Positions 1-64,000 of a stretch of DNA of 64,000 nt are shown here, piece by piece. Numbering within the stretch: position 1 is the stretch's first letter; every line of letters begins with the position of its first letter. The translations under genes and the position numbers were made by a program. The DNA comes from Methylosarcina fibrata AML-C10 (GTDB lineage Bacteria; Pseudomonadota; Gammaproteobacteria; Methylococcales; Methylomonadaceae), in NCBI RefSeq assembly GCF_000372865.1, contig NZ_KB889965.1, forward strand, positions 4,795,786 to 4,859,785, read 5' to 3'. A model generated the notes under the pieces. The model did not search any database. It was not told the DNA's origin and saw only the letters and a list, made by a program, of their open reading frames with translations.

Positions 1-161
1 TTATCGCAGGGGAGCATTCCGATTTTGTTAAAATGGAAGACGTCGCGCCTTTGTTTCCCACGGCGATTTTTGACACAATTCCCGATGCAGGGCATTGGCT
101 GCACGTGCAGCAGCCGGAAATCTTTATAAAAACAGTAGGAAATTTTTTGAAATTCTGTTAA
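1..161 (+). CDS. alpha/beta hydrolase, C-terminal fragment
   Basis: The frame is open from the window edge (first full codon at base 3) to TAA at 159-161 and gives 52 residues. The motif DAGHWLHVQQPEIF carries the catalytic His of the alpha/beta hydrolase fold in its usual place near the C-terminus, and an Asp-rich stretch (HSDFVKMED) precedes it. It resembles YbfF-type esterases, but substrate cannot be told from this piece. The start and the nucleophile elbow lie outside the window. It is followed by a 223-bp gap carrying the hfq promoter region. Confidence 0.75.
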   Translation, partial: IAGEHSDFVKMEDVAPLFPTAIFDTIPDAGHWLHVQQPEIFIKTVGNFLKFC

Positions 162-298
162 AAATGACTTTTAGTTTAGAGTCGGATCTCTAAAGATATC
201 GTCTACGATCAGGCCTTTTACTGGGCTTCAAGATGCTTATTTTCATGCCGATGGATGAAAATGGGTTGCCATTAAGGTTAAAATAGGCTAACGACCAT

Positions 299-304
299 TA
301 TAAT
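299..304 (+). promoter_or_regulatory. candidate -10 box upstream of hfq
   Basis: A perfect TATAAT lies 81 bases before the hfq start, in an AT-rich stretch. No convincing -35 box is found at 16-18 bases, so this is only a candidate. The RBS of hfq, AAGGAGAAG at 372-380, is clear. Confidence 0.35.
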
Positions 305-384
305 TGACTGTTAAACAGTTGTGTTGTCAGGCCATTACAGTTATCTTAAATAACTTTCAATAACAATAACTAAGGAGAAGTCGG

Positions 385-624
385 ATGTCCAAAGGCCAAA
401 ATTTGCAGGATAATTTTTTAAATACGCTTAGAAAAGAACATACGCCTGTGTCAATTTTTCTTGTGAATGGCATCAAACTGCAAGGGAAAGTCGATTCATT
501 CGATCAATATGTCATCATGCTGAAAAATACCGTGAGCCAAATGGTATACAAACACGCCATTTCCACTATCGTTCCGGGCAAAGCGGTAAAATTTACTCCG
601 GAAAGTGAAGTTGAGGAAGATTGA
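385..624 (+). CDS. hfq: RNA chaperone Hfq
   Basis: Hfq is the Sm-like hexameric RNA chaperone that pairs small RNAs with target mRNAs in the cytoplasm. The 79-residue protein is a short form: the Sm1 motif spans roughly residues 9-45 ([19 protein letters not shown]) and the Sm2 motif [10 protein letters not shown] lies near residues 55-64. The long C-terminal tail of enterobacterial Hfq is missing and a short acidic end (SEVEED) replaces it. The start is fixed by an AAGGAGAAG RBS five bases upstream. hflX follows after 92 bases, as in many gammaproteobacteria; the usual upstream miaA is replaced by a hydrolase gene. Confidence 0.97.
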
Positions 625-716
625 TTTTCCTTTTTGTTGTTTCTCCTGCTTCACTTGTTGTCATCGCCTCGCCGGAGTGGTGAGTTTATTATTCTTGTCT
701 GCCGTATGGAGTTTTT

Positions 717-1982
717 GTGTTTGATCGTCCCGATTCGGGTGAGCGCGCCGTTCTTGTTCACCTGACCCTTCATTCCGGGCCGGAAGATCTTTTAGAGCTA
801 AAAGAATTAGCCAGATCGGCAGGAACCGATCCTGTTCATGTTGTTACCGGGAGCCGCAAAAGCCCCGATCCGAAATATTTCGTAGGAGAGGGTAAACTCG
901 AGGAGATTAAGTCCAGTTTAAGTGCGTTCGACGCCGATATCGTCTTGTTTAACCATGCCTTGTCGCCCAGCCAGGAACGCAATCTGGAAAAGGCGCTCGG
1001 CGTGAGGGTGGTCGATAGAAACGGCCTGATTCTCGATATATTCGCCCAAAGAGCGCAGACCTTCGAAGGAAAATTACAGGTGGAACTGGCTCAGTTGAAG
1101 CATTTGTCGACCCGTCTCGTGCGGGGATGGACCCATCTGGAACGGCAAAAGGGCGGCATCGGTCTGAGAGGGCCGGGCGAAACGCAGTTGGAAACCGACC
1201 GGCGCCTGATCGGCGTGCGCATCAAGCAGATACAGAGCCGTCTGGAAAAGGTCGACCGGCAGAGGCACCAGGGGCGGAGCAAAAGAAAGAAAGCCGAAAT
1301 CCCGGCCGTTTCCCTGGTCGGTTATACCAATGCCGGCAAATCGACTTTGTTCAACCGGTTGACCGGAGCCGATATTTATACTGCCGACCAGTTGTTCGCC
1401 ACGCTGGATCCCACCTTGCGCCACTGCGCCTTGCCCAATAACAGTGAGATCGTCCTGGCGGATACGGTCGGATTCATCAGGCATCTGCCTCATGAGCTGG
1501 TGGCGGCGTTCAAGTCGACTTTGCAGGAAGCCAGCGAAGCCGACTTGTTGTTGCACGTCATTGACGCTCATGTCGAAGATCGCGAGGCTACCGTGGTCGA
1601 GGTCAACAAGGTGTTGGGAGACATTGACGCTGGCCGGATCAAGCAATTGGAAGTTTATAATAAAATCGATTTACTGGATAATGTGTCTCCCAGAATTGAC
1701 CGGGACGAAGCCGGCGCTCCGCTGAGAGTCTGGCTGTCCGCCCAATCGGGCGCGGGTATTGACCTGCTTTATCAAGCCTTGTCCGAACTGTTTTCCACCG
1801 GAAAAATTAAAATGCATTGTCATTTGCAGGCCGATCAAGGACAGGCCAGGGCAAAAATTTATACTTGCGCAAAAATTATTAGCGAGCATATTGATGAGGA
1901 CGGAACGAGCGAATTGGTCGTCGAAATCGACGCCAAGCACCTGGGTATGTTGAAGTCGGTAAAATGTGAGCGGATAGGGTAG
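717..1982 (+). CDS. hflX: ribosome-associated GTPase HflX
   Basis: HflX is a conserved GTPase that binds the 50S/70S ribosome and can split stalled or hibernating ribosomes, notably after heat stress. The 421-residue protein has the N-terminal HflX domain with its Gly-rich connector (GGIGLRGPGETQLETDRR), then the G domain: G1 GYTNAGKST near 202-210, G3 DTVGF near 249-253 and G4 NKID near 315-318. The start is a GTG at 717 placed 5 bases after GGAG (708-711). It sits between hfq and hflKC, the standard order in this class. Confidence 0.96.
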   Translation: MFDRPDSGERAVLVHLTLHSGPEDLLELKELARSAGTDPVHVVTGSRKSPDPKYFVGEGKLEEIKSSLSAFDADIVLFNHALSPSQERNLEKALGVRVVDRNGLILDIFAQRAQTFEGKLQVELAQLKHLSTRLVRGWTHLERQKGGIGLRGPGETQLETDRRLIGVRIKQIQSRLEKVDRQRHQGRSKRKKAEIPAVSLVGYTNAGKSTLFNRLTGADIYTADQLFATLDPTLRHCALPNNSEIVLADTVGFIRHLPHELVAAFKSTLQEASEADLLLHVIDAHVEDREATVVEVNKVLGDIDAGRIKQLEVYNKIDLLDNVSPRIDRDEAGAPLRVWLSAQSGAGIDLLYQALSELFSTGKIKMHCHLQADQGQARAKIYTCAKIISEHIDEDGTSELVVEIDAKHLGMLKSVKCERIG

Positions 1983-2052
1983 GAAGCAAGGTTCCGGATG
2001 TGGCATCTTGCGCCCTGTTTAAGATAGAATGCCCGATTGCATGAACAACCTC

Positions 2053-2090
2053 AAGGATAGCGCTCCGTTCTTTATGATAAGTCTATCCTT
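2053..2090. repeat. inverted repeat between hflX and hflK
   Basis: The arms AAGGATAG (2053-2060) and CTATCCTT (2083-2090) match perfectly over 8 bp with a 22-base loop. There is no T-run behind it, so it is not an intrinsic terminator. It may be an operator or an mRNA structure in the leader of hflK, whose start is 49 bases further on. Confidence 0.35.
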
Positions 2091-2138
2091 CGGGATCAAT
2101 GTTGAATACGTTTTAATAATCCAATTTGGAGCGAAATA

Positions 2139-3332
2139 ATGTCCTGGAATGAACCTGGCGGCGACAATAAAGACCCCTGGAGCGGTCGCGGCGACCAGAA
2201 AGGTCCCCCTGATCTTGATCAGGCAATTCGATCATTGCAAGAAAAATTAGGCAGAATTTTTGGCGGTGGCGGCAGCAGCGGCGGTGAAAGACCAGGCGGC
2301 GGTTCGGTAAAAAGTCTGGGTTACATTATCGCGGCAGTTTTGTTTTTGTGGGCCTTAAGCGGATTCTATATCGTCGATGAAGGTAATCACGGCGTGGAAA
2401 CCCGGTTCGGAAAATATCTCGACACGACCCAGGCGGGTCTGAACTGGCACCTGCCTGCGCCCATCGAACGGGTCGACATCGTCAACGTCAAGCAGAACAG
2501 GACGATCGACGTCGGCTTTCAAAGTTTCGGGGACGCGGCCTCCCGGTCGGAGCCAAAAGAAGCGCTGATGCTGACCAAGGACGAAAATTACGTCGACGTC
2601 CGCCTGGTGGTTCAGTATCAGGTCAAAGACGCCAAGGATTTTCTTTTCAATGTCGTGGATCCTGCCAAAACCTTGAAGCAGGTGACCGAAAGCGCCGAGC
2701 GCGGCGTCATCGGCAGCAGCAATATGGATTTCGTTTTGACCGAGGGCCGGGCCGAAATCGTGACCCAGATTAAAAAAGAGATTCAGACGATCATGGACAG
2801 TTATGAATCCGGCATTCAGGTGACTACGGTCAATCTTCGGGATGCGCAACCGCCCGAGCAGGTGCAAAACGCGTTTGAAGACGTCATCAAAGCCCGGGAG
2901 GACGAGCAGCGCCTGATCAATGAAGCCGAAGCCTATGCGAATGACGTGGTGCCGAAAGCCCGCGGTGCCGCCGCAAGAAAATTGCAGGAAGCCGAAGGTT
3001 ATAAAGAGCAGGTAATCGCGCAGGCGGAAGGCGAGACCAATCGTTTTTCGAAATTGCTTGCCGAATATTCCAAAGCGCCCGAAGTTACCCGAAAGAGGCT
3101 GTATCTCGAATCGATGGAATCGGTTTTAGCCGGAGCCAACACGGTACTGGTCGACGTGAAGGGCAGCAACAATTTACTGTATTTGCCGCTGGATAAAATG
3201 GTTCAGCATTTGCCTCCGGTCGAGCCGCCGGCGCCTCCCCAGGCGGCTGCAGCTCAACCCGAGACGGAAGTTGAAGAACAGCCTCCTGTCCGTACGACAA
3301 CCCGGGGCAGAGAAGCAAGGGGACGCCGATGA
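2139..3332 (+). CDS. hflK: FtsH protease regulator HflK
   Basis: HflK forms with HflC a large ring of SPFH/prohibitin proteins in the inner membrane that encloses and restrains the FtsH protease. The 397-residue protein has a Gly-rich cytoplasmic head (residues 1-55), one membrane segment near 61-80 (YIIAAVLFLWALSGFYIV), the SPFH domain on the periplasmic side, a charged coiled coil (about 240-320) and a Pro/Glu-rich tail. The stop overlaps the hflC start (ATGA, 3329-3332), so the two are translationally coupled. The partner FtsH is encoded 26 kb downstream in this window. Confidence 0.96.
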   Translation: MSWNEPGGDNKDPWSGRGDQKGPPDLDQAIRSLQEKLGRIFGGGGSSGGERPGGGSVKSLGYIIAAVLFLWALSGFYIVDEGNHGVETRFGKYLDTTQAGLNWHLPAPIERVDIVNVKQNRTIDVGFQSFGDAASRSEPKEALMLTKDENYVDVRLVVQYQVKDAKDFLFNVVDPAKTLKQVTESAERGVIGSSNMDFVLTEGRAEIVTQIKKEIQTIMDSYESGIQVTTVNLRDAQPPEQVQNAFEDVIKAREDEQRLINEAEAYANDVVPKARGAAARKLQEAEGYKEQVIAQAEGETNRFSKLLAEYSKAPEVTRKRLYLESMESVLAGANTVLVDVKGSNNLLYLPLDKMVQHLPPVEPPAPPQAAAAQPETEVEEQPPVRTTTRGREARGRR

Positions 3333-4183
3333 CACAGAATAAAATATTAGTAGGTTTAGGCGCATTATTGTTAGTGATCATGATGAGCGTCTTTACCGTC
3401 ACTGAAACGGAAAGAGCCATTAAATTCCGTCTGGGCGAAATTGTAAAATTCGATTACGAGCCCGGTCTGCATTTCAAGATTCCGTTTATCAACAACGTAA
3501 AAAAATTCGATTCACGGGTGCAAACGATGGTTTCGCGGCCCGAAGGATTTTTAACCGCGGAAAAGAAGAACGTGATCGTCGATTCCTTCGTGAAATGGCG
3601 TATCGGCGACGTTACCACATTTTATACGGTTGTCGCAGGGGATATAGACCAGGCCAATTTAATTCTGGATCCGATCATTAAAGACGCGTTTCGCAGCGAG
3701 TTCGGCAAGCGCAACATCAAGCAACTGGTGTCGACCGACCGCAGGGCGATACGGGATATCCTGATAAAAAACACCAAGCCTCTCGCGGCCGAAAAGGGGA
3801 TGGAAATCATCGATATTCAGGTTATGCGCATCGATCTGCCGCCCGAAGTCAGCACTTCGGTATTCCGCAGGATGGAAGCCGAGCGCGACCGGGTGGCTCG
3901 TGAATTCCGCTCTCAAGGCGCGGAAGCGGCGGAAAAAATTCGCGCGGACGCCGACAGGCAGCGCGTGGTCACGTTGGCCAATGCTTTCAAGGAGGCCGAA
4001 CGGCTGCGCGGCGAAGGCGATGCCAAATCCGCCGAGATTTACGCCAATGCTTACGGGGCGGATCCTGAGTTCTTCACTTTTTATCGCAGCCTGAATGCCT
4101 ATAAGAAGACTTTTTCGAATTCCAATACCTTGGTGCTGGATCCGCAGTCGGATTTCTTTAGGTACTTCGAACAGCAAAAGTAG
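3329..4183 (+). CDS. hflC: FtsH protease regulator HflC
   Basis: HflC is the second subunit of the HflKC membrane ring around FtsH. The 284-residue protein opens with a single signal-anchor helix (VGLGALLLVIMMSVFTV, about residues 8-24), followed by the SPFH domain and a long Glu/Arg-rich helix (about 185-245). The end VLDPQSDFFRYF is characteristic of the family. Its start overlaps the hflK stop. A stem-loop with a T-rich tail lies 80 bases after the stop, which separates it from hisZ. Confidence 0.96.
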   Translation: MTQNKILVGLGALLLVIMMSVFTVTETERAIKFRLGEIVKFDYEPGLHFKIPFINNVKKFDSRVQTMVSRPEGFLTAEKKNVIVDSFVKWRIGDVTTFYTVVAGDIDQANLILDPIIKDAFRSEFGKRNIKQLVSTDRRAIRDILIKNTKPLAAEKGMEIIDIQVMRIDLPPEVSTSVFRRMEAERDRVAREFRSQGAEAAEKIRADADRQRVVTLANAFKEAERLRGEGDAKSAEIYANAYGADPEFFTFYRSLNAYKKTFSNSNTLVLDPQSDFFRYFEQQK

Positions 4184-4262
4184 AGGGAACAGGCCGGCGC
4201 GACCGGCGGAGGAAATCGAAAGGTGCCGGATGGCGCCGATCCCGAACCCAAATAAAAATCCG

Positions 4263-4293
4263 AAACGCTCCGCTCGTGCGGGGCGTTTTGTTT
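4263..4293 (+). terminator. intrinsic terminator after hflKC
   Basis: AAACGCTCCGC (4263-4273) pairs with GCGGGGCGTTT (4278-4288) across the loop TCGT with one G-T pair, and is followed by TGTTT. It sits between the hflC stop and the hisZ start. Confidence 0.7.
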
Positions 4294-4308
4294 GAGCAGA
4301 CTTACGAC

Positions 4309-6805
<2,497 letters not shown>

Positions 6806-6822
6806 ATAGAAGACCGAGGCAT

Positions 6823-6847
6823 TTGCCCGCTCGCACCGGGCGGGCAA
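6823..6847 (+). terminator. stem-loop after purA
   Basis: TTGCCCGCTCG and CGGGCGGGCAA pair over 11 bp (one T-G pair) around a three-base loop CAC, 17 bases after the purA stop. No T-run follows, so it may stabilise the 3' end rather than terminate by itself. The rest of the 514-bp gap up to 7319 holds no gene I can support. Confidence 0.55.
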
Positions 6848-7319
6848 TCCGAGGTTAGTCTACAGTTTTTAATCGACGGTTCTCGGGTTCTCGGGTTTTC
6901 GGAATCAAATAATCATAAACCAGACAGAAAACCGGTCTCGAAAGCAGGGCGCAAATCCTTGCTCTTACGAAAAAAGGCCAGCCGCCTTTATCGCCAATCT
7001 TTCCGAAAGGCAAAAAGAGATTTTTATGAACCCGTCCAGGATCGGAGCCGGCCAAGCCGGTGTCCGCTCTTCGGATTGATTCTCGCGATTGCCTTGTCGG
7101 AAAGCCCGAGCCTCTTTTAGGAATCCATGCCTGCTTAGCCCTACCGTCCGCCCATTCTTCGCCGAGAGAGACGGGATTACAAAAAAATCAAAATTCATCC
7201 GCATCGATGAACCTTTTCATGGAATGATGCAATTAAGTTAATAAGTATTCTGAAAGTATCGTTGATTCCCAGGCGATCGGCAGAGCTTAACGATTTAATT
7301 CATTTCAAGAGGAGCAAAA

Positions 7320-8042
7320 ATGAAATCATTTAAACATAAAGAACTGGCTTTTTTATTGGTAGGCACTCTAGCGGCATCAGTGCCCGCTTTAGCCCAAAAC
7401 GGTATCGATAATGCGGTGACCAGCAGCTCAAGCGACGATTCTACATCCGGCACGTCGGGTACATCCGGTACTTCAGGTACATCGGGTACATCGGGTACAT
7501 CGGGTACATCGGGTACATCGGGTACATCGGGTACATCGGGTACGTCGGGTACGTCGGGTACTTCAGGCACATCGGGTACGTCGGGTACTTCAGGCACGTC
7601 CGGTGCTGTGACCAATTCGTGCAATGCAACCGGAACAAGCAAAAATTGTATTTTTTCAACCAGTGTTTCATCCCCGGTGGTTAAGGGATCGTTCAAAAAG
7701 ATTTATAAACGAAATGGCGAGAAACAGGATTTGAAAGTCAAGATCAGGCTCGGCAAGGAAGGCGATCTGGTGACCAAGGAAAATTTTGACAACGATGTCG
7801 GCGTGTTAAAAGCCGTTTTCCCGGGCGGTGAGGTTTGCGAGTTCGATAGCGCCGGCCAATCGCGCAAATTTTTCAATTACACGCTGAACGTTCGGGTCCG
7901 GAAAGGGAATTACCAGGAAATTAAAGGCTTCTGTTCGCCGTCGCAGATACCTTCCATTACGAGCGGAGACGTCGTCATCGAATTTGACGCAGACGACGAT
8001 GATCTGACCCCAAATACCGAAGTCGTCCGGGTCGCATTGTAA
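7320..8042 (+). CDS. secreted Ser-Gly-Thr repeat protein
   Basis: The 240-residue protein has a signal peptide (KHKELAFLLVGTLAASVPALAQ, cleavage likely after ALA near residue 25), then a low-complexity stalk of 17 perfect Ser-Gly-Thr triplets plus SGA (about residues 43-96). A C-terminal domain of some 140 residues has four Cys and many Lys/Asp, and I do not recognise it. An AGAGGAG RBS precedes ATG 7320. It stands alone, with a strong terminator behind it, and faces a TibC/Aah-like heptosyltransferase gene. I infer an exported surface or periplasmic protein whose Ser/Thr stalk could be glycosylated. No known function. Confidence 0.85.
   Translation: MKSFKHKELAFLLVGTLAASVPALAQNGIDNAVTSSSSDDSTSGTSGTSGTSGTSGTSGTSGTSGTSGTSGTSGTSGTSGTSGTSGTSGTSGTSGAVTNSCNATGTSKNCIFSTSVSSPVVKGSFKKIYKRNGEKQDLKVKIRLGKEGDLVTKENFDNDVGVLKAVFPGGEVCEFDSAGQSRKFFNYTLNVRVRKGNYQEIKGFCSPSQIPSITSGDVVIEFDADDDDLTPNTEVVRVAL
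7446..7607 (+). repeat. 9-bp tandem repeat (TCGGGTACA-type), 18 units
   Basis: Seventeen nine-base units encode Ser-Gly-Thr and an eighteenth encodes Ser-Gly-Ala. Units 5-10 are identical (TCGGGTACA); the outer ones vary only at codon third positions. Slippage would add or drop whole triplets without changing the frame. Confidence 0.95.
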
Positions 8043-8061
8043 TTAGAGAGCGATATTCTCG

Positions 8062-8111
8062 ACGGCTTCCCGTGCAGGAGTAGATTACCTGCATGGGAAG
8101 CCGTTTTTTTT
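8062..8111 (+). terminator. strong intrinsic terminator after the SGT-repeat gene
   Basis: ACGGCTTCCCGTGCAGG (8062-8078) pairs with CCTGCATGGGAAGCCGT (8088-8104) and runs into eight T. It ends the repeat-protein transcript just before the convergent glycosyltransferase stop. Confidence 0.93.
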
Positions 8112-8133
8112 GAGCGGATTTCTTGATCGGGAA

Positions 8134-9255
8134 TTATAAAAACGGCGAGATGGCTTCGATGACCTGGCGCCCGCTGATCTGCCGGGTGCATTCGAACATC
8201 CGGGACGTATTCTTGTGATCCGGACACCAGTTCCAGTCGCCCTGATCCAGGCGGTACCGGTTAAAACAACCGCTGCAGACTTCGCCTCTGGGAAATATCC
8301 GGAGGCACTCCTGCATTTCCGTATAAGGATAGGAAAATCCGCTGATCAGGCAGGTTCGGCAACCGGTCGCCCAGGACAGCCAGCTTAAACCGCTGCCTAT
8401 GCCGATAAAGAGCCGGGCATGGTTCAGGTAATTGATCACCGTATCCAAGGAGCCTTTCGGCAGACATTTGACGTCTTTGGGCACTTTGTTTCCCATGTGC
8501 TCTTTCCCTTCATGAGAGAGCAAAACGACACGGTATCCCTTATAGCGAAGGAAGCGAATCACTTCCTCCCAGCCTTTGGGATTGTTCCAGTATTTGGCTT
8601 GCGCGGTCGCGTGGAAACCGATGCAGACATACGGTTTTTCCAGCGGACGGGGCAGCGCGACCGGTTTTAGCCGAGGTCTGGTTTCCGTATAGTCGAGGCC
8701 CAGAATATCGTATGCCGACTGACCTATCGGCTGCCGCCGGAAATCCTGAACGTTTCGGGCATAGTCGCATTCGCCGTCGTCTTGATAAAACCAGCCCAGA
8801 CGATAATGCGCATAGACATCCTCGACGGTTTCGCCGGGTTCTACAAATTCGATGCCGGGATACTGATCCTTAAATAAACCGTTAAAAAAGGTGGAACAGA
8901 CGACCCGGCAATTCCATCGTTCGCCGAATTGCTCCACCGCCGGCAGCCAGGCCAGAGTGTCTCCCAGCGCACTGGATTCCATGGAAATATAAACCCGCCG
9001 GCCGCCGTTGTCGTAGTCGTGCTGGAGCAGCAGCCGATGAGACGGTTGGTCAAAAACGCGGATGCGCCAGCGAATGAAATAACGGTGCGGAGTGCGCACC
9101 CATTGATTGGCCGAGATTTCCGAGCGCAAGGCCAGCTCTGGATCGTCCAGGCTGGTCATTTCAACGATAAAGGCATCCTGGGTATCGCCTTTAATTTCCA
9201 GATAGGCGCCGTCGATAAAGTTGCATAAAAATTCGGGAAGTTGAGTCAATGGCAT
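8134..9255 (-). CDS. TibC/Aah-like protein O-heptosyltransferase
   Basis: The family (autotransporter strand-loop-strand O-heptosyltransferases, GT9-like) transfers heptose from an ADP-heptose donor to serines of surface adhesins in the cytoplasm before export. The 373-residue protein has the family's N-terminal region (NFIDGAYLEIKGDTQDAFIV), the Rossmann-like donor domain (YVCIGFHATAQAKYWNNPKG; FIGIGSGLSWLSWATGC) and four C-terminal cysteines at about 327, 330, 344 and 356, matching the iron-binding Cys set known in TibC. No autotransporter gene is next to it; its only close neighbour is the convergent Ser-Gly-Thr repeat protein, which may be its acceptor (inference). Confidence 0.85.
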   Translation of the reverse strand: MPLTQLPEFLCNFIDGAYLEIKGDTQDAFIVEMTSLDDPELALRSEISANQWVRTPHRYFIRWRIRVFDQPSHRLLLQHDYDNGGRRVYISMESSALGDTLAWLPAVEQFGERWNCRVVCSTFFNGLFKDQYPGIEFVEPGETVEDVYAHYRLGWFYQDDGECDYARNVQDFRRQPIGQSAYDILGLDYTETRPRLKPVALPRPLEKPYVCIGFHATAQAKYWNNPKGWEEVIRFLRYKGYRVVLLSHEGKEHMGNKVPKDVKCLPKGSLDTVINYLNHARLFIGIGSGLSWLSWATGCRTCLISGFSYPYTEMQECLRIFPRGEVCSGCFNRYRLDQGDWNWCPDHKNTSRMFECTRQISGRQVIEAISPFL

Positions 9256-9472
9256 GTTCCTGTGTCAAATGGTGTTGTCTGTTGGGTCGTGGGTTTCGGC
9301 AGAAATTAAATTCTTTGTATCAAAATAATGCCGCTATAGTAATTAATAGGGAATAGGGCTGCGGCCGTTTTCTACCGGGAGCAAGGAATAATTTTCAAGA
9401 GTCGGGTTGAGCACGGCAATCACCATTAGTCTGGATTGTTCGAATAAACCAAAACGTTCAGAAATTTAACCG

Positions 9473-11053
9473 ATGTACAGAGATTTTTCTTCAATTAATG
9501 GCCGAACTTTCGATTTGCTCGTCTGCGGAGGCGGGATTTACGGCGCGTGGACCGCTTACGATGCCGCTTTGCGAGGCTTGTCCGTTGCCGTGGTCGATCA
9601 GGGAGACTGGGCCGGCGCCACCTCTTCGGCCTCCAGTAAGTTGATACACGGAGGGCTGCGGTATCTGGAATCGTTCGATTTCAAACTGGTCCGTAAAGCA
9701 TTGGCCGAACGAGAAATGTTGCTGCACGCTGCCGCGCACCGAATCTGGCCTTTGCGTTTCGGATTGCCGGTGTATCGAGACGGCCGCTTCGGATCGCTGC
9801 GGTTAAGGATCGGCCTTTCTCTTTACGACTGGCTGGCCGGGGCGATTCCTGCCGAGAGAAAATTTCATCGCTATTCGGCCGCCGAGTTTGCCGGACGCTT
9901 TCCGTTTTTAAATTCTGCAAAATTGATTGCAGGCTACAGCTATTTCGACGCCCAGACCGACGATGCCCGCCTGGTCCTCGAATTGATCGACGGCGCGCGA
10001 AACAACGGCGCCGTTTGTCTGAATTACTGCAAAGTCTCCGGGTTCACGGAAAGCAACGGCAGGATAAACGGAGCCTGTATTCGGGACCAGGTGACGGGCG
10101 AAACGGGAAATCTTTCCGCCGCCCGGATCGTGAATGCTGCCGGTCAGTGGTCGGGTTCGGTGCAAAATGAAAATCCCGGCTATCGGCTGTCCAAAGGTGT
10201 TCACCTGATTCTGCCGGATCTGGGTGAACGCGAGGCGCTTTTGTTGACGGCCCAATCGGACGGGCGGGTGTTTTTTCTCATGCCCTGGTACGGACGTACT
10301 CTGGTCGGGACCACCGACAGTAATTACCAGGGAGACATTGAAAGAATCAACGTCGAGCCCGAAGAAAGAGAGTATCTGCTGAACGAAGTCAACCGCGTCG
10401 TTAAAGGCGCGCCCTGGAAAGAGCAGGACGTCCTCGGCGAATACGCCGGTTTGCGCGTATTGAAAATGAGCGCGAAAGCATCGCCTTCCTCGATCAGCCG
10501 TGATTGGGAACTGAAAACTTCCCGCAACGGGGTATTGACGTCGATCGGAGGTAAGTTGACCTCCGCCCGGGCCGATGCCGAAAGCATCGTCGACCGGGTC
10601 TGCGCTCATTTGGGCAAGGTCCGGCCCGGTTCCACTTTCGGCAAGCCCTTTCCCTGGCGGCCCGAAGGGGATTATCAACTCTGGGTTCGGCAGCAGTGGT
10701 CGACGGCGCTCCGACTGGGCATCGACGGAGACAGCGCCGGCTGGCTGCTGCGTCGCCACGGCAACAGGGTGGAGGAAATTTTCCGTCTTTGCAGCCAACA
10801 ATCGCCTTTAACCGAAAGGATCCTGCCGGACGTTCCTTTTATTCTGGCCGATCTGATTTTTTGCGCGCGCCGCGAAATGGTCGTTCATCTGGAAGATCTG
10901 CTGCGGCGGAGAATCCCTTTGCTGATTTTAACGAAAATGACCCCGGCGCAATTGCAGCGATTGGCGGGACTGGCCGCCAGGGAACTGAATTGGAGCAGCG
11001 AGAGAGAGTCTGCCGAGTACTCTTCCTGTAAGCGGAAATGGCTCGATGAATAA
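9473..11053 (+). CDS. glpD: FAD-dependent glycerol-3-phosphate dehydrogenase
   Basis: GlpD oxidises sn-glycerol-3-phosphate to dihydroxyacetone phosphate and feeds electrons to quinones at the inner membrane. The 526-residue length fits. The FAD motif GGGIYGAWTAYDAALRG lies near residue 17, followed by the family signature TSSASSKLIHGGLRYLE, the substrate-region WYGRTLVGTTD and the late GGKLTSARADAE. No glpF or glpK is adjacent, so it is a stand-alone gene; a role in lipid-derived glycerol-3-phosphate turnover is possible. Confidence 0.93.
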   Translation: MYRDFSSINGRTFDLLVCGGGIYGAWTAYDAALRGLSVAVVDQGDWAGATSSASSKLIHGGLRYLESFDFKLVRKALAEREMLLHAAAHRIWPLRFGLPVYRDGRFGSLRLRIGLSLYDWLAGAIPAERKFHRYSAAEFAGRFPFLNSAKLIAGYSYFDAQTDDARLVLELIDGARNNGAVCLNYCKVSGFTESNGRINGACIRDQVTGETGNLSAARIVNAAGQWSGSVQNENPGYRLSKGVHLILPDLGEREALLLTAQSDGRVFFLMPWYGRTLVGTTDSNYQGDIERINVEPEEREYLLNEVNRVVKGAPWKEQDVLGEYAGLRVLKMSAKASPSSISRDWELKTSRNGVLTSIGGKLTSARADAESIVDRVCAHLGKVRPGSTFGKPFPWRPEGDYQLWVRQQWSTALRLGIDGDSAGWLLRRHGNRVEEIFRLCSQQSPLTERILPDVPFILADLIFCARREMVVHLEDLLRRRIPLLILTKMTPAQLQRLAGLAARELNWSSERESAEYSSCKRKWLDE

Positions 11054-11272
11054 AGGATGTTTATTCTTAAAGGCTAACGCTAAGAATTGAGATACAATAT
11101 CCGGCGAGTGAGCAAACTGACCACGATTTTTTGTGGCGCTGTCCGAAAAGTGGCGAACCGAACCCCTTTCCTTCTCCGTCCATTGTTTTCTTCGGCATCC
11201 GACTTACAGGGCTTACAGCTCTGAAACAAGCGTTTGCCCGGATTTTTTATTGAGAAATTCTTCTGTTTTAGA

Positions 11273-12178
11273 ATGCGTGTTTGTCTGGCATATGTCATCG
11301 TGATCCTGCTGTGGTCGACGACCCCGCTAGCGATCAAGTGGAGCGGCGAAGGCCCCGGCTTTCTTTTTGGAGCGACGGCCCGCATGGTGATCGGGGCGGG
11401 CGGTATCTTGCTAGCTTTGGCCGGCAGCCGAAAGCGCCTGCCCTGGCACAAAAGCGCGCTGATGACCTATCTGGCGGTGGCCCTGCAAATTTATGGTTCC
11501 ATGATGACTGTTTACTGGGGAGCTCAATTTATCCCGTCCGGTTGGATTTCGGTGTTATTCGGGCTGACTCCCCTGATGACGGCTTTGCTGGCAGTTTACT
11601 GTCTGGGGGAGCGCAATCTTTCGTTGGGCAGGTTTTTGGCTTATTTCTTCGGCATCGCCGGTCTGGGAGTGATGTTCGGTTCGGCTTTGCAGTCAGGCCG
11701 CAACGCCGTTATGGGCATAACGGCGGTGATTATCGCAGCGCTGCTGCAATCCTTGAGCGCGGTCTGGATCAAATACATTAATGCCGGGTTGCCGGCCCTG
11801 GTTCAGGTCGCCGGAGGTCTTCTGTTTGCCCTGCCGGCTTATCTTCTGACCTGGGCCGTTGCGGACGGACACTGGCCCATCCTTTTGCCGCCGATCAGCG
11901 TCGCTTCGATCCTTTATCTTGGAATCGTTGCGACAACCTTCGGCTTTGTGCTTTATTACTATCTGTTGACCCGCCTGGAGGCGACGCAAGTCGCGTTGAT
12001 TACTCTGGTGTCGCCGGTACTGGCTCTTCTGCTGGGCCGGACGGTCAATCAGGAACCATTGACCTTCCGGGTACTGGCCGGAAGTTTATTGATATTGTCC
12101 GCACTCGTCCTGCATGAATATTTTGACCGAGTCGTCGGTTTAAAAAGAGTAGTAAGCAACGGCAAATCGCGGCACTGA
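11273..12178 (+). CDS. DMT-superfamily (EamA) transporter
   Basis: This is a 301-residue inner-membrane protein with about ten hydrophobic helices in two EamA halves; the internal repeat shows as LLWSTTPLAIKWSGEGPGF in the first half and ISVASILYLGIVATTFGFV in the second. Substrate is unknown; relatives export amino acids or metabolites. I prefer ATG 11273 because it puts the first helix (VCLAYVIVILLW) right at the N-terminus, although an in-frame TTG at 11234 exists and no clear RBS decides. It is not part of an evident operon. Confidence 0.85.
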   Translation: MRVCLAYVIVILLWSTTPLAIKWSGEGPGFLFGATARMVIGAGGILLALAGSRKRLPWHKSALMTYLAVALQIYGSMMTVYWGAQFIPSGWISVLFGLTPLMTALLAVYCLGERNLSLGRFLAYFFGIAGLGVMFGSALQSGRNAVMGITAVIIAALLQSLSAVWIKYINAGLPALVQVAGGLLFALPAYLLTWAVADGHWPILLPPISVASILYLGIVATTFGFVLYYYLLTRLEATQVALITLVSPVLALLLGRTVNQEPLTFRVLAGSLLILSALVLHEYFDRVVGLKRVVSNGKSRH

Positions 12179-12386
12179 TCAGAACTGTACCGGTTTGCCA
12201 ATGCCTCTTGCGCGGACGGGAACCAAGACCCGACACGGACCTTTTTTCAAACTCGGGCGGAATCGGCAAAATCGGGCCGGTCTCGTGATTTAACTGTTTG
12301 TAAATAAGGTTTTTTCTGAGAAATCGATCCGGAAACTGCTTATGGAAAGCCGGCTCTCGGAAACGGCTTGGCAGAAAATAGCGGAG

Positions 12387-12405
12387 ACTAACAGATACTG
12401 TTAGT
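12387..12405. promoter_or_regulatory. 19-bp palindrome upstream of the cold-shock gene
   Basis: ACTAACAG and CTGTTAGT form a perfect 8-bp inverted repeat around the triplet ATA. It ends 9 bases before a TTGCTC that could be a -35 box, a typical place for a dimeric repressor or activator site. Confidence 0.45.
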
Positions 12406-12414
12406 GAAAATGTT

Positions 12415-12444
12415 TTGCTCAATGGATATTTTTAGTGCTAAGAT
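12415..12444 (+). promoter_or_regulatory. candidate promoter of the cold-shock gene
   Basis: TTGCTC (12415-12420) and TAAGAT (12439-12444) are spaced by 18 bases. Transcription from here would give a leader of about 90 nt before ATG 12540, in line with the long 5' UTRs of csp mRNAs. Each box matches consensus only in part. Confidence 0.35.
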
Positions 12445-12539
12445 GAGTTTCGCAATAAAGTTTGAGCCCGCTTTATTTAAGCCGGGGTTTGTAAAGCCGA
12501 CTTCCATCGGCGAGTATTTTTATAATAAAAGAGTGTGAT

Positions 12540-12752
12540 ATGTCAGAACAAGTCGTAGGTACCGTTAAGTGGTTCAATGATGAAAAAGGGTTTGGATTTA
12601 TTGAACAGGAAGGTGGCAAGGATGTTTTTGTGCACCATAGTGCGATTAACGGAACCGGTCGCAAAACCTTGCGTGAAGGTCAAAAGGTTACCATGCAGGT
12701 GACTCAGGGCCAGAAAGGGCTGCAGGCAGAAAATGTAACTCCGGCAAAATAA
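12540..12752 (+). CDS. CspA-family cold-shock protein
   Basis: This is a single cold-shock domain of 70 residues, a single-strand nucleic-acid-binding beta barrel that melts RNA structure. RNP1 (KGFGFI, about residues 16-21) and RNP2 (VFVHH, about 30-34) are both intact, and the start [15 protein letters not shown] is canonical. It is monocistronic, with a terminator 17 bases after the stop and an AT-rich leader upstream. Which paralogue of the csp set it is cannot be said from sequence. Confidence 0.96.
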
Positions 12753-12769
12753 ATTCAGAATTGAATTGC

Positions 12770-12813
12770 AATCGAGCCTGAGAGTGAAGAGCTTTCAGGT
12801 TCGATTCCTTTTT
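12770..12813 (+). terminator. intrinsic terminator after csp
   Basis: AATCGAGCCTGAGAG and CTTTCAGGTTCGATT pair with two G-T pairs, followed by CCTTTTTC. The remainder of the gap to 13098 (about 280 bp) holds nothing I can support. Confidence 0.75.
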
Positions 12814-13098
12814 CAAGCTGGGATTGCTTTATTTTCTCATTGTTCGTTCGACCCGAATTAGGGGCGTTCTGCGAGCCATGACACGAACGACAATAGCCCG
12901 GTCACAAGGTGGCGGCAACGGAAATTCCGTTGGGGTTGATCTTCAAGCGCCGTTCATTCAGAAATTTATCGAATGACCTAATGAGGCGCTCGGTTATCCT
13001 TGATTTTAAGGGGCGTGCTTCGGGCTCGTTAATTCTTTTCTAATACATCTTCTGTTTAAGTGCTTGACGACGCTTTCGAGTGAAGCCGATTTTCCGGT

Positions 13099-14778
13099 TT
13101 AACTTCCCGAGGCAGAGTGGAACAGCATTTCTTTGGCATGGGCCAGGGTATTGGCGGTGATATGGACGCCTCCCAGCATTCTTGCGATTTCTTCGACTCG
13201 CTCCTCGCCGTTCAATTTCCGTACATTGGAAGAAGTGATGTCGGTCTTGTGATTTTTTTCCACGTAAAGATGATGATGAGCCTGTGATGCGACCTGAGGC
13301 AGATGGGTGACGCACATGACTTGCCGGTTACGGCTCAAACTTCTCAGTTTTTGTCCGACGATTTCGGCGATGCCGCCGCCGATGCCGGAATCGACCTCAT
13401 CGAAAATCATCGTCGGCGTGGTCTTATCGCTCGACGTGGTGACTTGAATGGCCAGGCTGATGCGCGACAGCTCGCCGCCTGAGGCCACTTTGGCCAGCGG
13501 TTTGGCGGGCAGTCCGGGATTGGCGCTGACCAGGAATTCGATTTTATCCGTTCCGTACGGCTTCGGTTCTTCTCCCGGCAGCGGCGAAACAGTCACGAGA
13601 AATTCGCCTTGCGGCATGCCCAGCTCTTTGATCATTGAAGAAATCTGATGTTCTAGTTTTCCTGCCGCTTCCTTGCGTTTTTCCGACAATTGCCCGGCCA
13701 GTTGCCGGTATTCGGTCAGCAAGGTCTTCGTCGCGGTTTCCAGAGCCTCGATGCGTTCGCCGCTATGGCTGATGCCGTCAAGCTCGTCTTCGAGTTTTTC
13801 GAGCCATTGAGGCAATTCTTCCGGGGCAATATGGTGTTTCCGGCTGAGGTTTTGAATGACGCCGATCTGATTTTCCAGCGTTTCCATGCGTTCCGGGTCG
13901 GCTTCCTGCGCTTCCAGAAAGCGCCGCAATTGCAGCGAAGCCTCTTCGATCTGGATTTGGGCTTCGGAAAGCAGCGAACAGATCTCCGTCAGTTCCGGCG
14001 CAAAGCGGGCAATGGAGTTCAGTTCACCGACGCTGTGGTTGAGCATCCGTAGCAGAGACTGTTGGTCGTTTTCATAAAGAAGATCGATCTGGCGCTGTCC
14101 CGTGCTCAGGATCTGTTCCAGATGCGCCCTCTTGCTGTGCTCCTCCAACAGCGCAGGATAATTGAAGTTGGCCAGATCGAGCTGCTTTAGTTCCTCGATC
14201 TGATACTTCAGCAGTTCTTCGCGCTCGGTTCGATCGGCGGCCGCCTTTTTCAGGGAGGCGAGTTCACGATGGGCTTGCTGCCATTGCCGGCAGCAGTCGT
14301 TCAGGTTATCCAGCAGCGGCTGGCTTTTTGCAAAGGCATCGAGAAGCCGACGCTGTTCTTCGGCATGAAGAAGGGTCAAATGCGCATGCTGACCGTGAAT
14401 TTCGACCAGCTTTTCGCTCAATTCCTGCAACGATTGCAAGGTGACCGGGCGGTTGTTGACATAGGCCCTGGAGCGGCCGTCCTCGCTGACGATGCGCCGG
14501 ATCAGACAGGCCTGCCCGTCGTCCAGGTCGTTTTCTTTAAGCCACTCATGCGCTTGCGGCGCATCGGACAGGTCGAATTCCAGATTGATTTCGGCGCGTT
14601 TGCAGTTGGGGCGGACATAGCCCGAATCGGCCCGGTCGCCCAGCGCCAGCCCCAGCGCGGTCAATAAAATGGATTTGCCGGCGCCGGTTTCGCCGGTAAG
14701 CACCGACATCCCTTGTTCGAGGTCGAGATCGAGGGACTTGACGACCGCCAGATCGATAATATTAAGATTCAATAGCAT
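13099..14778 (-). CDS. recN: DNA repair ATPase RecN
   Basis: RecN is an SMC-like ATPase that acts in double-strand break repair. The 559-residue protein shows Walker A GETGAGKS at residues 29-36, a central coiled coil rich in Glu/Gln/Leu (about 155-380) and the C-terminal ABC signature SGGELSRISLA followed by Walker B TPTMIFDEVDSGIGG. The start lies 9 bases after the nadK stop, so recN is the second gene of a nadK-recN operon. I looked for a LexA box before nadK and saw no convincing one. Confidence 0.97.
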   Translation of the reverse strand: MLLNLNIIDLAVVKSLDLDLEQGMSVLTGETGAGKSILLTALGLALGDRADSGYVRPNCKRAEINLEFDLSDAPQAHEWLKENDLDDGQACLIRRIVSEDGRSRAYVNNRPVTLQSLQELSEKLVEIHGQHAHLTLLHAEEQRRLLDAFAKSQPLLDNLNDCCRQWQQAHRELASLKKAAADRTEREELLKYQIEELKQLDLANFNYPALLEEHSKRAHLEQILSTGQRQIDLLYENDQQSLLRMLNHSVGELNSIARFAPELTEICSLLSEAQIQIEEASLQLRRFLEAQEADPERMETLENQIGVIQNLSRKHHIAPEELPQWLEKLEDELDGISHSGERIEALETATKTLLTEYRQLAGQLSEKRKEAAGKLEHQISSMIKELGMPQGEFLVTVSPLPGEEPKPYGTDKIEFLVSANPGLPAKPLAKVASGGELSRISLAIQVTTSSDKTTPTMIFDEVDSGIGGGIAEIVGQKLRSLSRNRQVMCVTHLPQVASQAHHHLYVEKNHKTDITSSNVRKLNGEERVEEIARMLGGVHITANTLAHAKEMLFHSASGS

Positions 14779-14787
14779 GGGGATCGG

Positions 14788-15663
14788 TTAACCGCTGCTC
14801 CAGTTCAACTTTTTCCTGAGGATTTGAAAGAAATCATGATCTTCCGGATGTAAAATTCTAATCGGTTTCGGCTCTTTTTTAATTAAAATTTTATCGCTGA
14901 TTAAAACTTCCGGAATCTCGATGTGATCGCAAGTGACCAAGGCGTTGATTTGCTTGGTCTGGCAGAAGCTGATTTCGATCTCGGCACTATCGTGAATCAC
15001 GATGGGCCGATTCGACAGCGTATGCGGATTTAACGGCACCAGCACCAGCGCGTTCAATGACGGATATAAAATAGGTCCCCCCGCGGACAGGGCGTAGGCG
15101 GTCGATCCGGTGGGGGTTGAAATGATCAGTCCGTCGGACCGTTGCGAGTTGAGAAAAACCTGATCGATGCGGGTTACGATCTCGATCATGCTCGGCGTGA
15201 CCCAGCGGTGGATGGCCACTTCGTTGACCGCTCGTTCTTCGTGTATGGTCCGGCCGTTGCGAATGATTTTGGCGCGCAGCAAATAGCGCTCTTCTTCCAC
15301 GTAACGACCCTGGAGGATGGGAAAAAGTTTATCCGACAATTGATCGGGCGAGATATCGACCAGAAAACCGATTCTTCCCAGATTGATGCCGATCAGCGGG
15401 ATGTCGTAAGGCGCCACGGCCCTTGCGGCCGCCAAAAAGGTACCGTCTCCTCCCACGGCAATGGCCACGTCGCAATGCCGGCCCAGATTGTCTATGGGGC
15501 ATGATTGAACCGGTTGATCGACAATGAACCTGACGCTGTCTTCAACCACGATCACTCTGAACTGATGCTGTAATAGATGGCTATAAAGAAGGGATAAGGT
15601 TTCAGCAATGCTGGGGTCGCTGGGTTTGCCTATGAGGCCGATGGTTTTGAAATGAGTCCGCAT
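14788..15663 (-). CDS. nadK: NAD kinase
   Basis: NadK phosphorylates NAD to NADP with ATP. The 291-residue protein has the catalytic GGDGT motif (VAIAVGGDGTFLAAAR), the NEVAIHR motif and the glycine-rich TGSTAYALSAGGPI. I chose the ATG at 15661-15663 (MRTHFKTIGLIGKP), which fits the family start; the frame stays open for 35 more codons upstream. The gene is divergent from hrcA and leads the nadK-recN operon. Confidence 0.96.
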   Translation of the reverse strand: MRTHFKTIGLIGKPSDPSIAETLSLLYSHLLQHQFRVIVVEDSVRFIVDQPVQSCPIDNLGRHCDVAIAVGGDGTFLAAARAVAPYDIPLIGINLGRIGFLVDISPDQLSDKLFPILQGRYVEEERYLLRAKIIRNGRTIHEERAVNEVAIHRWVTPSMIEIVTRIDQVFLNSQRSDGLIISTPTGSTAYALSAGGPILYPSLNALVLVPLNPHTLSNRPIVIHDSAEIEISFCQTKQINALVTCDHIEIPEVLISDKILIKKEPKPIRILHPEDHDFFQILRKKLNWSSG

Positions 15664-15822
15664 TGCTGATTGACACTGATAAAAAGACTGGATTATACAA
15701 AAAATGCATGCGCTAATGAATTTGGCTGAGTTTAACCGGGAACTCCAAAATTCTCCAAAACGGATCAAAATGTCTATATTTCTCCGGAATACTTTAGTCT
15801 AAAAAGACGATATCGGGAGCGG

Positions 15823-15851
15823 TTGACAATAAATCATCGAGCTGATATTTT
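15823..15851 (+). promoter_or_regulatory. promoter of hrcA-grpE-dnaK-dnaJ
   Basis: A perfect -35 TTGACA (15823-15828) and TATTTT (15846-15851) are spaced by 17 bases. The start point would fall at about 15858, inside the CIRCE operator, so HrcA binding would block initiation. Confidence 0.7.
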
Positions 15852-15857
15852 TTAGGG

Positions 15858-15884
15858 TTGGCACTCGTTTTGGTAGAGTGCCAA
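15858..15884. promoter_or_regulatory. CIRCE operator (HrcA binding site)
   Basis: TTGGCACTC, nine bases, GAGTGCCAA: a perfect 9-bp inverted repeat with the canonical 9-base spacer. It differs from the consensus TTAGCACTC/GAGTGCTAA by one symmetric base in each arm. It lies between the promoter and the hrcA start, so the operon represses itself through HrcA. Confidence 0.95.
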
Positions 15885-15908
15885 ATTGACGTTTTTTAAG
15901 AGGTCGGT

Positions 15909-16964
15909 GTGGGAAAGAAGCATATTTTAAATGAGCGGTCCTTGCTGCTATTGAAAGCGCTGATCGAACGTTACATCTCCGACGGACAGCCTGTCGGCTC
16001 GCGCGCCTTGTCGAAAGACTCCGAGTTCAAACTCAGTCCCGCAACGATAAGGAACGTGATGTCGGATCTGGAAGATCTGGGGTTGATCCATTCGCCGCAT
16101 ACCTCGGCCGGCCGGGTGCCGACCGTAAGCGGCTATCGTTTGTTCGTCGACATGCTGCTGACGGTCAAACCGCTGCAATCGGAGGAGTTTCTGAGATTGT
16201 CCAAAAGCCTGACGGCAAAGGACAATCCGGCCGACGTGATCGGCACGGCCTCCCGGCTGCTTTCCGAGCTGACCCAAATGGCGGGGGTAGTGACTTTGCC
16301 CAAAAGAGAGTTGCTCTATCTGCGCCATATCGAATTTTTACCGTTGTCGAATACCCGGGTCCTGGTCATTTTTGTCACTAACGAACAGGAAGTCCATAAT
16401 AAAATCATTACCACGTCCAAACTTTTTACCTCCCCGGAATTGCAGCAGGCCGCCAATTATCTGAATTCGGTTTATTCCGGGAAGAGTCTGCTGACGATTC
16501 GCGAAGCGGTCCTGAAGGAACTTCAGGACGATCGGGAACGGATGAATCAGGTCATGCTGGATGCGATAAAAATGGCCCAATTGACGTTCGAATCGAGCAC
16601 CGAAAAAGAAGATTTCGTGCTGACCGGCGAAACCAATCTCATGGATTTTTCCGAGCTGTCGGATCGGGATCAACTGAGACAACTGTTTGACGCTTTCAGC
16701 CAGAAACAGGGAGTGATCCACTTGCTCGACCAATGCATGAAGGCGGAAGGCGTTCAGATTTTTATCGGAGAAGAATCCGGCTATCAGGCCTTTCATCATT
16801 GCAGCCTGGTGACTTCTTCTTACTCGGTCAGCGATGAAGTCGTCGGCGTGCTCGGCGTGATAGGGCCTACGCGCATGGCTTATGAAAAAATCATTCCTTA
16901 TGTCGACGTCACGGCGAAATTGTTGGGCGCGGCCTTGAATCCGAAATCTGCGTCCCCATCATAA
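15909..16964 (+). CDS. hrcA: heat-inducible repressor HrcA
   Basis: HrcA is a winged-helix repressor that binds CIRCE and depends on GroEL for activity, so chaperone load sets heat-shock gene expression. The 351-residue protein has the N-terminal DNA-binding region (ERYISDGQPVGSRAL; LSPATIRNVMSDLEDLGL) and the GAF-like middle ending in GVLGVIGPTRMAYEKIIPYV. The start is GTG 15909, preceded by AGAGG. It heads the operon with grpE, dnaK and dnaJ and is itself preceded by a perfect CIRCE site. Confidence 0.97.
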   Translation: MGKKHILNERSLLLLKALIERYISDGQPVGSRALSKDSEFKLSPATIRNVMSDLEDLGLIHSPHTSAGRVPTVSGYRLFVDMLLTVKPLQSEEFLRLSKSLTAKDNPADVIGTASRLLSELTQMAGVVTLPKRELLYLRHIEFLPLSNTRVLVIFVTNEQEVHNKIITTSKLFTSPELQQAANYLNSVYSGKSLLTIREAVLKELQDDRERMNQVMLDAIKMAQLTFESSTEKEDFVLTGETNLMDFSELSDRDQLRQLFDAFSQKQGVIHLLDQCMKAEGVQIFIGEESGYQAFHHCSLVTSSYSVSDEVVGVLGVIGPTRMAYEKIIPYVDVTAKLLGAALNPKSASPS

Positions 16965-17027
16965 CAACCACAACTTCATTGGGGCGCTTCAAGCGCGTGG
17001 CTAACTATTTTTAAGGAATCTGCAATA

Positions 17028-17657
17028 ATGAGTACCGATCAGGAAATACCTGCGAACCAGGTTAACACTGAAAATCCCGAAGTAACGGAAGTTTCCGCCG
17101 CGTCGGAAGCCGCCGAGTCCGAACGGGTCGCACCGGAACCGACTCTGGAAGAATTAAAGGAACAATTGGCCCAGGCCGAGAAAAGAGCCCAGGAGAACTG
17201 GGATAAAGCGGTCAGGGCTCAGGCTGAAATGGAGAATATGAAAAGAAGGACGCAGCGGGATCTTGAAAACGCTCATAAATTTGCCCTGGAGAATTTCGCA
17301 AAAGCTTTGTTGCCGGTCATGGACAGCCTGGAACTCGGCCTGCAGGCCGCCGGCGGTGATAGCCCGGAGGTACAAAAATTCAGGGAAGGCAGCGAACTGA
17401 CGATCAAACAGTTCGAATCCGTATTTGCCAAATTCAATATCGTCACGATCGATCCGATGGGACAGCCTTTCAACGCCGAGCAGCATCAGGCCATGGCAAT
17501 GCAGGAAGTGGAAGGCGCCCAGCCCAATACCGTAGCCAACGTTTTTCAAAAGGGTTACATGTTGAACGGCCGTTTATTGCGTCCCGCGATGGTTCTGGTG
17601 GCAAAGGGCGCCGAAAAGCCGTCCGGTAATGCACCGATCATCGATGAGCAGGCTTGA
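17028..17657 (+). CDS. grpE: nucleotide exchange factor GrpE
   Basis: GrpE dimers release ADP from DnaK. The 209-residue protein has an acidic N-terminal tail (about 1-45), a long helix with heptads (EELKEQLAQAEKRAQENWDK to about residue 90) and the C-terminal beta domain with the signature PMGQPFNAEQHQAMAM and VFQKGYMLNGRLLRPAMVLVAK. It lies 63 bases after hrcA and 73 bases before dnaK, in the classic order. Confidence 0.97.
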   Translation: MSTDQEIPANQVNTENPEVTEVSAASEAAESERVAPEPTLEELKEQLAQAEKRAQENWDKAVRAQAEMENMKRRTQRDLENAHKFALENFAKALLPVMDSLELGLQAAGGDSPEVQKFREGSELTIKQFESVFAKFNIVTIDPMGQPFNAEQHQAMAMQEVEGAQPNTVANVFQKGYMLNGRLLRPAMVLVAKGAEKPSGNAPIIDEQA

Positions 17658-17730
17658 ACTCGGTGAAACAGGCCTTATATCGTAATCAACAACTTTAACC
17701 TTATACTCATATTCAAGTCTGGAGCATTCA

Positions 17731-19665
17731 ATGGCTAAAATTATCGGAATAGATTTAGGTACGACGAACTCTTGCGTGGCGGTACTGGAAAACGGCGTCG
17801 CAAAAGTGATCGAGAACAGCGAGGGCGCGCGTACGACTCCTTCCATCATCGCCTTTACCAGTGATGACGAAGTCCTGGTCGGGCAATCGGCGAAACGTCA
17901 GGCGGTGACCAATCCAAAAAATACGCTGTTTGCGATCAAACGTTTGATCGGCCGCCGTTTTAAGGACGACGTCGTACAAAAAGACATCAAAATGGTGCCC
18001 TATAAAATTGTCGAAGCCGAAAACGGCGACGCCTGGGTTGAAGTGCACGGCAAAAAGATGGCGGCTCCGGAAATTTCCGCGCGCGTGTTGATGAAGCTGA
18101 AAAAGGACGCCGAAGCGTATCTGGGCGAAGAAGTCAAGGAAGCGGTCATTACCGTTCCGGCGTATTTCAACGATTCGCAACGTCAGGCAACCAAAGACGC
18201 GGGCCGTATCGCCGGCCTGGAAGTGAAGCGCATCATCAACGAACCGACCGCATCGGCACTGGCCTTCGGCATGGACAAACCGAAAGGCGACACTAAAATT
18301 GCGGTGTATGACCTCGGCGGCGGCACTTTCGACATCTCGATCATCGAAATCGCCGAAATCGAAGGCGAGCACCAGTTTGAAGTGCTGTCGACCAACGGCG
18401 ACACCTTCCTCGGCGGTGAAGACTTCGACTTGCGCGTGATCGAATATCTGGCCTCCGAATTTAAGAAGGAAAGCGGCGTCGATCTGCATAACGATCCTTT
18501 AGCGTTACAGCGCTTGAAAGAGGCGGCCGAGAAAGCTAAGATCGAACTGTCCTCGACTCAGCAAACCGACGTGAATCTGCCGTACATCACGGCCGATGCG
18601 ACCGGCCCGAAACACTTGAACGTCAAGCTGACCCGGGCGAAGCTGGAATCGTTGGTCGAGGATTTGATTCTGAAAACCAAGGGCCCATGCGAAATCGCGT
18701 TGAAAGACGCCGGCTTGAAAGCCTCCGACATTCACGACGTGATCCTGGTGGGCGGACAAACCCGCATGCCGAAAGTACAGGAAATGGTGAAAAGCATTTT
18801 CGGCAGAGAGCCGCGCAAGGACGTCAATCCCGACGAAGCGGTCGCGCTCGGCGCCGCGATTCAGGCCGGGGTTCTGGGCGGCGAAGTCAAGGACGTCTTG
18901 TTGCTCGACGTGATTCCGTTGTCTTTGGGCATCGAAACGCTGGGCGGCGTCATGACCAAGCTGATCGAGAAAAATACCACGATACCGACCAATGCGTCGC
19001 AGGTGTTCTCCACGGCGGACGATAATCAGACCGCGGTGACCGTTCACGTCCTGCAAGGCGAACGGGAAAAAGCTTCGGCTAACAAGTCTTTGGGTCGTTT
19101 CGATTTGACCGATATTCCTCCGGCACCGCGCGGCATTCCGCAAATCGAGGTATCCTTCGACATCGACGCGAACGGTATTTTGAACGTATCGGCCAAGGAC
19201 AAGGCCACCGGCAAGAAGCAGTCGATCGTGATCAAGGCTTCCAGCGGCCTGTCGGAAGATGAAGTCGAGCGCATGATCAAGGACGCCGAGGCGCATGCCG
19301 ACGAAGACCGCAAGCTGACCGAGCTGGTCGCGGCGCGCAACCGCGCGGACAGCATGATTCATGCGACGGAAAAATCGTTGAAGGAATTGGGCGACCAGGT
19401 GGGCGCCGAAGAAAAGGCTGCCATCGAAAAAGCCATCGAGGATCTGAAGCATGCGGTCAAAGGCGACAGCAAAGAAGACATCGAAGCGAAAACCAATGAA
19501 TTGACCGAGTTGTCGGGCAAGCTCGCCGAACGGGTTTATGCGCAAAAATCGGCCGCCGAAGGTGCCGGCGAAACCGAAGATGCCAAGCATTCGGGCGGGC
19601 ACGCCGCCGACGAAGGCGTGGTCGATGCCGAATTCGAAGAGGTAAAGGACGATCACAAAAAATAA
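17731..19665 (+). CDS. dnaK: Hsp70 chaperone DnaK
   Basis: DnaK is the ATP-driven chaperone that binds exposed hydrophobic peptides. The 644-residue protein begins [20 protein letters not shown] (phosphate loop), has the signature IYDLGGG-type stretch [13 protein letters not shown] and [11 protein letters not shown], the interdomain linker [19 protein letters not shown], the substrate-binding domain and the helical lid, and ends with an acidic tail [15 protein letters not shown] stem-loop terminator follows before dnaJ. Confidence 0.98.
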
Positions 19666-19677
19666 GATGAAAGCATG

Positions 19678-19702
19678 CCGCGCCCGAACCGGCGCGGTTT
19701 TT
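19678..19702 (+). terminator. terminator-like hairpin between dnaK and dnaJ
   Basis: CCGCGCC (19678-19684) pairs with GGCGCGG (19691-19697) around CGAACC and is followed by TTTTT. It would reduce read-through from the abundant dnaK message into dnaJ, setting their ratio. Confidence 0.7.
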
Positions 19703-19756
19703 GACAACCCCGCGTGACGGCGGCATCTCCCGTGGATTCCCGGGAGCGGACTCAAT

Positions 19757-21695
<1,939 letters not shown>

Positions 21696-21979
21696 AACCC
21701 GAAAATTCCGATGTTTGATTCGACCGAGCACCTGAGCGGTCAGGCGGGTGTGGCTCTGGTTTTACTGGTTGACAGGTTTAAGGGCGGCTTATAAAGGTTA
21801 GCCTGGAAGTAATGATTGCCGGGATAAAGTGTGTCTGCAGTTTATCCGAGAATAAATTACTACCTTGAATTTGATTGGCGTCTGCGAAGACGTTCAGGCA
21901 AATTCATCCTAATAAAAACCTGTTTGATAAAGCGTAATAGGGCGTTTCGATACGCTCCAGTTTTAACCGAGTGCCTGCT

Positions 21980-23119
21980 ATGAACAAACCAATCGATAAC
22001 ACCCATAATAAATTCAGAGCAAAGCTGGAAAAGCTTCTGGAAGGCAGCCAGATTTTTTTTAATGGAAACAATCCCTGGGATGTCCAGGTTTACAACCCGG
22101 ACTTATACGAAAGAATATTGACCGAGGGGTCGGTCGGCCTAGGCGAGGCCTACATGGATGAATGGTGGAGCTGCGAGCAACTGGACGAGTTGTTCAATAA
22201 ATTTTTTTCGGGTGTGCTGAGCACTCGGGTCAAGCTCGATCCGCATTCGATCAAAAACGGACTTTGGGCCTACTTTTCCAATCGGCAAAGCAGAAATCTG
22301 GCTTCCCGAATCATCAAGTATCATTATGACATAGGGAATGATTTGTACCGTTCGATGCTGGGCCGGCACCTGGCGTACAGTTGCGGCTATTGGAAGAACG
22401 CCAGGACTCTCGACGAGTCGCAGGAGCATAAATTCGATCTGATCTGCAGAAAACTGAATCTGCAGCCCGGCCAGAAAATACTCGACATGGGCTGTGGCTG
22501 GGGCGGATTCATGAAGTACGCGGCTGAGCATTATCGGGTGTCCTGCGTCGGGATCACTCTGTCGGAAGAACAGCACCGGTTTTGTATCGATTTATGCAAA
22601 GACTTGCCGATAGACATTCGTCTGGCCGATTACCGGGAACTGAACGAAACCTTCGATCATATCGTGTCGATCGGCATGTTCGAACACGTGGGTTACAAAA
22701 ATTACGGCGAATACATGAATATCGCCCGTCGCTGCCTCAAGGACGACGGGTTGTTTCTTCTTCATTCCATCGGCGGCAACAAGTCGGTCATCGCCACCGA
22801 TCCCTGGATGGAAAAATACATATTCCCGGGCGGCATGTTGCCTTCCATCAAACAAATCTCCAAGGCGACGGAAGGCAAATTCGTCATGGAGGACTGGCAC
22901 AATTTCGGTGCCGACTACGACAAGACCTTGATGTGCTGGTTTGAGAATTTTTCCAAAAATTGGGATGCCATCAGCCATTTGTACGACAACCGTTTTTTTC
23001 GCATGTGGAAATATTACCTGCTGTCGTGCGCGGGCGCGTTCAGGGCGCGTGAAAACCAGCTCTGGCAGATCGTATTCTCCAAGCAAGGGGTCAGGACGGG
23101 TTATGCATCGGTTCGATGA
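21980..23119 (+). CDS. cfa: cyclopropane-fatty-acyl-phospholipid synthase
   Basis: Cfa transfers a methylene group from S-adenosylmethionine to double bonds of membrane phospholipid acyl chains. The 379-residue protein has the SAM-binding motif ILDMGCGWGGFMKYAAEHY near residue 165, GITLSEEQ, the post-motif FDHIVSIGMFEHVG and the active-site region LLHSIGG. The YDIGNDLYRSMLG stretch is typical of the Cfa N-terminal half. ATG 21980 is used; an in-frame GTG lies 9 bases earlier. Neighbours are dapB and carA; it has its own leader. Confidence 0.93.
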   Translation: MNKPIDNTHNKFRAKLEKLLEGSQIFFNGNNPWDVQVYNPDLYERILTEGSVGLGEAYMDEWWSCEQLDELFNKFFSGVLSTRVKLDPHSIKNGLWAYFSNRQSRNLASRIIKYHYDIGNDLYRSMLGRHLAYSCGYWKNARTLDESQEHKFDLICRKLNLQPGQKILDMGCGWGGFMKYAAEHYRVSCVGITLSEEQHRFCIDLCKDLPIDIRLADYRELNETFDHIVSIGMFEHVGYKNYGEYMNIARRCLKDDGLFLLHSIGGNKSVIATDPWMEKYIFPGGMLPSIKQISKATEGKFVMEDWHNFGADYDKTLMCWFENFSKNWDAISHLYDNRFFRMWKYYLLSCAGAFRARENQLWQIVFSKQGVRTGYASVR

Positions 23120-23279
23120 GCGGAAAAAAAGCCGGCGGCTCCCGGCTCCGTTCAAAGAACAGTCGGGCTGCCACGCAATCGGTTTGTCGCACTGTGATTT
23201 CACCGGGCTGGAAACGACGAAAAAACGGCATTTATTTTTCGGAACATGGTATTAAAAAATTTGGTAATGACCCGGTGGT

Positions 23280-23285
23280 TATAAT
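23280..23285 (+). promoter_or_regulatory. candidate -10 box of carA
   Basis: A perfect TATAAT lies 92 bases before the carA start and 31 bases before the leader hairpin. No good -35 box is placed at the usual distance. Confidence 0.4.
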
Positions 23286-23316
23286 CTTGTAAAATTACCC
23301 GTGTTTGTATTTAGAC

Positions 23317-23350
23317 AACGGGATGAATCTATAAAGATTCATCCCGTTTT
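23317..23350 (+). promoter_or_regulatory. leader hairpin before carA (possible attenuator)
   Basis: AACGGGATGAATC (23317-23329) pairs perfectly with GATTCATCCCGTT (23336-23348) around the loop TATAAA, and TT plus GCAC follow. It lies 21 bases before the carA start, in the leader of the message, so it could act as a terminator of a leader RNA controlling carAB. Confidence 0.5.
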
Positions 23351-23371
23351 GCACATTTAGAGGTGACGTGA

Positions 23372-24499
23372 TTGAGTAAGCCCGCATTGTTGGTATTGGA
23401 AGATGGAACGGTGTTTAACGGTGTATCGATCGGCGCGGACGGGTGTCCCGTCGGCGAAGTCGTTTTTAATACGGCGATGACCGGGTATCAGGAAATATTG
23501 AGCGACCCCTCCTATGCCCGTCAGATAGTGACTTTAACTTACCCGCATATCGGCAACACCGGCGCAAACAGCGAAGATAATGAATCGGCCCGTATTTTTG
23601 CCAGCGGCCTGGTGATCAGAGATTTGCCGCTCGTGGCCAGCAACTGGCGAAGCGAAAGAACGTTGCAGCAGTATCTGGTCGAACATAACGTAGTGGCCAT
23701 CGCCGACATAGACACCCGCAAGCTGACCCGGCTTTTGCGCGATAAAGGCGCGCAACGCGGCTGTCTCATGGCCGGAGAAAACGTCGACGTCGAGGCCGCG
23801 AAGGCGGCGATCGAGGAGTTTCCCGGATTGAAGGGCATGGATCTGGCCAAGGTCGTTTCCGTGTCCGAACCTTACGAATGGACCGAAAACGTCTGGCATC
23901 TTCGGAAAGGATACACCCAGGCCGATAATCTGCATTACCATGTGGTCGCTTACGACTTCGGCATCAAGCGCAACATCCTGCGTTTGCTGGCGAACCGTGG
24001 CTGCCGCGTTACCGTCGTGCCGGCAACGACCCCCGCCGGGGCGGTCCTGGAGATGAATCCGGACGGCGTCTTTCTTTCCAATGGACCGGGCGATCCGGAG
24101 CCTTGCACGTATGCGATCGAAGCGATTAAAGCCATTCTGGCCAAAAAAATTCCGGTCTTCGGCATTTGCCTCGGTCATCAGTTATTAGCCCTGGCCAGCG
24201 GCGCCAGAACCGAGAAAATGAAGTTCGGGCATCACGGCGCCAATCATCCGGTGCAGGAAACGGCCACGGGCCGGGTTCTGATCAGCAGCCAGAATCATGG
24301 GTTTGCCGTCAACAAGGACAGTCTTCCCGGCAACTTGACCGCAACCTATTACTCTTTGTTCGACGGCAGTCTGCAGGGCGTCAGGCGCACCGATTGTCCG
24401 GCGATGAGTTTTCAAGGGCATCCTGAAGCCAGCCCCGGTCCTCACGACGTCGAGTCGCTGTTTGACGATTTCATCGAAATGATGGAAAAAAGACGCTAG
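23372..24499 (+). CDS. carA: carbamoyl-phosphate synthase small subunit
   Basis: CarA is the glutamine amidotransferase subunit that hands ammonia to CarB for carbamoyl phosphate, shared by arginine and pyrimidine synthesis. The 375-residue protein has the N-terminal domain ([38 protein letters not shown]) and the class I GATase domain with the nucleophile in [14 protein letters not shown], then SQNHGFAV and [11 protein letters not shown] supplying His and Glu. The start is TTG 23372, six bases after GAGGTG. No ATG fits. Confidence 0.96.
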
Positions 24500-24575
24500 G
24501 CATGGCGGCCGAGGGAATAGGGAGACTGTTCCTGTCGTCGTCTGCTTTGTACTTTTATCTAGTATTTTTACCAAT

Positions 24576-27500
24576 ATGCCAAAAAGAACCGACATAAAAT
24601 CGATTTTATTACTGGGCGCGGGCCCCATCGTCATCGGCCAAGCCTGTGAATTCGATTATTCAGGAACCCAGGCCTGCAAGGCGCTGCGCGAGGAAGGCTT
24701 TCGCGTGGTTCTGGTGAATTCCAATCCGGCCACGATCATGACCGATCCGGACATGGCCGATGCCGTCTACATCGAACCCATCGACTGGCAGACGGTCGAA
24801 AAGATTATCGAAAAAGAACGCCCGGACGCGATTTTGCCGACCATGGGCGGGCAGACCGCGCTGAACTGCGCGCTGGCCCTGGATGCCAACGGCGTGCTCG
24901 AAAAATACGGCGTCGAGATGATCGGTGCAACCAAGGAAGCGATCAACAAGGCCGAAGACCGCGAACTGTTCAATCAGGCGATGCGCAGGATTGGCTTCGA
25001 AGTGGCTAGGTCGAAGACCGCCCATTCGATCGAGGAAGCGCTGGCCGCGCAGGAAGAAGTCGGTTATCCTACGATCATCCGTCCGTCCTTCACGATGGGC
25101 GGCAGCGGCGGCGGCATCGCTTACAACCGCGAGGAGTTCATCGAAATCTGCGAGCGGGGCCTCGATTTGTCGCCGACCAACGAGCTGTTGATCGAAGAAT
25201 CAGTGCTCGGCTGGAAAGAGTTCGAGATGGAAGTCGTGCGCGACTCCAAGGACAACTGCATCATTGTCTGCTCGATCGAAAACTTCGATCCGATGGGCGT
25301 CCATACCGGCGACTCGATTACCGTAGCGCCCGCGCAAACCTTGACCGACAAGGAATATCAGATTCTCCGCAACGTCGCGGTGGCGGTGCTGCGCGAAATC
25401 GGCGTCGATACCGGCGGTTCGAACGTGCAGGTGGCGATCAATCCGAAGGACGGCCGCCTGATCGTGATCGAAATGAATCCCAGGGTATCGCGCTCCTCCG
25501 CGCTGGCGTCCAAAGCGACCGGTTTTCCGATTGCCAAGGTCGCGGCGAAACTGGCGGTCGGCTATACCTTGGACGAACTCCAGAACGAGATCACCGGCGG
25601 CGCGACGCCGGCTTCGTTCGAACCGACGATCGATTACGTCGTCACCAAGGTTCCGCGTTTCACCTTTGAAAAGTTTCCTCAGGCCGATGACCGGCTGACG
25701 ACACAGATGAAGTCGGTGGGCGAGGTCATGGCGATCGGACGCACTTTTCAGGAGTCGCTGCAAAAAGCGTTGCGCGGTCTCGAAATCGGCATCAGCGGGC
25801 TCGACGAAGTCATCGATATGGAAGAAGTCGACGCCCACGAGAAAATGCAGCGGGAGCTGCGTCATCCGGGGCCCGACCGCTTGCGTTATGTGGCCGACGC
25901 CTTCCGCAGCGGCATGAGCCTTGAAGAAGTGCACGAAGCCTGCAAAATCGATCCGTGGTTTTTGGCGCAGATCGAGGATCTGATCGTTTCCGAAAAATCG
26001 CTGGCGACCAAAACGCTGGCGACCCTGAAAGAAGGCGAACTGTACCGGTTGAAGCGAAAAGGCTTTTCCGATCAGCGTCTGGCAAAACTGTTGGGCACGA
26101 CCGAGTCCGAGGTGCGCAACGTTCGGCACAGGCACGGCATCCGCCCGGTCTATAAACGAATCGATTCGTGCGCGGCCGAGTTTTCTTCCGATACCGCCTA
26201 TTTGTATTCGACTTATGAAGAAGAATGCGAAGCGCGGGTTTCCGACCGAGAAAAGATCATCATTCTCGGAGGCGGCCCGAACCGTATCGGGCAGGGCATC
26301 GAGTTCGATTATTGCTGCGTTCATGCCGCGCTGGCGCTGCGCGAAGACGGTTATGAGACGATCATGATCAATTGCAATCCGGAAACCGTCTCGACCGATT
26401 TCGATACGTCCGACCGCTTGTATTTCGAGTCGCTCACACTGGAAGACGTGCTGGAAATCGTCCATATCGAAAAACCCAAGGGCGTGATCGTTCAGTACGG
26501 CGGACAAACGCCGCTGAAGCTCGCCCGGGCGCTGGAAGCGGCCGGCGTACCGATCATCGGTACGTCGCCCGATTCGATCGACCTGGCGGAAGATCGCGAA
26601 CGCTTTCAGAAATTACTGGAGCGGCTGGATTTGAAACAGCCTCCCAACGCGACGGCGCGCTCGGTGGAACAGGCTTTGACCGCGGCCAAGGAACTGGGCT
26701 ATCCGCTGGTGGTGCGACCGTCTTATGTCCTGGGCGGACGGGCAATGGAAATCGTTTTTAACGAGGAAGGGCTGCAACGCTACATGAAAGAGGCCGTCAC
26801 CGTTTCCAACGATTCGCCGGTATTGCTGGACCGCTTTCTGGACGATGCGGTTGAAATGGACGTCGACGCTATTTATGACGGCGAGCGCGTTCTGATCGGA
26901 GGCTTGATGGAGCATATCGAGCAGGCCGGGGTTCACTCCGGCGATTCCGCGTGCTCGCTGCCTCCTTACGAACTGCCGTTAAAGATTCAGGACCGGCTGC
27001 GCGAGCAGGTTAAGGCTCTGGCCGAGGCGCTGGGCGTGCAGGGCCTGATGAATACCCAGTTTGCGATTCAGGGAGAGGACATTTATGTGCTCGAGGTCAA
27101 CCCCAGAGCTTCACGCACGGCGCCGTTCGTGTCCAAGGCGACGGGCTATCCGCTGGCGAAAATCGCCGCCCGCTGCATGGTGGGGAAGACCCTGGCTCAG
27201 CAAGGCATGACCGAAGAGCGGATTCCCGGATACTATTCGGTCAAGGAAGCCGTGTTCCCGTTCGTCAAATTTCCGGGAGTCGACCCGCTGCTGGGCCCGG
27301 AAATGAAATCGACGGGCGAGGTCATGGGTGTCGGCAAAACCTTCGGCGAAGCGTTTGCCAAATCCCAGCGAGCTGCCGGCGTCAAATTGAATCACAGCGG
27401 CAAGGTCCTGATCAGCATCCGCGATGCGGATAAGGTCAAAGCGCCCGACATTGCCCGAATGCTGGTCGACAAAAAATACGAGATCGTAGCCACCCCTGGC

Positions 27501-27803
27501 ACTGCCAGGTTTTTACAGGAAGCCGGCATTCCTTGCGAAGTCGTTTACAAGGTGAATCAGGGGCGGCCCAATACCGTCGATATGATCAAGAACGGCCAGA
27601 TCCAACTGGTGATCAACACGACCGAAGGAAAGAAGGCCATTGCGGACTCTTTCACAATGCGCCGGGAGGCCTTGCAGCACCGCGTCACTTATTACACGAC
27701 GATGGCGGGAGCGAAGGCGGCCTGCTATGCCTTGGGTGAACTGGAAGCCCGCGAAGTGGTTTGTTTGCAGGATCTTCACAAGAGCCTGAATTTGAAAAAT
27801 TGA
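24576..27803 (+). CDS. carB: carbamoyl-phosphate synthase large subunit
   Basis: CarB uses two ATP, bicarbonate and channelled ammonia to make carbamoyl phosphate. The 1075-residue protein shows the duplicated ATP-grasp halves: [17 protein letters not shown] and [18 protein letters not shown] in the first, [17 protein letters not shown] and [18 protein letters not shown] in the second, each with a metal-site [36 protein letters not shown]. The C-terminal MGS-like allosteric domain ([18 protein letters not shown]) is present. It lies 76 bases after carA. Confidence 0.98.
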
Positions 27804-27850
27804 TAAAATTCCCATGGGGAAATGAAAAATAATATTGGAGTTTCTGAGAG

Positions 27851-28327
27851 ATGAACAAAGTGCCTTTAACCGTGAAAGGAGCGGAGAAATTGCGGGCGGA
27901 GCTCGAAGAGTTGAAAACGGTGGTGCGTCCCCGCATTATCGCGGCGATCGCCACGGCTCGTGAACACGGTGATTTGAAGGAAAATGCCGAATACCATGCC
28001 GCGCGCGAGCAGCAAAGTTTTGCCGAAGGCCGTATCAAGGAAATTGAAGCCAAGTTGTCCAACGCCCAAATCATTGACGTGACCAAACTGGATCCCGGCG
28101 GCAAAGTCGTTTTCGGCGCGACGGTGGAAATTGAAGATCTGGATGCCGAAAAGACGGTGATTTATCAGATCGTGGGAGAAGACGAGGCCAATATCAAGGA
28201 AGGGCGCATTTCGATCGGCTCGCCCATTGCCCGGGCCTTGATCGGCAAGGAAGTGGGCGACATCGTGACCGTCAAAGCCCCCGGCGGCAATGTCGAGTAT
28301 GAAATACTCTCCATTCAATACGTTTAA
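27851..28327 (+). CDS. greA: transcript cleavage factor GreA
   Basis: GreA enters the RNA polymerase secondary channel and promotes cleavage of backtracked RNA. The 158-residue protein has the N-terminal coiled coil whose tip carries the acidic [13 protein letters not shown] loop (about residues 40-55), and the FKBP-like C-terminal domain with [18 protein letters not shown]. It begins 47 bases after carB, an order common in gammaproteobacteria, with TTGGAG as RBS. Confidence 0.97.
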
Positions 28328-28359
28328 TTCAATTGCAAAATACGCTGAAGGATAGTTCT

Positions 28360-28644
28360 TTATTTTGGATTTCTTGCCGGTTTGTCGGGATTGAGCCGAT
28401 AAAGGACGGCGCAAGCTCCGATCGACTGAATGAGTTCGGCCCCGGTGTCCCGGCAAATTTTTTCACTAATTTGTTTGCGATTTTCCCGCTCTGCGCGTAT
28501 TCTGACCTTAATCAGTTCGTGACTGGCAAGCGCCAATTCCAGTTCGGCCAAAACGGCGGGCGTATAGCCGGCCTGGCCGATCAGGATGACCGGTTTTAAA
28601 CTGTGCGCTTCGGCTCTGAGTTTTTTCTTGTCTGAAGAGTTCAC
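28360..28644 (-). CDS. yhbY: ribosome assembly RNA-binding protein YhbY
   Basis: YhbY is a CRM-domain protein of 94 residues that binds pre-50S ribosomal particles. The conserved core reads LRAEAHSLKPVILIGQAG with the RNA-binding GQxG loop, followed by a helical part (ELIKVRIRAERENRKQI). I chose the GTG at 28642-28644, which gives the usual family start (NSSDKKKLRAEAH); the frame stays open upstream. It is convergent with greA and divergent from rlmE, as in E. coli. Confidence 0.93.
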   Translation of the reverse strand: MNSSDKKKLRAEAHSLKPVILIGQAGYTPAVLAELELALASHELIKVRIRAERENRKQISEKICRDTGAELIQSIGACAVLYRLNPDKPARNPK

Positions 28645-28695
28645 TGATAAATCCTGAATCAAAAGACGTATTCTACACGAAAAGACCCTTACCTT

Positions 28696-29322
28696 ATGAG
28701 CCGAAGTAAAAGCAGCAGCCGCTGGATGCGGGAACATTTTGACGATCCTTATGTCAAATTGGCTCAAACGCAGGGCTATCGTTCGCGAGCGGTTTTTAAG
28801 CTGAAAGAAATTCAGGAGAAGGACAGGATTATCAAACCAGGAATGAACGTTATTGATCTGGGGGCGGCTCCCGGGGGATGGTCTCAATTTGCAAAACAGT
28901 CGATCGGCAATAAAAACAAGGTGATTGCTCTCGATCTATTGCCGATGGAACCCATTGACGGGGTCGATTTCATACTCGGAGATTTTCGGGAGCAAACCAT
29001 TCTCGATCAGCTCCGGGCCAGACTGGAGGGCGCTTCCGTCGATCTGGTGATGTCGGATATGGCCCCCAACATGAGCGGAAACAAAAGCACGGATCAAATA
29101 CGATCCTTATACTTGGCCGAACTGGCTCTGGAGACCGCCCGATCCGTTTTAACCCCGGGGGGCACTTTTCTAGTCAAGTTGTTTCAAGGGGAAGGTTTTG
29201 AATCATTCCATCGGGAAGTGCAGCATTATTTTAACAAGGTAGTCATCAGAAAACCGAAAGCATCCAGACCTCGAAGCAACGAAGTATATATTTTGGCTAT
29301 GGGGTTTAAAAAAACTCCTTGA
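28696..29322 (+). CDS. rlmE: 23S rRNA 2'-O-methyltransferase RlmE
   Basis: RlmE (FtsJ/RrmJ) methylates the 2'-O of U2552 in the 23S A loop late in 50S assembly. The 208-residue protein has SAM motif [19 protein letters not shown] near residue 52 and the K-D-K-E tetrad: Lys in [10 protein letters not shown], Asp in [12 protein letters not shown], Lys in [11 protein letters not shown] and Glu in [11 protein letters not shown]. It shares the yhbY-rlmE divergent region (52 bases) and precedes ftsH as in most gammaproteobacteria. Confidence 0.97.
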
Positions 29323-29377
29323 TCCTTATATTGAAGCTATGAGTTATCAGGGTAATCCCGAGGCAGACTGGAATTAA

Positions 29378-29517
29378 CCTGAATCCGTGCTCTGATTTCA
29401 TTTTGTTGGTATATTCCAATAGCTTAAGCGCCAAATGAGAATTATTTTGGGTGAAAGCAATTCACTCATATCCATTTGTTTTATAAAGTTATTTGTCAAA
29501 ATGAGCACGGATTCAGG
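29378..29517. repeat. MITE-like element with 15-bp inverted ends
   Basis: CCTGAATCCGTGCTC (29378-29392) and GAGCACGGATTCAGG (29503-29517) are perfect inverted repeats enclosing 110 bp of AT-rich, non-coding DNA. TTAA stands at or one base outside each end. It occupies the 329-bp gap between rlmE and ftsH. Size and structure fit a miniature inverted-repeat element, but no second copy is in the window. Confidence 0.55.
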
Positions 29518-29593
29518 ATTAAGTAAAGCATAATCCCTTTTCGGATTGTCTTTGGACGATCGGGCAATAACGACAGTTCCTAAGGAAAACTGC

Positions 29594-29602
29594 TGATATA
29601 AT
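29594..29602 (+). promoter_or_regulatory. extended -10 promoter of ftsH
   Basis: TGATATAAT carries a perfect -10 TATAAT with the extended TGn element, 50 bases before the ftsH start. The -35 region is weak, which is usual for extended -10 promoters. Confidence 0.55.
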
Positions 29603-29651
29603 TACTCTGATTTTAAAAAACCAGGAGCTGTTTCGGCTCGGGGCGTGTAAT

Positions 29652-31592
<1,941 letters not shown>

Positions 31593-31611
31593 AACAGCGG
31601 CATTCTAATGA

Positions 31612-31643
31612 AAAGGAGAGGCATTGCATGTCTCTCCTTTTTT
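31612..31643 (+). terminator. intrinsic terminator after ftsH
   Basis: AAAGGAGAG (31612-31620) pairs with CTCTCCTTT (31632-31640) and is followed by TTT. glmM therefore probably has its own promoter in 31644-31794. Confidence 0.88.
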
Positions 31644-31794
31644 ATTGAGTTTTTTTAAGGCGCCATTATTGCGAATCGGATTCGCACTGTTTTAAACTGA
31701 CGCGCTCATCCATTCTGTTAGATCGTTTTTTAACAGCGGGAATATTACCCACTCAAAGGCTCCGCTCTCTTCGGTAGCCGAAAGATTAAAATTT

Positions 31795-33135
31795 ATGACA
31801 AAAAAATATTTTGGTACTGACGGCATCCGAGGCAAAGTTGGGGAGCCTCCCATTACTGCGGATTTTTTATTGAAGCTGGGATGGGCTGCCGGCAGGGTTT
31901 TTGCCAGCGAAGGGGATGGTTTTGTGCTGGTAGGCAAAGATACGCGTATTTCCGGTTATATGTTCGAATCCGCAATCGAGTCCGGACTGACCGCAGCCGG
32001 GGTCGATACCCGCTTGTTGGGTCCCATGCCCACTCCGGGCATTGCCTATTTGACGCGAACGTTAAGAGCCCGGGCCGGCATCGTCATCAGCGCTTCGCAC
32101 AATCCTTACTACGACAATGGGATCAAGTTTTTCTCGGTTCACGGCACGAAATTGCCTGACGACACGGAATCCAGGATTGAGCAGTACATCGATTCACCGA
32201 TGACGACCGTGGAATCGTCGAAACTGGGCAAGGCGAAGCGCCTGGTCGATGCGGCCGGGCGTTATATCGAGTTTTGTAAGGCCAGCATACCGCCCGGACT
32301 CGATTTCAAGGGTATGCGCATGGTCGTCGATTGCGCCCATGGCGCGACCTATCATATTGCTCCTCATGTGTTCGCGGAAGTCGGAGCGGAAGTCATAGCC
32401 ATAGGAGCGGAACCCGATGGCCTTAATATTAACGACCAATGCGGCGCGACGAATCCCGATAAGCTGGCGAAAGCGGTGCTGGACAACCAGGCCGATTTGG
32501 GCATCGCTCTGGACGGCGATGGCGACCGGTTGATCATGGTCGATCATCAGGGAGAAATCGTCGATGGTGACGAGCTTATCTACATCATCGCTAAATCGAG
32601 ATTGCAGGCCGGCCGGCTCCACGGTCCGGTGGTCGGCACCTTGATGACGAATCTGGGCGTCGAACATGCCCTGGATAAACTGGACGTGAAACTGCTTAGA
32701 GCCAGGGTGGGCGACCGCTACGTCATGGAAATGCTGGTGGAAAACCAGGGCATATTGGGAGGCGAAGGCTCCGGGCATATTATCTGTCTGGACCGAACGA
32801 CCACCGGAGACGGCATTATCGCCGCATTGCAGATCATGGCGGAAATACACGGCAGCGGCAGAAATTTGCACGAACTGAAAGCGGACGTGCAAAAATATCC
32901 GCAAGTGCTGGTGAATGTCAGAACCGATAAAAAAATCAATCCCGATCGCGACGAATCCATTCAGCAAGCCGTCAAAGCGGCTGAAAAAAAACTCGGCAGA
33001 CAAGGTCGCGTGTTGCTTAGGGCTTCCGGAACAGAGCCGCTTATTCGCGTCATGGTGGAAGGACAGCATGAGGACGCCGTGAATGAGTTGGCCCGGCAAT
33101 TGGCCGACGAAGTCAGGAATGCAATCAAGGCTTGA
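31795..33135 (+). CDS. glmM: phosphoglucosamine mutase
   Basis: GlmM converts glucosamine-6-phosphate to glucosamine-1-phosphate for UDP-GlcNAc, hence peptidoglycan and LPS. The 446-residue protein has the phosphoserine loop [15 protein letters not shown] near residue 101, the metal loop [12 protein letters not shown], the sugar loop GGEGSGHII and the phosphate-binding [15 protein letters not shown]. In many relatives folP stands between ftsH and glmM; here the 202-bp gap leaves no room for it. Confidence 0.97.
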
Positions 33136-33189
33136 AATTGGGATAGTTAATATATATCATAGCCGATTTGATTCTATGTGGGAGTAATG

Positions 33190-33936
33190 ATGCGTCGGTC
33201 TCTAGTAGTCGGAAATTGGAAAATGAACGGAACACTAGCCAGTGCGGAAGCGTTGGCGAAAGGCATCATGGCCGGATTAGGCTCAGACCATGCCGACATT
33301 GCGGTATGCTCGCCGTATGTGCACATCCCTGCATTAAGCCAATTATTAAAAAACAGCAAACTGGCATTAGGCGCGCAAAACGTCGCCGATAAAAGTTCGG
33401 GCGCGTTTACCGGTGAAGTTTCGGCCGCCATGTTGAACGAGTTCGGTTGCAAATACGCCATTGTCGGGCATTCCGAACGGCGCACTTATTACGGCGACAC
33501 CAATGAATCGGTCGCGGCGCGTTTTTGCCAGGCGCAGGCCCAAAACATCATTCCCATCCTGTGCGTAGGCGAAACGCTGGATCAGCGCGAAAAGGACGAA
33601 ACGTTCGCGGTCATCGACGAACAGATGGATGCGGTCGTTGCCGCGGCAGGAATCGCCGCTTTCAATACTGCGGTGATCGCTTACGAGCCGGTCTGGGCGA
33701 TCGGCACCGGAAAAACTGCGACCGATGAACAGGCCCAGGAAGTGCACAAATATATTCGCGGCTATATTGCGGCCAAAGACCGGAGTGTGGCGGAAAAAAT
33801 CCGGATCCTGTACGGGGGAAGCGCCAAGCCGGAAAATGCAAAAGGTCTGTTTGCCATGCCGGATATTGACGGCGGTTTGATCGGCGGAGCTTCCCTGGAT
33901 GCGGACTCCTTTTTGAAGATTTATCATTCGATTTAA
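33190..33936 (+). CDS. tpiA: triosephosphate isomerase
   Basis: TpiA interconverts dihydroxyacetone phosphate and glyceraldehyde-3-phosphate. The protein of 248 residues has the N-terminal VVGNWKMNGT with the catalytic Lys, GHSERR with the catalytic His, and AYEPVWAIGTGKTAT with the catalytic Glu and loop 6, then LYGGSAKPENA. I chose ATG 33190, five bases after GGAG (33181-33184); ATG 33187 and GTG 33178 are in frame. It leads into secG 18 bases later. Confidence 0.96.
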   Translation: MRRSLVVGNWKMNGTLASAEALAKGIMAGLGSDHADIAVCSPYVHIPALSQLLKNSKLALGAQNVADKSSGAFTGEVSAAMLNEFGCKYAIVGHSERRTYYGDTNESVAARFCQAQAQNIIPILCVGETLDQREKDETFAVIDEQMDAVVAAAGIAAFNTAVIAYEPVWAIGTGKTATDEQAQEVHKYIRGYIAAKDRSVAEKIRILYGGSAKPENAKGLFAMPDIDGGLIGGASLDADSFLKIYHSI

Positions 33937-33954
33937 AGCAGTTTCGACTTTAAT

Positions 33955-34479
33955 ATGTATCAAGTTATCATTGTATTTCACGTCCTGCTGGGTTTGGGCA
34001 TTATCGGATTGGTGCTGATGCAGCAAGGTAAGGGCGCGGATGCCGGCGCGGCTTTCGGAAGCGGTGCGTCGGGTTCCGTTTTTGGGGCGCAAGGCGCCGC
34101 ATCCTTTTTATCACGTTCCACTGCCATTCTGGCGACCCTGTTTTTTTTGACCAGTTTGGGCCTGGCTGTATTAAACAGTCATAAAGGAGTAGCTTACGAT
34201 TTGATGAGCGAACCGGCCACTTCAGAAGAGGCTTCGACACTGCCTGTTGTAGAAGAGCCGAAAAAAGAAGAAAATAAACCGGCGGTAAAGTCTGAGGAAG
34301 TTCCCGCAGCGGCTACGGAGGCAAAACCGGTCAGCGCCGAAAAAGTGGCAGCCGGTGAGCCGAAGGCGGAAGCAGCCGCAGTTCCCGAAGTAGAAGAAAA
34401 GAAGGCGGAAGAAACCAAAAAGACTGAAGCGGCCGATACCGCTCCGGCTAAAGAAAAGAAAGAGACGCCAAAAAAATAA
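33955..34479 (+). CDS. secG: preprotein translocase subunit SecG, long-tailed
   Basis: SecG is the small auxiliary subunit of the SecYEG channel. The first 75 residues are typical: two membrane helices (about 2-22 and 52-72) around the conserved [20 protein letters not shown] loop. At 174 residues the protein is clearly longer than the usual roughly 75-120: the last hundred residues are a Lys/Glu/Ala/Pro-rich, low-complexity tail with no hydrophobic part. tpiA-secG-tRNA-Leu is the common gammaproteobacterial order. Confidence 0.94.
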
Positions 34480-34592
34480 GATTAAAATCTTCCGGAATGA
34501 TCCAGAGCAGATTTCCGGAGTCACAAAAAATCAAGGATCGAATTCAAAATATAAAGCCAGCTTATGAATAGTGAGCTGGCGGCCGAACAAAC

Positions 34593-34677
34593 GCCGATGT
34601 GGTGAAATTGGTAGACACGCCATCTTGAGGGGGTGGTGACGCAAGTCGTGTCGGTTCAAATCCGACCATCGGCACCA
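34593..34677 (+). tRNA. tRNA-Leu (anticodon GAG)
   Basis: The acceptor stem GCCGATG pairs with CATCGGC, CCA is encoded, and the long variable arm of a class II tRNA is present. The anticodon arm CCATC-TTGAGGG-GGTGG gives GAG. It closely follows the E. coli tRNA-Leu(GAG) pattern. It lies downstream of secG, as in relatives, and its 3' end serves as attachment site for the island that follows. Confidence 0.96.
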
Positions 34678-34679
34678 AT
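34655..34679 (+). other. attachment site att-1 (tRNA-Leu 3' end)
   Basis: Bases 34655-34679 (T-arm to just past CCA) recur at 41001-41024 with a single base missing. They mark the left boundary of the first island. Confidence 0.85.
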
Positions 34680-34711
34680 TGACAGACTCAGACGGTCTCA
34701 AACAGTCTCAA

Positions 34712-34746
34712 AACCCGCAAGTCGCAAGGCTTAGCGGGTTTTTTAT
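34712..34746 (+). terminator. terminator after tRNA-Leu, inside the island edge
   Basis: AACCCGC and GCGGGTT pair around a loop of about 15 bases, followed by TTTTTATT. An equivalent hairpin lies behind the second att copy (41056-41094), so each element appears to bring its own tRNA terminator. Confidence 0.75.
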
Positions 34747-34777
34747 TGTCTCAACGAATCTCAAGCTGTATTATCCA

Positions 34778-34861
34778 ATACCGTAAAACATGACGGTATT
34801 CCTTACGGTATCAGCCATTTACTGTATATCGCATACCGTCAAAAGGCATTTTTAATACCGT
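34778..34861. repeat. five ATACCGT repeats upstream of integrase 1
   Basis: ATACCGT occurs at 34778, 34833 and 34855 and its complement ACGGTAT at 34793 and 34805. Five copies within 84 bases between att and the int start suggest arm-type binding sites of the recombinase or of a regulator of int. Confidence 0.7.
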
Positions 34862-34881
34862 CAAAGAATCCCGGAGGCTGC

Positions 34882-36099
34882 ATGTTAAGCGACATTCAAG
34901 TAAGAAAAGCAAAAGCCCAAGACAAGCCCTATAAGCTGGCCGACGAAAAAGGATTGTACCTCTTCATTACGCCACAAGGCGGTAGATTATGGCGTTTTGA
35001 TTACCGCCATGAAGGGAAGAGAAAGACGCTTTCCTTTGGCGTTTATCCCGATGTGAGCTTATCGGATGCACGTGGAAAACGCGACGAAGCCCGAAAGCTC
35101 ATAGCAACCGGCAGCGATCCCTCTGCACAGCGTAAAGCGGCAAAGGCGGCGAAGGCTGAACGCGCCGCCAATAGTTTTGAAGTGATAGGCCGGGAATGGC
35201 ATCACATCCACATGAGCGACAAGACCGAAGACCATGCCAAGCGAACTTTAACCCGTCTGGAGCAGGACGTTTTTCCCTGGCTTGGCGGGCGGCCGTTAGC
35301 CGAGATCGAGGCGCCGGAAATCTTAACCGTTTTGAGGCGTATCGAGGCGAGAGGCGCGAACGAGCTGGCGCATACGGCAAAGCGCACAATCGGACAAATA
35401 TTCAGGTTTGCCATTGCAACGGGCAGAGCGGTAAGAAACCCGGTCCCCGACTTGCAGGGCGCCTTAAAGCCCGTATCGGTGACGCATTACGCGGCCATTA
35501 CCGACCCCGGAAAAATTGGGGAATTATTGCGGGCTGTCTACGGATATACAGGCAACCTTGAAACCCGGTGCGCTTTTAAACTCTCATTCTTCGTTATGTT
35601 GCGACCTGGCGAAGTGCGCCGGGCCGAATGGTGCGATATCAACCTTGAGCGCAAAGAGTGGCGCATACCCGGCCATAAAATGAAGATGCGGGACGAGCAC
35701 ATTATTCCGCTTTCACGTCAGGCCATTGAGATTCTGGAAGAGATACGGCCGTTGACCGGAGGAGGGCGCTACGTTTTTCCGAGTGTCCGAAGCGCAGACC
35801 GGCCGATGAGCGAAAACACCATTACCGGCGCACTGCGGCGCTTAGGTTATAGCGGCGATGAAATGACAGCTCACGGCTTCCGATCGATGGCGAGCACTCG
35901 GCTTAACGAATCGCATTTATTCCACCCCGATGCGATAGAAAGACAGCTTGCCCATGGCGAGCGGGATAGCGTACGGGCGGCTTACAACAGGGCTCAATAT
36001 TTGCCCGAGCGGGCCAAAATGCTGCAATGGTGGGCCGATTATCTGGATGGATTACGAGAGGGTGCCAAGGTTATTCCGATACGGGAGGCTAAGCGGTGA
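34882..36099 (+). CDS. P4-type tyrosine integrase (island 1)
   Basis: This 405-residue site-specific recombinase has the N-terminal arm-binding DUF4102 domain (LSDIQVRKAKAQDKPYKLADEKGLYL), a SAM-like core-binding domain (about 110-185) and the catalytic domain with Arg in MLRPGEVRRAEW, His and Arg in HGFRSMAST, a second His in QLAHGERD and the Tyr nucleophile in RAAYNRAQYLPER. It starts 205 bases behind the tRNA-Leu 3' end, its attachment site, and its stop overlaps the next gene (GTGA). Confidence 0.95.
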   Translation: MLSDIQVRKAKAQDKPYKLADEKGLYLFITPQGGRLWRFDYRHEGKRKTLSFGVYPDVSLSDARGKRDEARKLIATGSDPSAQRKAAKAAKAERAANSFEVIGREWHHIHMSDKTEDHAKRTLTRLEQDVFPWLGGRPLAEIEAPEILTVLRRIEARGANELAHTAKRTIGQIFRFAIATGRAVRNPVPDLQGALKPVSVTHYAAITDPGKIGELLRAVYGYTGNLETRCAFKLSFFVMLRPGEVRRAEWCDINLERKEWRIPGHKMKMRDEHIIPLSRQAIEILEEIRPLTGGGRYVFPSVRSADRPMSENTITGALRRLGYSGDEMTAHGFRSMASTRLNESHLFHPDAIERQLAHGERDSVRAAYNRAQYLPERAKMLQWWADYLDGLREGAKVIPIREAKR

Positions 36100-36602
36100 G
36101 TGTTCGTCTGGATTGCGGCGATTATAAGGGGCTGTTCCCGATGGAGTTTCATATTGTTGGAGTCTATTTCATCAAGTACGACGTGAAACCGCTTATAGAC
36201 CTGTTGCGCTCTGATCGGGAAATATCAGGGGGCATGCGCAGTTTTATAGCCGATGCTCTATCTGGAAAGTTCAAGCGTCCTCCCGGTAAGAAACCTTCTA
36301 AATTATCGCGTGATATGCGCATCCACGATAGGCTGGTAGATTTGGCCGAGGAAGCCAAGGCTAAAGGGAAAAAAGGCCTGTACACCGCCCATGTAACAAA
36401 AGTCATGCACGAGTTTAACCTCAGCGAGCACGACGTGAAAAACGCTTATAAGAGAGTGGAAAGAATAAGGAAGGATAGGTTGAAACTTCAGGAAGAATTA
36501 ATAGCGTCCGGAATGTGGAGGCTGGAAACCGACAGCGACGGGGAGACCCTTCTAATCTCTTGCATTGAACCGCCCTGGCTAAAAAAGCCGACCGAAGAGT
36601 AA
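36096..36602 (+). CDS. hypothetical island protein
   Basis: The GTG start overlaps the integrase stop by four bases, which implies coupled translation. The 168-residue protein is Lys/Arg-rich in the middle and end (KFKRPPGKKPSKLSRDMR; KNAYKRVERIRKDRLKLQ) and has a predicted helical C-terminal half, so it may bind nucleic acid. I do not recognise a family. Its place between int and alpA suggests a regulatory or excision role (inference). Confidence 0.7.
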   Translation: MSVRLDCGDYKGLFPMEFHIVGVYFIKYDVKPLIDLLRSDREISGGMRSFIADALSGKFKRPPGKKPSKLSRDMRIHDRLVDLAEEAKAKGKKGLYTAHVTKVMHEFNLSEHDVKNAYKRVERIRKDRLKLQEELIASGMWRLETDSDGETLLISCIEPPWLKKPTEE

Positions 36603-36616
36603 AACAGCCATCGGAC

Positions 36617-36653
36617 TTAGTGGAAAAAAGGTTTTTTTACTATTTTCCACTAA
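36617..36653. repeat. 11-bp perfect inverted repeat upstream of alpA
   Basis: TTAGTGGAAAA (36617-36627) and TTTTCCACTAA (36643-36653) with a 15-base loop lie just behind the preceding stop, 79 bases before alpA. It may be a bidirectional terminator or an operator. Confidence 0.55.
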
Positions 36654-36731
36654 ACTCCTTAAAACCGTGTTTAATATACAGAGCCATACCGCACCAATCC
36701 CGGAGCGGCACAACCTTTCTAAGGATGTTCA

Positions 36732-37058
36732 ATGGCTACAATCACACCTATTCAACCCACCCGTAACACTGTAGCGGCAGCCGTCATGCCCGACATCAAG
36801 CCGCTGCTACGTCGTCCCGCTGTTGAAGCGGCGACCGGCGAAAGCCGGTCAACAATCTACCGCAAAATCGAACGCGGCCTTTTCCCCAAGCCTGTTTGTA
36901 TTGGCCGAGACAAAAACGGAAATGCAAGTCAAGCCGGATGGCCGGCGCATGAAGTGGCGGCCATCAATCAGGCCCGTATTGCCGGAAAATCAGACGAAGA
37001 AATAAAGAAACTCGTGGCCGAGCTGGAGGCCGCGCGGACTATTGGCACGGGGGCCTGA
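36732..37058 (+). CDS. AlpA-family transcriptional regulator
   Basis: AlpA proteins are small MerR-like helix-turn-helix regulators that switch on integrase or excision functions of P4-like islands. The 108-residue protein has the typical LLRRPAVEAATGESRSTIYR recognition helix region followed by KIERGLFPKPV and GWPAHEVAAINQARIAG. ATG 36732 follows AAGGA at seven bases. It begins the replication-type gene set of the island. Confidence 0.88.
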   Translation: MATITPIQPTRNTVAAAVMPDIKPLLRRPAVEAATGESRSTIYRKIERGLFPKPVCIGRDKNGNASQAGWPAHEVAAINQARIAGKSDEEIKKLVAELEAARTIGTGA

Positions 37059-37062
37059 TCGA

Positions 37063-37473
37063 ATGACCGCACACAAAAAAGCCGCCGGAGTCGGGCAACT
37101 CCCAGCGGCTTACAAAAATTCAGAGCAACGCCATTTTACCCGAAAAAAACCACCATACGCCAATCAATTGAATCTGTTCGCCGGCGCCTGTCTGATCGTC
37201 TGCACCGGCAGCGGCGCATGGGAGCGTGCCAAGTTTCCGACTTGGTTTCCCGGCTGCAAGGTCGTGTTGCCGCCCGGCGATGATCCAGCGGCCTATGCCT
37301 GGAGCATGGCCGCCGGGTATGACGTGATGATTACCGGCTTCGGTGAGCTCGAGCCAATTGCAGAAATAGCAAAACTTGCCGGGCTATTGCTGGCGGCCGG
37401 GGCGGAGCTGGTGCTCTATGCTCCGGAACGCGGACCGGTTACGCGGATCGATGCACGGAGGGCAGCGGCATGA
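37063..37473 (+). CDS. hypothetical island protein
   Basis: This 136-residue protein has a Rossmann-like feel (ACLIVCTGSGAWERAKFP; GYDVMITGFGELEPIAEIA; AGAELVLYAPERGP) but no family that I can name. ATG 37063 is chosen; an in-frame TTG lies 21 bases earlier. The stop overlaps the ATG of the DUF3987 gene (ATGA at 37470), so the two are coupled and probably act together. Confidence 0.7.
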   Translation: MTAHKKAAGVGQLPAAYKNSEQRHFTRKKPPYANQLNLFAGACLIVCTGSGAWERAKFPTWFPGCKVVLPPGDDPAAYAWSMAAGYDVMITGFGELEPIAEIAKLAGLLLAAGAELVLYAPERGPVTRIDARRAAA

Positions 37474-38939
37474 GCGATTACGAGGTTATTGGTCCGGGGC
37501 ATATCGTCGTTGATGTGCCCCCGGCAGGCGAAAGGGGCGAAAGAGGCGAAAGCTCAGTACTGACGGTAGGTTCAGGCGGGCGAATTGGGGGCGAATCGAG
37601 GCGAAAATTAGGCGAATTCGCCTACCAATCGCCTGAATACCCGGTTGACGCGCTGGGCCCTCTGGCCGATTTGTGCAAAGTGATTGCCCTGAACGCCCAG
37701 CTCAACCCGGCAACCATAGGACAGTCCATCCTGTCGGCGGCATCATTGGCCGCTCAAGGGAGCTGTGAAGTCGAGACCCTGTCAGGCCATAAGCCGCTTT
37801 CGATTTACGCCCTGTCGATTGCCGAATCCGGCGACGGCAAGTCAACCGTCGAAAGCATCGTTTTGTGCGGTATTAAGCAGTACGAGAAAGAGCGTCACGG
37901 CGCGATAGAGGCCCGAAAAGCCGAGCAAGCCTCTCTGCCAGTGAAGGAACGAGCAATCGAGCGGGAACCCTATCTACTCGCTTCCGATGCAACGGTTCAA
38001 GGCATCATCAAGGGCTTCCTGACCGGCTGGCCGAGCCAGGGCATCTTCACCGCCGAGGGCGCAACGATGTTATGCGGCTGGGGCATGGCCGCCGAGCAGA
38101 GAGCCAACACATCGGCGAATCTGAACAAGCTATGGGATGGGGAAGCGGTGTCGGTTCAGCGCGGCATGAGCGGGCGAATTCAGCTTTATAACCGCCGTTT
38201 TTGCGCTCACTGGATGATCCAACCGGATGTCGCACAAGAAGCGTTAACTGACCCGGCTTTATCCAGTATCGGACTCTGGCCGAGGTTCATGGTGAGCTGG
38301 CCGGAGCCCTTGCCGCCGAGGAAATATCGCCGTTACGAATTCTGGAATGACCCCTACGTTAAAGCCTTCTGGGACCGGTGCAAGGCCATGCTTCGAGCAC
38401 AAGTCATTACCGACGACGGCGAATGTGGCGAGTTCCGCACGATCCGTCTGAGCGATGAGGCGCGTCAGATTCTGGTCGAAACCTTCGAGCGGATGGAACA
38501 GGCCCGCGACCCGGCAAACCCACTGCACTGCGTTAAGCCGTTTGCCGTCCGATTGTGTGAGCTGGCCTGCCGAAATGCCGGCGTCCTGGCCGCCTATGCA
38601 GATGAAAACACCATCAGCGCCGAGCGGATGAAAAACGGAATTGCGCTGGCCGGGTATTCGCTCGACACCTGGCGCGGCATCTTCGGGCAGCGGGAGGATC
38701 TGACTCATGATCGATGGGCGCGGGAGCTGTACGCATGGATGTTGAAGCGGCCAAATCAACGCGCCAGTGAAACCGATATTTTGAAAACGGCGACACCCAA
38801 GCACTTACGCAATAAGCATAAGCGCGATGTGGCATTATCGATCCTGCGCGAGTGCGGCCTGATTCAGAAAGCCGTGGACGTGGTGAACGGAGATGTCCGA
38901 ATTGCTTCCGCCGAATGGGAGGCAGTGCCCAATGCTTGA
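37470..38939 (+). CDS. DUF3987 replication-type protein
   Basis: DUF3987 proteins are phage and plasmid ATPases of the primase/helicase type, usually the replication gene of small integrative elements. The 489-residue protein has the domain start YPVDALGPLADLCKVIALNAQ, a Walker A-like ALSIAESGDGKST near residues 115-125, and EGATMLCGWGMAAEQRANTS with SANLNKLWDGEAVSVQRGMSG typical of the family. Its first 45 residues (GERGERGES ... GGESRRKLGEF) are encoded by a GGCGAA repeat array that recurs inverted in the next gene. Confidence 0.85.
   Translation: MSDYEVIGPGHIVVDVPPAGERGERGESSVLTVGSGGRIGGESRRKLGEFAYQSPEYPVDALGPLADLCKVIALNAQLNPATIGQSILSAASLAAQGSCEVETLSGHKPLSIYALSIAESGDGKSTVESIVLCGIKQYEKERHGAIEARKAEQASLPVKERAIEREPYLLASDATVQGIIKGFLTGWPSQGIFTAEGATMLCGWGMAAEQRANTSANLNKLWDGEAVSVQRGMSGRIQLYNRRFCAHWMIQPDVAQEALTDPALSSIGLWPRFMVSWPEPLPPRKYRRYEFWNDPYVKAFWDRCKAMLRAQVITDDGECGEFRTIRLSDEARQILVETFERMEQARDPANPLHCVKPFAVRLCELACRNAGVLAAYADENTISAERMKNGIALAGYSLDTWRGIFGQREDLTHDRWARELYAWMLKRPNQRASETDILKTATPKHLRNKHKRDVALSILRECGLIQKAVDVVNGDVRIASAEWEAVPNA
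37527..37622 (+). repeat. GGCGAA iteron array, left copy
   Basis: GGCGAA occurs at 37527, 37536, 37545, 37579, 37590, 37600 and 37611, plus TTCGCC at 37617. It is the inverted counterpart of 38967-39065, with the same successive spacings 9, 9, 34, 11, 10. Confidence 0.9.
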
Positions 38940-39348
38940 CGGCCTCCTTGACGACATCTTAGGCGATTCGCCCAAACGGGGCGAAATTCGCCCCGATTCG
39001 CCCGCAATTCGCCCGGCGCAAACCCGCGTCATTACTGAACTTTCGCCCGATTCGCCCGATTCGCCTACCCGCCATGAGAAAACCGCCATCCTTCGCTGGC
39101 TGCACTTCATCGGCGAAACCGATCAAGCCATGATTGACGACGTGCTCGACTATTGCGCCGGCAACCCGGACGCCCTGGCCTATTACCTGAAGCGGGCTGA
39201 AGAAGTGCCGCCGCCGGATGACCGCCACCATTGCCGGGAGTGCCGGAACCTGAACAGCCGAGGCTACTGCATCCGGCACCGGTTCCGGCCGGTGGACGAC
39301 CTACCGAGGCGCTGTGAAGACTTCAATGATTCAAGGATTCAACCATGA
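38932..39348 (+). CDS. hypothetical protein with zinc-ribbon-like C-terminus
   Basis: ATG 38932 follows GGGAGG and overlaps the DUF3987 stop. The 138-residue protein has an N-terminal low-complexity part (DSPKRGEIRPDSPAIRP; LSPDSPDSP) encoded by the right iteron array, a helical middle, and a Cys/His cluster (HHCRECRNLNSRGYCIRHRF) that resembles a small zinc-binding domain. No family is recognised; it may assist the DUF3987 protein. Confidence 0.75.
   Translation: MLDGLLDDILGDSPKRGEIRPDSPAIRPAQTRVITELSPDSPDSPTRHEKTAILRWLHFIGETDQAMIDDVLDYCAGNPDALAYYLKRAEEVPPPDDRHHCRECRNLNSRGYCIRHRFRPVDDLPRRCEDFNDSRIQP
38967..39065 (-). repeat. GGCGAA iteron array, right copy (inverted)
   Basis: TTCGCC occurs at 38967, 38987, 38997, 39008, 39042, 39051 and 39060, plus GGCGAA at 38980. 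Read on the minus strand it aligns with 37527-37622, including the segment between the repeats (TCAGTA, GACG). Confidence 0.9.
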
Positions 39349-39599
39349 CACATTTTGAAAAGCATACACTCCCCGGATATGACCTTCACCTTTCCCGCGG
39401 GCCGAACCATCTGCAAGTCCTGAAAATCTGCTATGTATGCCGGAAAGGATTCTGCAAACGCAAAGGCCGGGCGAAAGCCTTGGAAGTCGCCAACGCGCCG
39501 GGGCGATGGGTTTGCATCCAATGTGCGAAGAAACACCCCGGGCAAATTATAAACCCTGAGTTTATAATACCCACCGTAAAGCCGCTTAGGAGGGCGTAA
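39345..39599 (+). CDS. small zinc-finger-like protein
   Basis: This 84-residue protein overlaps the previous stop (ATGA). Two Cys pairs (CYVCRKGFC and CIQCAKKHPG) frame a basic, Lys/Arg-rich centre, as in small treble-clef or zinc-ribbon proteins of phages. The function is unknown. Confidence 0.65.
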   Translation: MTHFEKHTLPGYDLHLSRGPNHLQVLKICYVCRKGFCKRKGRAKALEVANAPGRWVCIQCAKKHPGQIINPEFIIPTVKPLRRA

Positions 39600-39601
39600 A
39601 A

Positions 39602-39781
39602 ATGGCGAATCAATATCCCGTAGAGATTGACGGTGTAACCGGCGAAGTCGAGCCTATACCCCATCAGAAAGGCCAGCGTTACCGATGCAAGTTGGGAGAT
39701 ATTGATCGTGGCATTGTGAACGCTGGAACTCAGTACAAGCAAGGGCTGGCGGCTCATCGTGAGCAACAGGACAGACTTTAG
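39602..39781 (+). CDS. small hypothetical protein
   Basis: A 59-residue reading frame (MANQYPVEIDGVTGEVEPIP ... QYKQGLAAHREQQDRL) starts two bases after the previous stop behind TAGGAGGGC, a very strong RBS. Its last 30 codons are duplicated in degenerate form at 39889-39965. No family is recognised. Confidence 0.55.
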   Translation: MANQYPVEIDGVTGEVEPIPHQKGQRYRCKLGDIDRGIVNAGTQYKQGLAAHREQQDRL

Positions 39782-39965
39782 GAGATATAAAAGCGTTACA
39801 AACCGTGCTCTGACGGTTATTTGTTGAGACAGGAATTGTCACAACTGATCTTAGATAAGACAAGGATTGAGTCAGAAATTGTCACACTGGGAGATATTGA
39901 GTGTGACATCGTGAGCGCTGGAGTTCAATACAAGCAAGAGCTGGCGGCTCAGCGCCAAACGTAGC
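39689..39965 (+). repeat. degenerate direct duplication of a small gene end
   Basis: The segment reading GDIDRGIVNAGTQYKQGLAA (39690-39754 region) returns as GDIECDIVSAGVQYKQELAA (39889-39951 region). Between them a second, nested pair (TTGAGACAGGAATTGTCACA and TTGAGTCAGAAATTGTCACA) is seen. The second copy has only weak TTG starts, so it looks like a decaying duplicate. Confidence 0.6.
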
Positions 39966-40012
39966 AAAGCCCATGTATACGGCAACATTACAGCAACATT
40001 CGAGAAAATAGA

Positions 40013-40327
40013 GTGAGTACGCAGGAACAACGCAAACGCCTTAAAGCCTATTACAAAAGAAGCTCTGCCGCATTCGAGGAATGGCGGGAACGAGGTTATC
40101 AATATCCCCCGCCGAAGAGTGAGCCGTTGCCGCCCGATTTAATCGGCCTGCAATGTGGCGCAAAAACCAGAGCCGGGACACCTTGCAAGCTCAAAGCCAT
40201 TTACGCCAATGGCCGGTGCAAATGGCATGGCGGCGAAAGTACGGGCCCCAAGACCCCAGAAGGTAAACGGCGCTCAGCAATGAACGGATTTTGTCCCAAG
40301 AAAAAGCGAAGCCATACAGACCGATAA
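40013..40327 (+). CDS. HGGxTG-motif protein
   Basis: This 104-residue protein starts with GTG and ends with the compact signature CGAKTRAGTPCKL ... GRCKWHGGESTGPKTPEGKRRS, found in many small phage and island proteins (Cys-x-His zinc-like motif, function unknown). The N-terminal half is a basic helix (STQEQRKRLKAYYKRSS). It is the last gene of island 1 before a strong terminator. Confidence 0.8.
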   Translation: MSTQEQRKRLKAYYKRSSAAFEEWRERGYQYPPPKSEPLPPDLIGLQCGAKTRAGTPCKLKAIYANGRCKWHGGESTGPKTPEGKRRSAMNGFCPKKKRSHTDR

Positions 40328-40428
40328 TACCCGAAGAGGCGGAACGGAGGTATTGGAAGCTAATGGGATAACGGGGCATGGTAGGAATTTTTCGGAGATA
40401 TAAAAAAGAGTATCGAGACAATACGAGC

Positions 40429-40451
40429 AGCCGGGGCAACCCGGCTTTTTT
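40429..40451 (+). terminator. intrinsic terminator ending the island-1 operon
   Basis: AGCCGGG (40429-40435), loop GCAA, CCCGGCT (40440-40446) and five further T (40447-40451). Behind it the island has about 550 bp (40452-41000) with no supported gene. Confidence 0.9.
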
Positions 40452-40789
40452 GTGCCTGGCGTTTTAACCTGCCCGGACACCATGCCCATGCTGGCGCTGA
40501 TCGGATCGGGGCAATGCAGTGATATGCTCCTTTTAGGAAACAACACCCAAAGCAAATATCATGCCTGCCTGTAATGCACGAATGGCGCGGATTTCAGAGA
40601 GTTGGCATGGAATCATGCTAGGGAATTGATTGTGTTCCGAATAGGAAACAATCGGCCGGGCCACTGCATGAGGGAATGGTGGAAACGATAGGTTTTTCGG
40701 GAGCGTGATCGATGGCGGCAAGGGATAAGGGCAAGCCGACGCGTGATCGAGGATCGGTGGAGCGGGAAGTTAAGCGACACCAATTAAGC

Positions 40790-40806
40790 CGGGCGTCCCG
40801 TTTTTT
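40790..40806 (+). terminator. short terminator-like hairpin
   Basis: CGGG, loop CGT, CCCG and six T. The stem is short but the T-run is good. Confidence 0.4.
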
Positions 40807-40846
40807 ATGACCCGACTTTTTCCGTTTTATACGGGGGGAGGATTAC

Positions 40847-40894
40847 ATGGACTGGTTCAAGTACCGCTTGGGGGCAATCATTGCGGAAAACTGA
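40847..40894 (+). CDS. possible 15-residue micropeptide
   Basis: ATG 40847 stands behind an excellent GGGGGGAGGA and opens a frame MDWFKYRLGAIIAEN before TGA. It may be a leader peptide, the remnant of a larger gene, or chance. Confidence 0.2.
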   Translation: MDWFKYRLGAIIAEN

Positions 40895-41000
40895 GAGTTT
40901 ATAAAATGACCTGCAAACGATGAGAGCTTGACGGTATTTTTGTCGGTATTTTGATTATTCTATTTTAAAATAATAAATAAATCAAAAGTTTATATTTATA

Positions 41001-41024
41001 TTCAAATCCGACCATCGCACCAAT
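41001..41024 (+). other. attachment site att-2 (imperfect tRNA-Leu end copy)
   Basis: Bases 41001-41024 repeat the tRNA-Leu T-arm to CCAAT (34655-34679) with one G missing from the acceptor stem. They define the right end of island 1 and the left end of the next element. Confidence 0.85.
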
Positions 41025-41055
41025 ACAAGGTTCAGAGAGAACCGACAAAGTACAA

Positions 41056-41094
41056 AAACCCGCGAGTTTCCTGGCTTGGCGGGTTTTTTATTGT
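41056..41094 (+). terminator. terminator behind att-2
   Basis: AACCCGC and GCGGGTT pair, followed by TTTTATTG, matching in position and sequence the hairpin behind att-1. Confidence 0.75.
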
Positions 41095-41113
41095 TCGGTA
41101 GTGTGCAACGAAA

Positions 41114-41183
41114 TGCAATAACAATCACCATAAAATGCAATAACTTTTGCAATAACCTATAATCGCCTAAAAAAGTTATTGCA
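41114..41183. repeat. TGCAATAAC repeats upstream of integrase 2
   Basis: TGCAATAAC occurs at 41114, 41136 and 41148 and inverted (GTTATTGCA) at 41175, with a partial copy at 41186. These are the likely arm-type or operator sites of the second element; they differ from the ATACCGT set of island 1. Confidence 0.75.
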
Positions 41184-41195
41184 TTTTATTGCTCT

Positions 41196-42480
41196 ATGGT
41201 GATTCAAGTGTCTGAATATAAAAGAAAAGATAACCTGATTCCGTCGGATGTAGCGATTAAAAACGCCAAGCCGAAAGAGAAACCTTACCGAATAAAGGAC
41301 GCCAGAGGGTTTTATTTGCGGGTGAATCCGGACGGCTCGAAATGGTGGCGGATGGAATACGCAATCGACGGCAAAAGGAACATGCTTTCGATCGGCGTTT
41401 ACCCCACGGTCAGCCTGGCCAAAGCCCGGGAAAAATACCGGGCATTGCAAGCGATGATTGCCGGCGGCATCGACCCCAGCGAGACCCGCAAACAAGCCCG
41501 GATCGAAAAAGCCGAAGCCTTAGACCGGGAGCAACGGAAAGCAAAGGGCATCCCGATTAAAGGCTCTTTCGAAGAAATCACTCGCACCTGGATGACATCC
41601 ACCGCCCATACCGTCCGGGACATGACTCGCCAAAAGAAAATCAGGCGTTTCGAAAGGCACGTCTTTCCGGCGATCGGAGACAAAGACATGAAAGAAATCA
41701 AATCTCCGGAAATCTACGGTCTACTCAAGCCGCTTATAGCCCGGAACGAACTCGAAACGGCGCACCGCGCACACAGCGAAATCAGCGCCGTTTTCGCCTA
41801 TGCCATTGCTCACGGTTTCGCCGACTACGATCCGGCGCAACCTGTCGGCACCCAATTGCCGCCTCAAAGTAAAGCACCGGGCGGCCCTGACCGAACCCAA
41901 AGACGTGGCCGGCCTGCTGCGGGATATCTACAGCTACCAAGGAACCTTCGTTGTTCAATGCGCCTTCCGGTTTTCGCCCTTGGTTTTTCAACGTCCCGGA
42001 GAGATCCGGCAAATGGAATGGAAGGATGTCGACCTGGCCGCCAGAGAATGGCGCTATTTCGTCACCAAGACCGAAGTCCAGCACATTGTCCCATTATCGA
42101 GGCAGGCCATCGAGATACTTCAAGCCATCAGGCCGTTGACCGGATCCGGCCGCTATGTCTTTCCATCCAGCCGCGGCGACGGCCGTCCGATGTCGGACAA
42201 CACCATCCGAACCGCGCTTAAAACGCTGGGGTATGAAAGCGATGTGATGACCGCGCACGGCTTCCGAACCACGGCATCCACACTTCTGAACGAACAAGGC
42301 TGGAGCCCGGGCGCGATCGAGCGCCAGCTCTGCCACATGCCCAGGGATGCCGTCAGAGCGGCTTATAACCGGGCACAATACCTGGACGAAAGGCGGAAAA
42401 TGATGCAGGCATGGGCCGATTATTTGGATCATCTGAAGGCTGGCGCCGTAGTAATCCTGATTTATAAAAACGATAAATAA
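41196..42480 (+). pseudogene. P4-type tyrosine integrase (element 2), frameshifted
   Basis: The first part (to about 41865) encodes the DUF4102 arm-binding domain (IPSDVAIKNAKPKEKPYRIK) and core-binding domain; the second part, in another frame to 42480, encodes the catalytic domain with PGEIRQMEW, HGFRTTAST, QLCHMPRD and RAAYNRAQYLDER, so Arg, His, Arg, His and Tyr are all present. One extra A in AAA at 41865-41867 explains the break; removing it joins QLPPQ to VKHRAALTEPKD. It is similar to integrase 1 along its length. A sequencing error would give the same picture. Confidence 0.88.
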
Positions 42481-42620
42481 GATGTAATAGTCTAGGTCGC
42501 GGCAGGACAAGGACGCGAGATTGAAAAATTCCTGCATGACTCGCAGAAAGGGCATGCGATAACCATTCTCATCGAAGAAAGCCTTTTGAAATTCATTGAT
42601 ATCTATTAGCTTAATTAATT

Positions 42621-42674
42621 AACCTAATTTCTTAGGTTGTTTGTCATTGACAAAGTTAACCTATAAGGTAGTAT
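42621..42674 (+). promoter_or_regulatory. promoter with palindromic operator
   Basis: -35 TTGACA (42647-42652) and TAGTAT (42669-42674) are spaced by 16 bases. A palindrome AACCTAA-TTTC-TTAGGTT (42621-42638) lies just upstream and a related AACCTATAAGGT lies inside the spacer (42658-42669). Confidence 0.6.
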
Positions 42675-42699
42675 TTATATAAAAAATAATAATGAATTT

Positions 42700-42732
42700 A
42701 CCCGGAAACAGGCTCTGTCTTCGGGTTTTTTG
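42700..42732 (+). terminator. intrinsic terminator in the leader of the next gene
   Basis: ACCCG (42700-42704) pairs with CGGGT (42722-42726), with an inner ACAG/CTGT stem, followed by TTTTT. With the promoter at 42647 it would yield a transcript of about 50 nt, either a small RNA or an attenuated leader. Confidence 0.7.
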
Positions 42733-42792
42733 TTGCACCAATGTGAACAAACAAGGGTCTACTTACCCAAAGTAAGTAAAATGGAGGCGCAT

Positions 42793-43044
42793 ATGAATCA
42801 GATAAAACTGATCGATTTTTCAGATACATCCAAACAGGCGTTCATTCGTGGATTTTGGAAAGGCTTGTCTGCGCCTGTCGTATTATTTGGCCGTGTTGAA
42901 CACCCCAAAAGACGCGAAATAAAGCTAATCTCTTTACCATCCAAAACTGTTGCCGATGCGTTGGCTGAAGACTGGCAAGCCATAGGCACTGATTTTCACA
43001 ATGTGATCGAAAAGCATGGCAAAGAAGTCCACAGTTCCGAATAA
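42793..43044 (+). CDS. small hypothetical protein
   Basis: This 83-residue protein starts at ATG 42793 behind GGAGG (42783-42787). It has a mixed sequence (KLIDFSDTSKQAFIRGFWKGL; DALAEDWQAIGTDFHNVIEK) with no recognised domain or membrane part. Its end overlaps the start of the DUF2335 gene by 29 bases, so the two are a two-gene unit, comparable in layout to small phage or toxin-antitoxin modules (inference only). Confidence 0.65.
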   Translation: MNQIKLIDFSDTSKQAFIRGFWKGLSAPVVLFGRVEHPKRREIKLISLPSKTVADALAEDWQAIGTDFHNVIEKHGKEVHSSE

Positions 43045-43447
43045 AAATAGCCATCGTCAACAAGTAGTATCTGCTCAACTCACCAATTATCAAGGGCCTA
43101 TTCCCCATCCTGACATTTTACGGGGATTTGATCAGCTTGTTCCCGGGACAGCCCAACGGCTAATTAAATTAGCCGAAGACGAATCACTGCATCGCCGTCG
43201 ATTGGAAGCCTTAGCATTAAACTCAAATATTGAAACTCAACAGAAACAAATCGCTCTGGACGAACGTCAGATCCGATCGGTCTCTAGAAGCGATGCGATA
43301 GGACAAATATTTGGCTTTATTATTTGCCTTATTTGCATAGCATCCGCAACGTATCTTGGGTTAAAGGATCACGAATGGCTAGCTGGAGCTATAGCGGCAA
43401 TACCCACTGGAGCTTTAATTAAAGCTTTTATTCTGAATAAAAAATAA
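43016..43447 (+). CDS. DUF2335 membrane protein
   Basis: This 143-residue protein has the DUF2335 signature GPIPHPDILRGFDQLVPGTAQRLIKLAEDE, a charged helix, and two C-terminal membrane segments (FGFIICLICIASATYLGL and WLAGAIAAIPTGALIKAF). Family members are frequent in prophages and mobile islands; their role is unknown. The transcript ends at the hairpin 43471-43493. Confidence 0.85.
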   Translation: MAKKSTVPNKNSHRQQVVSAQLTNYQGPIPHPDILRGFDQLVPGTAQRLIKLAEDESLHRRRLEALALNSNIETQQKQIALDERQIRSVSRSDAIGQIFGFIICLICIASATYLGLKDHEWLAGAIAAIPTGALIKAFILNKK

Positions 43448-43467
43448 TTCCCTTAATTTTCCAATAA

Positions 43468-43767
43468 CTAAACCCGCTTCGGCGGTTTTTTTATTGCTTC
43501 TCGACTATAAGCGCTTGAGGCTATTTTCTTCTGCAATTCCCCCAGTTCTTCCTGGCTCATCCGATTGATTAAATTTTGAATGAGCTCTTGAGTTATAGGC
43601 GCCGGCGGATTGATGTGGTGTTTTAAGCTCAACGAGAAAACGAATCGGGCCTGGCAATCCCGATCGGTGCATTCGCAATACAGTTCGGAAACGGTTTTTT
43701 CTTCATTTAAATAATTGCGGGAAGTGATCCGGGCTTTTTTAAGGCAGTACGGGCAGTCGATTCGCAT
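43468..43767 (-). CDS. Ogr/Delta-type zinc-finger activator
   Basis: This 99-residue protein has the Ogr/Delta domain: CPYCLKKARI ... ELYCECTDRDCQARFVFSLSLKHHINPP, with the four zinc-binding Cys. In phages P2 and P4 such proteins activate late promoters; satellites use them to exploit a helper phage. Its last codons run through the terminator of the convergent DUF2335 gene. It marks this stretch as phage-satellite DNA. Confidence 0.88.
   Translation of the reverse strand: MRIDCPYCLKKARITSRNYLNEEKTVSELYCECTDRDCQARFVFSLSLKHHINPPAPITQELIQNLINRMSQEELGELQKKIASSAYSREAIKKPPKRV
43471..43493 (+). terminator. terminator between DUF2335 and ogr genes
   Basis: ACCCGC-TTCG-GCGGTTTTTTT forms a short tight hairpin with a stable TTCG tetraloop and seven T. 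It overlaps the 3' end of the ogr-like gene on the other strand. The 360 bp from 43768 to 44126 hold no gene I can support. Confidence 0.75.
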
Positions 43768-44126
43768 AGGTGGGTTTTTCCAGAAAACGGCGCCTTATTA
43801 TGCTCGATTTCCGAAAAGGTTGCGTATGTGTATGAATCTGATATGATTAAGTCAGCCGGATAGCTTATTCGTCCTGAGTAATAAACGAGTCAGGCTTTCG
43901 ATTTCCGTACTCGTTTCCGGCCTCCTCTTATCCCTGCTCATCGGGTTCGTAGATGAGACTAAAGCCTGCTCAAATATCCAGTTTCCGTCGTTTACTGCAT
44001 TCTCGCGGCAAAAAATAACTGATACAATCCTAGCCAACCGGGTAGCCCGACGGGGCGATAAGCGGGTATCGTCAGCCTGTTTCCGGTTAATCCTTTCTTG
44101 ACGGCTTTCACTTGGACGGAGTGGAA

Positions 44127-45155
44127 ATGATCCTAGTTAATTTTAAAGCCCATGGTGAATGGTTAGTTCGTAATGGCGACTCCAGAAAACTCGCAATTGC
44201 CAGGAAAACAAAAAACCCATTTGAAGATCCTTTGGAATGGAAGCCGCCAAAGCGGTATGGACTCTATTCGGATGACTATCCAGATCCGGAAGACGATGAA
44301 AGTTCTTATGAAAATCAACAAACTTTTCCAGACAAAAATTATGAATATGACAGGGATTTACAAGGCATTTTTGTCAGAGATCCAAATGTCAGAGGCAAAG
44401 TGTACGATACCAATGGCTTGCGCTGTTTGAGGGCAGAATACATGTCATGCCCGCTCGAAAGAGGCGTATTTAGATTAAGCGATGACGATGAAGAGGATTT
44501 TAGGCTAGCTGGATTTAACCAGAAAACTGACTGGAATGAATTTAAAGAACGAATAAAAATATTGCTCCCATGTTCACATCCTCAAAGCGCCTTCATAAAG
44601 AAAGTTAATGATGGGAAATTATTAACTGCTGATATTGACCGGATTTACTTCGAAATACAGCGAAAACACTATTTCGATTATTTCCGCAAATCAGCGCCAA
44701 TAGAACACGAATGCCATTTGGATTTTGTAAGCATTGACAGCGCGTATTCTTCTAATAATGGTTCGGTATCAGAAAATGACAAGCGGCTTGCAAGTCTCAC
44801 TGAATTTATTCAATGGCTCGAAAATCAGGTTAAAAATGATGGTTTTGATTTCGATCACTTTAATTTAGATTGTACGAAAGATCAGTTATTTGATCATTTA
44901 AGGCGTTGGGAAGAATCTCGAATTTCAAAAAAAGATCGTGTTTGGGATGTAAAGAGATGGAATTCATGTCGTGGGCGAAGAACGGGAATACTATTTGGGC
45001 TGGAACTTGCGGGCGCTCAACGAGCGGCTAAAAAACGCCGCCGCCGAATCTTCCGAACGTTTGGCAGAGGAATTCATCTGGCTGGAAAGGTGTCAATGGC
45101 CAACAGAATTGAGCCAGTTTTGGCCATTAAAATTGAGCCACTTTTCCAGGATTAA
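44127..45155 (+). CDS. hypothetical AT-rich gene, 3' end probably replaced
   Basis: ATG 44127 follows GGAG at six bases. About 280 residues (MILVNFKAHGEWLVRNGD to RRWEESRISKKDRVWDVKRW) look like a genuine soluble, acidic protein of low-GC DNA, with no family I recognise. From about 44960 the frame becomes GC-rich and Arg-rich and, after 45091, reads into the IS21 end, so the natural C-terminus has been lost. It is flanked by phage-satellite genes and an insertion sequence. Confidence 0.6.
   Translation: MILVNFKAHGEWLVRNGDSRKLAIARKTKNPFEDPLEWKPPKRYGLYSDDYPDPEDDESSYENQQTFPDKNYEYDRDLQGIFVRDPNVRGKVYDTNGLRCLRAEYMSCPLERGVFRLSDDDEEDFRLAGFNQKTDWNEFKERIKILLPCSHPQSAFIKKVNDGKLLTADIDRIYFEIQRKHYFDYFRKSAPIEHECHLDFVSIDSAYSSNNGSVSENDKRLASLTEFIQWLENQVKNDGFDFDHFNLDCTKDQLFDHLRRWEESRISKKDRVWDVKRWNSCRGRRTGILFGLELAGAQRAAKKRRRRIFRTFGRGIHLAGKVSMANRIEPVLAIKIEPLFQD
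44971..45090 (+). pseudogene. 5' fragment of a GC-rich gene cut by IS21
   Basis: A frame from GTG 44971 (GEEREYYLGWNLRALNERLK to EEFIWLER) shows coding-like composition for 40 residues and is interrupted exactly where the IS21 end begins. The rest of the gene is not seen nearby. The family is not recognised. Confidence 0.35.
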
Positions 45156-45945
45156 GATGGCTGATTCAGTTTTGTTTTGAGTCGGTAACTTTCTCCTCCG
45201 AGCATAAAAATGTGTGAATGATGGATAATGCGGTCGATGATCGGTACGGCGACGTTATCATCGTGGAAGAACTCGCTCCATTGGGTGAAGTCCTTGTTGG
45301 TGGTCAGGATGATCGACCGGTATTCATACAGCGCGTTGATGAGCTGAAACAGGTTATGCCGTCCTTGTTTGTTCATCGGCAGATACCCCAGTTCATCGAT
45401 GATCAACACATCGAACTTGAGCAACTGGTTGATCTTCTTTTTCAACTCGCCTTTGAGTTCGGCCACTTCCAGGGTTTCCATCAGGCTGAGGGCGGTGTGG
45501 AAGCTGACTTTGTAACCGGCGTCGATGGCTTTCAGACCGATGCCGATGGCCAGATGGGTCTTGCCGACGCCGGGCGGGCCGATGAAGACGACGTTGTCGC
45601 GGTTGTCGATAAAGCCGAAGTCGAGCAGGCTGTTGACCTCGGCAACTGCTCCTGCGTTGCTCTACCTCCTGCATCCATGCAGTCGTCGCGTTTGCTGATC
45701 GTGGTCTGGAACCGGTAATCGAACTCTTCCAGACTTTTGTGCAGCGGAAAGCCCGCGCGTTTACGGTTTTGCTCGATGCGCTTGCCGTTGCGTTGTTGCT
45801 GTTCGTGCAGGACCAGGCTTTCGGCAAACTGCAGATAGGAGCTTTCATGGGCTTCGGCCTGGCTCAACAGTTGTTCCAGCGCGTCGGCAATACCGGCCAG
45901 GCAGAGACTGCCGTACCTCTGGGCGACGCTGTTAATGGACGCCAT
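45152..45945 (-). pseudogene. istB: IstB helper ATPase of IS21, disrupted
   Basis: IstB is the AAA+ helper of IS21 transposition. The N-terminal part (GIADALEQLLSQAEAHESSY; EEFDYRFQTTISKRD) and the C-terminal part (DNVVFIGPPGVGKTHLAIGI by the second frame, then VLIIDELGYLPMNKQG and IIDRIIHHSHIFMLGGESYR) lie in different frames. Between them sit about 47 extra bases (around 45638-45684) that contain TGCATGGATGCA and shift the frame. Walker A and B are otherwise intact. Confidence 0.88.
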
Positions 45946-47176
45946 GGCTCACTCCCTGGCCAGTGGGGTGGCCATGCAGGGCGCCATAACGCGCCAGGAC
46001 GGTTGACGCCGGGCTGGCCGTTGGTTTCGCCTCGGCCGGCGTGATCCGCTCAGGGTGCCGCTGGTAGGCGGCCAGCCGTTCCTTAAGCCCGGTGGCGGTT
46101 AAGCGTGGCGTATCGAGGAGTCGTTGCCACAGCGCTTCAGGCAAGGCGCCGTGGCTCCGAATGTGCTCGGCCAGCACTTGTTTGGCGCCCGCCAACTGGT
46201 CTTTGTAGATTTTCGGCGAGGTGGCTTTCAGCACCGCGCAGAGCGCCAACGCCAGGTCTGGCTTAGCCAGCAACTGTTGCAGTTCCTGTTCCAGCGTTTC
46301 GACGCGCAGCTCCCTGTCGCGGTAATGATGGGTGTTCTTGATGATCTGTCCTTTGTCCAGACACACGCCATGTTCGGCGATCACTTCGCCGCTGCTCAAG
46401 TCGCTGATCCGTAGCCGGCCGTCTTGTTCGCAAACGCCAACCCGCGCATTTTGATATGCCATCGGTACCGAGTATTTATTCGACTGCCAGGCGATCAGGC
46501 CGGTCTTATCGGCTTTGCGCGTCACCACGACGGCCGCTGTGGCATCGAGACAGGACGGGGTCAGATACGGCAACATCTTGGCTTTTTCCTCACGATCATA
46601 CAAGGCGCGCGGGGACTGACCGGTACTGCCGTGGAGGCGTTGATTGGCAATCCGCTCCTGCCAGTCGGCCACATGCTGCTCCAGGTCACGCCAATCGGCA
46701 AAGGTCTCGCCGTACAGCCCGTTGTGCTTGACATATTTGACACCGGCTTCGACCTTGCCTTTGCTTTCCGGATCATAGCCTTCACAGGAGCGGATGTGAA
46801 AGCCGGCGGCCGTCGCATACTGATGGAAACGCTGATTCAAGGTTAACTCCCGAAACGTTTCGTTGATCACTACCAGCTTGGTCTGATCGTACACGCATTC
46901 CTGCGGCATGCCGCCGAAATAGCGGAACGCGGCATCGTGCTGGCGAATCAACAGGTCAGTATCGATCGGACGGTCAGAGACCGACACAGACATCAGCCGT
47001 GAATAAGACAGTACGAACACCGTAAAATACACCGTGGTTTCCGTACCTCCGATCATGACGCCGCGCAACTCGCCGCCGTCGACTTGACATTGTTCGCCCG
47101 GCACCATGTCCAGCACCGGTTCGTAGTAGCGGGCCTGTTTGAAGCTGATCTCTTGCTTCAACGCCTGGATCAGCAA
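45932..47176 (-). pseudogene. istA: IstA transposase of IS21, 5'-truncated
   Basis: The 414 codons include the DDE core: VPGEQCQVDGGELRGVM with the first Asp, VYDQTKLVVI with the second, and EGYDPESKGKVEAGVKYVK with the Glu. The N-terminal helix-turn-helix of IstA, about 90-100 residues, is missing because the reading frame ends at the junction with IS3 DNA near 47190. The stop overlaps the istB start, as usual in this family. Confidence 0.88.
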
Positions 47177-47189
47177 ATACAGCCGCCCT

Positions 47190-47330
47190 AAGGAGAACGA
47201 TAAAACGGCACGAACCGACGAGCCTCTTTACGACGAACTCAAACGCCTCAAGAAAGAGATGGCTCGCCTGACCGAGGAGCGCGATTTATTAAAAAAGGCG
47301 GCCGCGTACTTCGCCAAGGAGCAACGGTGA
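47190..47330 (+). pseudogene. IS3 OrfA, C-terminal remnant
   Basis: The last 40 or so codons ([35 protein letters not shown]) form the leucine-zipper end of IS3 OrfA. The helix-turn-helix part is gone, replaced by IS21 DNA. Its stop overlaps the orfB start (47327), as needed for the programmed frameshift in intact elements. Confidence 0.85.
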
Positions 47331-48190
47331 AGTACGCCTGGATCCAACAGCATGCAACGGAATTTGCGGTAGGCTCGATGTGCCGGTTCTTGCAGGTATC
47401 GCGAAGCGCCTATTATGATTGGCTGCATCGCGTTCCCACCACGGCTGAAAAAGACGATGCCGATCTTACGAAGATCCTGCAAAGTGAGTTCAATAAAAGT
47501 CGGACCACCTACGGCACTCGCCGTCTCAAGGTCGCCTTATCAGGCCGAGATCGGACGGTCAGTCGCCGGCGAATAGGCCGTCTCATGCGAGAAGCGGGAT
47601 TAGCCTGTAAAACCCAGCGCAAATTCAAGGTCACGACGAATTCCCAACATGATCTGCCGATTGCACCTAACCATCTGGATCGACAGTTTAACGTGGGTCG
47701 ACCCAATCAGGTCTATGTCGGCGATACCACCTATCTTCCTACTCGGGAAGGCTGGCTCTATTTAGCCGTAGTGATTGATCTGTATTCCCGGCAAGTGGTG
47801 GACTGGTCCATGGCCGAGCCTATGCGGGCTAAACTGGTGAATGACGCCTTATTAATGGCCGTTTGGAAGCGAAAACCGGAGAAGGGTCTGATGTGGCATA
47901 CCGATCGCGGCAGTCAATATGCCTCGGAAAGCCATCGGGCGCTGTTAGCCCGGCACGGCATAAGGCAAAGCATGAGCCGTAAGGGCAACTGCTGGGATAA
48001 TAGTGTTTCAGAAAGCTTCTTCCATACCTTGAAAACCGAACTGGTGCATCCGCAGACCTATCAAACCCGAGCTGGGGCTAGACAGACGATATTTGAGTAT
48101 ATTGAGGTTTTTTACAACCGCGAGCGACTCCATTCAGCCAATGGCTATAGGTCGCCTGTGGACTACGAATTGCTGCATAAAGCGGCTTAA
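47327..48190 (+). CDS. IS3-family transposase OrfB
   Basis: This 287-residue catalytic part has an HTH_21-like region ([20 protein letters not shown]) and the rve integrase core with the D-D-E triad: [32 protein letters not shown] and [18 protein letters not shown]. It is full length, but without OrfA and the left end it is probably immobile on its own. Confidence 0.93.
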
Positions 48191-48287
48191 CCGTGTGTCC
48201 GGAAAAGTGTTGACGTATCATGATTGCTGCTTGATTGTCAAAAAGTGGCTGGCCCCATTACGATTTTGAACTGGCCTAGCATGGGGT

Positions 48288-49448
48288 TTATTGCTTGGTT
48301 GCCCAGACATCATACTCAATTATCGGTTTTGTCTTTTTACGCAAAAAAGAATCTGCTTGACGCTTTCCTTCCAACGCTGTTCCTGCATTTCGGATTGCAT
48401 GGATTCGCCAACCGCTTTCATTGAGCGAGGATTTAATTAAAACTGGCGGATCTACAAGTCTATCCGTAATTCCACCAAAACGAATGACCATCTTGGCATC
48501 GTCAGCGCACACTCGTGCGGCATTGCGCCACACTTGCTGCAAGTCATCGGAAAACTCCTTAGGGCTTGCATGTACTACCTGACCTTGGTTCGTATAGTTA
48601 ACGGTATCACTTCCTCCCACAAACCAGTTACGGAGCCATTGGTCCGGTATGTAAGTACGCATACCATAATATGGAGGCGAGGTAATTACCCAATTGAATC
48701 GATTTTCCGGATGATCTGGCTGAAGCGATATTTCATTACGGCTGTCACCCAATCGTACACTTCCATTAATGACGGGCGTCATACCATAGTAACGTTTGGC
48801 TCGCCGTTCAATGACGGCCAAAACATCCATCGGTTCAGGCAAAAGCTCTCTATCTAGCCAGTAGCGTAGAGCATAAGCAGGTTTGGGGGCATAAGTACGT
48901 GGACATTGGTTTGAAAAATAGCTTGGAAAGGTTTTTTGTTTTGGACCATGCAACGCACCCATGACTATACCGCGAAGTGCGATACGGGGCGCCGTGGAGC
49001 AATCTTCCAAAAGTGCCTCTCGGATTCGACATAGCGAATCCAAAACAGTTGGATGGTAAGCCCATTGCCAAAACTCACTCGTTGGAATTTGGTTTGCTCT
49101 GTATTCGGTTAGAATCAGTTGAGCTTCCCTAAGAATATCATCAACAGTTGCTGTTACTAGCTTTGACGCAGTAATTGCCGCTGCAACTGGACTTGAATCT
49201 ACTCCCAATGAATTCAGACCGACAAGACGTGCGGCAAAGTTGGTTGTGCCTCGACCGCAAAAAGGATCGAGTACTAGATCTGTCTTCCTCGCTCGTCGCT
49301 TGAGAATATTAAGCGGGAAATCTAGGGGAAACATCGTAAAGTAAGGACAAATACCATTCAGGAGTGTCAGTTTTTCATTTAGCTTGCCCAAGACTACCTC
49401 TTTCGACGCAAATATGTTTTGCCACTTGAATTCCTGAATGTCTCCCAC
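48288..49448 (-). CDS. DNA amino-methyltransferase of the NurA-HerA operon
   Basis: This 386-residue SAM-dependent DNA methylase (N6-adenine or N4-cytosine type) has motif I DPFCGRGTTNFAARLVG at residues 61-77 and motif IV TSPPYYGMRTYIPDQW at 256-271, with some 180 residues between them that may hold the target recognition domain (alpha-like order). The start is a GTG that overlaps the end of the HerA gene by 55 bases, so translation is coupled. Being encoded with a nuclease and a translocase, it most likely marks self DNA (inference). Target sequence unknown. Confidence 0.85.
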   Translation of the reverse strand: MGDIQEFKWQNIFASKEVVLGKLNEKLTLLNGICPYFTMFPLDFPLNILKRRARKTDLVLDPFCGRGTTNFAARLVGLNSLGVDSSPVAAAITASKLVTATVDDILREAQLILTEYRANQIPTSEFWQWAYHPTVLDSLCRIREALLEDCSTAPRIALRGIVMGALHGPKQKTFPSYFSNQCPRTYAPKPAYALRYWLDRELLPEPMDVLAVIERRAKRYYGMTPVINGSVRLGDSRNEISLQPDHPENRFNWVITSPPYYGMRTYIPDQWLRNWFVGGSDTVNYTNQGQVVHASPKEFSDDLQQVWRNAARVCADDAKMVIRFGGITDRLVDPPVLIKSSLNESGWRIHAIRNAGTALEGKRQADSFLRKKTKPIIEYDVWATKQ

Positions 49449-51499
49449 TGTTGATTTTGAGGCCCGTAAATTTGATCCATTGCTTTTTTAACAAGCTCGT
49501 AAGCAAATTGATCTCGATCATCAAGATGTGCTGGTAAGTGTTTAACAAAAAAAGCCTTTACGGCCCCCCAGGCAACGCCATCCGGTGATCCAATTTTCTC
49601 CATTATATTGCTATCCGCTCGCAGGGAGTCGATCGCTTGTTGCATGAGAGTTGCCATTACATCAATATTTTCACCTTGATCTACCTCAATGGGGAATACA
49701 TTATCAGGGCTGACAAGGTTAGGTATATGTACCGATGTAACAGTTTGCCCCTGAATTTTAAAAATGGTGCGCAATGTTTGCGCATAAGTATTACCTGCAG
49801 GTTGATTGTAATCATGGTCTTGCATTGAAAACATTTTCTCAAATGACAGAGCGCGTAGACTTATCGGGTAAGGTTTCCCGCCCACCGAGCTCCAAAACAC
49901 GCCTTGCCCTGGAATGGGCTCGTTGAGGAGCGAACTTAACAAGTCATCACTAAAATGCGCATTGGCTCGCTTTAATGAAGTTAGATCGGCTGCCGACAAA
50001 AGGTGAAAGATAAACCAATTATCACCTTGACTGAGAATCTCAACGGGAATGCTGCCGGGTTGCTGGGTAATAAGCAGTGCGCCAAGATCATACTTACGCC
50101 CCTCTTTCACCCAAGCGATATAAGGCTCTGCTGCCGGTGCGTTCTCATTGAGTACTGATTGAGCTTCTTCAACTACTGCAATGGTTGGTATCGTTTTAGG
50201 ATCAGCGGCAGTGAATTCCTGCTGATTTCGATCAAAAATACGGCGTAGGATCAGGCCCGAAAGGACAAGAGACTGACCGCCTCTCATCTGGGAGACATCG
50301 ATAACACAGAGCTTCCCTTCAGAAAGCGAATGTATGAGCATGTCCATAAGTTGGCTACCCCGGTCATGCAACATTTTTACAATTGATGTCATATTACTTC
50401 TTGCAGCTAAAGCTTCTGCTTCTTGGCGTGAGGGATCGAGATCAAGAAGCTCGCATATATCCTCAAGCGGTGCTGCGTTTCCGTTAATGTCTATCAGGTT
50501 GACCAGAGATGCCCAACGTTCCTGCGACAATCCGCGCAGCTTTCTAACATTCTGTTGTTCTTGGCGATCCGGACTCAAGGCAATGGCAATTACATCACCG
50601 GGCCTTAAACGTCTAATATCCAGTCTGATACCACCGGCGACGAAAGATTGATAAAAAGCGCTTGGGTTTTTTCGCTCCGTAAATACGACTAGTTTGTCTT
50701 CGAGGCTCGGGACATCGCACAGCCCTGGACGCCCTTTATCATCCGGCCAAAAATATTCACCATCAGGATCGAAAATAACTGTACCCACCGGTACCAATTT
50801 GTTACCACGCTTAATAACATGAGGCGTGGTTTCGTAAAGTTTGCTGAATAGCAATTTATTGAGATTTGATTTGCCAAATCCGGCTCGGGCAAATACAAAG
50901 CTTCGACGTGATACTAGGGATTCGATTGGAAACCTTACCAAAATTTCTGGTTGAATGAGTTGCATCCACTCCAGCGCATCAAATTTTTTGTTACCCGCAG
51001 CATAAATATATTCACCGAATGCCAAATGTCCAATTTCTGCTCCATTAATATTATGTCCAGCAATTTCACGAAGTACATTGCTTGCTGGAAACGCAACTTT
51101 GCTGCCAACATGCGGCAAACGGCGGTGCGAAGGGACAAAGGTCAAGTCCTTGGCATTCTTTCGTAGCACTCCAAGTACTCGAATGTTAACCCGATATTTA
51201 AGATACTGCTCTCTTAGGTCTTCTGGAATTGGTCGTTCCTCACGGACTGCTCGTATGTTAAATTCCTCACCAGAACCAAATGACAGCTTGCCTTCTGAAG
51301 AAAACGACGCGATCCGTCCCAGGACTGCTTCATCTGGTGTTTCCAGTTGAACAAGCAAAAATTGACCATGCATCGGGATATTTTGAAACTCGTTCCGATA
51401 GGGCAATACAAGGTCGGCATGAAATTCCATTCCGCCCTGCTGGAATCCTCGAAAAATGCCAACGACTTGGTCCTTGGGAAAAAGTTGGATTTCTGTCAT
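49394..51499 (-). CDS. HerA-like ATPase/translocase
   Basis: HerA proteins are hexameric FtsK/VirB4-like DNA translocases that work with the nuclease NurA. The 701-residue protein has an N-terminal beta-rich HAS-barrel-like region (1-140), Walker A ARAGFGKSNL at 204-213, VIFDPDGEYFW just behind it, and a Walker B-like TIAVVEEAQSV followed by LGALLITQQPGSIPVEILSQ (sensor and arginine region). It starts 10 bases after the NurA-like gene and overlaps the methylase gene. The length and the added C-terminal 130 residues exceed the archaeal HerA core. Confidence 0.87.
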   Translation of the reverse strand: MTEIQLFPKDQVVGIFRGFQQGGMEFHADLVLPYRNEFQNIPMHGQFLLVQLETPDEAVLGRIASFSSEGKLSFGSGEEFNIRAVREERPIPEDLREQYLKYRVNIRVLGVLRKNAKDLTFVPSHRRLPHVGSKVAFPASNVLREIAGHNINGAEIGHLAFGEYIYAAGNKKFDALEWMQLIQPEILVRFPIESLVSRRSFVFARAGFGKSNLNKLLFSKLYETTPHVIKRGNKLVPVGTVIFDPDGEYFWPDDKGRPGLCDVPSLEDKLVVFTERKNPSAFYQSFVAGGIRLDIRRLRPGDVIAIALSPDRQEQQNVRKLRGLSQERWASLVNLIDINGNAAPLEDICELLDLDPSRQEAEALAARSNMTSIVKMLHDRGSQLMDMLIHSLSEGKLCVIDVSQMRGGQSLVLSGLILRRIFDRNQQEFTAADPKTIPTIAVVEEAQSVLNENAPAAEPYIAWVKEGRKYDLGALLITQQPGSIPVEILSQGDNWFIFHLLSAADLTSLKRANAHFSDDLLSSLLNEPIPGQGVFWSSVGGKPYPISLRALSFEKMFSMQDHDYNQPAGNTYAQTLRTIFKIQGQTVTSVHIPNLVSPDNVFPIEVDQGENIDVMATLMQQAIDSLRADSNIMEKIGSPDGVAWGAVKAFFVKHLPAHLDDRDQFAYELVKKAMDQIYGPQNQQWETFRNSSGKTYLRRKR

Positions 51500-51509
51500 T
51501 TTTTATCCA

Positions 51510-52652
51510 TTATCGATAACGTTGTTGTGCAGGATCAGCATCCTGAAGCTGAAAAACATCTAAGGTGCTAGCGTTTATACCTAAACTCGATCTTACCCCT
51601 TCATAAATGAAATCTTGCAGTATATCGAAATCAAAATCGACCAAGGCTGCATTTTCATGTGCCTTTTGTAAGCATCGTGGGTAATGAGGTACGGGAAAAC
51701 CATTAATTGCATCGGCAAGCATAGAGCCTAGAATAATTTGCGAATCTCCGATTTGTGGCACAAAAATGTCAATCGGCCAAACCGGATCACGACGATGAGA
51801 ACCAAACTTAACCAAAAACATTTTTCCACCCACGAACTTGTTGATCTCACCTCCTTCCCCAGTTCGATCATCCCCTCGCGCGAATTCTGACCAAACGTAT
51901 GCGCGTTCCTCAACATCGCGTGGCACTTCAACATACGATGGGTAGTCGGTCTGAAGTACATCTTCTAATGCCATTGCCAGACGGTAACGGGAGAGTACCT
52001 TGCTATGCTTTGCCACTCCCGCAAGATATATTCTGCGGCGGCTTCGGTTCCACTGTGTTTCGATACGATCATTCATCCCTTGAAGCAGGCGTTGGAACAG
52101 GTCCTTAGCAAATACTTTACTTCGCAATAATCCATCACACACAATCAATGTATCAGTGCCGAAATCCTTTTTCAGAATAGAAAACAAAATAGCCCATTCA
52201 ACTAATTCTCTATAAACCTGAACCCAAGTGGGGGAGACAGGTTTGCCCTTGTCGCCTGGTCGAATCATATGAGAGAGAGCGGGCAAACTGTCAACGTCCA
52301 GAAATGCCATCATCTCTCCGAGTGCAGTACTTGGAGAGCCCGGAGGACAGAATTGACGGTCATAAAGTTTTTGAACTGGAGTAGTAGGAGAGACAGCTTC
52401 TAAGCAATATTCGTTATTGCTGCTGTCCACTACCCGTATCATCTGAATCAGAAATGGATCAAACTGAAGTTGGTTATTGCCGCCATCAGTGCCAACTAAT
52501 GAAATAGAAGTCGTTGCGCGAGGTTGGATACGTCGAGTAGCATGCTTAAGAGGACGTATTTCCTTGCGCAGAGCGTCCAGAATACTTTGATCAGCACCAA
52601 TACACTCAGCTATGGCATCTTTAAGTTGTGATTGAGTCAACGGATCGATCAA
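51510..52652 (-). CDS. NurA-like nuclease
   Basis: NurA is an RNase H-like 5'-3' DNA nuclease that is active with HerA. The 380-residue protein has the first catalytic motif SLVGTDGGNNQL with Asp56, Glu residues in VYRELVEWAILFSIL, LIVCDGLLRSK with Asp173, and a C-terminal part (FPVPHYPRCLQKAHENAALVD) that fits the conserved end of the NurA domain. The start is TTG 52652 behind GAGG. It is the promoter-proximal gene of the three-gene minus-strand operon. No transposase or integrase lies within it. Confidence 0.82.
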   Translation of the reverse strand: MIDPLTQSQLKDAIAECIGADQSILDALRKEIRPLKHATRRIQPRATTSISLVGTDGGNNQLQFDPFLIQMIRVVDSSNNEYCLEAVSPTTPVQKLYDRQFCPPGSPSTALGEMMAFLDVDSLPALSHMIRPGDKGKPVSPTWVQVYRELVEWAILFSILKKDFGTDTLIVCDGLLRSKVFAKDLFQRLLQGMNDRIETQWNRSRRRIYLAGVAKHSKVLSRYRLAMALEDVLQTDYPSYVEVPRDVEERAYVWSEFARGDDRTGEGGEINKFVGGKMFLVKFGSHRRDPVWPIDIFVPQIGDSQIILGSMLADAINGFPVPHYPRCLQKAHENAALVDFDFDILQDFIYEGVRSSLGINASTLDVFQLQDADPAQQRYR

Positions 52653-52767
52653 AATAATTCCTCTCTTTATTTCTTACCCGTGCATTATCAAATAGCATTA
52701 ATAATCAGGCAAGCTTAACTTTTTCTCTAGACAAGCTTATTAGCCACTATGTAACTGTCTCTTATTG

Positions 52768-53049
52768 ATGAACGAATTGGAAGGCAATCAGCGTGATGCC
52801 ACGCCGCATGCTTATGCCGATGCCGAAGCCTTGGCGGAAACCGCCGACGAAATTCTTCAAGGAGCCCAGCCGGCATCGCGTTGGTTGTTTCTTGCTGAGC
52901 GTGCGCTGCCGTCGGAAGCCGATATGCAGTCGGTTCGTATCTGGGAAAAACGCTCCATCCAATTCACTTACAATAACGGCACCGTACCGTGCCGTTTTGA
53001 AATCAGGACAAATATCCCGCCTCATTCGTTTTTGGCCGGGATGATATAA
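52768..53049 (+). CDS. small hypothetical protein, possibly a gene remnant
   Basis: A 93-residue frame (MNELEGNQRDATPHAYADAE to IPPHSFLAGMI) of GC-rich, coding-like composition lies divergent from the NurA-like gene. No clear RBS precedes ATG 52768 and the frame is open back to 52741, so it may be the 3' end of a chromosomal gene cut by arrival of the defence operon. Not recognised. Confidence 0.45.
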   Translation: MNELEGNQRDATPHAYADAEALAETADEILQGAQPASRWLFLAERALPSEADMQSVRIWEKRSIQFTYNNGTVPCRFEIRTNIPPHSFLAGMI

Positions 53050-53296
53050 CCATAAAAATCGTGATATTGATAAGATGTAGAAAGACGGCTGTTCAAATAA
53101 ACTACGCGCCAATGTACTTGCGTCGTTTGAGTTCGGTTCGGAAACCGATTGACAAGATACATTTTCGGGAATCTTCACCGAAAACTAATGAAGTAATGAA
53201 TGGCCGCGGAAGGAAGCATGCTGACCTGCATAGGATCAAATTCATAACCCTTCTAGGATGATTACCAATTTATATTGATGAATAAGGGAACGTAAC

Positions 53297-54820
53297 ATGA
53301 AAATATCACGTATAACAACGGCTATGCTGATGGCTTTGATTGTAGACGGCATTTCCATCGCCGAGGCTGCCAGTAAGACTTATGCATATGTAGTGAATAA
53401 TACCGTACCGGGTAGTGTCACTGTTGTTGATGGCGTTAACAATTCGGTAGTGAAAACCATATCTTTAGGAGGGGCGCATCCGACTCGCCTTTCAGCACGC
53501 CCGGACGGCAAAAGAGTCTATATCAACAATAGGGATGGAAACTTTGTTTCCGTCATCGATACTCAATCAAACTCGCTGATTGCTACGGTACCTGTCGGGT
53601 TGTCTCCTGAATTTTCCGCGGTGACACCCGACGGATCGGAAGTGTATGTAACAAATAATGATGAAAGCACGGTCTCGGTGATTGAAACCACAAATAATAC
53701 GGTTGTGGCCACCATTCCGGTATCCAATTATCCGAGATTCGTCAATGTCACCAAGGACGGCAAATATGTCTTGACTTCTCCCAAGAATTCGACGGCAGTC
53801 GATGTCATCGAAGTCGCCAGCCATTCGCTGATAAAGTCCATCGAGGTCGGCGACCAGCCTTCCGGTCTGGTCAATTCGCCTGACGGCAGCCGTGTTTATG
53901 TCTGTGTTCGGGGAAATAACACGCTGGCTACGATCGACGTTGCCAAGCTGGAGACAATCGCTACGACGCCCACGGGTAATTTCCCGGTTAACCTGAACGT
54001 CTCGCCTGACGGCAATACAGTATACGTGGTCAATCGCGACGACGGCACCGTGACGATGGTGGATACAACCAGCATCGATGCGAACACATCCGCCCATCCG
54101 GTACTGGCAACTGTTCCGGTCGGTCCGACGCCTTGGGAAATTGTGGTGTCTCCCGATAGCAAAAAAGCCTATATCGCTCCATCAAACAGTAACTCATTGG
54201 TCATTGTCGACGCCGCCACTAAATCGGTATCCAAGACTCTACCGATAGGCACTGGACCTTATTGGACCGTATTGAATACTCCGGGTACTCGTGCTTTCGT
54301 TGCCATTCCTATCGATGGAACTGTGTCGATCACTGATACCGTTTCGGAGAGTGTGTTAGCCACGCTGCCTACGGCTAAAAACGCCTGGACCGTGCTGGCC
54401 GTCGATGTGCCGGTGCCCGAAGCCGACAGCGATGGGGACGGCATTTTCGATTCGGCGGATAACTGCCCGTCGATAGCCAATCCCGATCAGGCCGACAGTG
54501 ACGGCAATGGTGTCGGTGATGTCTGTGAAGCCCCCGTGGCTCCTGCCATAACCAGCGTTTCTCCATCTTCCGGCAAAAAAGGCGCCACCGTGACCGTGAC
54601 TCTGACCGGCAGCGGATTCGAGCAAAACTTTACCGCAGCCGTGCTGCCTACTCCCGCCGGCGTCACGATTAAATCGACTCAGTATGTGAATGCGAGCACC
54701 GTTACCCTGACGCTCAATATCGCAAGTAACGCGCCTGCCGGTTTGAGAGGGTTCTCCATTACCAATACCTCGAGCGGTCTCAAAGCATCGGCCGACCGCT
54801 CATTTAGTGTAACCAATTAG
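53297..54820 (+). CDS. secreted YVTN beta-propeller protein with calcium-binding repeats
   Basis: The 507-residue protein has a signal peptide (ITTAMLMALIVDGISIAEAA), seven or so YVTN-type blades (AYVVNNTVPGSVTVVDGVNN; VYVTNNDESTVSVIETTNNT; VYVVNRDDGTVTMVD) over residues 25-370, a thrombospondin type-3 stretch with DxDGDG calcium motifs (ADSDGDGIFDSADNCPS, near 376-410) and an IPT/TIG-like C-terminal domain (about 415-507). I infer a surface or secreted adhesion/scaffold protein. It is monocistronic, with a strong terminator. Confidence 0.9.
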   Translation: MKISRITTAMLMALIVDGISIAEAASKTYAYVVNNTVPGSVTVVDGVNNSVVKTISLGGAHPTRLSARPDGKRVYINNRDGNFVSVIDTQSNSLIATVPVGLSPEFSAVTPDGSEVYVTNNDESTVSVIETTNNTVVATIPVSNYPRFVNVTKDGKYVLTSPKNSTAVDVIEVASHSLIKSIEVGDQPSGLVNSPDGSRVYVCVRGNNTLATIDVAKLETIATTPTGNFPVNLNVSPDGNTVYVVNRDDGTVTMVDTTSIDANTSAHPVLATVPVGPTPWEIVVSPDSKKAYIAPSNSNSLVIVDAATKSVSKTLPIGTGPYWTVLNTPGTRAFVAIPIDGTVSITDTVSESVLATLPTAKNAWTVLAVDVPVPEADSDGDGIFDSADNCPSIANPDQADSDGNGVGDVCEAPVAPAITSVSPSSGKKGATVTVTLTGSGFEQNFTAAVLPTPAGVTIKSTQYVNASTVTLTLNIASNAPAGLRGFSITNTSSGLKASADRSFSVTN

Positions 54821-54836
54821 TCATTCCTCTCGTGAC

Positions 54837-54912
54837 GGCTGGCGGTATCTTAGCAGGCACTGTCGAGTAACTCCTCGACAGTGTATTGCGAGCATACCGC
54901 CAGCCTTTTTTT
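54837..54912 (+). terminator. long intrinsic terminator after the beta-propeller gene
   Basis: GGCTGGCGGTAT (54837-54848) pairs with ATACCGCCAGCC (54894-54905); an inner CACTGTCGAG/CTCGACAGTG stem lies within, and a run of T follows. The gap from 54913 to 55318 (about 400 bp) shows no supported gene. Confidence 0.92.
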
Positions 54913-55318
54913 TACATTACTTCGGCCTGAAGCGTAGCGGGGAAGATGTTAAAAGACTTCCGTAACCGTAAACCAACGGGCTTTCAAGGTAAGATAAAAA
55001 CAGTGTTCAAAAAGGCCTTCAATGGCCTTGTCTCATTGTTGATTCTTTCGATTCAGACAATAGCGGCCGATCTCCCGAGTTTCCTTGTTTTTTAGCCGAC
55101 GTTCGGACTAATTCATCCCGCCGTATCAATTAACTCGACTTCATTGAACCGAGCGACAGCCGACGGAAGCCGATCCTTTGTTTTTGAATGAGAATTTTTT
55201 AAATGCTTGCCCTGGATGCTTGAACAAATTACGGTCGAGTTTCTTTCCTATAATCGATCATTTCGAGCGTGGAACAATTAGCGAAGAGAATACCGGAGCT
55301 GATTATAATGAGGCTTTA

Positions 55319-55591
55319 TTAACGCTGTTGCCTCCAGCGAAAATAGGTTTTTCCGTTGTCGCAAACCCAGCTTGCTCGCTGCGTGCCGGTTTTAGTCGTG
55401 CGCAACTGGCAATGATGCTCGGCCTTGAACTCTTCCCAATGCTCGTCATCGAAGTCCACTCTGAGATATAAACTGGATAAAATGACCACCAGCAGTGCAA
55501 AAAAAAGAATGAAAAAGGTATCAATCGGATTTTCTTGAGTAAATTGACTGATTTTCGATATCAACTTTTTAAAAATCATGACGTTAACCAT
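55319..55591 (-). CDS. small membrane protein with periplasmic Cys domain
   Basis: This 90-residue protein has one membrane helix (FFILFFALLVVILSSLYL, about residues 26-43) and a short polar domain with two Cys (EHHCQLRTTKTGTQRASWVCDNGKTYFRW), a pattern seen in small hypothetical proteins of several phyla. An in-frame ATG at 55579 may be the real start. Function unknown. Confidence 0.65.
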   Translation of the reverse strand: MVNVMIFKKLISKISQFTQENPIDTFFILFFALLVVILSSLYLRVDFDDEHWEEFKAEHHCQLRTTKTGTQRASWVCDNGKTYFRWRQQR

Positions 55592-55727
55592 AAATAATGG
55601 AATTTTAAATATACACCGGTTTCAGATGCGGGCCAATCGATGTTTCTTTACTTTAGGAGAGACAAGAATTATTGCCGAATTTGACCGAGTCCTCCTGTAG
55701 AGTTCCTTGCTTTGATCTTTAAAAATA

Positions 55728-55753
55728 AAACGCCTGGAGATTTTCCGGCGTTT
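55728..55753. terminator. hairpin with T-rich flank on the minus strand
   Basis: AAACGCC-(T)-GGA and TTCC-GGCGTTT pair; the minus strand continues with TTTTATTTTT. No minus-strand gene ends here, so its use is unclear. The rest of 55592-56023 (430 bp) shows no gene. Confidence 0.4.
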
Positions 55754-56023
55754 GATGGTAGTTCTGATAATATTTTAAAGATGTGAGAAAAGCCAAGATA
55801 GGGTTGAATAGAGGATGATAATGAATAAAGAAGAAATTGGGTAGGCGCATCTTATCATCTTTGTATCGATGGATTATTTTCCATAATTTCGTTAGGGCTA
55901 TTGAGGAAAAACCGATAAACGTTTTATATTAGTATTGAAGAGCCGTCTCCGGCAGCAACGGTGGAGCAACTTGCCGGGCTATGAAGACGGCATGATCTGA
56001 ATCCGGAGTACTACGAGGACATT

Positions 56024-56524
56024 ATGATTTACAAAGTCGAAGGCGATATTCTGTTGAGCAAAGCCCATGCGATAGCGCACGGAGTAGGAATTAACGATCC
56101 GATGGATAAAGGCTTGTCGCTGGAACTCCAAAAAAAATATCCCTCCTTGCCGAAGGATTTTCACCGATGGTGTCACCAGCATAACACCAAGCCCGGAGAG
56201 GCCTGGCTATGGAACGGCCCTGACCACGTGCATATCATGAATCTGATTACCCAGGAAGGGATGGGCAGCGTCGAGAATCCTCACGGGAAGGCGACGCTCA
56301 GCAATGTGAAGCATGCCTTGAACGCCTGCCTGAAAATCATCGCAACGGAGAAAATCACCTCGATTGCCTTGCCGAGACTGGCTACCGGGGTAGGCGATCT
56401 GGACTGGGACGACGTGCTGCCCATCATGGAAAATCATTTAAGCGGGCTCGATATCCCTGTCTATATCTACGCCGTGTATCGTCCCGGCCAACAGGCGCAT
56501 GAACCGGGGCTGCCTTCCCTTTAA
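56024..56524 (+). CDS. stand-alone macro-domain protein
   Basis: Macro domains bind or hydrolyse ADP-ribose derivatives. The 166-residue protein is a single domain: IYKVEGDILLSKAHAIAHGVG (nucleotide site), MNLITQEGMGS, and ITSIALPRLATGVGDLDWDDV, the conserved phosphate loop. The length and strand order fit the family; the substrate (ADP-ribosylated protein, DNA or O-acetyl-ADP-ribose) cannot be told. No ADP-ribosyltransferase gene is adjacent. Confidence 0.9.
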   Translation: MIYKVEGDILLSKAHAIAHGVGINDPMDKGLSLELQKKYPSLPKDFHRWCHQHNTKPGEAWLWNGPDHVHIMNLITQEGMGSVENPHGKATLSNVKHALNACLKIIATEKITSIALPRLATGVGDLDWDDVLPIMENHLSGLDIPVYIYAVYRPGQQAHEPGLPSL

Positions 56525-56795
56525 TATTGAGCACTTTTATTTTAGAGGCCATCAGCGGGCAACGGAAACGGCTGAAACGCAAACACCGTTTCGGAGAAAG
56601 GCATGGGTCGATGGCGTGCAATAATAGTGACTCCTGAACTTTAACACTGAAAAAACAATCTTTTAAATTAATCTCTTGTTTTCAAGAATGGGCAGCAGTC
56701 TACGCTGCCGTCAGCGTGGATTTTCACAGACGATGCCGTGAAAAAGACATTTTAGAAGCCATCCGGGCCTCCATTTTTATGGGAAGGGGATTGCG

Positions 56796-58157
56796 ATGTT
56801 AAGAGAAACAGATTCTGGAAGCACTTCGGCTACGGACTCCGGCTCCCCGTATTTCGGCTTTCTTTCGAACGGGAATCCTTATCTGACGCGTTTTCTCGGT
56901 TGGATGCGCACTCTGGTCCGTGAAATGACCGAAGGAGAACTGAATACTCGAGCAATGGCTCTGGTTTATACCACGCTGCTTTCCCTGGTGCCGCTTCTCG
57001 CCGTCAGTTTTTCGGTCTCCAAGGCTTTCGGATTTCACAACGCGCTCAGACCTTTCCTGGTGGAAGTTCTGGCTCCATTGGGAGAAAAAGGGCTGGATTT
57101 AACCGACAAAATTGTCGGGTTTGTCGAAAACGTACAGGTCGGGGTGCTGGGCTCGGTAGGCATCGTGTTTTTGATCTACTCGGCGGTGTCTTTGCTGGAA
57201 ATCATCAAGGACAGTTTCAATCGGATTTGGAGAACAAGAGAGACCAGAACGTGGCTGCACCGCGTCAGCAATTATTTGAGCGTTCTCTTGATCGGGCCGG
57301 TTCTGGTATTTTCGGCGTTGGGCATTATGGCTTCCATGGAGACCAACGAATGGATTCAGCAAATCATCACAGTAAAGCCGCTAGGCACGCTGTACTACCT
57401 GCTCGGCGTGTTCATTCCCTACGCCTTGATCGTGTTCGCATTTACCTTTGTCTACATGTTCATGCCCAGCACGGACGTCCGGTTCACCTCGGCCTTGATC
57501 GGAGGCGTACTCGGGGGGCTGGGCTGGAAAATCGCAGGTTGGGTATTCGCCACCTTTGTGACCGAATCCGAAAATTACAACGCGATTTATTCGGGCTTCG
57601 CCATCGTCATACTTTTTATGTTCTGGCTCTACGTCAGTTGGCTTACTCTGCTGATAGGAGGCGTTATCTCGTTTTATCACCAGCACTCGGGTTATCTTCG
57701 ATTTGGCGGACAAGCTCCGGAATTGAGCCATCAACAACAGGAATACATGGGATTCTATCTGATGTACCTGATCGGGAAGGCTTACTACGAAGGCAAAACG
57801 GCCTGGAGCGTGAATGCTCTGGCAGAGGCCCTGGCTTTGCCTGTGGAGATTGTGCTGAAGTCCCTGACAAGACTGGAACAAAACGGGCTATTGGTGGCTC
57901 TGCATTCCGAGCCGGAGTCTTTTCTCCCGGCGCGGGCTCTTGAGACCCTTCGCCTTCAGGAAATTTATCAGGCGATGCGGGAGCCGAAGGGAAGTCATGA
58001 GAAGATGACGGGAAATATCCAATTTCCCGGCAAGGTCAGGGAGTTATTGGTCAAGATGGAACAGTCGGCCTGTGCTATTCTGGACGATCTCACCTTGCGC
58101 GATTGGGTGCTTGATCACCGGGCATCATCTTCTCAAAAGAATGAACAAGCCGGTTGA
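56796..58157 (+). CDS. YihY/BrkB-family membrane protein
   Basis: This 453-residue inner-membrane protein has six hydrophobic helices in the N-terminal 290 residues, with the family motifs ALVYTTLLSLVPLLAVSF, GVLGSVGIVFLIYSAVSLLEIIKDSFNRIWRT-type and FTFVYMFMPSTDV, and a soluble winged-helix-like C-terminal part (about 325-420; SVNALAEALALPVEIVLKS). Function of the family is unknown; the name 'ribonuclease BN' used for it is historical. The RBS GGAAGGGGA precedes ATG 56796. Confidence 0.9.
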   Translation: MLRETDSGSTSATDSGSPYFGFLSNGNPYLTRFLGWMRTLVREMTEGELNTRAMALVYTTLLSLVPLLAVSFSVSKAFGFHNALRPFLVEVLAPLGEKGLDLTDKIVGFVENVQVGVLGSVGIVFLIYSAVSLLEIIKDSFNRIWRTRETRTWLHRVSNYLSVLLIGPVLVFSALGIMASMETNEWIQQIITVKPLGTLYYLLGVFIPYALIVFAFTFVYMFMPSTDVRFTSALIGGVLGGLGWKIAGWVFATFVTESENYNAIYSGFAIVILFMFWLYVSWLTLLIGGVISFYHQHSGYLRFGGQAPELSHQQQEYMGFYLMYLIGKAYYEGKTAWSVNALAEALALPVEIVLKSLTRLEQNGLLVALHSEPESFLPARALETLRLQEIYQAMREPKGSHEKMTGNIQFPGKVRELLVKMEQSACAILDDLTLRDWVLDHRASSSQKNEQAG

Positions 58158-58257
58158 AAACAGGTTTGGGAAATTTTTTAAGATGTCCGGAGGTTAACTC
58201 TTTTCGTACTTCCGGATGAACGATTGAACTGATCGGCTACGACCACCCTGGCGGGTC

Positions 58258-58680
58258 TCAAACCGTAATCAACATTTTTTGACGATGCAGCCGGGCTATC
58301 AATTTCGAGACCAGGCGCCTCGAAATCCAGGCTTCTCCGTCGGTTATGACTTTAATCAGTTTATTGATGAATTTTTCCACCTCTTCGGTTTGAAGATAAC
58401 CTTTGGTGCCGACCGCCAAATAATTCAGAATTTCATCATCGCTGAGTTTGGGCGCGATGAGAACAATTTTGCTTTGTAAACTGGCTCTGAACAGTAAGGC
58501 AACCAGCTCCATGGTGGCCGATTTGTGAATATTGTAATTAACGATGATAATGGAGGGCTTTAAACTTTCGACGGCATTCAAGGCGCGAATTTCATTTTCA
58601 TAAACGGTTACCGCGGCTTTGTCCGGATTTATAAAGCGAGCTATGGTATTTTCATTATCGATTACAAAAACGTCTATCAT
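58258..58680 (-). CDS. receiver-like domain protein without phosphoacceptor or HTH
   Basis: This 140-residue protein has the fold pattern of a response-regulator receiver (IDVFVIDNENTIARFI; SKIVLIAPKLSDDEILNYLAVGTKGYLQ) and the linker found in NarL/LuxR regulators (VITDGEAWISRRLVSKLIAR), but stops before the LuxR DNA-binding domain. Where the phosphorylated Asp is expected the sequence reads IIIVNYNIH, so Asn replaces Asp. It may be a truncated gene or a pseudo-receiver that works by protein contact. The 374 bp behind its start (58681-59054) hold nothing I can support. Confidence 0.7.
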   Translation of the reverse strand: MIDVFVIDNENTIARFINPDKAAVTVYENEIRALNAVESLKPSIIIVNYNIHKSATMELVALLFRASLQSKIVLIAPKLSDDEILNYLAVGTKGYLQTEEVEKFINKLIKVITDGEAWISRRLVSKLIARLHRQKMLITV

Positions 58681-59054
58681 GTCGGTATCTTAAGTCAGGT
58701 GACCAAACCTCGTGTGAGCTAGTTTACACATTTTTTTGCGTTTGTGAATTGTACTAAAGTATTAGCAGGCTTTCGTTTCTCGGAAAAATCTTCCATATAC
58801 TCATTTTTCTCGAACAACTGTTGTGATAATCTTTGCCTGTGAACCATGGATTCGACTTGCGGATCTGGCGCTCAAAATCATGTGCTCAAGCCGGAATGGA
58901 TGGGCCGGACTCTTCTCAGACAAACTTAAGTTGTTGAATTCCGCTGGCTTGGAAAGCGAAGTCTCTCGTTTCATTAAATTATACAGGACCCCTCTAAACA
59001 GAGTAAAAGTATAGTTGTCCGTTGCCGTAGGGATTTTGAGAAACATCGAACAAA

Positions 59055-59729
59055 TCAATTTTGATAGCGTGTCGGGTCTTCAATCCCGGCTGCGGCAAAA
59101 CCGGCTTTCCTCAAACGGCAGGCATCGCACAAGCCGCAGGCACGGCCTTCTTCATCGGCCGAATAACAGGATACCGTCTCTTTGTAATCGACGCCAAGTG
59201 AGGCGCCTTTCCGGATTATTTCGGCCTTGCTCAACGTAATCAGCGGCGTATGGATCGTGACGTGTTCACCTTCGGCGCCGGCTTTGGTCGCCAGATCGGC
59301 AAGCCGCTGAAAGGCCTGAATGAATTCGGGCCGGCAATCGGGATAGCCGGAATAATCGACCGCATTCACCCCGATAAAAATGTCGCGAGCCTGTAAAACC
59401 TCCGCCCATCCCAGAGCAAAAGACAGAAAAATCGTATTTCTGGCCGGAACATAGGTGGCAGGAATGCCGTCCTGGGGGGAGGTGGGGACCGCGATCGTCT
59501 CGTCGGTCAGCGCCGATCCTCCGATCGAATCGAGGCCGAGATGGATGATTTTATGTTCCGCCACTTGATAAGCGGCCGCTATTTTCCGGGCGGCAATCAG
59601 TTCGGCGTTGTGCCGTTGTCCGTAATTGAAACTGAGCGCATGGCACAGATAGCCCTGACTTTTGGCCAGCGCGAGCGTGGTGATGGAGTCCAGTCCTCCC
59701 GATAGAAGGATGACGGCTTTTTTGGGCAT
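59055..59729 (-). CDS. queC: 7-cyano-7-deazaguanine synthase
   Basis: QueC converts 7-carboxy-7-deazaguanine to preQ0 with ATP and ammonia in queuosine synthesis. The 224-residue protein starts with the ATP-pyrophosphatase loop [18 protein letters not shown] and ends with the zinc site [20 protein letters not shown] (four Cys). I chose ATG 59729 (MPKKAVILL), the family start; in-frame ATGs at 59756 and 59828 would overlap queE. It is the last gene of the tol-pal-que cluster. Confidence 0.95.
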
Positions 59730-59739
59730 CGGTAGTGGG

Positions 59740-60381
59740 TTATCTGCCTCGGGCATCGTTCCAGAGAATTTTGTGCAGTTGTATTTGAAAGCGGACGGGC
59801 AAGCGGTCCTTAAGAATTTTTTCCGCAAGCCGGGTTGGATTTTGTTGCCCCATGACCGGAGAGAACAATATCTGGCAACGCTCTGGCAGTTGGTATGCGG
59901 TTAATGTGGCTTTCGACCAGTCGTAATCTTCATCGTTGCCGATAACGAATTTCACCTGATCTCTGGGCGTGAGATGGTCGATGTTCCGGTATAAATTCCT
60001 GCTCAATTCGCCCGAACTCGGCGTTTTAAGATCCATGACCTTGATCACGCGCGGATCGACCTTGGCGACGTCCATGGCACCGCTGGTTTCCAGAGAAACG
60101 CGATAGCCTTCCTTCAGCAGTTCGTTCATCAAGTCGATGCAGGACGGCTGCGCCAGGGGCTCGCCGCCGGTCACGGTGACGTACGGAGTGCCGTAATGTT
60201 TTACTTCATCCAGAATCGCCGCGATCGGCATTTTCTTGCCGCCGGTAAATGCGTACTCGGTATCGCAATAAACGCATCGCAAAGGGCAGCCGGTCAGGCG
60301 GATAAATACGGTAGGAAGTCCTACCGTATCCGATTCACCCTGGAGCGAATGGAAAATTTCGGTAATACGAAGAGAGCTCAC
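59740..60381 (-). CDS. queE: 7-carboxy-7-deazaguanine synthase
   Basis: QueE is a radical SAM enzyme that rearranges 6-carboxytetrahydropterin. The 213-residue protein has the cluster motif [14 protein letters not shown] (CxxxCxxC) near residues 32-39 and the GGEPL SAM motif in [14 protein letters not shown]. It starts 2 bases after the cpoB stop and ends 10 bases before queC, a standard arrangement behind the tol genes in gammaproteobacteria. Confidence 0.96.
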
Positions 60382-60383
60382 GA

Positions 60384-61280
60384 TCAGGGCTTGGCGTCCT
60401 TGACCAGCAGCAGCTTTTTGGAAGCCAGGCGAGCCGCAGCCGTATTAGGATAATTCGCCGTCACCTGGGTCAGATACTCGCGTGCCTTAGCCATGTTGTT
60501 CAAGTCGAATTCGACGTAGCCGAGCTTGAGCAAGGCGTCCGGGACTTTGGCGCTGTCGGGATAGTTCTCGATCACCTTGTGGAACGCCTTGCGCGCGGAA
60601 TCGGCATCCTGATTGACCCGATGGGCTTCTCCGAGCCAGTATTGGGCATTGCCCGCCAGTTGGCTCGACGGATGGTTGTTTAAAAAGGCGTTGAAGACCT
60701 CGATCGATTGCTTGGTTCGGCCGTTGCGCAGCGCATCGTAGGCCTCACGATATTCCTGATTTTCATTCTCGGGGACGGCCGGCGCCTGGGCCGGTGCAGG
60801 AGCGGCCGGAGCCTGAGCTTTATCGGCCGCTTGCCCTCCGGATTCGGCCGGCTGCGCTTCGGCGGCCGGCGCTTCTTCCGGAGAGTCCTTATTTTCCGAC
60901 GCCGGCGGATTGTCCTCTGCGCTTTCCGATGTCGCCGGATTTTCTGCGTCGGCAGAAGGGGCGCCTTCCAGTTTGTTTTCGACGTTCTGCATGCGTTCGT
61001 CAAAATCGGAATACATCGTGCTCAGGCGTTTTTTCAGCTCGGCGTTTTGATAAGCCTGCTCTTCAACCTTGCCGGTCAGGGTTTGCACTTCACTTTGCAA
61101 CTGCTCCAGTCGGTTCAGGATTTCATACATCGTATTGCTTGGAGCGGTTTTTGGGGCATTGGCTGCCGCAGGTGCCTGCTGGGGATAGCCTCCCGCCGTA
61201 TTGACGACCGGAGGCAATGCATGCGACGGCATCGAAAAGCCGCCAGCCGCGAATACTAGCAGAAGAGAGTAGGGCTTCAT
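60384..61280 (-). CDS. cpoB: Tol-Pal periplasmic protein CpoB (YbgF)
   Basis: CpoB links the Tol complex with PBP1B and coordinates outer-membrane constriction with septal peptidoglycan synthesis. The 298-residue protein has a signal peptide (SLLLVFAAGGFSMPSHALP), a coiled coil for trimerisation (about residues 50-95, YEILNRLEQLQSEVQTL), a long Ala/Pro/Glu-rich linker (about 100-165), and three TPR repeats at the C-terminus (YREAYDALRNGRTKQSIEVF; AQYWLGEAHRVNQDADSARK; KLGYVEFDLNNMAKAREYL). It directly follows pal. Confidence 0.95.
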   Translation of the reverse strand: MKPYSLLLVFAAGGFSMPSHALPPVVNTAGGYPQQAPAAANAPKTAPSNTMYEILNRLEQLQSEVQTLTGKVEEQAYQNAELKKRLSTMYSDFDERMQNVENKLEGAPSADAENPATSESAEDNPPASENKDSPEEAPAAEAQPAESGGQAADKAQAPAAPAPAQAPAVPENENQEYREAYDALRNGRTKQSIEVFNAFLNNHPSSQLAGNAQYWLGEAHRVNQDADSARKAFHKVIENYPDSAKVPDALLKLGYVEFDLNNMAKAREYLTQVTANYPNTAAARLASKKLLLVKDAKP

Positions 61281-61871
61281 TTACTTGTATACCAATTCGG
61301 CGCGGCGATTGAGTTCCCACGAGGCTTCATCGCTGCCGAAAGCGGCGGGTTTTTCTTCGCCGTAGCTGACGATGTCGATCTGGCTGTCGGACACACCCTG
61401 GGATTTCATCATGTTGGCGACGGCCTTGGCGCGTTGTTCGCCGAGAGCAATGTTGTATTCGCGCGAACCTCGCTCGTCACAATGACCTTCCACGCTGATG
61501 CGCTGGTTGGGATTGGCGGCCAGGTATTGGGAATGAGCATTGATCACCGGTATGAAATCGGGTTGAACCTGACTGCTGTCGAGCATGAAATAAATGGTCT
61601 GCTTCGACAGAGGGTTGTTCGGATCGCTGAATTCAGGCCCCAATCCCCCTTTGCCGCCGTATTGGCCCGATCCGTAGGCGCCGCCGGCGCCGCCGAATTG
61701 GGAACCCGACATGCCGCCGGCGCCGTTCAGGCCGCTGGTCGAAGCGTCGTTGATGCCGCTTGCGCTCGTTTGAGTGCCGTCCGTCAAACTGGTATCGGCT
61801 GCGTCATCGCTGCAAGCCGACAAAAATACGGCACTGATCGCCAATACTAACAACGTTTTGTTTAATTGCAT
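61281..61871 (-). CDS. pal: peptidoglycan-associated lipoprotein Pal
   Basis: Pal anchors the outer membrane to peptidoglycan and binds TolB. The 196-residue form from ATG 61871 has a lipoprotein signal (LLVLAISAVFLSAC, lipobox LSAC), a Gly/Ser-rich linker (NGAGGMSGSQFGGAGG) and the OmpA-like domain with the DAP-binding region VEGHCDERGSREYNIALGEQRA. ATG 61871 lies 8 bases after AGGA and is preferred to ATG 61877. The stop abuts the cpoB start. Confidence 0.96.
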   Translation of the reverse strand: MQLNKTLLVLAISAVFLSACSDDAADTSLTDGTQTSASGINDASTSGLNGAGGMSGSQFGGAGGAYGSGQYGGKGGLGPEFSDPNNPLSKQTIYFMLDSSQVQPDFIPVINAHSQYLAANPNQRISVEGHCDERGSREYNIALGEQRAKAVANMMKSQGVSDSQIDIVSYGEEKPAAFGSDEASWELNRRAELVYK

Positions 61872-62070
61872 TTTCATATTCCTAAAAAATAAGTTACTAA
61901 TTTTACAAAATAATTCAAATTCTGCCAATAATCCGGCAGGAAGATAAAACCGCCGGAAATGCACTGAGTTGTTTCCGTTCGCTTCGATTAAATGAAAGAC
62001 CGCGATTCAATCTCGCTTTGTTTAAATCAGTCGAAACGAAACGGTAAGAAACTCTCGGCCCATTCCTGTA

Positions 62071-63354
62071 CTAGGGCGACCAGGCGGGTTCGCGCACGGC
62101 ATTGCTGTCGAAAATCAGTTTCTGCTGCATTTTGCCGTCAACGGACACTGCCGCCAGATAGCCGCCGCTGCCGCGCTGCGAAGCATAAAGAATCATGCTG
62201 CCGTTGGGCGCAAAGCTCGGCGATTCGTCGGTGGGGCCGCTGGTCAATACGTTGATGGAGCGGGTGGCCATGTCCATAACGGCAATGCGGTAATCATTGC
62301 CGTTGCCGTGCACCATCGCGATGTATTTGCCGTCCGGCGAGAAACTGGCTCTGGCGTTATAATCGCCCGAAAAAGTCAGTCTTTTCTCCGATCCGCCCTG
62401 GCTGCCGGTGATGTACAACTGGGGCTTGCCGCCCCGGTCCGAAGTGAAAACGATGCTGCCGCCGTCCGGAGACCAAGTGGGTTCGGTATCGATCGCATAG
62501 CTTCGAGTCAGTTTGGTTAACGAGCGCGTGATCAGATTCAGAACGTAAATGTCGGGGCTGCCGTCTTTCGACAAGGTCAACGCCAGTCGCGTGCCGTCGG
62601 GCGACCAGGCCGGGGCGCCGTTGATGCCCGGAAATTCCGCAACCCTTTCTCTCTGGCCCGTTGCCAGGGTTTGTATGTAAATGGCCGCCGATTTTCGCTC
62701 GAACGATACGTACGCCATCTTTCGTCCGTCCGGCGACCATGAAGGCGACATCAGCGGTTCGGTGGAGGTGGCGATCGTCTGAGGATTGAAACCATCGGCA
62801 TCGGCCACCTGCAGCATATGAGTCCGATGTGCTCCCTGGCCGCTGCTGGTAATGTAGGCGATGCGGCCGCTGAAGACGCCTTTTTTGCCGATCAGTTTTT
62901 CGAAAATGAGATCGCTGATGTGATGTGCCGTCCGGCGCAGATCGGCCGCCGATGAACTCATGCGATAGCCCAGCAACTGAGAACCGTTATTGACATCCAG
63001 CAACTGGAACTGGATATTGTATTGTCCTCCCGTCGGCGTCACCTGGCCTACGACCAGATAATTCTGGCCGATGGCTTTCCATTGGTCAAACTGGACCGCT
63101 TCCGCGCTACTGGGACGGCTGGGCATGGATTGTTCGTTCAGAGTCCTGAAGTAGCCGCTGCGCCCTAAATCGGAGTTGACCACCTGGCTGATGGAGATCG
63201 GAGCCACGGCCGCTCCCTGCAGGGCGAAAGGAACCACGGCAATCGGCAAAGCGCTTTCGATGCCCTCGGTAATTTCTATGTCCATTTCGGCTTGCGCGCA
63301 GGGCAGGGCCATGCCCAGCCAGACCAGCCACACTATTCTTTTAAAAACACTCAC
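62071..63354 (-). CDS. tolB: Tol-Pal protein TolB
   Basis: TolB is the periplasmic beta-propeller of the Tol-Pal system; it exchanges between TolA and Pal. The 427-residue protein starts with a signal peptide ([20 protein letters not shown]) and has the N-terminal domain ([20 protein letters not shown]) and five WSPDG-type propeller blades ([51 protein letters not shown]). GTG 63354 is chosen, with GAGGTG upstream. A 199-bp gap (61872-62070) separates it from pal. Confidence 0.96.
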
Positions 63355-63441
63355 GTGCTCACCTCTTTCACTTAACAATACACCCTGATCTTCCTGTTCC
63401 TTTCGATTCAATTCATGGGCGCTATCGATTAAAACAGAAAA

Positions 63442-64000
63442 TTAACGGTCCGGTTCAAATGTAAACGTAAACGATCTGAATTTTTTCGCAAACAGATCCT
63501 TGTCTTTGGGCACAGGCAACGGCGACGCTTTGTTTACCGCGTTTTCGGCCGAGCGATCGAAAATTTCGTCGCCGCTCGACGAGATGACCGTGGCTTCAAT
63601 TACCGTGCCGTCGGACATTAACCGGACCCTGATTTTACACTTTAACCCCGAGCTGGAAGTGGGTGGACGAATCCAGCTTCGATTGGTTTTCAGTTGAATG
63701 GCCGCTCTCGCTTTTTCGAACTCGTCATTCATCGCTTTCGCTTTGGCCTCGGCCTCCGCCTTGGCTTTTGCAGCCGCTTCGGCTTTCGCTTTGGCCTCGG
63801 TTTCCGCCTGGGCTTTTGCGGCGGCTTCGGCTTTCGCTTTGGCCTCGGCTTCCGCTTTGGCTTTTGCGGCCGCTTCGGCTTTCGCTTTGGCCTCGGCTTC
63901 CGCTTTGGCTTTTGCGGCCGCTTCGGCTTTCGCTTTGGCTGCGGCCTCTGCTTTAGCTTTTTCTGCGGCCAGCTTTTTGGCTTTTGCCTCGGCTTCGGCC
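63442..64000 (-). CDS. tolA: TolA, C-terminal part (runs off the window)
   Basis: TolA is the inner-membrane energy-transducing protein that spans the periplasm to TolB/Pal. Visible are the Ala/Lys/Glu helical stalk and the globular domain III ([51 protein letters not shown]). The stalk is built of a 16-residue unit ([16 protein letters not shown]) encoded by 48-bp tandem repeats. The N-terminal membrane helix and start lie outside the window. Confidence 0.95.
63735..63980 (-). repeat. 48-bp tandem repeats in the TolA stalk
   Basis: The DNA repeats GCTTCGGCTTTCGCTTTGGC-type units with a 48-bp period, at least four times and nearly identical at nucleotide level in the middle copies. In-frame copy changes would lengthen or shorten the periplasmic stalk. 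Confidence 0.9.

Follow-up and report, generated by a model that had tools for sequence, protein, structure and literature searches.

Two opposed arrays of a six-base motif, one near the start and one just past the end of a DUF3987 gene in Methylosarcina fibrata AML-C10, are probably iterons that are bound by the DUF3987 protein and that would together make up the origin from which a 6.3-kb integrative island replicates. Sequence comparison and a structural model make it most likely that the arrays are origin halves read by the C-terminal tail of the protein, because changes in the repeat and in the tail match across related genes. Computation established the arrays themselves, how they are conserved and how they covary with the protein, both in the 64,000-nucleotide stretch analysed here (the window, whose coordinates are used throughout) and in related loci.

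The island and its genes

The island of about 6.3 kb extends from a repeat within a tRNA-Leu gene (34655) to its copy at 41001. Its features are:

34655-34677, plus strand: attL-like repeat in the 3' end of tRNA-Leu (34593-34677); exact 17-nt repeat at 34655 and 41001, extended with one gap by local alignment
34882-36099, plus strand: tyrosine integrase (Pfam PF22022, PF13356, PF00589)
36096-36602, plus strand: ORF overlapping the integrase gene by 4 nt (ORF list; no Pfam match; like iolg of PICMI satellites in position alone)
36732-37058, plus strand: AlpA-like regulator (PF05930, E 4.5e-8)
37063-37473, plus strand: ORF preceding the DUF3987 gene (ORF list; no Pfam match)
37470-38939, plus strand: DUF3987 protein, 489 aa (PF13148, E 4.4e-58), a proposed MCM-like initiator helicase with a C-terminal winged helix
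37527-37622, minus strand: left arm, GGCGAA at 37527, 37536, 37545, 37579, 37590, 37600 and 37611, then a single TTCGCC at 37617
38772-38786, plus strand: codons 435-439 (T435 to K439), proposed base-reading positions (alignment columns 760 and 764; from covariation, and within helix 435-441 of the model)
38932-39348, plus strand: small ORF starting inside the end of the DUF3987 gene, its N-terminus containing the right arm (ORF list)
38967-39065, plus strand: right arm, TTCGCC at 38967, 38987, 38997, 39008, 39042, 39051 and 39060, plus a single GGCGAA at 38980
41001-41022, plus strand: attR-like repeat (repeat match and local alignment)

The window DUF3987 protein matches no Pfam family besides PF13148 at an E-value of 0.001. 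The slot before the DUF3987 gene is occupied in two other islands of the same genome, and in locus L006, by a different ORF that is zinc-finger-like by eye. Immediately past the attR-like repeat lies another integrase-like gene, broken across two overlapping frames (41196-42480) and probably the remnant of a tandem island, and minus-strand ORFs at 45152-47176 resemble, by eye, an IS21-type transposase pair.

Two opposed hexamer arrays

An initial annotation of this DNA had reported seven GGCGAA hexamers and seven inverted TTCGCC hexamers, with identical first five spacings when read from the outer ends (9, 9, 34, 11 and 10), and all 14 copies and the spacings of both arms were confirmed. Each arm also holds one opposite-sense site absent from that list (TTCGCC at 37617, GGCGAA at 38980). 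The window contains GGCGAA 60 times and TTCGCC 41 times, and outside the two clusters no 100-nt stretch among the 12 best listed per motif carries more than two copies; a naive and post-hoc Poisson estimate for seven copies in 95 nt is 2.5e-12. A repeat finder independently recovered the arms as an 83-nt inverted repeat with 80% complementarity, and when compared without gaps from the outer end they agree at 63 of 79 bases, or at 27 of the 43 outside the hexamers. Genome-wide, three closely spaced GGCGAA copies occur at 17 places, 16 of which are at three DUF3987 islands.

Both arms lie within coding sequence, as had also been annotated, and the hexamers of each arm fall in two codon phases, so a single peptide repeat cannot explain them. 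It is hardly credible, then, that the arrays are low-complexity coding repeats (Gly-Glu-Ser, Ser-Pro-Asp) produced by slippage and devoid of function as DNA. The 9-bp period of the outer triplets does equal three codons, but other loci show 8-bp steps, the arrays are opposed and the motif covaries with one protein residue. Moreover, the right arm of the related locus L007 is covered by two short ORFs (49 and 54 aa) and by none of at least 60 aa, and the peptides differ.

Conservation of the arms in sister islands and relatives

Two more DUF3987 islands are present in the genome, near tmRNA and tRNA-Lys genes, with DUF3987 proteins 92-93% identical to that of the window; their integrases differ (56% and about 24% identity). 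When the three islands are aligned, similarity begins at the left array, spans the gene and the right array and reaches into the next ORF, while the upstream genes differ. Opposed arrays are also kept in G054 and G083, whose DUF3987 proteins are 65% and 55% identical. Left-arm spacings are 9, 9, 34, 11, 10 and 11 in four of five loci (9, 9, 34, 21 and 10 in L006), and right-arm spacings of 9, 9 and 34 occur in all five, with one additional outer copy in L002. The arms thus recur in sister islands and in more distant relatives, which upholds the earlier view that conservation acts on the DNA, and the sequences support selection on the DNA behind it. In L227, ORFs of the G083 island beside the DUF3987 module resemble, by eye, a small terminase and a head protease.

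All seven loci found with a full-length DUF3987 protein at least 42% identical (L001, L002, L003, L006, L007, L051 and L052) carry two opposed arrays; the case named beforehand as counter-evidence, the same DUF3987 protein with arrays missing or single, was not seen. The Chromatiaceae loci L051 and L052 (43% and 42%) have the motif GGGCGACA in a full mirrored arrangement with both halves 3' of the gene, so the description of the arrays as flanking the gene is correct for the window's clade but does not extend to these two. The 3' side in the window, L006 and L007 is without most of its own left half.

That the arrays accompany the DUF3987 protein, as had been proposed, is borne out by relatives that keep both and by a remnant in the same genome (L005), in which 54 DUF3987 residues are left, the following ORF is still open and the stretch of the right array from the first to the last TTCGCC is gone. 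This loss of the array together with the gene, with the ORF remaining open, suggests from a single case that the array travels with the gene and is dispensable for the ORF.

The two arms of L007 match at 78 of 79 bases; outside the hexamers they agree at all 43, where comparisons between genomes give 20 to 27 of 43. As the arms of other genomes differ from those of L007 at about half of the non-hexamer positions, the arms within the locus have been homogenised. This likeness, together with the start of homology among the three islands at the left array, would fit arrays acting as recombination sites for module exchange or for inversion of the DUF3987 segment. Such a role is very unlikely, however, given that the gene points the same way in all seven close loci and that the residue tracking the motif lies in the helicase, not in an integrase. 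Exchange may be a by-product.

Arrays across DUF3987 loci

DUF3987 loci were gathered by protein and Pfam searches, a survey that favours loci resembling the queries. The 184 loci were reduced to 182 with a DUF3987 ORF, 178 covering 70% of the model, 125 under 90% identity and 122 with 200 nt downstream. Arrays were called from sequence alone, under a strict test that required an opposed pair of the same 6-mer in steps of 8-10 or 17-19 bp just past the DUF3987 stop codon. This 3' dyad was found in 43 of the 122 non-redundant loci (79 fail). As controls, 983 other windows from these loci gave 3 matches and 2440 shuffles gave none; by eye, the three are themselves arrays displaced from an ORF end or from a broken gene. 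When the dyad test was relaxed (at least six copies), 40 of 121 loci passed, as did 6 of 976 control windows and 6 of 2420 shuffles. Arrays past the stop codon often sit inside the start of the next ORF, and the spacer of compact dyads is lower in GC than its own locus in 25 of 38. Among IMG/VR loci the strict test succeeded in 5 of 33 and failed in 28, against 0 of 901 controls; with contigs there mostly phage-sized, this low rate suggests a feature typical of islands. With the window protein alone as query, IMG/VR gave one pattern match and no relative, and INPHARED phages gave no match for it and one weak match for a mainstream DUF3987 protein.

Many DUF3987 loci have no visible array in their sequence, and none occurs within 330 nt of three enterobacterial yfjI loci. 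Pfam DUF3987 matches are present in 95 of 301 genomes of the order and in 39 of 369 genomes of a class sample. A long-ORF clade (L130, L137, L140 and L148; 630-740 aa) carries a small dyad, GCTAAA/TTTAGC, 23-52 nt past the stop codon. In L054, a 19-kb circular Pseudomonas putida record (NZ_CP043577), a TGTCGCC array follows the DUF3987 gene; no gene listed in its incomplete gene table is annotated as a replication protein, making the DUF3987 product a candidate for that function, and GC skew marks no origin in the record.

In most array-bearing loci both opposed sets lie together 3' of the gene, and the window fails the strict test because its left half lies upstream. An extra array with this motif can lie in the linker, 80 to 190 nt ahead of the helicase domain. 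It has at least two copies in 7 of the 43 strict loci, and it is also found in the window's clade, in L010 and in a few others. The window, with an upstream array and half of a 3' dyad, thus combines both arrangements. The second array beside a complete 3' dyad in those seven loci favours the main rival explanation, in which replication would start from the 3' array while the gene-start array would serve copy control or handcuffing, as crr does in phage P4. This is possible but somewhat unlikely: in the window, L006 and L007 the 3' side has lost most of its left half, so that the upstream arm looks like the missing half and not like an extra one.

The arrays might also be operators through which DUF3987 or another island protein regulates transcription of the gene and its neighbour. 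They do lie at the starts of two genes, and autorepression by initiators is common. An operator function is nevertheless unlikely, since the arrays are inside coding sequence, the majority in the survey are 3' of the gene, and about six sites of fixed geometry per arm exceed what an operator needs. Nothing was found pointing to the AlpA-like protein, which the initial annotation had put forward as a possible binder of the arrays.

Covariation of the motif with the winged helix

A further link between arrays and protein comes from a check suggested beforehand, namely whether hexamer and protein covary across related islands: a base of the repeat tracks a winged-helix residue. Oriented alike, most motifs share the core T[A/C]GC, found in the window as TTCGCC. 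In a scan of 23 training loci, column 764 of the alignment, in the C-terminal winged helix, separated eight TCGC loci (R5, N3) from 15 TAGC loci (Q11, T4). The held-out set comprised 135 loci, 47 of them with a callable motif and some being near relatives (L190/L191; L001/L006/L007), and in it R or K stands at column 764 in 21 of 22 TCGC loci (R17, K4, G1) against 1 of 25 TAGC loci (Q15, T2, N2, D4, K1, V1; Fisher 3.7e-11). Arginine or lysine with a G:C pair, and glutamine with an A:T pair, are classic contacts. Among 435 columns, 764 ranks first (MI 0.89, with the runner-up at 0.48; 0 of 300 within-clade label permutations reached the observed value). Trees were built without the winged helix, by a quick method that gave long-branch warnings; on them, 13 tree-independent pairs from all loci go in the same direction in 10.6 cases on average and never in the opposite one (p about 0.001), and nine pairs from strict held-out loci only do so in 8.3, with none opposite (p about 0.008).

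Column 760, four residues or one helical turn before 764, best tracks the base preceding the core T, with R in 21 of 25 loci that have G there and in 1 of 23 that do not (tree test, 10 pairs, p about 0.04). The window agrees with the pattern (K439 and T435 with TTCGCC), and a plasmid gene of Legionella fallonii, added later, combines R/Q with GTAGC. The column scan and the tree relied on the loosest motif call, which was obtained in 62 of 155 loci and fires also in 76 of 1884 control windows; some 6 of those 62 could thus be chance hits. When at least four identical sites were required (50 of 155 loci against 5 of 1884), the result was kept, with R or K in 17 of 21 TCGC loci against 1 of 29 TAGC loci.

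Exceptions at column 764 are D or K with TTTAGC in a clade of about 730 aa, G in L185 and L192, and V in L095; L130, L137, L140 and L148 likewise have D, not Q or R, there. The TTAAGCA motif of L053 and L232 also departs from the code. The scan found no clean winged-helix column for other motif positions, and helicase columns are among the best for positions +1 and +2, so the code is partial. Overall motif similarity follows protein identity in both the helicase (rho 0.26) and the C-terminal part (rho 0.29; 0 of 500 permutations), and by itself this correlation cannot separate binding from descent.

Fold of the protein and a proposed mechanism

An AlphaFold2 model of the window protein (pLDDT 77.9, pTM 0.73) contains an AAA+ core and a C-terminal winged helix, the latter at moderate confidence (pLDDT blocks of about 61 to 81). 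All 50 matches listed by Foldseek are MCM chains (E 3.6e-5 to 3.7e-4), as are all 50 listed by VIA (Z 16.2-17.9), where rows with an rmsd of 3.3-3.8 align 246-275 residues starting at residue 63. The protein, with its AAA+ core, accordingly models as an MCM-like AAA+ helicase. Residues 435-439 lie within the helix before a GPxxLR-like turn, and this helix (435-441) may enter the major groove.

From sequence, model and analogy we infer binding by DUF3987, hexamer loading, origin activity and a role for the split. The protein would be an MCM-like helicase whose winged helix reads the iterons, that is, an initiator like SaPI Rep with its own iteron origin. In the window's clade the DUF3987 gene has one set of iterons at its start and the second just past its end, which would place the initiator gene between two half-origins, each with about six sites. 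Two hexamers could then assemble after excision, in opposite directions and one per arm, and start replication. By analogy, DUF3987 may bind the arms and load as opposed hexamers, and about six sites per arm would be compatible with one hexamer each, a number that fits such loading but does not show it. The full version of this model can be offered only tentatively: a split origin with one MCM-like hexamer per arm of about six iterons, the hexamers facing each other across 1.4 kb that contain the initiator gene, the arms homogenised by concerted evolution, and a code of two winged-helix residues (columns 760 and 764) setting the iteron of each satellite lineage.

Comparison with known systems

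Phage P4 has two separate iteron regions, ori and crr, for one initiator, the alpha protein. The likeness to the window lies in the two regions per initiator, while the initiator family differs (the window protein has PF13148 only) and the window arms are inverted and closely flank the initiator gene. Of the proposal of a P4-like replication or copy-control pair, a replication role therefore stands as the best reading, but P4 ori and crr are not the closest parallel, the Rep helicases of SaPI, PICI and SCC elements being closer.

According to the available text on SaPI Rep and SCC Cch2, the C-terminal domain binds iterons beside the protein's own gene, and MCM-like behaviour is described for Cch (PMC7581432). 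The window shares with these systems, as the same text presents them, a helicase on a mobile island, short iterons adjoining its gene and a C-terminal domain (predicted, in the window) that reads them (PMC7581432). It differs in its family, which is DUF3987 and not DUF927 or D5/Primase_Cterm, and in the T[A/C]GC code; furthermore, the iteron origin there is downstream, whereas the gene in the window's clade lies between two arms (PMC7581432). Gram-negative PICIs have, in the part of their description available, two iteron sets beside rep that flank an AT-rich region 3' of the gene (PMC6092414). Two iteron sets adjoining the putative initiator gene are likewise present in the window, but the interval between them is the DUF3987 gene at 58% GC and not an AT-rich spacer 3' of it. 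Both sets lie immediately 3' of the gene, as in PICI and SaPI rep-ori, in the 43 strict loci and not in the window.

The size and gene content of the island resemble those of the PICMI satellites of Vibrionaceae, which in the available text are of about 6 kb and encode an integrase, the product of an ORF that shares 4 nt with the integrase gene, AlpA and a DUF3987-type prim (PMC10803314); Pfam identifies integrase, AlpA and DUF3987 genes in the window. The prim gene, found by its authors with the DUF3987 model, is needed for normal satellite copy number, and PICMI elements are located at fis, in contrast to the att repeat in tRNA-Leu in the window (PMC10803314). The available text of that description makes no mention of iterons (PMC10803314), and none was found in the accessible parts of the DUF3987 literature, in which the family has been predicted as a helicase (PMC5862659).

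Significance

DUF3987 (YfjI) is a widespread family of unknown function. Through the covariation, many of its island members gain a candidate role as origin-binding initiator helicases, and the probable origins of DUF3987 islands can be located. A two-residue recognition code of this kind could explain how related satellites in one cell keep their replication apart.
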